Part shown: positions 1 to 22,689 of the stretch, piece by piece
Layout of the letters: each line of letters begins with the position of its first letter
Position numbering within the stretch: the first letter of the stretch is position 1
Virus record (IMG/VR): IMGVR_UViG_3300048903_000252
Span: 1-22,689 of that record
Direction: 5' to 3' (one strand)
Source of the DNA: a virus
Length of the DNA stretch: 22,689 bases
Position numbers and translations under genes: made by a program
The notes under the pieces: model-generated
The model's database searches: none
Told to the model about the DNA's origin: nothing
What the model saw: the letters and a program-made list of their open reading frames with translations, nothing else

Positions 1-34
1 CGGCACGTTCGCCTTCAGAAGGGACGGCGAATGA
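1..34 (+). CDS. 3' end of an upstream phage gene (partial)
   Basis: A reading frame entering from the left edge ends with residues GTFAFRRDGE and a TGA at 32-34. That TGA overlaps the ATG of the next gene (31-33) in an ATGA arrangement, the coupling used repeatedly in this operon. By position it should be a head or connector gene, but ten residues do not allow a function to be assigned. Confidence 0.45.
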   Translation, partial: GTFAFRRDGE

Positions 35-375
35 CCGACTACGGCGCCGTGCTGTTCGATCCGGTTTATGCGGAGCTCGGCGTGCCGGCGGTTATGGGCA
101 CCACCGAGATCACGGTGATCGACAACATCCGCGCCAAGCCGCTGGCGATCGTCACCTCCACCGGTGCCGCCGAGGTGCGCAGCATGGGGCCGAGCGCGTT
201 CGCGCGGGTCTATGAGCTCGTTGCCAAGGGCATTGCACGCAGCACCTGGCTCGGCGCGACGCTCGCCTTCAACGGCAAGACCTGGGCGGTGCGATCGTAT
301 GAACTGCGCGGCAGTCCAAACGGCGAGGATGCGGGCGAGGTGCTGTTCCTGCTGAAGGAAGCCGCGGCGTCATGA
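31..375 (+). CDS. head-tail connector / head-closure-like protein
   Basis: This 114-aa protein has no signal peptide or membrane segment. It lies immediately before a tail-terminator-like gene and the tail tube gene, the usual place for a connector or stopper (gpFII/HK97 gp7-type) protein. The C-terminal half (WAVRSYELRGSPNGEDAGEV) has the compact beta-rich look of small head-tail joining proteins. The ATG at 31 is preceded by AGAAGGGA about 8 bases upstream, and it overlaps the upstream stop; the 3' end overlaps the next ATG by four bases (372-375). The role is inferred from size and synteny; I see no diagnostic motif. Confidence 0.6.
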   Translation: MTDYGAVLFDPVYAELGVPAVMGTTEITVIDNIRAKPLAIVTSTGAAEVRSMGPSAFARVYELVAKGIARSTWLGATLAFNGKTWAVRSYELRGSPNGEDAGEVLFLLKEAAAS

Positions 376-815
376 CCGATCGGCGCGAGGAAATTCTCGA
401 GCGGCTGGTCGCACTCGTCGCGGCGATCCCAAACATTCGCTGGGCGCAGCGTAACAATCCGGACATCCCGGACGATCAACTGCCGGCGGCGAGCGTCTTC
501 GATGGCGACGAGGAGAGCAACGGCGACGTCGACATCGGCTCGTCGCGGCCACCTAACCGGCCCTACGTCGTCCGGATGACGCCGGAGATCATCATCGCCG
601 AGCAGTCCAACGAGGTCGGTTCGGATCTGGCGACGCTGCGGGTCGAACTGATCAAGCGAGTTCTCAACGATGCCGCGCTTCTGGCAACCGTCGGGACCAA
701 CGGCAACATCCGTTACCTCGGCTGCAGGACGGATCGAGGCTGGGGTCGCTCGCTGCAAGGCGCGCTGCAGGCGCAATTCACCTTCAAGTACCCACTGAAA
801 ATAGAGGAGCTCTAA
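372..815 (+). CDS. tail terminator / tail completion-like protein
   Basis: This 147-aa protein starts with an amphipathic helix (REEILERLVALVAAIP). A mixed alpha/beta body with ELIKRVLNDAALLATV follows, and then a beta-rich end (QAQFTFKYPLKIEEL). Order and size match tail terminator proteins (lambda gpU, HK97 gp10 class), which cap the tail tube at the head-proximal end. It is translationally coupled to the upstream gene by ATGA and lies three bases before the tail tube gene. The function is assigned by synteny and general architecture, not by a signature residue. Confidence 0.55.
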   Translation: MTDRREEILERLVALVAAIPNIRWAQRNNPDIPDDQLPAASVFDGDEESNGDVDIGSSRPPNRPYVVRMTPEIIIAEQSNEVGSDLATLRVELIKRVLNDAALLATVGTNGNIRYLGCRTDRGWGRSLQGALQAQFTFKYPLKIEEL

Positions 816-818
816 AAA

Positions 819-1343
819 ATGCCCGCCTCTCCGAGCATCCAGAACTACCACATCGGCAAAGGCATCGTGTCGTTCAAGGAAGACGGCGCGGCCGACTTCG
901 TCGATCTCGGCAACGCACCGGCGTTCGTGTGGTCGCCGTCCGTCGAGAAGAAGGAACACTTCTCCTCGCGCGAAGGCGTCAAGGTGAAGGACTTCACTGC
1001 CATCACGCAAACCGGCGCCACCATCAAGCTGACACTCGATGAGATCAACGGGCCGAACCTGGCCATCTTCACGCTCGGTGAGACGGGCACGGATACCGAC
1101 GGCAACGTCACGGTGGCGGCGTTCAAGAAAACCGAGGTGGCCGGGATCATCAAAGTCGAAGGCACCAACGACATCGGCCAGCACGTCGACTACACCGGCC
1201 GGATCTCGGTCATTCCGACCGGAGATTTTAGCTTCATCACCGATTCCGATGAATTCTCGAAGCTCGAGATCGAAGCCGAGGTGCAGAAGGCCGACGACGG
1301 CACCTTCGGCATCTTCACCGTTCACGAAACGGCGACGGCATAG
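819..1343 (+). CDS. major tail tube protein
   Basis: This 174-aa beta-strand-rich protein has alternating hydrophobic and polar residues throughout, few helices and no membrane segment. A tube subunit is expected between the terminator and the chaperone/tape measure genes, and this is the only candidate. It assembles into stacked rings that form the conduit for DNA and enclose the tape measure. A strong ribosome site (AGAGGAG, ending about ten bases before the ATG at 819) fits a highly made structural protein. There is no sheath gene before it. Domain-level homology was not tested. Confidence 0.7.
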   Translation: MPASPSIQNYHIGKGIVSFKEDGAADFVDLGNAPAFVWSPSVEKKEHFSSREGVKVKDFTAITQTGATIKLTLDEINGPNLAIFTLGETGTDTDGNVTVAAFKKTEVAGIIKVEGTNDIGQHVDYTGRISVIPTGDFSFITDSDEFSKLEIEAEVQKADDGTFGIFTVHETATA

Positions 1344-1351
1344 GTGGTCCC

Positions 1352-1825
1352 ATGGCTGACTTGTTGGATATCGCGCCGGCTACGTCGGTCGAATCTGTGT
1401 GGATCGACGGGAACAGGATTACCGTGCGCGGGCTCTCGGTCGATGCGATCGCGTCCATCATCGCGCGCTTCCCGGAGTTGCGATCGCTGCTCGGCGGCGG
1501 CTTCGGCGACAGCATCGTGCCGCGCCTGATCGAGGGCTGCGCTGCGGCAGTCGGGCCGATCATCGCTGCCGGTTGCGGACACCTGGCCGATGAGACTTAC
1601 GAGGCACACGCGGCGCGACTATTGCCAGAGCAGCAATTGAAATTCCTCAAAGTCATTTTCGGGCTGACATTCCCAAACGGGATCGGCTCCTTCGTCGAGG
1701 CACTGACCGGCCTCCTCGGTGGAACGGGCGAAGGGGCAAAGCCGATCAAGATCCGCTCGCGAACCTCGCCCTCGCCGTCGTCGCGCTCGGACGGCGCACC
1801 GGGTTCTCGCCCGACGCTGCAATGA
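1352..1825 (+). CDS. tail assembly chaperone, short (zero-frame) form
   Basis: The 157-aa product lies between tail tube and tape measure, where dsDNA tailed phages encode the chaperone that coats the tape measure during tail assembly (lambda G/GT type). Residues 1 to about 128 look like an ordinary folded, helix-rich protein. The last roughly 28 residues (after GGTGEGAK) become a low-complexity Ser/Arg/Pro tail. In the -1 frame the same DNA instead reads like a normal protein, from about 1741 through the small ORF ending at 1974. I therefore infer that this gene makes a short form and, by -1 frameshifting, a longer form. An AGGTGG ribosome site precedes the ATG at 1352. Confidence 0.65.
   Translation: MADLLDIAPATSVESVWIDGNRITVRGLSVDAIASIIARFPELRSLLGGGFGDSIVPRLIEGCAAAVGPIIAAGCGHLADETYEAHAARLLPEQQLKFLKVIFGLTFPNGIGSFVEALTGLLGGTGEGAKPIKIRSRTSPSPSSRSDGAPGSRPTLQ
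1735..1741 (+). other. candidate -1 frameshift (slippery) site in the tail chaperone gene
   Basis: The heptamer GGCAAAG is read as G GCA AAG in the chaperone frame and as GGC AAA after a -1 slip. The lysine tRNA in the A site re-pairs perfectly (AAG to AAA), but the P-site alanine codon re-pairs poorly. It resembles the lambda G/GT site GGGAAAG with one base different. A slip here joins ...GTGEGAK to ADQDPLANLAL..., exactly where the zero frame turns low-complexity. No downstream pseudoknot was established. Confidence 0.4.
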
Positions 1826-1974
1826 GGCTCACGCCGCGGCAGCTCGACGCCTATCTCGAATTAGCCGAGCAATTGGATCGGGCCGACCGGGCCAGCGATC
1901 TCGTGGTCGCCAACGTCGCCGCGCAGGGCGACGAGACCGCGGTCGAGAAGGCGCTCAAGGAGTTGAGCGGCTGA
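1822..1974 (+). CDS. tail assembly chaperone C-terminal extension (frameshift product or coupled ORF)
   Basis: From its own ATG at 1822 this is a 50-aa helical, acidic ORF (LDAYLELAEQLDRADRA near the start). The ATG overlaps the upstream TGA as ATGA, so coupled re-initiation is possible. However, the same frame is open and protein-like well upstream of the ATG, with a hydrophobic helix (NLALAVVALGRRTGFSPDAA) beginning at about 1762. That favours expression as the C-terminal half of a frameshifted G-T-like chaperone fused at about 1738. In lambda-type phages this domain contacts the tape measure protein, whose gene lies downstream. It ends one base before the stop of the convergent minus-strand gene. 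Confidence 0.55.
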   Translation: MRLTPRQLDAYLELAEQLDRADRASDLVVANVAAQGDETAVEKALKELSG

Positions 1975-2199
1975 TTATTTGCGCCTGTTCAGCCTCTTCA
2001 ATTCATCTATCACAATTGTCTGCTGCATCGGCTTAACAAACGCTCCACTCCAGAAAAGCCAGATGAAAAACAGCCACACCACCCCCCACGGGGATAGCCA
2101 ATTGATATGGAATAAGTCCCCAATGAAGCTTGCGGTAAAATAGGTGAACAGAGCCCCGAGGGCGAAGGCGATTAGGGGAAGGACGGTGGCTGCACGCAT
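1975..2199 (-). CDS. small two-helix membrane protein, probable moron
   Basis: The minus-strand product is 74 aa with two clear hydrophobic segments at about residues 5-24 (VLPLIAFALGALFTYFTASF) and 36-55 (Trp-rich, VVWLFFIWLFW). A basic C-terminal tail (KRLNRRK) suggests a cytoplasmic C-terminus. It runs against an otherwise all-plus tail operon, and its stop abuts the stop of the chaperone extension. The DNA is visibly poorer in GC than its neighbours. These are the marks of a moron, an independently expressed gene acquired by a phage, often for lysogenic conversion or superinfection exclusion. A GAGG lies about 12 bases before the ATG. No promoter could be fixed in the 77 bases upstream. 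The function is unknown. Confidence 0.6.
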   Translation of the reverse strand: MRAATVLPLIAFALGALFTYFTASFIGDLFHINWLSPWGVVWLFFIWLFWSGAFVKPMQQTIVIDELKRLNRRK

Positions 2200-2276
2200 G
2201 GCAAGTGACTACCTCGGCCGCAGCCTTCTGGCCATGAAATTTCGCGCCAACATTTGCTTAATCGTGCCAATCTGAC

Positions 2277-2798
2277 ATGCAGATCGTCTTTTCGAGCGAG
2301 AAATCCGTCGACTGGGGTGCGGTCGAGCGGCAGATCGAGGCCGCCGAACTCGGCGCCGTCCAGGATGCGGCGAAGCTGGCGATTGCCGAGGGCCGGGCGA
2401 ATATCGCGGCGGCCGGCTTTCCAGCACGCTGGCAGGCGGCGCTGAAATCGCGGGTGTTCCCGAACAAGGGCGGCGACCCGGCGGCGTTGATCTTCGACAC
2501 GATGCCCTTTGCCGGCGTGTTCGAGCGCGGGGCCCATATCGGCGGGCAGCCGCTGCTCTGGTTGCCAATCGGAAACAAGGCCGGCGTCCGTTCGCCGCGG
2601 CAGTACGGCGGCAAGCTCGTGAGCGTGAACGTGCGCGGCAAGCCGCCGCTGCTGTTTGATGCCAGCAACCGGGAGCTCGGTCCGCTGTTCGTCGGCGTCC
2701 GTGCGGTGACCATCCGAAAGCGGTTCAACCTGCTGAGTATCTTCGCCAAGGCTGCCGGCAAAGTGGCTGAATTCTTCGAGCAGCGGATGAAGAGCTAA
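2277..2798 (+). CDS. DUF6441-like phage tail-region protein
   Basis: This 173-aa protein lies directly before the tape measure gene, and its TAA shares a base with the tape measure ATG (2796-2800). The sequence is Ala-rich and helical at the N-terminus, followed by a beta region with LLWLPIGNKAG and a Tyr/Gly-containing loop. It ends in a basic helix (RKRFNLLSIFAKAAGKVAEF). This pattern and position recall DUF6441 phage proteins, a family without a defined role but constantly found near tape measure genes. No good Shine-Dalgarno precedes the ATG at 2277. The family name is from recall and is moderately certain. Confidence 0.6.
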   Translation: MQIVFSSEKSVDWGAVERQIEAAELGAVQDAAKLAIAEGRANIAAAGFPARWQAALKSRVFPNKGGDPAALIFDTMPFAGVFERGAHIGGQPLLWLPIGNKAGVRSPRQYGGKLVSVNVRGKPPLLFDASNRELGPLFVGVRAVTIRKRFNLLSIFAKAAGKVAEFFEQRMKS

Positions 2799-5572
2799 TG
2801 GCGACCATCAGCACGCGCATCACGCTCACCGGCGGCGACGAGGTTAAGAAGCAACTCGAAGCGCTCGGCGACGCCGGCCAGAAGTCTTTTAAGCAGATCC
2901 AGGATGCGGCCAAGCAGACCCAGGTCGATCCGCAGAAATATGCGCAGGCCAAGCAGGCTCTCGATGGTCTCGTCACTACCGGCACGCAGCTCGCCAACCA
3001 ATTCCTCGCGCTGGCGCGGGCGGCCTCCGCATTCGGGCAGCAAGGGACCCAGGCAACCACTGCGGTGGCAACCGGTCTCAATCAGGTCGGCCAGGCCGCG
3101 CAGAACGTCGGGTCGCAGATGGCGCAGGCCGGGCAGCAGGTGGCCGCCGCTTCTACCGGCGTCACCAGCAGGCTCATTTCGAGCGCGACCGCATTCAAGC
3201 TCGCCGTCGTCGGCCTCGTCGGCGCCGTGGCGGCCATTACCGGAGCGCTGACCAAGGGCGCGGCTGATACCGGCTCGCAGATCGCCGAGCAGGCGGACAA
3301 GCTCAAGATCACGGTCGAGCAGTGGGTCCAACTGCGCAAGGTCATCACCGACGCCGGCCTGTCGTTCGATGATTTTCAGAAAGGCGCGGGCAAGACCATC
3401 AGCGTCCTTGATGACGTGCAGAAAGAACTCGACAGCGTTTTCAAGACTTTCAAAACGGCAGACGGCGCGACTGCCACCGTCATCACCATGAGCAAGCTCG
3501 GGACGGAGACGACCAAAACGGTGAGCGAATTGCTCAAGCTCGGCGTCAGCATCAATACGCTGCGCGGGGGGGACAAGCTCGCCATCATGCAGGAGATCGC
3601 GACCGCGATCAGCAAGATTCCCGATACCACGAGGCAGGCCGCGCTCGGCGTCAAATTCTTCGGCGACAGTTGGCAAGACATGGTCAAGGTGCTCACCGCC
3701 TCGACCAAGCCGATTGACCTCACGGGAAAATCGATCGCGGAGATCGGCAAGATCAACCGCGACATGACGCCCGAGCAGATCGAGACGGCGAAGAAGGTCA
3801 AGGATGCGTGGACGGACCTGGGCAACGCAATCCGCGCCACCAGGGATCAGATCGGCGGCGTATTTCTTAGCGGCCAACTGACTAAGACAGAATGGCTGAC
3901 GCAACTGGTCGACGGCTCGCGCGAGCTGCTCAAGACCTGGCTCGGGCTCTCGACTGCGGGCAAGGAAGGATTTTTTAAGGATCTCGGCGAATCGCCGGCG
4001 GAAACCACGTTCAAGATCCTCGCTGCGCTCGGTAACCAATTGAGCAGCATCTGGAACGATGTCCTGGTCCCGGCCGGGCAGAGCTTGATGGCGACGATCA
4101 AGGAATTCGCCTCCGGTCTCGGGGACGTCACATCGGAGCAGGCGATCGCCTTCTTCATCGCGCTCGCGGCGGCCGTCACCGCACTGGCGGTTGCGTTCAA
4201 GGGCATCGCTTTTGTGCTGTCGCCGATCACCGCGCTGATATCGCTGTTTGCCGGCTTCGGCCCGATCCTGATCCCGCTGGTCGCGCTGGTGGTGCTGTTC
4301 TGGGATCAGATCAAGGACGGCATCAACGCCGTGCTCGCGTTGATCCCTAACGCGATCAACGGGTTTCGGCAGGCTGGCGAGGCTTTGGTGCGTGGTGACT
4401 GGGGCAGTGCCTGGGAGCTGTTCAAGGCCTCCGCGATTGTTGCCATCGCGACGATCCGGCAGGCCATTGTGCAGTCGCCGATATTCCAGCCTATCATCAA
4501 GGGGCTCGAAACAATCGGGGCGCAAATCCCGGGAACGATCCAGCTTATCATTAGCGGACTGGTACTGCTCGGTCAGGCTGCGCAAGGCGTCGCTACCGCT
4601 ATCAACAAAGTATTTGGGACGGGATTGACCGGCACCGATATCGCGGCACTTGTCATCATCGGGCAATTGACCGGTGGATTGCATACGTTCGCGGCGGCGG
4701 CCGTGATTGCCGGCGTGGCGTTCACGGGTATCGCCACCGCAATCGGGCTGGTCGGCACGGCGATTGCGACTGTCGGCGCTGCGTTTGGCTTGTCCGCGGC
4801 GACCATTGCCGGCCTCATTTCCGGACTTGTAGCCGTCGCCGCCGCCCTGGCTGCGATCATCATCTACTGGCCGCAGATCACGCAGGCTGCGTCCGCTGCC
4901 TGGGAGGCGATTAAGTCCGGGGCCGATGCGGTTAAGCAATTCATCACGGATTGGGTCACGACGCCGGTCGCTAACGCCTGGCAGTGGATTGTCGACAGTT
5001 TCAACGCCGCTATCGAGGGCGTCAAAAGTGCGGCCAGCGCTGCCATGCAGGCGATCACCGAGTGGGTCACGACGCCGGTCGCTAACGCCTGGCAGTGGAT
5101 TGTCGACAAATGGAACGCGATGCTGCGAGCGCTGGGCCTTGGCGGTGGCGGTTCGACGAGCCCCGACGGCGGCGGCGGCTCCGGCTTTGCCGGCGGCGGT
5201 CTCCTCGGCGGGCGCGGCACCGGCACGAGCGACAGCAATCTCGCCTGGGTCTCGAGGGGCGAATACATCGTGCCGGCATCCGCTGTGGCACAGCCGGGCG
5301 TGCTCGCCCTCCTCGAGGCTCTCCGGCACACCGGCGGCAACTTGCGCGGCCTGCTCAATGATATGGGCCGGTTTGCGGTCGGCGGCCTGGTCACGCCCGC
5401 ATTCGCCGGCGGCGGGATGGCTGGCCGAGACCTCGGGACATTGACGCTGGGACTGCCGGGCGGCTCGTCCGTGACCGTGCGCGCGTCGTCCGACGTGGTC
5501 GACCAATTGCGCCGGGCCGCGGCCATGGGCCAGGTCCGCAGTGGCGGCCGCAAGCCGAGCCGGTATTCCTAA
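2798..5572 (+). CDS. tape measure protein
   Basis: At 924 aa this is the longest gene in the window. The first roughly 130 residues are a Gln/Ala-rich coiled-coil-like region. The middle (about residues 440-520 and 610-690) holds strongly hydrophobic stretches such as AIAFFIALAAAVTALAVAF and AALAAIIIYWPQI. The C-terminus is Gly-rich with a GEYIVPASAV segment, a pattern common in tape measure C-termini. These proteins set tail length and insert into the host membrane during DNA ejection. With the usual scaling of about 0.15 nm per residue the tail would be near 140 nm, which is inference. Two near-identical WVTTPVANAWQWIVD blocks lie at about residues 718-770. Confidence 0.9.
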   Translation: MATISTRITLTGGDEVKKQLEALGDAGQKSFKQIQDAAKQTQVDPQKYAQAKQALDGLVTTGTQLANQFLALARAASAFGQQGTQATTAVATGLNQVGQAAQNVGSQMAQAGQQVAAASTGVTSRLISSATAFKLAVVGLVGAVAAITGALTKGAADTGSQIAEQADKLKITVEQWVQLRKVITDAGLSFDDFQKGAGKTISVLDDVQKELDSVFKTFKTADGATATVITMSKLGTETTKTVSELLKLGVSINTLRGGDKLAIMQEIATAISKIPDTTRQAALGVKFFGDSWQDMVKVLTASTKPIDLTGKSIAEIGKINRDMTPEQIETAKKVKDAWTDLGNAIRATRDQIGGVFLSGQLTKTEWLTQLVDGSRELLKTWLGLSTAGKEGFFKDLGESPAETTFKILAALGNQLSSIWNDVLVPAGQSLMATIKEFASGLGDVTSEQAIAFFIALAAAVTALAVAFKGIAFVLSPITALISLFAGFGPILIPLVALVVLFWDQIKDGINAVLALIPNAINGFRQAGEALVRGDWGSAWELFKASAIVAIATIRQAIVQSPIFQPIIKGLETIGAQIPGTIQLIISGLVLLGQAAQGVATAINKVFGTGLTGTDIAALVIIGQLTGGLHTFAAAAVIAGVAFTGIATAIGLVGTAIATVGAAFGLSAATIAGLISGLVAVAAALAAIIIYWPQITQAASAAWEAIKSGADAVKQFITDWVTTPVANAWQWIVDSFNAAIEGVKSAASAAMQAITEWVTTPVANAWQWIVDKWNAMLRALGLGGGGSTSPDGGGGSGFAGGGLLGGRGTGTSDSNLAWVSRGEYIVPASAVAQPGVLALLEALRHTGGNLRGLLNDMGRFAVGGLVTPAFAGGGMAGRDLGTLTLGLPGGSSVTVRASSDVVDQLRRAAAMGQVRSGGRKPSRYS
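4952..5108 (+). repeat. direct repeat inside the tape measure gene (two 46-bp copies)
   Basis: The 46 bases at 4952-4997 recur exactly at 5063-5108, 111 bp later. Both encode WVTTPVANAWQWIVD in the same frame. The flanking segments (FITD / AITE before, SFNAA / KWNAM after) are similar but diverged. The DNA-identical core within diverged flanks suggests recent duplication or gene conversion, and copy number change would alter the tape measure by 37 residues per unit. Confidence 0.85.
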
Positions 5573-5576
5573 AAAA

Positions 5577-5963
5577 ATGGCACATCCGCCCTATACGCTA
5601 TTGTCGATCGATGGCATCGACTTCTCGCAGTACGCCGTGCGCGGCATCACCATGACGCTGACGCCGATCCAGCAGGCCGCCAGCCTGCGGCGTGATTGTC
5701 GCGGCGACCTGGCCGATCTCTCGCTAGCGCAGTTCCGGCAATACGCGGTGTCGATCACTTGCACCGATCACGAGGTCCCGGAATTGACCGACGTGTGGCC
5801 GGGCAAGGACATCACGATCGCCTGCATTCCCGGGCTGGGCTCGAGCAACACGACCGGCGACGTGCTGACCATCCTCGCCAAGGTGACGGCCTGGGACACG
5901 TCGCGCGACGAATGGGCCGCGGAAATACAGTGGAAGCTCGAGGCCGAGCAGAGGACGCCCTGA
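5577..5963 (+). CDS. distal tail-region protein, unknown role
   Basis: This 128-aa beta-rich protein (MAHPPYTLLSIDGIDFSQYA at the start) lies between the tape measure and the large hub-like gene, where small distal-tail components are encoded. I chose the ATG at 5577, four bases after the tape measure stop. The frame is also open from a GTG at 5541 inside the tape measure gene, but that would add an unlikely Ala/Gly/Arg leader. There is no clear ribosome site, so translation may depend on coupling from upstream. No motif allows a firm function. Confidence 0.6.
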   Translation: MAHPPYTLLSIDGIDFSQYAVRGITMTLTPIQQAASLRRDCRGDLADLSLAQFRQYAVSITCTDHEVPELTDVWPGKDITIACIPGLGSSNTTGDVLTILAKVTAWDTSRDEWAAEIQWKLEAEQRTP

Positions 5964-5964
5964 C

Positions 5965-7974
5965 ATGCCGGCAGGCATGCCCTATTTCGCGTGGATCGAT
6001 CCGGGCGAGGTGACGTTCGGGCCCGAGCACTTGCGCTGGGACGAGCAAGTTTTCAGCTTCGAATTGAAACAGGACGAGGGTGATCCGGCGAGCCTCACCG
6101 TCGTCGTTCGCCGGCCGCGCAACGTGGCGGGGGATCCGATCGGCCTGCTCGGCCCCGGCCGCAAGATCTGGTGCTGGTTTGCGTTAGACTGCGGGCCGGA
6201 TCTGATCCGCTTTCGCGGCCGGCTGGTCGGCGTGCCGACGAGCCTGTTCGAGGAATTGGTGACGCTCGAATTCGTGGCGCGCCCGATCGATCTGGTGGCG
6301 CAGAAGGCGGCGCTCGCCGAGACCCTGCGCGTGCTGCCCTATTACGACGAGGTCGTGATCGACGAGGCGCGCCGTACCGATCCCGAGGTCGTGCTCGAGG
6401 GCTATAGCGCGATCTGGCATTACGATCGCGAGACGCACGAGTTGACGATCTCCGACGAGATCGATGGCGAAGATGGGCTCGTCGAGTTCGACGGCGCGAG
6501 CGAAGACGGCAAGGTGTTCTATGACGGCCTCGGCTTGACGCTGACCAGCGGGCCGCTGACGCGCGTCGATGTGGCCGCGGAATATACCTGGACCCAGCAG
6601 GCGCGCGGCTCGGTCGATCTGACGCGGTACCTGATCGAGCATTGGCCGAACGAGCCCGCTTATGCGGTCACGGGCGCGATCTCATCGTTCAGTTTCACGG
6701 CCGACAATTGGCCGAAGGCGGGAGCCGGCATCGGCGACGGCTGGCAGGCTGCCGATGCGACGGCCACGGCGGTCTATGATCTCACGGTTCACACGCAGAA
6801 AACCGGGGGGACGCTCAAGGTCGAGTGGCCGGACGGCGGCGGCTCGGCAACCGTAACGCTTTCCGAAGAGAAATCGGGTTTTTCTTTCCCGCCGGGGTCG
6901 ATGTCGTTCGGCAGCATTGTGACCAACGACACGGCAACGGCGACATATGGCGAGGTGCCGTCGTCGATCTTCATCGGAAGTACCGTGCCTGTGGCCACCG
7001 GGTTTAACCAAAGTTTTTCCAGCGTCGATTCCGTTTTGCCGCTCAATCATACGAGGGCGACGCTCATTGCGGCCTATACGGCTAACCGGCAATGCACCGA
7101 GCGGGTGTCGTTTTCGCTCTATGCCGACGTGCAGCACATCTTGACCGATCCCGAGGACGGCGAGGCGCTGCAGATTACGGACGTCAAATCCGTCAATTTG
7201 AGCGAGGCCATCGGTGGCATTGTGCCGATCGGAGACACGCGCCGGCGTTCCTACATCGCGACCGAACGCGGCAACCAAAGCCTGGAATATCTCATCGCGC
7301 TGGCTCGCGCGAATTTGCTCAAGCGGGCGCGGGTCGTCGAGATCGCGTTTGCGCCGAAACTCGCGCGCATGCCGGAGATCACACTGCGCAAGAACGCTTA
7401 TCTGACCGAACCTCGCGTCGGCGAGGCGCTCGGCAAGATCATCGGCTATTCGGTCGGGCTCGACGGCGCGGACGGGCAGATCAAATGCGAGGTCCGCATC
7501 GGCTGCACCATCGGCCGCGGCGGCTCGGCAATAGCGGCAGGTGGAGAACCGACCTATTGCTCTGTCGACTATGCGGGCGCGGATTATCAGCAGTTCACCG
7601 GGCGCGTCGTCCTGTTCGATACCTCGGTCGGCTACGAGCCGCCCGCAGCCAATCCGAACGATGACGGCATCGAGTTCACGGGAGCGCTGACGGCGGCCGA
7701 CGTGATCGATACCCCGCTCGTCGTCGAGAACCCGCCCGCGGCGCAGCGCGCGCACCTCACGACCGCATGGGGCCTGAAGTTCATGGCCGCCCCCGGTGGG
7801 GACCGCCAGGGCGCCGTTGCGGCGCGCGCCGATGCCGTCAATAACGCGCTTGCCGAGGTCGAGACCAAGGCAACCTTCAAGCTCAAGAGCATGAGCCGCG
7901 ATTTCACCAGCGACTATGCGGTCACGTTGACCGATCTGAACATCCCGACCGGCTATGACCTGGAGGCGGTGTGA
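5965..7974 (+). CDS. large distal tail / hub-like protein
   Basis: This 669-aa, mostly beta-structured protein follows the tape measure. The N-terminal third (FAWIDPGEVTFGPEHLRWDE, then a segment with VVVRRPRN and GRKIWCWFALDCG) resembles the front part of phage tail hub or distal-tail proteins. The middle (about residues 220-330) has an insertion rich in Ser/Thr/Gly. The end (EVETKATFKLKSMSRDFTSD) looks like an extension that contacts the fibres. In siphoviruses such proteins form the tail-tip hub to which receptor-binding proteins attach. A GAGGA lies about 11 bases before the ATG. The last four bases overlap the next gene's GTG. Confidence 0.6.
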   Translation: MPAGMPYFAWIDPGEVTFGPEHLRWDEQVFSFELKQDEGDPASLTVVVRRPRNVAGDPIGLLGPGRKIWCWFALDCGPDLIRFRGRLVGVPTSLFEELVTLEFVARPIDLVAQKAALAETLRVLPYYDEVVIDEARRTDPEVVLEGYSAIWHYDRETHELTISDEIDGEDGLVEFDGASEDGKVFYDGLGLTLTSGPLTRVDVAAEYTWTQQARGSVDLTRYLIEHWPNEPAYAVTGAISSFSFTADNWPKAGAGIGDGWQAADATATAVYDLTVHTQKTGGTLKVEWPDGGGSATVTLSEEKSGFSFPPGSMSFGSIVTNDTATATYGEVPSSIFIGSTVPVATGFNQSFSSVDSVLPLNHTRATLIAAYTANRQCTERVSFSLYADVQHILTDPEDGEALQITDVKSVNLSEAIGGIVPIGDTRRRSYIATERGNQSLEYLIALARANLLKRARVVEIAFAPKLARMPEITLRKNAYLTEPRVGEALGKIIGYSVGLDGADGQIKCEVRIGCTIGRGGSAIAAGGEPTYCSVDYAGADYQQFTGRVVLFDTSVGYEPPAANPNDDGIEFTGALTAADVIDTPLVVENPPAAQRAHLTTAWGLKFMAAPGGDRQGAVAARADAVNNALAEVETKATFKLKSMSRDFTSDYAVTLTDLNIPTGYDLEAV

Positions 7975-8390
7975 GCGGTCTCGAGGTCGTCGTCCGTCCG
8001 GTCATTCTGCCGAACATCCGGCCGGCTGCGCCGCGGATGCTGGCGCCGGAGGATAATCCTGAACAAGGGATCGCCACGCTTTCCGGCGCCGGCGGCCGGC
8101 TCATCGACCTGCCTTATCAATTCCAGCGCAGCACGCAGCGCCAGCTCCCGCAGTATGAGCAGGAGCGGACATACGATGTGGACAAGGTTTACCAGAAGAA
8201 CGATGACGGCACGATCAACAAGGAGAACAGCGTCAAGGTGCAGCGAACGACGCAGAACAAATTCAGGGACCCGAGCGGCAATGTGATGCATCTGGTGTAC
8301 CAGCGTCCGAAACTAGACGACAACATCGAGACCATACAAAAAGACCTCGTCTATAACTTCAAGGACATCGTCGGGACCATCGCCCCATGA
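7971..8390 (+). CDS. small tail-tip protein, unknown role
   Basis: This 139-aa protein begins with a GTG at 7971 overlapping the upstream TGA (GTGA), with TGGAGG five bases before it. The N-terminus is Pro/Leu-rich (VVVRPVILPNIRPAAPRML). The rest is polar and charged with YQFQRSTQRQLPQYEQERTY and many Lys/Asn/Gln, and the net composition suggests an extended linker or attachment protein. It is coupled to the next fibre gene by ATGA at 8387-8390. I do not recognise a family; a hub-to-fibre adaptor is the inference from position. Confidence 0.6.
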   Translation: MSGLEVVVRPVILPNIRPAAPRMLAPEDNPEQGIATLSGAGGRLIDLPYQFQRSTQRQLPQYEQERTYDVDKVYQKNDDGTINKENSVKVQRTTQNKFRDPSGNVMHLVYQRPKLDDNIETIQKDLVYNFKDIVGTIAP

Positions 8391-9187
8391 CCATCGTCTA
8401 CGTCACCACCGGCGCGTGGGGAAGCGGCACCGGCACGCCGAACAGCGCGGCGCAGGTCGACGGCAATTTTTACGATGTCGATCAGCGCATCGTCGCATTG
8501 AATGCCGACCTCGCCGAAGGCAAGCGGATCGATCACGTCACCTATACCGACGTGAGCATGACGTTCCACTTCACCGACGGGACGTCGCAGGTCATCCCGC
8601 TGCCGGTCGCCACGATGCACTATGCCGGCGAATGGCAGAACAGCACGCCCTACACTCGATCGAGCCTGGTGACCGTCAAGGGGCTCGGCCTTTATCAGGT
8701 GCTCGAGGATCACACCACGCCGCCGCCGCCAGCGGTGTTCGATCCGACGGCCGACGATGGGAGCACGGACCACAATCCGCTCTATGGGCTCTGGGTGCCG
8801 ATCGCCGACGTCAATTACGATGCTGCGATCTTCGTGCCCGGCAGCGTCCAGCGCAGCCCCGGCGAGCTACTGTTCGCCGGCATTGCCAACCGGGCCATGC
8901 ATCTCGGCGCCGGCAACTCACACGCCTATGCCTACCTCGATGTCGGCGTGGTAACCGGCGCCAACATCATCCTCTCGATCGAGAAGAACCGCGTCGAGAT
9001 CGGCACGGTCACATTTGCGGTCGGCAGCGAGATCGACAGCGACGGCGGCCAGGCCGGGGCGTTCCATGTGGCGACCGCCACGGATTTCGCCGAGGGCGAC
9101 ATCTACGCGCTGCGGGTGACGGCCTCGAACAACGCCGCACCGTCCGGATTGTCGGTAACCCTGCCGTTCCTGCGCACGGATATCTGA
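8387..9187 (+). CDS. tail fibre / receptor-binding-region protein
   Basis: The 266-aa product opens with TTGAWGSGTGTPNSAAQVDG. Residues 54-75 form a small beta unit. At residues 80-110 (YAGEWQNSTPYTRSSLVTVK onwards, then GLYQVLEDHT) it has the W...Y..G.LV...Y pattern of small chitin-binding-like (CBM5/12-type) folds that phages use in tail fibres. A Pro-rich hinge (TTPPPPAVFDP) leads into a C-terminal beta domain. The carbohydrate-binding assignment is by pattern only. It shares TGATG with the next gene. Confidence 0.55.
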   Translation: MTIVYVTTGAWGSGTGTPNSAAQVDGNFYDVDQRIVALNADLAEGKRIDHVTYTDVSMTFHFTDGTSQVIPLPVATMHYAGEWQNSTPYTRSSLVTVKGLGLYQVLEDHTTPPPPAVFDPTADDGSTDHNPLYGLWVPIADVNYDAAIFVPGSVQRSPGELLFAGIANRAMHLGAGNSHAYAYLDVGVVTGANIILSIEKNRVEIGTVTFAVGSEIDSDGGQAGAFHVATATDFAEGDIYALRVTASNNAAPSGLSVTLPFLRTDI

Positions 9188-10191
9188 TGCCTTCGGGATT
9201 GGCTCTCGATATCCTGACCCGGGTGATCAACGTAGCCTGGGCGTCGCGTGGGGTTTTCACTTACGTATCAACGGCAACCGAAGAGTTATTTCAATTTTGG
9301 GGGGTGTTTGGCTCATCCGGTGATGGCGAATCGTGGCGTACAAATTCGCACATCAACACCAAGCGCTGTACTGGACTAAGCGATCCACCGGATCGGCATC
9401 AGGTCAGCGGAGGACCAGCGACGTACCTTGCCTGTAGCATTCGCGGGAAGAAGATCGGAGGGGCGGATGTCATCGTTGCGGGCGGCGCAATGGGATGGCC
9501 GTCGTTCGATACCCTCGGCAATCCGACCATGACGACCGCTGCGGTCGTCATGTATTCCGCAGATGGCGGAGCGTCGTGGACCGATGGGGAGATCCCGGTT
9601 GGGGCTGCCGGACTAAATCAATTCAATAAATCAGAGGTGCTGGTCGTCGGGTTCAATAAGGCGACCGGATTATTTTACGCAACTTCGGTCGATACGATGT
9701 GGGATGACATTACTTTTCTTGGGCGGAACTATCGGACCCTTTCGAGCGCAACAGGAGGCGGGTGGGTGCCGGTAGCGGAAACATTCTCACCGCCCGGGTC
9801 GATTGTCCCACCGCTGCCATATCCCGATGACACTCTCGTGTGCAGCACTATTATTACTGACGATCCGCAGCCGAAATTGAAGTTCTGTACCTCTTGCGGG
9901 GCAAATCAGATTTTGACGTTTACTGCCGGCGATGGAAAAAAGCACACGTTGGCGCTGTCGGATCTCAATGTTCTATTAATAGACGGGAATCCGGTGACGG
10001 TAGGGGCAATGAGCAGCGGTACCGCTGTTACTTGTGGGCGGGGGCTCATCATATTTGTCGGATTCAGTCTTGATGGCAATATCCAACTGCAATCATCCGA
10101 TCTCGGCGAAAGCTGGCAGCCTGTTCCTGGCTTGGCCGGGCTTGTTCCCAATGACCAGTCCGGGTTTAGCCCATGTATTACGTGCTCGTGA
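9187..10191 (+). CDS. Asp-box (BNR-repeat) protein in the fibre region
   Basis: This 334-aa protein starts at the ATG in TGATG at 9187. The frame is open far upstream, but that part is a shadow of the previous gene. Two canonical Asp-boxes (S-x-D-x-G-x-x-W) are visible, SADGGASW at residues 124-131 and SSDLGESW at 303-310, with a degenerate one, SSGDGESW, at 43-50. Asp-boxes mark beta-propellers of the sialidase/BNR type, so a glycan-binding or glycan-cleaving tail protein is plausible. I cannot see the sialidase catalytic Arg triad. Base composition drops noticeably in AT-rich stretches (9280-9300, 9610-9680), suggesting recent acquisition. Confidence 0.65.
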   Translation: MPSGLALDILTRVINVAWASRGVFTYVSTATEELFQFWGVFGSSGDGESWRTNSHINTKRCTGLSDPPDRHQVSGGPATYLACSIRGKKIGGADVIVAGGAMGWPSFDTLGNPTMTTAAVVMYSADGGASWTDGEIPVGAAGLNQFNKSEVLVVGFNKATGLFYATSVDTMWDDITFLGRNYRTLSSATGGGWVPVAETFSPPGSIVPPLPYPDDTLVCSTIITDDPQPKLKFCTSCGANQILTFTAGDGKKHTLALSDLNVLLIDGNPVTVGAMSSGTAVTCGRGLIIFVGFSLDGNIQLQSSDLGESWQPVPGLAGLVPNDQSGFSPCITCS

Positions 10192-10200
10192 GCCGCCTTG

Positions 10201-10653
10201 ATGCTCGTTTGTAACGTCAGCCAGCGAGCAAGACGGGCGGCCATCGCCGCGGACATTGCCGAGGCTGCTGCCGCATCGGATGTCGCCACGCAAGGTCATG
10301 TCGTCTTTGCCACCCTGGTCGACGATCCGGCCAACGTGCGCGATCGCGTCGACGCCTATCTCGGCGAGATCATGCTCGAGGCAGCGGCGGCGGCGAGCAC
10401 CGTCAATGCCGGGCTGACGTACGGTGCGGCAATCGTCGAGGCCGTCACGGCATTGGATACGGCGGGGGGGACCGTGCCGGGCGTGTTTGCGGCCACGCTT
10501 GCCGAGACAGCCGCAGCCGCCGACACCTCGGATTCGACCATAACCGGCGCGGTACCGACGCTGTCGATGATAGTCGGCACTTCGCCGGCCTTCGCATCCG
10601 TGCCAGTCGGCGGCAGCGGCGAAGTCGCGCCGGGCGTGTTTGTGAGCGGATAA
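10201..10653 (+). CDS. Ala-rich repeat protein of the fibre region
   Basis: The product is about 150 aa, low in aromatic residues and rich in Ala/Thr/Val. Loosely repeated units such as EAAAAASTVNAG, EAVTALDTAGG and ETAAAADTSDS resemble shaft repeats of phage fibres. The N-terminus (RRAAIAADIAEAAAASD) is helical. The start is uncertain: ATG at 10201 (or TTG at 10198) has no ribosome site, while a plausible N-terminus (MYYVLVSRLDARL) sits just upstream in another frame at 10173. Only one base separates its TAA from the next gene's ATG at 10655. The function is unknown; a structural accessory of the tail fibre is the best guess. Confidence 0.5.
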   Translation: MLVCNVSQRARRAAIAADIAEAAAASDVATQGHVVFATLVDDPANVRDRVDAYLGEIMLEAAAAASTVNAGLTYGAAIVEAVTALDTAGGTVPGVFAATLAETAAAADTSDSTITGAVPTLSMIVGTSPAFASVPVGGSGEVAPGVFVSG

Positions 10654-10654
10654 C

Positions 10655-12619
10655 ATGGCCTATACCGAAACTGCGCAATATTGCGACAGCGCCCAGTACA
10701 CGGCCGTGACCGCCTGGGCGACGGGGTCGAAGACGGTCGGGCAGATTGTCCGGCAGTCAGCGGCGCCGACGGTCGGCAACGAGCGGTGTTTTATTTGTAC
10801 GGTGGCGGGATCGGCTGGCGGCTCGGAGCCGACATGGGTGGTCACGCGTGGTGCCAAGACCACGGACAGTGCCGTCACCTGGATGGAATGCACGGGCTTG
10901 CCGGCACTCAACGGCGACAGCACCAACACGCCGGTCTGGGCGGCGAGCAAGGGTGCGATCGCACTCGGGGCGCTGATCAAGAACGTCGCGGCAACGCATT
11001 ACTTCATCTGCACCACCGCTGGCACCGGCGGCACCGGCAGCGAGCCGATCTGGAACACGACCGCGGGCGTGACGACGGCCGATGCCTCCGTGACGTGGAC
11101 CTGCCTGGGGGCGATCTCATCGTTCTCGGCGACGTGGAAGGCGCCTCATGCGCGGATGGCCAACCTCACCGGGGCCTGGCTGCTCAACAACAACATGAAT
11201 GCCTTTGTCGGCGACGACCACGCGGAAACATACACAAGCAACAGCGCCAACGTTAACTTCACGACCAACGCCGGCCCCCCCGGGAACACCTCGGTCCTGT
11301 GTGTTGATCATACTGCGGCGGTTCCGCCCGGATCGGGCAATCTGAAAACGACCGCGTTGTTGACAATGAGCGGGAGCAATGCGCTCACCGTCGCTGCCGG
11401 CGCCGGATACACCACTTACTTTTACGGGATTGGGTTCAGCGTCAGCACCAGCAACACGCCGACGTTCGGCGCGGGGGCCACCGGAACTCGCAACCGCTTC
11501 GAGCAGTGCCTGTTCTCGACGACGAGTGGCGGCGCTCCGATATCCATCGGAGCCACCAACACGCAAAACGAATTTCAGGATTGCACTTTTCATTTTGCCA
11601 GTACGTCGACCGCCATTTTGCTGGAAAGGGGCAGGATCAACTTCCGGAATATGGCGCTGAGCGGAACGCTTGGGGGAGGCACGACTCCGTTGTTCATTGC
11701 GGGGTCCCCCAGCAACACCATCGCGTCGATCGAGGGCAGCGATCTCAGCACCTACGCCAGCACTCCTGGCCTGGTCGGCAGCGCCGTTCCGCCGAGCGGG
11801 ATTATCACGTTTAAGGATTGTGCCCTGCCGTCCGGTCTTCCGATTTACTACCGCGGCTCGGCCGGCGATGTTCAGATGACGGAAGGGCTCACCATCGACT
11901 TGATCCGTTGCGATAGCGGCAGCGCGGCCTATCGCAACGAACGGCACAACACCAACGCAACGCAGACGACGTCGACTGTCGTGGTGCGTACGGGCGGCGC
12001 CGCCGATGGTACGACAGCGATCTCGCATCAGATCGTCACCACCGCGAACGCGACCAATGCCGCCAAACTATTCGACGCAATTCCGTTGGCGAAGTGGAAC
12101 AGCGTCACGGGCAGCAACAGGAACGTGACGGTGTACGGCATTGTCAACGACAGCCGGGTGCCAAAGAACGACGAGGTCTGGATCGATGTCGAGTATCTTG
12201 GTTCATCCTCGACCCCGTTGGGTTCCTATTGTCGCGGCGGCAAAAGCAACGTTCTGGCATCCGGTTCGTCGTTGACGGCCGACAGCACCTCGGCGTGGGA
12301 TACGGCGGCGACGGTGCGAGCCAACTCGCATGCATACGTACTCGGCGACACCGTCAAGGTGGCCAGTAATCCCGGTCGCATCTTCTTCTGCACCACCGCT
12401 GGCACCAGCGCTGGCAGCGAGCCAAGTGGCTATGCAACGGCAGTCGACGGTGGGTCGGTAACCGACAGTGGTGCGGTGTTTCGCGCGGGATGCCGGTTTT
12501 CGCAGACACTAACGTTGTCTTCGCCGCAGCCGCAGTTGGCCGGCTATCTCTACGCCTACCCGAGATTCGGCCGAGCATCGTTCACCTATTTCCTCGATCC
12601 CCTCGTTTATCTGTCTTAG
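10655..12619 (+). CDS. large tail spike/fibre protein with triplicated module
   Basis: This 654-aa protein is rich in Ser/Thr/Gly/Asn. Residues 15-81 and 82-152 are two copies of a module of about 65 residues with the core F-I-C-T-x-A-G-x-x-G-S-E-P-x-W and a later T-x-D-x-x-V-T-W. A third copy lies at 554-612 (FFCTTAGT.SAGSEP). Between them, residues about 160-540 have the short repetitive beta-strand texture (NRFEQCLFSTTSGGAP, NEFQDCTFHF) of a right-handed beta-helix, typical of phage tailspikes that recognise or cut surface polysaccharide. No catalytic residues could be identified. A short hydrophobic beta end (YFLDPLVYLS) closes the protein. Confidence 0.7.
   Translation: MAYTETAQYCDSAQYTAVTAWATGSKTVGQIVRQSAAPTVGNERCFICTVAGSAGGSEPTWVVTRGAKTTDSAVTWMECTGLPALNGDSTNTPVWAASKGAIALGALIKNVAATHYFICTTAGTGGTGSEPIWNTTAGVTTADASVTWTCLGAISSFSATWKAPHARMANLTGAWLLNNNMNAFVGDDHAETYTSNSANVNFTTNAGPPGNTSVLCVDHTAAVPPGSGNLKTTALLTMSGSNALTVAAGAGYTTYFYGIGFSVSTSNTPTFGAGATGTRNRFEQCLFSTTSGGAPISIGATNTQNEFQDCTFHFASTSTAILLERGRINFRNMALSGTLGGGTTPLFIAGSPSNTIASIEGSDLSTYASTPGLVGSAVPPSGIITFKDCALPSGLPIYYRGSAGDVQMTEGLTIDLIRCDSGSAAYRNERHNTNATQTTSTVVVRTGGAADGTTAISHQIVTTANATNAAKLFDAIPLAKWNSVTGSNRNVTVYGIVNDSRVPKNDEVWIDVEYLGSSSTPLGSYCRGGKSNVLASGSSLTADSTSAWDTAATVRANSHAYVLGDTVKVASNPGRIFFCTTAGTSAGSEPSGYATAVDGGSVTDSGAVFRAGCRFSQTLTLSSPQPQLAGYLYAYPRFGRASFTYFLDPLVYLS
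10697..11110 (+). repeat. two tandem copies of the FICT-AG-GSEP-W module (protein-level repeat)
   Basis: These bases encode residues 15-152 of the spike protein. The two tandem units share aligned Cys, GSEP, Trp and D-x-x-VTW positions but are diverged in DNA. Paired Cys and Trp residues suggest a small independently folding binding module. Confidence 0.65.
12314..12490 (+). repeat. third, C-terminal copy of the spike module
   Basis: These bases encode residues 554-612 (YVLGDTVKV, FFCTTAGT, GSEP, VTDSGAVF). Twenty bases at 12387-12406 are identical to 11007-11026 in the second copy, which is stronger than expected given the otherwise diverged flanks and suggests gene conversion or recent duplication between the ends of the gene. 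Confidence 0.6.
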
Positions 12620-12637
12620 CCAAATCGGAGAGAGATC

Positions 12638-13222
12638 ATGACCGAAGAACGCGCGCAGGCGCGCGAATGCAGTGACGCATCCGTCATCCGCGGCAGCGGT
12701 CAGGTCGAGCACGCCGAGGCACATGGACGCTATGAGATCGAGTGCATCGGCGTGGACGGCGAGGTGAAATGGCGCGAGGTCATCGACAACGTCGTGCAGA
12801 CGGTCGGCAAGAACCTGGCACTCGATACGTTTCTCGCCGGTTCGGCCTACACGGTGACCGGGCCCTACATGGGGTTGATCTCGTCGACGTCCTACACCGG
12901 TACGGCCGCGGGCGACACCATGGCCTCGCACTCGGGATGGCTCGAGGCCGGCGGGGCCAACGCGCCGGCGTATAGCGGCAACCGCAAGACCGCCGTGTGG
13001 TCGGTGGCCTCGGCTGGATCGAAAGCTCTTTCGGCGGCGCTCTCCTTCGCCATGACGTCGACCGGCACCGTCAAGGGCGCATTCATCGCCTACGGCTCGG
13101 GCGCTTCCGCAACCAAGGACGATACCGGCGGCACGCTGTGGTCGGCGGGCACGTTCTCGACCGGCGATAAGGCGGTCGTCAACGGTGACACATTGAATGT
13201 CACGTACTCAACTTCGCTATGA
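12638..13222 (+). CDS. tail fibre-like structural protein
   Basis: The 194-aa product has a charged N-terminal part (residues 1-60, GRYEIECIGVDGEVKWREVI). A beta-rich, Gly/Ser/Ala-rich domain follows (LAGSAYTVTGPYMGLISSTS, later STGTVKGAFIAYGSGASATK). This architecture is common in accessory fibre or tail-tip proteins of prophages encoded just before the lysis genes. A good ribosome site (GGAGAGAG) precedes the ATG at 12638. It is separated from the spike gene by 18 bases. The role is inferred from context. Confidence 0.6.
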   Translation: MTEERAQARECSDASVIRGSGQVEHAEAHGRYEIECIGVDGEVKWREVIDNVVQTVGKNLALDTFLAGSAYTVTGPYMGLISSTSYTGTAAGDTMASHSGWLEAGGANAPAYSGNRKTAVWSVASAGSKALSAALSFAMTSTGTVKGAFIAYGSGASATKDDTGGTLWSAGTFSTGDKAVVNGDTLNVTYSTSL

Positions 13223-13239
13223 ACTCCTAGAGAGGCGCC

Positions 13240-14028
13240 ATGACCCAGATTTACCCGCTGGTAGTCGATCTCTCGCACTGGGACCCCGCCACGGATTACG
13301 CGGCAGTCCGAGCTGACGGCATTGTCGGCGTGATCTACAAAGCCACCGAGGGCGTCAGCTATACCGATCCCACCTACGTGCAACAGCAGCAGGCGGCCAA
13401 GAAGGCCGGCTTATGCTGGGGCAGCTATCACTTCGCCGACGGCTCCAGCGTCAGCAAGCAGATCGACAACTACATGCGGTTTGCCTGCCCGGACCCGGAT
13501 GAATTGTTTTGCTTGGACTGGGAGGACAATCCGGGCGGCGACGGCAAGATGAGCTTATCGAACGTCAAGACCTGGATCACCGAGGTTGAAAACGCGCTGC
13601 GGCGCCCAGGCGAATGCGTCCTGTACGGCGGCAACACCATCAAGGAAGCACTTGACGACAGCGTCGACCACTTCCTCGCCGCGCGCCGTCTCTGGCTCTG
13701 CCAGTACGGATCGACTCCGACGTGGCCGCCGACGTGGGAGACCTATTGGCTCTGGCAGTACACCGACGGCGTCTACGGGCCGTCGCCGCACGCGATCGAC
13801 GGCATCGGGCCGTGCGATATCAACAGCTATGACATAGGCTCGGCCGAGCAACTGATTGCCGAGTGGGCGAGCGGCAAGGCGCAGCAGCCAAAGCCGCCAG
13901 ATCCGGACCAGGAGGTTGCCAATGTGGTGATCTTCGCACCGGACAACGTGCGCGTCATTGTCCGGCAAGGCCGTCAGGGGCAGATCGAGCGTGCGCGGCT
14001 CGAGCGGTTCACGCGCGAGGCAAGGTGA
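13240..14028 (+). CDS. GH25 muramidase (endolysin)
   Basis: This 262-aa phage lysozyme of glycoside hydrolase family 25 cleaves the beta-1,4 bond between MurNAc and GlcNAc. Visible family marks are the N-terminal strand VVDLSHWD with Asp10, the catalytic DxE pair in CLDWEDN (Asp93, Glu95), the W-L-W-Q-Y-T strand at 170-175 and the closing D-I-N-S-Y at 193-197. Residues after about 205 form a Pro-rich linker and a basic tail (GRQGQIERARLERFTREAR) outside the catalytic barrel, possibly a wall or membrane contact. No signal peptide is present, so export depends on the holin. AGAGG lies about 5 bases before the ATG. Confidence 0.9.
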   Translation: MTQIYPLVVDLSHWDPATDYAAVRADGIVGVIYKATEGVSYTDPTYVQQQQAAKKAGLCWGSYHFADGSSVSKQIDNYMRFACPDPDELFCLDWEDNPGGDGKMSLSNVKTWITEVENALRRPGECVLYGGNTIKEALDDSVDHFLAARRLWLCQYGSTPTWPPTWETYWLWQYTDGVYGPSPHAIDGIGPCDINSYDIGSAEQLIAEWASGKAQQPKPPDPDQEVANVVIFAPDNVRVIVRQGRQGQIERARLERFTREAR

Positions 14029-14312
14029 GGCCCGTGCGCGCCGTCGTCATACTCGCATGGAGCCTGCTCATGACGTCGGCGGCGCGGGAAGCGCCGGTAG
14101 CACCACCGTCGAAGTATGACGCTCACATCCTGCAGATCGATCGAGAAGCGATCGAGGCCGCGTATCGGGAGCAAGTGGTGCACCTGTTCGCAGTCTGGAT
14201 GAAGGACAGCGCCGGGCAACCTGGTCGAGCTGCCACCGGAACGCGCCAGGCGCGCGCCGCCTACATCGCCGCCATGACTGAGATCGAAAAGCGGGAAAGG
14301 ACCATCCCATGA
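14025..14312 (+). CDS. small secreted protein of the lysis cassette (spanin-like position)
   Basis: This is a 95-aa product if started at the GTG at 14025, which overlaps the endolysin stop (GTGA) with GAGG four bases before it. The N-terminus (RAVVILAWSLLMTSAAREAP) is a signal peptide or signal anchor without a lipobox Cys. The remainder is a charged helix (IDREAIEAAYREQVVHLFAV, then a basic end). Size, export signal and position between endolysin and holin genes suggest an envelope-spanning lysis protein such as an i-spanin, but no partner lipoprotein is evident. A second GTG at 14034 is an alternative start. Confidence 0.5.
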   Translation: MRPVRAVVILAWSLLMTSAAREAPVAPPSKYDAHILQIDREAIEAAYREQVVHLFAVWMKDSAGQPGRAATGTRQARAAYIAAMTEIEKRERTIP

Positions 14313-14560
14313 CCCTCGCCACCATCCTCCTCGGCATTATCAACATCGCCATCGTCGTCGCGATCCTCGTGCTCATCGGCGCGATCGCCGCCTGGCTCAT
14401 GTCGTGGCTCGGCTACCCGATCCCGGCGAACATCCAGAAGATCTTCATGGCGATCGTCGCGCTGATCGCGCTCTACATGTTGGTGGCGTTGTTGCTGGGG
14501 ATGCCGAGCATCCACTTGCTTCATGCCGGCTTGTTACTTCCGGGCGGACGCATTACCTGA
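14309..14560 (+). CDS. holin candidate (small membrane protein)
   Basis: The 83-aa product has two strong hydrophobic segments at about residues 3-33 (ATILLGIINIAIVVAILVLI onwards) and 46-64 (FMAIVALIALYMLVALLLG). They are separated by a short loop with Pro and a Lys. Location at the end of the lysis cassette, directly after the endolysin and secreted protein genes, fits a class II-type holin that releases the GH25 enzyme. It starts at an ATG overlapping the previous stop (ATGA), with AAAGGA about seven bases upstream. The assignment is by topology and synteny. Confidence 0.7.
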   Translation: MTLATILLGIINIAIVVAILVLIGAIAAWLMSWLGYPIPANIQKIFMAIVALIALYMLVALLLGMPSIHLLHAGLLLPGGRIT

Positions 14561-14562
14561 CA

Positions 14563-14582
14563 ATTGTCCAACCTCGGACAAT
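14563..14582. other. 7-bp inverted repeat after the holin gene
   Basis: ATTGTCC at 14563-14569 pairs perfectly with GGACAAT at 14576-14582 across a 6-base loop. It lies two bases after the holin stop and just before the terminator hairpin. It may be a second weak hairpin of the terminator region or a protein-binding palindrome. Confidence 0.4.
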
Positions 14583-14596
14583 CCCCCGACTTGTTC

Positions 14597-14622
14597 AGCC
14601 CCGGTTCGCCGGGGCTTTTTTT
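14597..14622 (+). terminator. rho-independent terminator of the structural/lysis operon
   Basis: A perfect 8-bp stem, AGCCCCGG and CCGGGGCT, closes a TTCG (UUCG) tetraloop and runs into a tract of seven T. This is a textbook intrinsic terminator for transcription from the left. On the other strand no U tract follows, so it should not stop the convergent minus-strand operon. Confidence 0.92.
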
Positions 14623-14630
14623 GTTGCGCG

Positions 14631-14810
14631 TCATAACGGCAACTCCGAGCGGGCCCGGTAGTCTTCGGCGATGGCTTCCATGATGGCGATCTCCCGGTCC
14701 GCTTGTTCCTGCGTCATGCGCCGATCGGCGACCCGGCGCGGATAGACGCGCTTGCGCCACTTGACCTCGCGCTCGGCCGCGGCGCGCTTGTCGTCGTCGG
14801 TGAACGTCAT
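14631..14810 (-). CDS. small charged hypothetical protein
   Basis: This 59-aa, highly charged helical protein (KRAAAEREVKWRKRVYPRRV, then RRMTQEQADREIAIMEAIAE) is the last gene of the minus-strand repressor operon. The look is that of small proteins common in Rhizobiales phages and plasmids, and no function is known to me. I take the ATG at 14810; the open frame continues to 14915, but that extension overlaps the preceding gene and is Ser/Arg-rich. No strong ribosome site is seen, so coupling from the upstream gene four bases away is likely. Confidence 0.6.
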   Translation of the reverse strand: MTFTDDDKRAAAEREVKWRKRVYPRRVADRRMTQEQADREIAIMEAIAEDYRARSELPL

Positions 14811-14814
14811 GCCG

Positions 14815-15084
14815 TTAGCAGTCGTTGATTTGTAGCTGGTCGAAACCACCATCGATCCTGACCTTCTCAAAGTTCGGCATGTAATGCTCGCACACCGGAT
14901 TGAGCGCGACGCCAACGATCAGTTCATGGCCGCAGCCCTTGCACTCCCAGAGATCCCCGATCCATAGCTTGTACGGCCGCCATTCGTCTGGAGCGTCGGC
15001 GTAGCCCGGCATCCCCTCGGTGAAGCGGTAGCCGTTCTTTTTCGGGCGATAGAAGCGCCGGCATTTGACGCAGATCGGTTTCAT
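14815..15084 (-). CDS. small zinc-ribbon-like protein
   Basis: The 89-aa product has Cys pairs C5-x2-C8 (CVKC) and C48-x2-C51 (CKGC followed by GH), the spacing of a zinc ribbon. Aromatic and basic residues lie between them (FYRPKKNGYRF), and a roughly 38-residue tail ends in Cys. The ATG at 15084 overlaps the upstream stop (ATGA). An alternative ATG at 15099 has GAAGGA directly adjoining it. Possible roles are DNA/RNA binding or protein contact in host takeover or lysogeny. No family is identified. Confidence 0.65.
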   Translation of the reverse strand: MKPICVKCRRFYRPKKNGYRFTEGMPGYADAPDEWRPYKLWIGDLWECKGCGHELIVGVALNPVCEHYMPNFEKVRIDGGFDQLQINDC

Positions 15085-15275
15085 TTGAAGCGAATCCATT
15101 CCTTCACGCAGGCGTCGCACAATTGAACGCAAGCGCCCGCCTCGTTCCAAAACTTCAGCGGTATGTCGTCTTCACCGATGTGCGCGAAGCAAGCCGAGCA
15201 GAACGGCGCGATAACGGAGTCTGGCCGACTCCATGTGAGCTTTCCGGGATCGCGCTTCCATACCATCGTCGGCAT
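15081..15275 (-). CDS. small double-CxxC zinc-finger-like protein
   Basis: This 64-aa protein carries C26-x2-C29 and C53-x2-C56, plus C49. It is compact and aromatic (KFWNEAGACVQLCDACVKEW), resembling a treble-clef or zinc-knuckle fold. It is translationally coupled to the following gene. The ATG at 15275 is preceded by a GGGG about nine bases upstream. A later ATG (15266) is possible. It has no recognised family; its position among small proteins behind the repressor suggests an accessory early or lysogeny function. Confidence 0.65.
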   Translation of the reverse strand: MPTMVWKRDPGKLTWSRPDSVIAPFCSACFAHIGEDDIPLKFWNEAGACVQLCDACVKEWIRFK

Positions 15276-15281
15276 TATTTT

Positions 15282-15458
15282 CTACCCCCTTCGGATCACG
15301 CCGAGCTCGGCCAGCCAAGTGATCAACATGTCGAGCACGACAGGTTCGAGGTAGACCTCGTGATCGCCATGCTCGCGCGGCGCTCGCAACTTAACTTGAA
15401 AGCCATCCCATGAGGCATAGAGACCGTCGCCGAGATACGTTTCGCGTGGCTCGGTCAT
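15282..15458 (-). CDS. small conserved phage protein (MTEPRETYLGDGLYAS type)
   Basis: The 58-aa product runs from MTEPRETYLGDGLYASWDGF to an end of YLEPVVLDMLITWLAELG. I chose the ATG at 15458 because GAGGAGG stands seven bases upstream of it; the open frame further upstream codes an Arg/Ser-rich leader with no ribosome site. Proteins of this type recur in alphaproteobacterial phages and plasmids as I recall them, always without a function. The fold is probably a small beta sheet with a C-terminal helix. Confidence 0.75.
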   Translation of the reverse strand: MTEPRETYLGDGLYASWDGFQVKLRAPREHGDHEVYLEPVVLDMLITWLAELGVIRRG

Positions 15459-15483
15459 GCGTTGCCTCCTCGCTCGCTTTGCA

Positions 15484-15678
15484 TCACAGATCTCCCGGCT
15501 TGCCGATCCCTGGGAACTCAAAGTCGCCGTTGCGGACGGCGGCCTCCTCGGCCCGGCGCGCCTCCTCGAACTCCGGGTGCCTACGCTCGCGGCCTGCGCA
15601 GGTTTCGCAGATCATTTGCGTATTGAAGTAGGAGCCGGTCAGCACGCCGGCCCGGTGGTGGCATCGTTCACAGTACAT
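15484..15678 (-). CDS. small zinc-finger protein, C3-C6 / C24-C27
   Basis: This 64-aa protein is of the type MYCERCHHRAG ... FNTQMICETCAGRERRHPEF, with Cys 3, 6, 24 and 27 placed for one zinc ion. The C-terminal half is a charged helix (EEARRAEEAAVRNGDFEFPG) with a Gly/Pro end. Proteins of this type are, from recall, frequent in phages and mobile elements of many proteobacteria and uncharacterised. AAAGGAA lies about seven bases before the ATG at 15678. Confidence 0.75.
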   Translation of the reverse strand: MYCERCHHRAGVLTGSYFNTQMICETCAGRERRHPEFEEARRAEEAAVRNGDFEFPGIGKPGDL

Positions 15679-15690
15679 GGACCATTCCTT

Positions 15691-16011
15691 TCAGGCCGCA
15701 CCCGCACCCATGGCGGCGAGCACTTCCGCGCCGGTAATGATCACGACTTCGCCTCGGATCGTGTTCACCGCAATGCCAGTGTCGATCGTGGCCGAGATCA
15801 ATGCGATCGTCGCGCGCTGGTTGATGGGAAGCCTCGCCCAATCTTCTTTGCAGAAGGCCACGCACGCCTCACCTTCGAATCTGACGAAGCCCCGGATGAG
15901 ATCGTTACTCCCGCCGACGATCTCGTCGAGCTCCGCAAAACTCGGCTCGTGATCGAGATCGCGATCTTCGCGCTGACCGTCCGCATGGAGGACGGTCAGC
16001 CGCCCCCTCAT
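15691..16011 (-). CDS. DUF3846-like protein
   Basis: The 106-aa product has the order typical of DUF3846: an N-terminal strand (LTVLHADG), a helix with ELDEIVGG, a central beta pair (GFVRFEGEACVAFCKED), the LPINQRAT segment and an IRGEVVIITG strand near the end. DUF3846 proteins are found in phages and plasmids of many bacteria without a defined activity. The ATG overlaps the stop of the repressor gene (ATGA), with GAGG nine bases upstream. Codons near the start form a long hairpin (separate entry). The family call is from recall of the pattern. Confidence 0.6.
   Translation of the reverse strand: MRGRLTVLHADGQREDRDLDHEPSFAELDEIVGGSNDLIRGFVRFEGEACVAFCKEDWARLPINQRATIALISATIDTGIAVNTIRGEVVIITGAEVLAAMGAGAA
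15972..16000 (-). promoter_or_regulatory. 11-bp perfect hairpin at the start of the DUF3846-like gene
   Basis: GCTGACCGTCC at 15972-15982 is the exact reverse complement of 15990-16000, with a 7-base loop. In the minus-strand mRNA the stem begins nine bases after the DUF3846-like start codon. It could reduce translation or transcription of the distal genes relative to the repressor gene. No U tract follows, so it is not an intrinsic terminator. Confidence 0.45.
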
Positions 16012-16532
16012 ACTGGTGGACCTCGATAGTCCGGGAAGACGCTGTTAAAGGCCTCGTCATACGCCTTGATGAACACGCCGATTCTGCCGGCCGTCGGAAA
16101 CGTGCAGCCGCTGGCGCGCTCGAGCCATGTTCGGCGACCGCATTGAAGAGGCGGATAGATCCCATGGACGGGATGTATTAGTCCGTTTGCATTGCAGAAC
16201 GGGCGCCAGAACTCGGGCCAATAATGCGGGTCGGGCAGTTCGAGGCGCATGTCGAACGTCAGCGATTTGGCGCGCAGCACGTTCTCTCGCGCGGGTGCCA
16301 CATCGATGATCGGGGCCTTCTTGATCGGCGGCGATGCCCCGGTCAGTTCGGAGATGTTGATCTGCAAAGCCTGCGCGATGGCATGCATCGCCTTCGGCCT
16401 TGGGGTGCGCGTGCCATTTTCCCAGTCGCTAACTGTGTGACGCTCTCGGTCGACGGCCTTTGCGAGATCCTCCTGTGTCATCCCTAGTTCATTGCGTCTT
16501 TTGGCGATACGCTTGCCTATTTCTACTGACAC
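16008..16532 (-). CDS. XRE-family HTH repressor with non-LexA C-terminal domain
   Basis: This is a 174-aa protein if started at the GTG at 16532, which has AGGGAG about six bases upstream; a TTG at 16553 would add seven residues but has no site. Residues 5-62 are a Cro/C1-type HTH (IGKRIAKRRNELGMTQEDLA, then TVSDWENGTRTP). Residues 75-174 are Pro/Trp-rich (PHYWPEFWRPFCNANGLIHP) and lack the Ser-Lys pair and cleavage site of S24/LexA repressors. It heads the minus-strand operon opposite a small XRE gene, so it is the likely lysogeny repressor. How it is inactivated is unknown. Confidence 0.75.
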   Translation of the reverse strand: MSVEIGKRIAKRRNELGMTQEDLAKAVDRERHTVSDWENGTRTPRPKAMHAIAQALQINISELTGASPPIKKAPIIDVAPARENVLRAKSLTFDMRLELPDPHYWPEFWRPFCNANGLIHPVHGIYPPLQCGRRTWLERASGCTFPTAGRIGVFIKAYDEAFNSVFPDYRGPPV

Positions 16533-16886
16533 TTTCCACTCCCTGATCTGCAAGTTTTATCAGTTGGCGGCTTATTTGCAGGGCATGCCATTCCGTGGCG
16601 TGTCCGCACGCATGTCAGTTCCGATTGTGAGGGGAGTTCTCCTCCTCGGTTCCCCAGCACGTTTTTTTTGTTGTGCCGGGCCTCGACGCTCCCGACACCG
16701 TCCTGTCGCCCGGATGTCATTTGGCCAAATATTGCCGCTTGAGTCCAGACTCCGGTTGCAGAAAATTTGGACGGCTATTCCTGATGGAACATTGCAACCG
16801 GCAATAACGTCGAGCGCAAGCCGACGTAGCCAAATTTCGGCTAGCCAAATTCCGGCTAAAGATGGTGCCAAGCTTATCGTGCGGAG
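16533..16886. promoter_or_regulatory. regulatory region between divergent HTH genes
   Basis: This stretch has no convincing gene. It separates the minus-strand repressor from the plus-strand small XRE gene and is relatively AT-rich. Besides the tandem palindromes at 16827-16858 it holds ATTGC-5-GCAAT at 16791-16805 and an imperfect GGCCAAATATTGCC at 16723-16736, all sharing GCC/CAAA/GGC half-site features. Promoters must lie here on both strands, but no -35/-10 pair was good enough to assign. Confidence 0.6.
16827..16858. promoter_or_regulatory. tandem palindromic operators
   Basis: Two 17-bp palindromes of form TAGCC-7-GGCTA lie at 16827-16843 and 16842-16858, sharing two bases. Their inner heptamers are nearly identical (AAATTTC and AAATTCC). 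They end 28 bases before the GTG of the XRE gene. Tandem symmetric sites at this distance are what a dimeric phage repressor or Cro-like protein would use; which of the two flanking HTH proteins binds them is unknown. Confidence 0.65.
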
Positions 16887-17138
16887 GTGCGTACGATTTA
16901 CACCCGGCAGTATCGAGCGTTTGTGAAGGCGATCAAGGAGGAGCGACTGCGTCGCGGCCTGTCGCAGACCGACGTCGCCAAGCGGCTCAAGGTCTCGCAG
17001 TCCTCCTGGGTATCCAAGCTCGAAATGGGACAGCACCGGATCGACATCGTCGAGTTCTATCGGTTGGCGAAGGCGATCGGCTTCGATCCGATCAAAATGC
17101 TGCGCAAGGTCTATCGCGAGAATAACGGGCGGCGGTAA
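16887..17138 (+). CDS. small XRE-family HTH regulator
   Basis: This is an 83-aa single-domain Cro/C1-type protein. It has an N-terminal tail (RTIYTRQYRAF), an HTH with LRRGLSQTDVAKRLKVSQSS and helices ending in EFYRLAKAIGFDPIKML. Proteins of this build usually begin (M)KTIY.R.Y..F, which supports the GTG at 16887 despite a GCGGAG that lies directly against it. It is divergent from the larger repressor and directly downstream of the tandem operators, so it may act as the Cro counterpart. There is no gene immediately downstream, so it seems to be transcribed alone. Confidence 0.75.
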   Translation: MRTIYTRQYRAFVKAIKEERLRRGLSQTDVAKRLKVSQSSWVSKLEMGQHRIDIVEFYRLAKAIGFDPIKMLRKVYRENNGRR

Positions 17139-17155
17139 CGGGGCGGGCCGGTCCG

Positions 17156-17352
17156 CTAGGGTAGCCGCGGCATTGGGTGGCGGGCGCATCCTGCGCCAAC
17201 GGTGAGGGCAGGGCGGGCCCTCCTCGGGCGGTTCGCCTTCTTCCGGGCAAGCCCCGGTCTCATCCATCATGCAGTCGGTGGCGTGGCGCCCGCAGCGGCA
17301 CCATTCGGCATCCATCGGGTCGGTCGTTTTCCAATCGTCGTAAGTCCGCCAT
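17156..17352 (-). pseudogene. possible frameshifted Cys-rich small gene
   Basis: On the minus strand the frame from 17342 reads TYDDWKTTDP, then EWCRCGRHATDCMM, GACPEEGEPPEEGPPCPH. That looks like a small acidic, Cys-rich protein and not antisense noise. There is no ATG or GTG in frame, and the only nearby start is a TTG at 17381. An ATG at 17352 lies one base out of frame (MADL...), and removing one T would give MADYDDWKTT. At the far end this frame stays open while another frame stops at 17156. A decayed gene or an unusual TTG start is possible. Confidence is low. Confidence 0.28.
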
Positions 17353-17372
17353 TTGCGGGCGGCCCCGCGCGA

Positions 17373-17391
17373 TATGGACAAAATATGGACA
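17373..17391 (+). repeat. paired TATGGACA repeat, first pair
   Basis: TATGGACA occurs at 17373-17380 and 17384-17391, about one helical turn apart (11 bp), followed by TGCCG. The same arrangement recurs at 17571-17590. Helically phased direct repeats beside an integrase gene resemble arm-type integrase or excisionase binding sites. Confidence 0.6.
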
Positions 17392-17570
17392 TGCCGAAGG
17401 TAGGTCTTTGAAATTGCTATGCATTTTCTGCGCGGTTGGTGCCGCGCAACGGCACTTTCGTGCATGACTCTGATATCTATTTTATGATATTGTAGTGCGA
17501 GTTGTCCTTGCGCCATGCGGGTTTCCGTAAAATACGCTACAATGGCCTTCAATGTTCTTTTATCCGCTGT

Positions 17571-17590
17571 TATGGACAAACGTATGGACA
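17571..17590 (+). repeat. paired TATGGACA repeat, second pair
   Basis: TATGGACA occurs at 17571-17578 and 17583-17590 (12-bp phase), followed by CGCCG. This pair lies 38 bases before the integrase ATG and repeats the pair at 17373-17391 with few differences. Confidence 0.6.
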
Positions 17591-17627
17591 CGCCGTTCGG
17601 TGTGCTGCGTAACCTGGAGCCCGTCAC

Positions 17628-18869
17628 ATGCCCAAAATTCGCAACAGCGGTTTCGAGACCGCGACCGCCCGCCTCAAGAAGGAGCCGCAGGGGAAGCCCT
17701 ATTGGATGCCAATCGATCGAGGCGTCGCGCTCGGCTATCGGCGCAATGTCATGGGCCCCGGCACCTGGTCCGTCCGCGGGACCAGTGGGCGCGAGCAGTG
17801 GGTCAAAGCAATCGGCAAGGCCGACGACTATGAGGCCGCGAACGGCCGTGACGTGCTCGGCTACTACGAGGCGCTCGACCAGGCCCGCAACGTCGCGCGG
17901 CAGCGGGCAAACGGCGGCGGGGAGTCTGCGCCGACGGGCCGACCGGCAACGCTCGCCGATGCGCTCGATGCCTATCGCGATGACCTCAACGCCCGCGGCG
18001 GCTGTCCGAAGAACGCAAGCCGGGCGCGCCGACATCTCCCGCCAGTGTTGATGGCGAAGTCGGTCATGAGCTTGAACTCGACCGAGCTCCTCGCTTTCCG
18101 CAAGGCGCTCGTCGAGAAGGACATCACGCCGGCAACAGTCAATCGGGTAATGCAATGCATCAAAGCGGCGTGCGAGTTGGCGATGCAACTGGACCCGCGC
18201 ATCACCAGCAATCGCGCCTGGAAGGTCGGGCTGAAGACCGTGGCGGGGGCAAGCAAAGCACGCGATGTGATTCTCGACGATGACACGGTCCGCGAGCTGA
18301 TCGATGCCGCATACGCGCACGATCGAAAGTTCGGCGTGCTGGTCGAAACCGCGGCCGTGACCGGCGCGCGCTTCTCGCAACTCGCTGGCATCACGGCCGG
18401 CGATCTGCTGACCGACCGCCTCGGCGTGCCACCGACGAGGAAGGGGAAGGTCACGACCCGCGATAAGAAAAAGCCGACCTACGTGCCGATCACGACGGCG
18501 CTCGCCGAACGGCTGCGCAAGGAAGCTGCCGGCCGCGCGGGCGAGGAGAAACTCCTCCTGCGCTCGGACGGCACCGAGTGGAAAGACAGCTTTCAGATAC
18601 GTCCGTTCCGCGAGATCGCCCGGCGTTGCGGCCTCGACCCTAAGCGCATCACGCTCACCGCGCTTCGCCACTCCTCGATCGTGCGCCAGTTGCTGCTCAA
18701 CGTGCCGATCCGCCTCGTCGCCGCCAATCACGACACGTCGTCGGCGATCATCGACCGGAACTACGCGAAACACATCACGAAGCATGGCGACAACCTCGTG
18801 CGCGCGGCGCTCGAAGCGATGGAAGGCACGAGCAACGTCGTGCCCATGAAGCGCAAGCGCAAAGCCTGA
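17628..18869 (+). CDS. int: tyrosine-type site-specific integrase
   Basis: The 413-aa product has an N-terminal arm/DUF4102-like region (PYWMPIDRGVALGYRRN, GTWSVR), a core-binding helical domain (about residues 105-205) and a catalytic domain (210-395). Visible catalytic residues are Arg248 (TGARFSQL), Arg347-His348 (ALRHSSIVR), His368 (ANHDTSS) and the nucleophile Tyr379 (DRNYAKH). The first box-II His is replaced by Thr344, a variant I recall in this subfamily. The C-terminus is basic (MKRKRKA). GGAG lies nine bases before the ATG. Its job is integration, and excision with help from the excisionase-like protein encoded at 20498-20737. Confidence 0.92.
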   Translation: MPKIRNSGFETATARLKKEPQGKPYWMPIDRGVALGYRRNVMGPGTWSVRGTSGREQWVKAIGKADDYEAANGRDVLGYYEALDQARNVARQRANGGGESAPTGRPATLADALDAYRDDLNARGGCPKNASRARRHLPPVLMAKSVMSLNSTELLAFRKALVEKDITPATVNRVMQCIKAACELAMQLDPRITSNRAWKVGLKTVAGASKARDVILDDDTVRELIDAAYAHDRKFGVLVETAAVTGARFSQLAGITAGDLLTDRLGVPPTRKGKVTTRDKKKPTYVPITTALAERLRKEAAGRAGEEKLLLRSDGTEWKDSFQIRPFREIARRCGLDPKRITLTALRHSSIVRQLLLNVPIRLVAANHDTSSAIIDRNYAKHITKHGDNLVRAALEAMEGTSNVVPMKRKRKA

Positions 18870-18872
18870 TCG

Positions 18873-19340
18873 CTACGCCGCCTTGCGGGGCCGCTTAGGC
18901 GGCGGCCCCTCTTGAGCGGATTCCGGTGGATATAGCTTGCTCACGCGATCAATCGCTCTCCACACCGGCATGAGTTCTTTAACACGCTGGAATTTGACCT
19001 GTGCGCGTCGAAGCTCCGCAAGCGCATCCTGTAGCATGACCTTGCCCAGACGCTCGTTGGTCACAACGTCATTGATCGCGCGATATCCGCCGCCCTTGCT
19101 GCGATCGACGGTCAGCGAAACGAGCTGCGGCGTTCCTTCCTCAGAAACGAAGTAATACTGGATGACATGCCGCGCTTGAAATAGGCGATACTCCTCCGCG
19201 GCCTTGTTATCGTCCCATTCGAACACGCCATGCAGTTCGGATTTGGTATGAGTGCGCGCGTAACTGATAACTGCGTGCGCGTGCAAAAGCCCTCCTTTGT
19301 CCGCCTGTTTGATCGCCTCTAGCTCGTCTTTGATCGCCAT
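18873..19340 (-). CDS. conserved hypothetical early protein (155 aa)
   Basis: The start is the ATG at 19340, which has an excellent GGGAGGA site about five bases upstream; the frame is also open through the repeat tract to its right, but that is low-complexity. The protein begins with a charged helix (KDELEAIKQADKGGLLHAHA). It then has an acidic middle (GVFEWDDNKAAEEYRLFQAR), a beta region (YYFVSEEGTPQLVSLTVDRS) and a Pro/Lys-rich end (PPPKRPRKAA). It is the last gene of the early recombination operon and converges with the integrase gene, whose stop is three bases away. I do not recognise a family. Confidence 0.7.
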   Translation of the reverse strand: MAIKDELEAIKQADKGGLLHAHAVISYARTHTKSELHGVFEWDDNKAAEEYRLFQARHVIQYYFVSEEGTPQLVSLTVDRSKGGGYRAINDVVTNERLGKVMLQDALAELRRAQVKFQRVKELMPVWRAIDRVSKLYPPESAQEGPPPKRPRKAA

Positions 19341-19365
19341 CGGTTTCCTCCCGTTGCAAATAACC

Positions 19366-19790
19366 GTGCCTGCCACGCCTCGCCATGCCTTGCCTTGCCA
19401 AGCCGCGCCGTGCCGCGCCACGCCGCGCCTGCCCCGCCCTGCCTGCCGCTCCGTGCCAAGCCGCGCCCAGCCGCGCCCTGCCACGCCGTGCCGTGCCACG
19501 CCAAGCCGAGCCTGCCGTGCCCCGCCTTGCCTTGCCAAGCCACGCCCCGCCGCACCGAGCCACGCCATGCCTGCCCTGCCTTGCCCCGCCTTGCCTCGCC
19601 CTGCCTTGCCGGGCCATGCCTTGCCAGGCCTGCCTCACCCAGCCGAGCCGTGCCGCGCCAAGCCCTGCCGCGCCTGCCTCGCCTCGCCGTGCCGAGCCAC
19701 GCCGCGCCTTGACATGCCGAGCCATGACATGCCGTGCCACGCCTGCCGCGCCTCGCCATGCCTTGCCCAGCCAGGCCGTGCCTTGCCCCG
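19366..19790. repeat. 425-bp degenerate GCCNN pentanucleotide tract
   Basis: The plus strand consists of about 85 units with a GCC core and a variable two-base spacer (GGCNN on the transcribed minus strand). A few 4-base units always use a single T (GCCTGCC). Where the core is mutated (TCC, ACC, GAC) the 5-bp spacing is still kept. The spacers TA, TG and CG are absent by my reading. The tract starts about 12 bases upstream of the 155-aa gene's ribosome site and ends three bases from the stop of the 235-aa gene, so it fills the intergenic gap exactly. It is not a CRISPR: there are no long repeats or unique spacers. Confidence 0.9.
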
Positions 19791-19793
19791 TCG

Positions 19794-20501
19794 TTACTTC
19801 GCAATTTCCCAAAGCCCCCATCCGAGCCCGGCCGACTTTGGCGAATCCGGCCGGCCCTCGCCGACACCGACCTGCATGCCGGCACGGCTGAATAGGTTGA
19901 CGACGTCGGCGATCGAGAACTGATCGAGATCGAAACGAACGGTTACGGTCGCTTCCCATCCCTCGCGCCACATTGGCCGACAACGAATGTCGGTCGTTCC
20001 GCCGGCATTGCGAGCTGGAGCGATATGCCTGACAGGCGCGCCCTTGGTGATTTTCACCAGCGGTGTGCCGTCGATTGCATCGAAGCCATCGGCGACGACG
20101 AAGATAGAGAGCTTGCCGATCGTCATCTTGAAGCCGGACATGCGGCAAGCAGAGATCATAGCATTGCGGAACGCTGGCGCCGGAATTCCCCACCAGCCCT
20201 GTACCGACTTGTGCATCGCGCCTTCATAGACCGCATCGAAGTTCTTCGGATCGCGCTTGCGTCCCTTGCGCGACTGCTCGCCGAGCATCTGGGTCTCGAT
20301 CATCGTATTGCGTGCCTTCTGCGAGAAGGCGTGCTGCACATAAGGTGCCGTGCCGTTGATGCGCAGTTTTACCGTCTGCATCTTCGGCGGTTGGATGACC
20401 AATTGTCTGGCCGATCCTGCCGCGGCGGTTTCGAGCTTAACTACCTTTGCCGACATTCGTCCGCGTCGCCGTGGCTCGTCTGCTAGTGCGGTATTAGTCA
20501 T
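19794..20501 (-). CDS. conserved phage protein of the recombination operon, function unknown
   Basis: This 235-aa protein has an N-terminal basic tail (RRRGRMSAKVVKLE). A body follows with the strand KLRINGTAPYVQHAFSQKA and a helix with WGIPAPAFRNAMISACRMSG. It closes with a beta-rich half including VTVRFDLDQFSIADVVNLFS and a glycine-rich end (VGVGEGRPDSPKSAGLGWG). From recall this layout is widespread in phages next to exonuclease/annealing genes but has no established role; the Gly-rich end invites comparison with nucleic-acid-binding RAMP-like folds, which is speculation. The ATG at 20501 overlaps the excisionase-like gene's stop and has GGGAGG upstream. Confidence 0.7.
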   Translation of the reverse strand: MTNTALADEPRRRGRMSAKVVKLETAAAGSARQLVIQPPKMQTVKLRINGTAPYVQHAFSQKARNTMIETQMLGEQSRKGRKRDPKNFDAVYEGAMHKSVQGWWGIPAPAFRNAMISACRMSGFKMTIGKLSIFVVADGFDAIDGTPLVKITKGAPVRHIAPARNAGGTTDIRCRPMWREGWEATVTVRFDLDQFSIADVVNLFSRAGMQVGVGEGRPDSPKSAGLGWGLWEIAK

Positions 20502-20737
20502 CTTTCACTTCCTCCCTTTTGAACTCCTGCAACTCGCTCGCGATCCTTGCGCCACCGGGCCGCCGCTTCCTTCGAGATCAGCGTCCGCTTCTCGCCGACG
20601 AGCATGGTCTGCGGCGCGATTCCATCGCGCTGCATGTTGTAGAAATGCCCCACGCTGATCTGATGGCGCCGGCAGAACTCCGGGATGCTGTAGGCATCGA
20701 GCTCGCCGGGGTCGGCCTTGCTGTTTTTCGCCGGCAT
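20498..20737 (-). CDS. excisionase-like / AlpA-like HTH protein
   Basis: The 79-aa product has a winged-helix-like core (YSIPEFCRRHQISVGHFYN, then LVGEKRTLISKEAAARWRKD), the pattern of small MerR-like/AlpA/Xis DNA-binding proteins. Such proteins bend DNA at attachment sites to drive excision or act as local regulators. It is encoded in the early operon, which would let it be made together with the recombination genes on induction and act with the integrase made from the opposite strand. The stop overlaps the ATG of the next gene (ATGA). Confidence 0.75.
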   Translation of the reverse strand: MPAKNSKADPGELDAYSIPEFCRRHQISVGHFYNMQRDGIAPQTMLVGEKRTLISKEAAARWRKDRERVAGVQKGGSER

Positions 20738-20739
20738 CT

Positions 20740-20940
20740 TTACTCCTCCAGCGCATTCCGATCCGCGAGCGCACGAGACAATTCTCCTATCGCCTGGTCG
20801 GCGCGGTCTGCAGCGAGGTCTGCGTAATCGATGCGGTCGCGCAATTGCTCGAGCGCATTATGGGCGCGATCCAGTAACCCGATCAGCAGCTGCTCGTAGT
20901 CCTGCTGATCCTGCCGGTCGTGCCGCGGCGTCTCGCTCAT
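20740..20940 (-). CDS. small acidic coiled-coil-like protein
   Basis: This 66-aa, strongly charged protein is almost entirely helical by composition (YEQLLIGLLDRAHNALEQLR, then AADRADQAIGELSRALAD). The ATG at 20940 overlaps the upstream gene's stop (ATGA), with GGAGGAAG just upstream. Two bases separate it from the excisionase-like gene. It has no recognised family; a small partner of the annealing/exonuclease system or a regulator is possible. Confidence 0.6.
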   Translation of the reverse strand: MSETPRHDRQDQQDYEQLLIGLLDRAHNALEQLRDRIDYADLAADRADQAIGELSRALADRNALEE

Positions 20941-21827
20941 TCACTTCCTCCATTCGGCTGCTTGCCACCTGTCGCCTCATTCTCTCTGCCGGTTTGTTCG
21001 GGCGCGGCATCGTCCTTCAATGGGTTCTGCACGGCATCGAACGCGGCCGATCCGGTGCGCCGCGGGTCGAACATAGTCTCGACCGTCTCCTCGCCGCTCT
21101 TGATTGCCGAATGCATCCCTAGCAGCGTTGGGATGTGTTCCAGCGTAATATCGTCGAGGCCCTCGACACCGAGCGCGGCAAAAATCTGCTCCGGTTTGAC
21201 GCCGAAGACCGCAAATGCCTTGACCGCGCCGTCTCGGCGAGTCGCGAGTGTCTTGATATCGCCGGCAACGACGCGCTCGGCCGCTTCAAGAGCTGCGCGC
21301 CAAAGCCCTTTCGGAATGCCGGCAAAAATGGCATTGCGCTTCGCGATCGCGCAGGCAGCTTTGCCCGTCATAACGATCATATCGTCATTGAAAAGCCGGC
21401 CCCTCTTATCTGCGATCCGGCGCTGTTCGGTCGTGCGGATCGCCGAGTTCCTCTGCAAATCGTGGAACGTGGCTTCGGCAATGATCACCTTATTCTGGCG
21501 ATCGATCGCAACGACGCGCGCCTCGGCCCGGCAATTGCCATACGTCTGATGGCAAATTTCGGCGAGGCGAATAGATCCGCCCCGGATCGGCTTGCCGGCG
21601 CGAGGAAGGGCATACATGCACTCGGCTGCCGTCTGTTCATCGAGCGTAGCGAGCGACAAGATTTCGTCCCGCACATGCGTGATCGATCGCGGATACGCTC
21701 TCGCCGTTGCGATCTGCGTATCGAGCTCGGCACGAGTCAGCGCGGTCACCATGCCTGTTTCGGCGACGATCATTGGAGCGGCAGTGATCTCGCCAGTGTC
21801 TTCGTCGATGATTTCGAATTTTGTCAT
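20937..21827 (-). CDS. putative single-strand annealing protein (recombination)
   Basis: This is a 296-aa protein if started at the ATG at 21827, which overlaps the exonuclease stop (ATGA) and has GAGGTGG about seven bases upstream; a GTG at 21836 is an alternative. The core contains GGSIRLAEICHQTYGNCRAE, a strand of AIDRQNKVIIAEATFHDL and DMIVMTGKAACAIAKRNAIF. The C-terminal quarter is acidic and disordered. Its place directly after a PD-(D/E)XK exonuclease gene is that of the annealing partner in phage two-component recombination (like Red beta or RecT with lambda Exo). The family (RecT, ERF or another) could not be fixed from sequence. Confidence 0.6.
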   Translation of the reverse strand: MTKFEIIDEDTGEITAAPMIVAETGMVTALTRAELDTQIATARAYPRSITHVRDEILSLATLDEQTAAECMYALPRAGKPIRGGSIRLAEICHQTYGNCRAEARVVAIDRQNKVIIAEATFHDLQRNSAIRTTEQRRIADKRGRLFNDDMIVMTGKAACAIAKRNAIFAGIPKGLWRAALEAAERVVAGDIKTLATRRDGAVKAFAVFGVKPEQIFAALGVEGLDDITLEHIPTLLGMHSAIKSGEETVETMFDPRRTGSAAFDAVQNPLKDDAAPEQTGRENEATGGKQPNGGSE

Positions 21828-22689
21828 GAGAACCACCTCGGCATGTCGTTGATATCAAGTTCGGTGACGGGCTCTTTCAGCAGCCACATTTCGTCGGCGG
21901 GGAATGCGTCGCGGAATTCACGGTAGGTTTCGAACCCCTTGGCGCGATCGCGCTCGGCGATACTGAGAATGGGATTGCCTGGCGAGAGCGAGCACGACCA
22001 GGTGATCGGTGCATTCTCAGCCTGAAAAAATACCCACTGAAAGGCGAAGGCCTCCGCGGAGGCGACGCGCTTGAGCCAGTTCGGATCGTGATCGCCAAAC
22101 ACCAGGCCGTCGGCGACGAAGCCGGCGAGGTGGCCCCGGCCCTCGAGATAATGTGCGGCCTGAACATCATATCGATAATCGACGATGGCGCGCATGCAGG
22201 CTTCGCGAAACGGCCGGCCCATATAGTTGCGGATGGACTTGAGGTCTCCGATCCCGCGGACCTTGAGGTAATCGAAGCGCAGTTTGCAATGGATGCCGTC
22301 GTGGTCCCAGAACATGCTCACTTCGGGCATCCCGCCTTCGAACGCCGCCGCGAGATCCGGGTTCTGTGCGATCAGCGCGGCCGAGACAATGATGCGGTCA
22401 TAGTCGTCGCCGTCGAGCGCCGTCTCGCCGTTCGGGCAGAGCGTGGCCTTGGCCTTGGCGTCGAGGCGCACGAGATCATCGGGCCGGCGCACATAGCGCG
22501 AGGCGAATGCCTGGCGGCCCTCGAGCACATGCTTATGGAGTGCCCGGCCGAACTCTAATGCCGGCGACGACCGGTGTTCCGGCTGGTTCGGGTTGAGTGA
22601 CGAGAGCCACCAATAGTCGGCGCCGGACGCAAGCAAACGCTTGACGTCGGTCGAGCCCAGCGCGGGATCGGCGTGGTAGTCGTCCTCGG
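21824..22689 (-). CDS. PD-(D/E)XK phage exonuclease (5' part outside the window)
   Basis: The frame runs off the right edge: 17 codons upstream of the only in-window start-like TTG (22636) read as normal protein (DDYHADPALGSTDVKRLLAS), so the true start lies beyond 22689 and 287 residues are visible. Nuclease marks are a conserved Glu (PEVSMFW), the K-L-R-F-D segment (Asp at 22271-22273), the G-D-L-K-S motif (Asp 22244-22246, Lys 22238-22240) and Q-A-A-H-Y in the next helix. This fits the YqaJ/DUF3799-type nuclease that makes 3' single strands for annealing. The end PVTELDINDMPRWF is typical of the family. Confidence 0.85.
   Translation of the reverse strand, partial: EDDYHADPALGSTDVKRLLASGADYWWLSSLNPNQPEHRSSPALEFGRALHKHVLEGRQAFASRYVRRPDDLVRLDAKAKATLCPNGETALDGDDYDRIIVSAALIAQNPDLAAAFEGGMPEVSMFWDHDGIHCKLRFDYLKVRGIGDLKSIRNYMGRPFREACMRAIVDYRYDVQAAHYLEGRGHLAGFVADGLVFGDHDPNWLKRVASAEAFAFQWVFFQAENAPITWSCSLSPGNPILSIAERDRAKGFETYREFRDAFPADEMWLLKEPVTELDINDMPRWFS

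What the first reader, a model, noticed from the sequence alone, without database searches (positions are those of the whole stretch)
19366..19790. Degenerate GCCNN pentanucleotide tract inside a phage recombination operon
The tract has about 85 units with a fixed GCC core and free dinucleotide spacers. It keeps a strict 5-bp period even where the core is mutated, and phase slips occur only through 4-base GCCT units. It fills exactly the gap between two co-directional early genes. Spacer dinucleotides TA, TG and CG were not found, so the spacers are not random. No standard element (CRISPR, REP, iteron, microsatellite) has this mix of fixed core and free spacer. Possible roles are an origin or protein-coating array, a structured RNA in the sense transcript, a rho-loading region on the C-rich antisense strand, or a recombination hotspot for the adjacent annealing and exonuclease genes.
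Basis: partly seen in the sequence, partly recalled or inferred. Interest (0 to 1): 0.8.

Follow-up and report, generated by a model that had tools for sequence, protein, structure and literature searches.

The report
Phage VIPR guide-RNA array
The odd five-letter repeat is very probably a phage's store of guide RNAs for a recently described CRISPR-like system (VIPR), in which two variable letters in every five help spell out which rival phage DNA to recognise.

Summary
In detail: the tract (19361-19787) holds 87 units between two genes transcribed on the minus strand. But it is no longer unexplained. On the transcribed strand it reads (GGC-NN)n, and the gene just upstream (19794-20501) encodes a RAMP-fold protein of the family named Vipr in a 2026 preprint (PMC13142463; PDB 36pp). 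VIPR systems pair Vipr with RNAs of alternating GGY/NN motifs; the NN pairs, read with a one-base skip, specify target DNA.

Independent support here: degenerate GCCNN arrays in viral contigs co-occur with the Vipr family (79 of 98 contigs; 0 of 27 controls). A cyanophage and mycobacteriophages found through the protein alone also carry the array. NN letters resemble codon positions 1-2. Two sibling phages appear to target each other's Sak4-like gene.

Two points are not in the preprint's main text. The 4-nt GGCA units punctuate arrays mostly every 8-13 units, cutting this tract into guide-sized modules. Two near-identical mycobacteriophage arrays differ by exactly two whole GGCA-bounded modules. 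The accessory gene (18873-19340) is unlike the gene beside vipr in SUSP1.

No convincing target of this window's own guides was found. Verdict: new member of a known, very recent kind.

The parts
19361..19787 (-). VIPR guide-RNA (vrRNA) array, 87 units of GGY-NN in sense, punctuated by eight GGCA units
   Evidence: parse; family comparison; preprint PMC13142463
19748..19787 (-). module 1: AA-AC-CT-TG-AA-AT-GA-GC (8 units)
   Evidence: boundaries inferred from GGCA
19679..19743 (-). module 2: GT-AC-AT-AT-TC-AT-AA-GC-GT-TC-AC-GA-GA (13 units)
   Evidence: boundaries inferred from GGCA
19635..19674 (-). module 3: GC-AG-TT-GC-AC-TC-TG-GA (8 units)
   Evidence: boundaries inferred from GGCA
19576..19630 (-). 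module 4: CT-AA-AT-CC-AA-AG-GA-AA-GG-AA-AG (11 units)
   Evidence: boundaries inferred from GGCA
19517..19571 (-). module 5: AT-GT-TC-GC-GG-GT-TT-AA-AA-GG-AC (11 units)
   Evidence: boundaries inferred from GGCA
19448..19512 (-). module 6: TC-TT-GT-AC-AC-GT-AG-GC-TG-GC-TT-AC-GC (13 units)
   Evidence: boundaries inferred from GGCA
19434..19443 (-). 2-unit remnant between two GGCA units: AG-GG
19375..19429 (-). module 8: GC-GT-GC-AC-GC-TT-AA-AA-AT-GA-GT (11 units)
   Evidence: boundaries inferred from GGCA
19794..20501 (-). vipr: RAMP-fold protein, 235 aa, phrog_4652
18873..19340 (-). probable accessory gene (vap), 155 aa, phrog_15946, unlike the SUSP1 neighbour of vipr

Best explanation
The tract is the guide-RNA array of a phage VIPR system. 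It would be transcribed on the minus strand between vipr (19794-20501) and a probable accessory gene (18873-19340) as RNA of the form (GGC-NN)n. By analogy with SUSP1 VIPR, Vipr subunits coat this RNA, GGY is not used for pairing, and the NN pairs base-pair with DNA in steps of three, skipping one base that usually falls on the codon wobble position. The complex would block transcription of genes of competing phages, prophages or satellites. The 4-nt GGCA units most likely mark boundaries of successive guides, so the array would store seven guides of 8-13 units plus a 2-unit remnant. Shown here: sequence, gene order, protein family and fold, co-occurrence, punctuation statistics, whole-module difference between relatives. 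Inferred: expression, processing, RNA binding, targets and repression in this phage.
For: Profile of 84 homologues hits PDB 36pp 'SUSP1 Vipr protein' at 2.2e-37; SUSP1 Vipr is phrog_4652 at 1.4e-96 and aligns to this family with 99.9% probability. AlphaFold model (pLDDT 89.7) matches Csm3/Cas7-type RAMP proteins, Foldseek E 3.6e-5, VIA Z 11.4. phrog_4652 in 79 of 98 contigs with degenerate tracts and 0 of 27 control contigs. Converse: Cyanophage Cy-LDV1 and Mycobacterium phage Donkeykong, found by protein, carry the array beside the gene. Sense strand is GGC in 74 of 87 tracts with agreeing flanks. NN usage correlates with codon positions 1-2 (r 0.67) and not 2-3 or 3-1. GGCA spacing of 8-13 units in 171 of 306 gaps against 63 (max 87) in shuffles. 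Donkeykong array = Clifton array + 113 nt, exactly two modules. A guide of L266 matches L264 18/18 and one of L264 matches L266 15/16, in frame, at homologous sites of a Sak4-like gene.
Against: No convincing target for this window's own guides. The all-loci search did not discriminate skip lengths: 13 hits at skip 1, but 22 at skip 2. No structured 3' tail recognised after this array. 19 of 98 tract contigs lack a detected phrog_4652, possibly because they are fragments or carry divergent homologues. No expression data. The reference is a preprint.
Confidence: 0.93

Rival explanations
1. It is a VIPR array, but GGCA units are only tolerated one-base slips rather than guide boundaries, and guides are produced or read in another way, for example as overlapping staggered RNAs.
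For: The preprint reports staggered arrays with overlapping vrRNAs; some arrays here (L024, L110, L082) have no 4-nt units; some GGCA units are adjacent or 1-4 units apart.
Against: Spacing peaks at 8-13 units far above shuffles, the 4-nt unit is nearly always GGCA, and two near-identical arrays differ by exactly two whole GGCA-bounded modules.
Confidence: 0.35
2. A binding array for the neighbouring recombination proteins (annealing protein or exonuclease), acting as DNA: origin, coating array or recombination hotspot.
For: Exonuclease gene lies in the same gene cluster; DNA repair genes occur among flanking genes of kin.
Against: Association is with phrog_4652, not with recombination genes; sense-strand orientation and codon-like NN usage point to an RNA with coding-derived content.
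Confidence: 0.03
3. Neutral low-complexity DNA that arose by slippage and decayed, or a translated repeat protein.
For: Uniform-spacer GCCNN microsatellites are common in cellular genomes; the tract is open in several frames.
Against: Spacers are near saturation while the core is conserved; core CCG gives no such tracts; position and gene association are non-random; frame-shifting GGCA units and lack of any preferred frame argue against a protein.
Confidence: 0.02

Closest known systems
VIPR of Escherichia phage SUSP1 (type II; PMC13142463; PDB 36pp)
   Same: Vipr family (phrog_4652), GGY/NN repeats in the intergenic space beside vipr, small second gene beside vipr, phage-encoded.
   Different: SUSP1 uses mainly GGT cores in separate ~100-nt RNAs with a folded tail; this window has one 427-nt GGC array punctuated by GGCA, no recognised tail, and a second gene of another family (phrog_15946 against phrog_5926).
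VIPR loci of mycobacteriophages Donkeykong, Clifton, Brocalys, Zizzle, ByChance (Cheoctovirus) and Cyanophage Cy-LDV1
   Same: Same three parts: GGC-NN array with GGCA units, phrog_4652, phrog_15946.
   Different: Protein identity about 33% (mycobacteriophages) and 55% (cyanophage); array lies upstream of vipr in the mycobacteriophages; annotated only as hypothetical proteins, with a spurious gene over the array in Donkeykong.
Class 1 CRISPR-Cas effectors (Csm3/Cas7 backbone)
   Same: RAMP fold; protein filament on a guide RNA with periodic interruption of pairing (preprint; fold match).
   Different: No CRISPR repeats or spacers; guide information is interrupted every two bases; minimal locus.
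TRAP binding sites (NAG-NN repeats)
   Same: Triplet plus dinucleotide architecture bound by a protein oligomer (own knowledge).
   Different: Spacers are not known to carry information there and the protein is unrelated; analogy only, not tested.

Membership tests
VIPR system | Vipr protein: RAMP homologue of the Vipr family | tested here: met
   sequence; fold
VIPR system | RNA-coding tract of alternating GGY and hypervariable NN | tested here: met
   84 of 87 cores GGC/GGT, 13 of 16 spacer types
VIPR system | tract in intergenic sequence flanking vipr, minimal two-gene locus | tested here: met
   same layout in kin
VIPR system | 9-16 repeats per guide RNA | tested here: inconclusive
   GGCA-bounded modules of 8, 13, 8, 11, 11, 13, 2, 11 units; guide ends are inferred
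VIPR system | one-base-skip recognition of DNA targets | tested here: inconclusive
   supported in kin L264/L266 and by codon-like NN usage; no target for the window's guides; all-loci test not discriminating
VIPR system | vrRNA expressed and bound by Vipr | not testable with these tools
   needs small-RNA sequencing and pull-down
VIPR type II (SUSP1 type) | structured invariable 3' tail on the guide RNA | tested here: inconclusive
   no tail recognised by eye after the window array; some kin share a conserved 3' segment
VIPR type II (SUSP1 type) | second gene is Vap1 (SUSP1 gene beside vipr, phrog_5926) | tested here: not met
   neighbour is phrog_15946; no similarity by BLASTP or profile
CRISPR array | identical repeats of about 20-40 nt separated by unique spacers | tested here: not met
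   repeat unit is 5 nt with a 3-nt core

The most novel reading that the evidence does not exclude
GGCA is a punctuation mark of VIPR arrays: it delimits, and perhaps directs processing of, successive tail-less guides in one long transcript. Arrays evolve by gain or loss of whole GGCA-bounded modules, and sibling phages aim guides at each other's recombination (Sak4-like) genes. This would be an array architecture distinct from the SUSP1 type and tied to the phrog_15946 accessory gene.
Probability: 0.55. Interest if true: 0.7.

Novelty: new member of a known kind. Interest (0 to 1): 0.55.

Why it matters
VIPR is a proposed ancestor of CRISPR with an interrupted guide code, known from one 2026 preprint. 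This window and its kin extend its arrays to many uncultivated phages and to lab-tractable mycobacteriophages, where a near-identical pair of arrays differs by two modules. They suggest how long arrays are divided into guides, and so how such systems could gain new ones. The phage records examined carry these loci as hypothetical proteins, one of them with a false gene over the array.

Tried and rejected
BLAST of the tract itself in phages: no match. Literature searches by 'pentanucleotide repeat' terms found nothing relevant; the preprint was found only through the PDB hit. A 5-nt register of annealing proteins and a TRAP-like ring were set aside once Vipr was identified. Five modules searched in viral contigs: modules 2, 4 and 6 gave no hit; module 5 gave three hits, the best 20 of 20 bases over ten units and in frame, but in a contig of 32% GC against 62% for the window, judged chance; module 8 gave nine hits for its first nine units, best 21 of 22 in frame in prophage L360, but such hits are common for this alanine-rich pattern. 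Modules 2 and 6 had no match with up to three mismatches in 385 genomes of one class, and no close Vipr there. Guides of five mycobacteriophages had no convincing target in those phages or in the Cy-LDV1 region. All-against-all guide search did not discriminate skip lengths. The accessory-protein model (pLDDT 94) had no significant PDB match; best rows are forkhead DNA-binding domains at E about 1. No host could be assigned: one tail-region protein had no phage match and the window had no plasmid match.

Full report
Observation. The tract was re-read on both strands. On the minus strand, the direction of the flanking genes, it is 87 consecutive units: 79 of five bases and eight of four, all eight reading GGCA. 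Cores are GGC or GGT in 84 of 87. It begins just after the stop codon of the 235-aa gene and ends just before the start of the 155-aa gene. The missing spacers TA, TG and CG are real for this tract but not a rule in kin.

Is it a class? The same search with core CCG gave 27 stretches, all low-entropy microsatellites. In cellular genomes the GCC hits examined were mostly microsatellites too. Across 175 tracts in 104 contigs, 183 of 211 four-nt units are GCCT on the GCC strand, and mutated cores are mainly ACC, i.e. GGT in sense. Tracts are mostly intergenic, often start within about 20 nt of a stop codon, and carry GGC in the sense strand (74 against 13 where both flanks agree), by a simple longest-ORF gene call.

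What goes with it? Among 122 flanking genes the commonest family is phrog_4652 (36), that of the 235-aa protein, then phrog_15946 (19), that of the 155-aa protein. Over whole contigs phrog_4652 is present in 79 of 98 with degenerate tracts (42 of 50, 37 of 48), many of them short fragments, and in none of 27 control contigs found with the CCG core. The converse also holds: Cyanophage Cy-LDV1 and Mycobacterium phage Donkeykong, found by the protein alone, both carry the array beside the gene. In Donkeykong the array is annotated as a protein gene, gp48.

Identity. A profile of 84 relatives matched PDB 36pp, 'SUSP1 Vipr protein', at 2.2e-37. The preprint on SUSP1 VIPR, PMC13142463, describes VIPR: a RAMP protein, Vipr, and RNAs of alternating GGY and NN that recognise DNA with a one-base skip and act against competing phages. 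SUSP1 Vipr is itself phrog_4652, aligns to this family with 99.9% probability, and lies beside GGTNN arrays. The AlphaFold model of the window protein (pLDDT 89.7) matches Csm3/Cas7 backbone proteins. The identification rests on protein family, fold, repeat grammar and gene order together.

Grammar. Gaps between successive four-nt units fall at 8-13 units in 171 of 306 cases, against 63 on average and 87 at most in 2000 shuffles. In L119 the spacing is almost constantly ten. The window's tract is thereby cut into modules of 8, 13, 8, 11, 11, 13, 2 and 11 units, close to the 9-16 repeats reported for single vrRNAs. The array of Donkeykong equals that of Clifton plus 113 nt, exactly two modules with their GGCA units; taking them out of the comparison leaves one difference in 237 nt. 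GGCA-bounded modules are therefore units of array change. That they are also units of processing is inference. The preprint's main text does not mention this punctuation, but its supplement could not be read and mentions of staggered arrays may cover it.

Code. Across kin the first N is a purine in 67% of units while the second is nearly flat. NN frequencies correlate with codon positions 1-2 of this phage's genes (r 0.67) and not with positions 2-3 or 3-1, as expected if guides copy coding sequence with the wobble base skipped. Between two relatives of the window (Vipr 62% identical to the window's), a guide of L266 matches L264 at 18 of 18 bases over nine units, and a guide of L264 matches L266 at 15 of 16 over eight. 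Both sites lie in frame at homologous places of a Sak4-like AAA gene (gene named from the Pfam and PHROG hits among flanking genes, and its P-loop). My rough chance estimate for the first, within the sibling set, is 1e-4; the second alone is weak. A test over all fetched loci did not separate skip lengths (13, 8, 22 and 7 hits for skips 1, 0, 2 and 3; shuffles at skip 1 gave 2-10). So the code is supported for this subfamily but not proven here.

Targets of this window. Five modules were searched in viral contigs. Three gave nothing. Module 5 gave three hits, the best 20/20 over ten units in a 32%-GC contig. Module 8 gave nine, the best 21/22 in prophage L360. Neither stands out from chance. 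Two 13-unit modules had no match with up to three mismatches in 385 genomes of one class. The host is unknown, so these negatives say little.

Membership. It is filed as a VIPR system because protein family, fold, repeat grammar and locus layout were tested and met. It is not filed as type II: the second gene is unrelated to the SUSP1 one, and no tail was recognised. Which of the preprint's seven types it belongs to could not be decided.

Verdict. A real, functional-looking element, already explained in kind by a 2026 preprint. Added here: independent co-occurrence evidence, GGCA punctuation, a two-module difference in lab phages, and a candidate case of sibling targeting.

Noticed in passing
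L353:5471-5820 (Mycobacterium phage Donkeykong); L366-L369: Cheoctovirus mycobacteriophages carry VIPR loci annotated as hypothetical proteins; Donkeykong gp48 is a spurious gene over the array, and Donkeykong differs from Clifton by exactly two modules.
   Followed up: yes
L264:2911 and L266:5764: Candidate reciprocal targeting: guides of two sibling phages match each other's Sak4-like gene at homologous in-frame sites.
   Followed up: partly
3' ends of arrays in L066, L103, L078, L117: A conserved segment follows these arrays (CACAAACCGC...GAGCGGGGTA, with a possible ACCGC/GCGGGGT stem), which looks like a guide-RNA tail.
   Followed up: no
L353:5805-5830: The mycobacteriophage array ends in a perfect 8-bp inverted repeat TTGGCTGG-GCAA-CCAGCCAA.
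   Followed up: no
L194, L370, L371 (alphaproteobacterial MAG): One of the few cellular contigs with a degenerate tract; its genome has two phrog_4652 genes about 2.7 kb apart.
   Followed up: no
L024, L110, L082: Arrays without any 4-nt GGCA unit (up to 142 units in L024), perhaps another VIPR type.
   Followed up: no
window 16827-16858: Two copies of a 15-bp repeat TAGCCAAATTCCGGC just upstream of the small HTH gene at 16887; possible operator sites.
   Followed up: no
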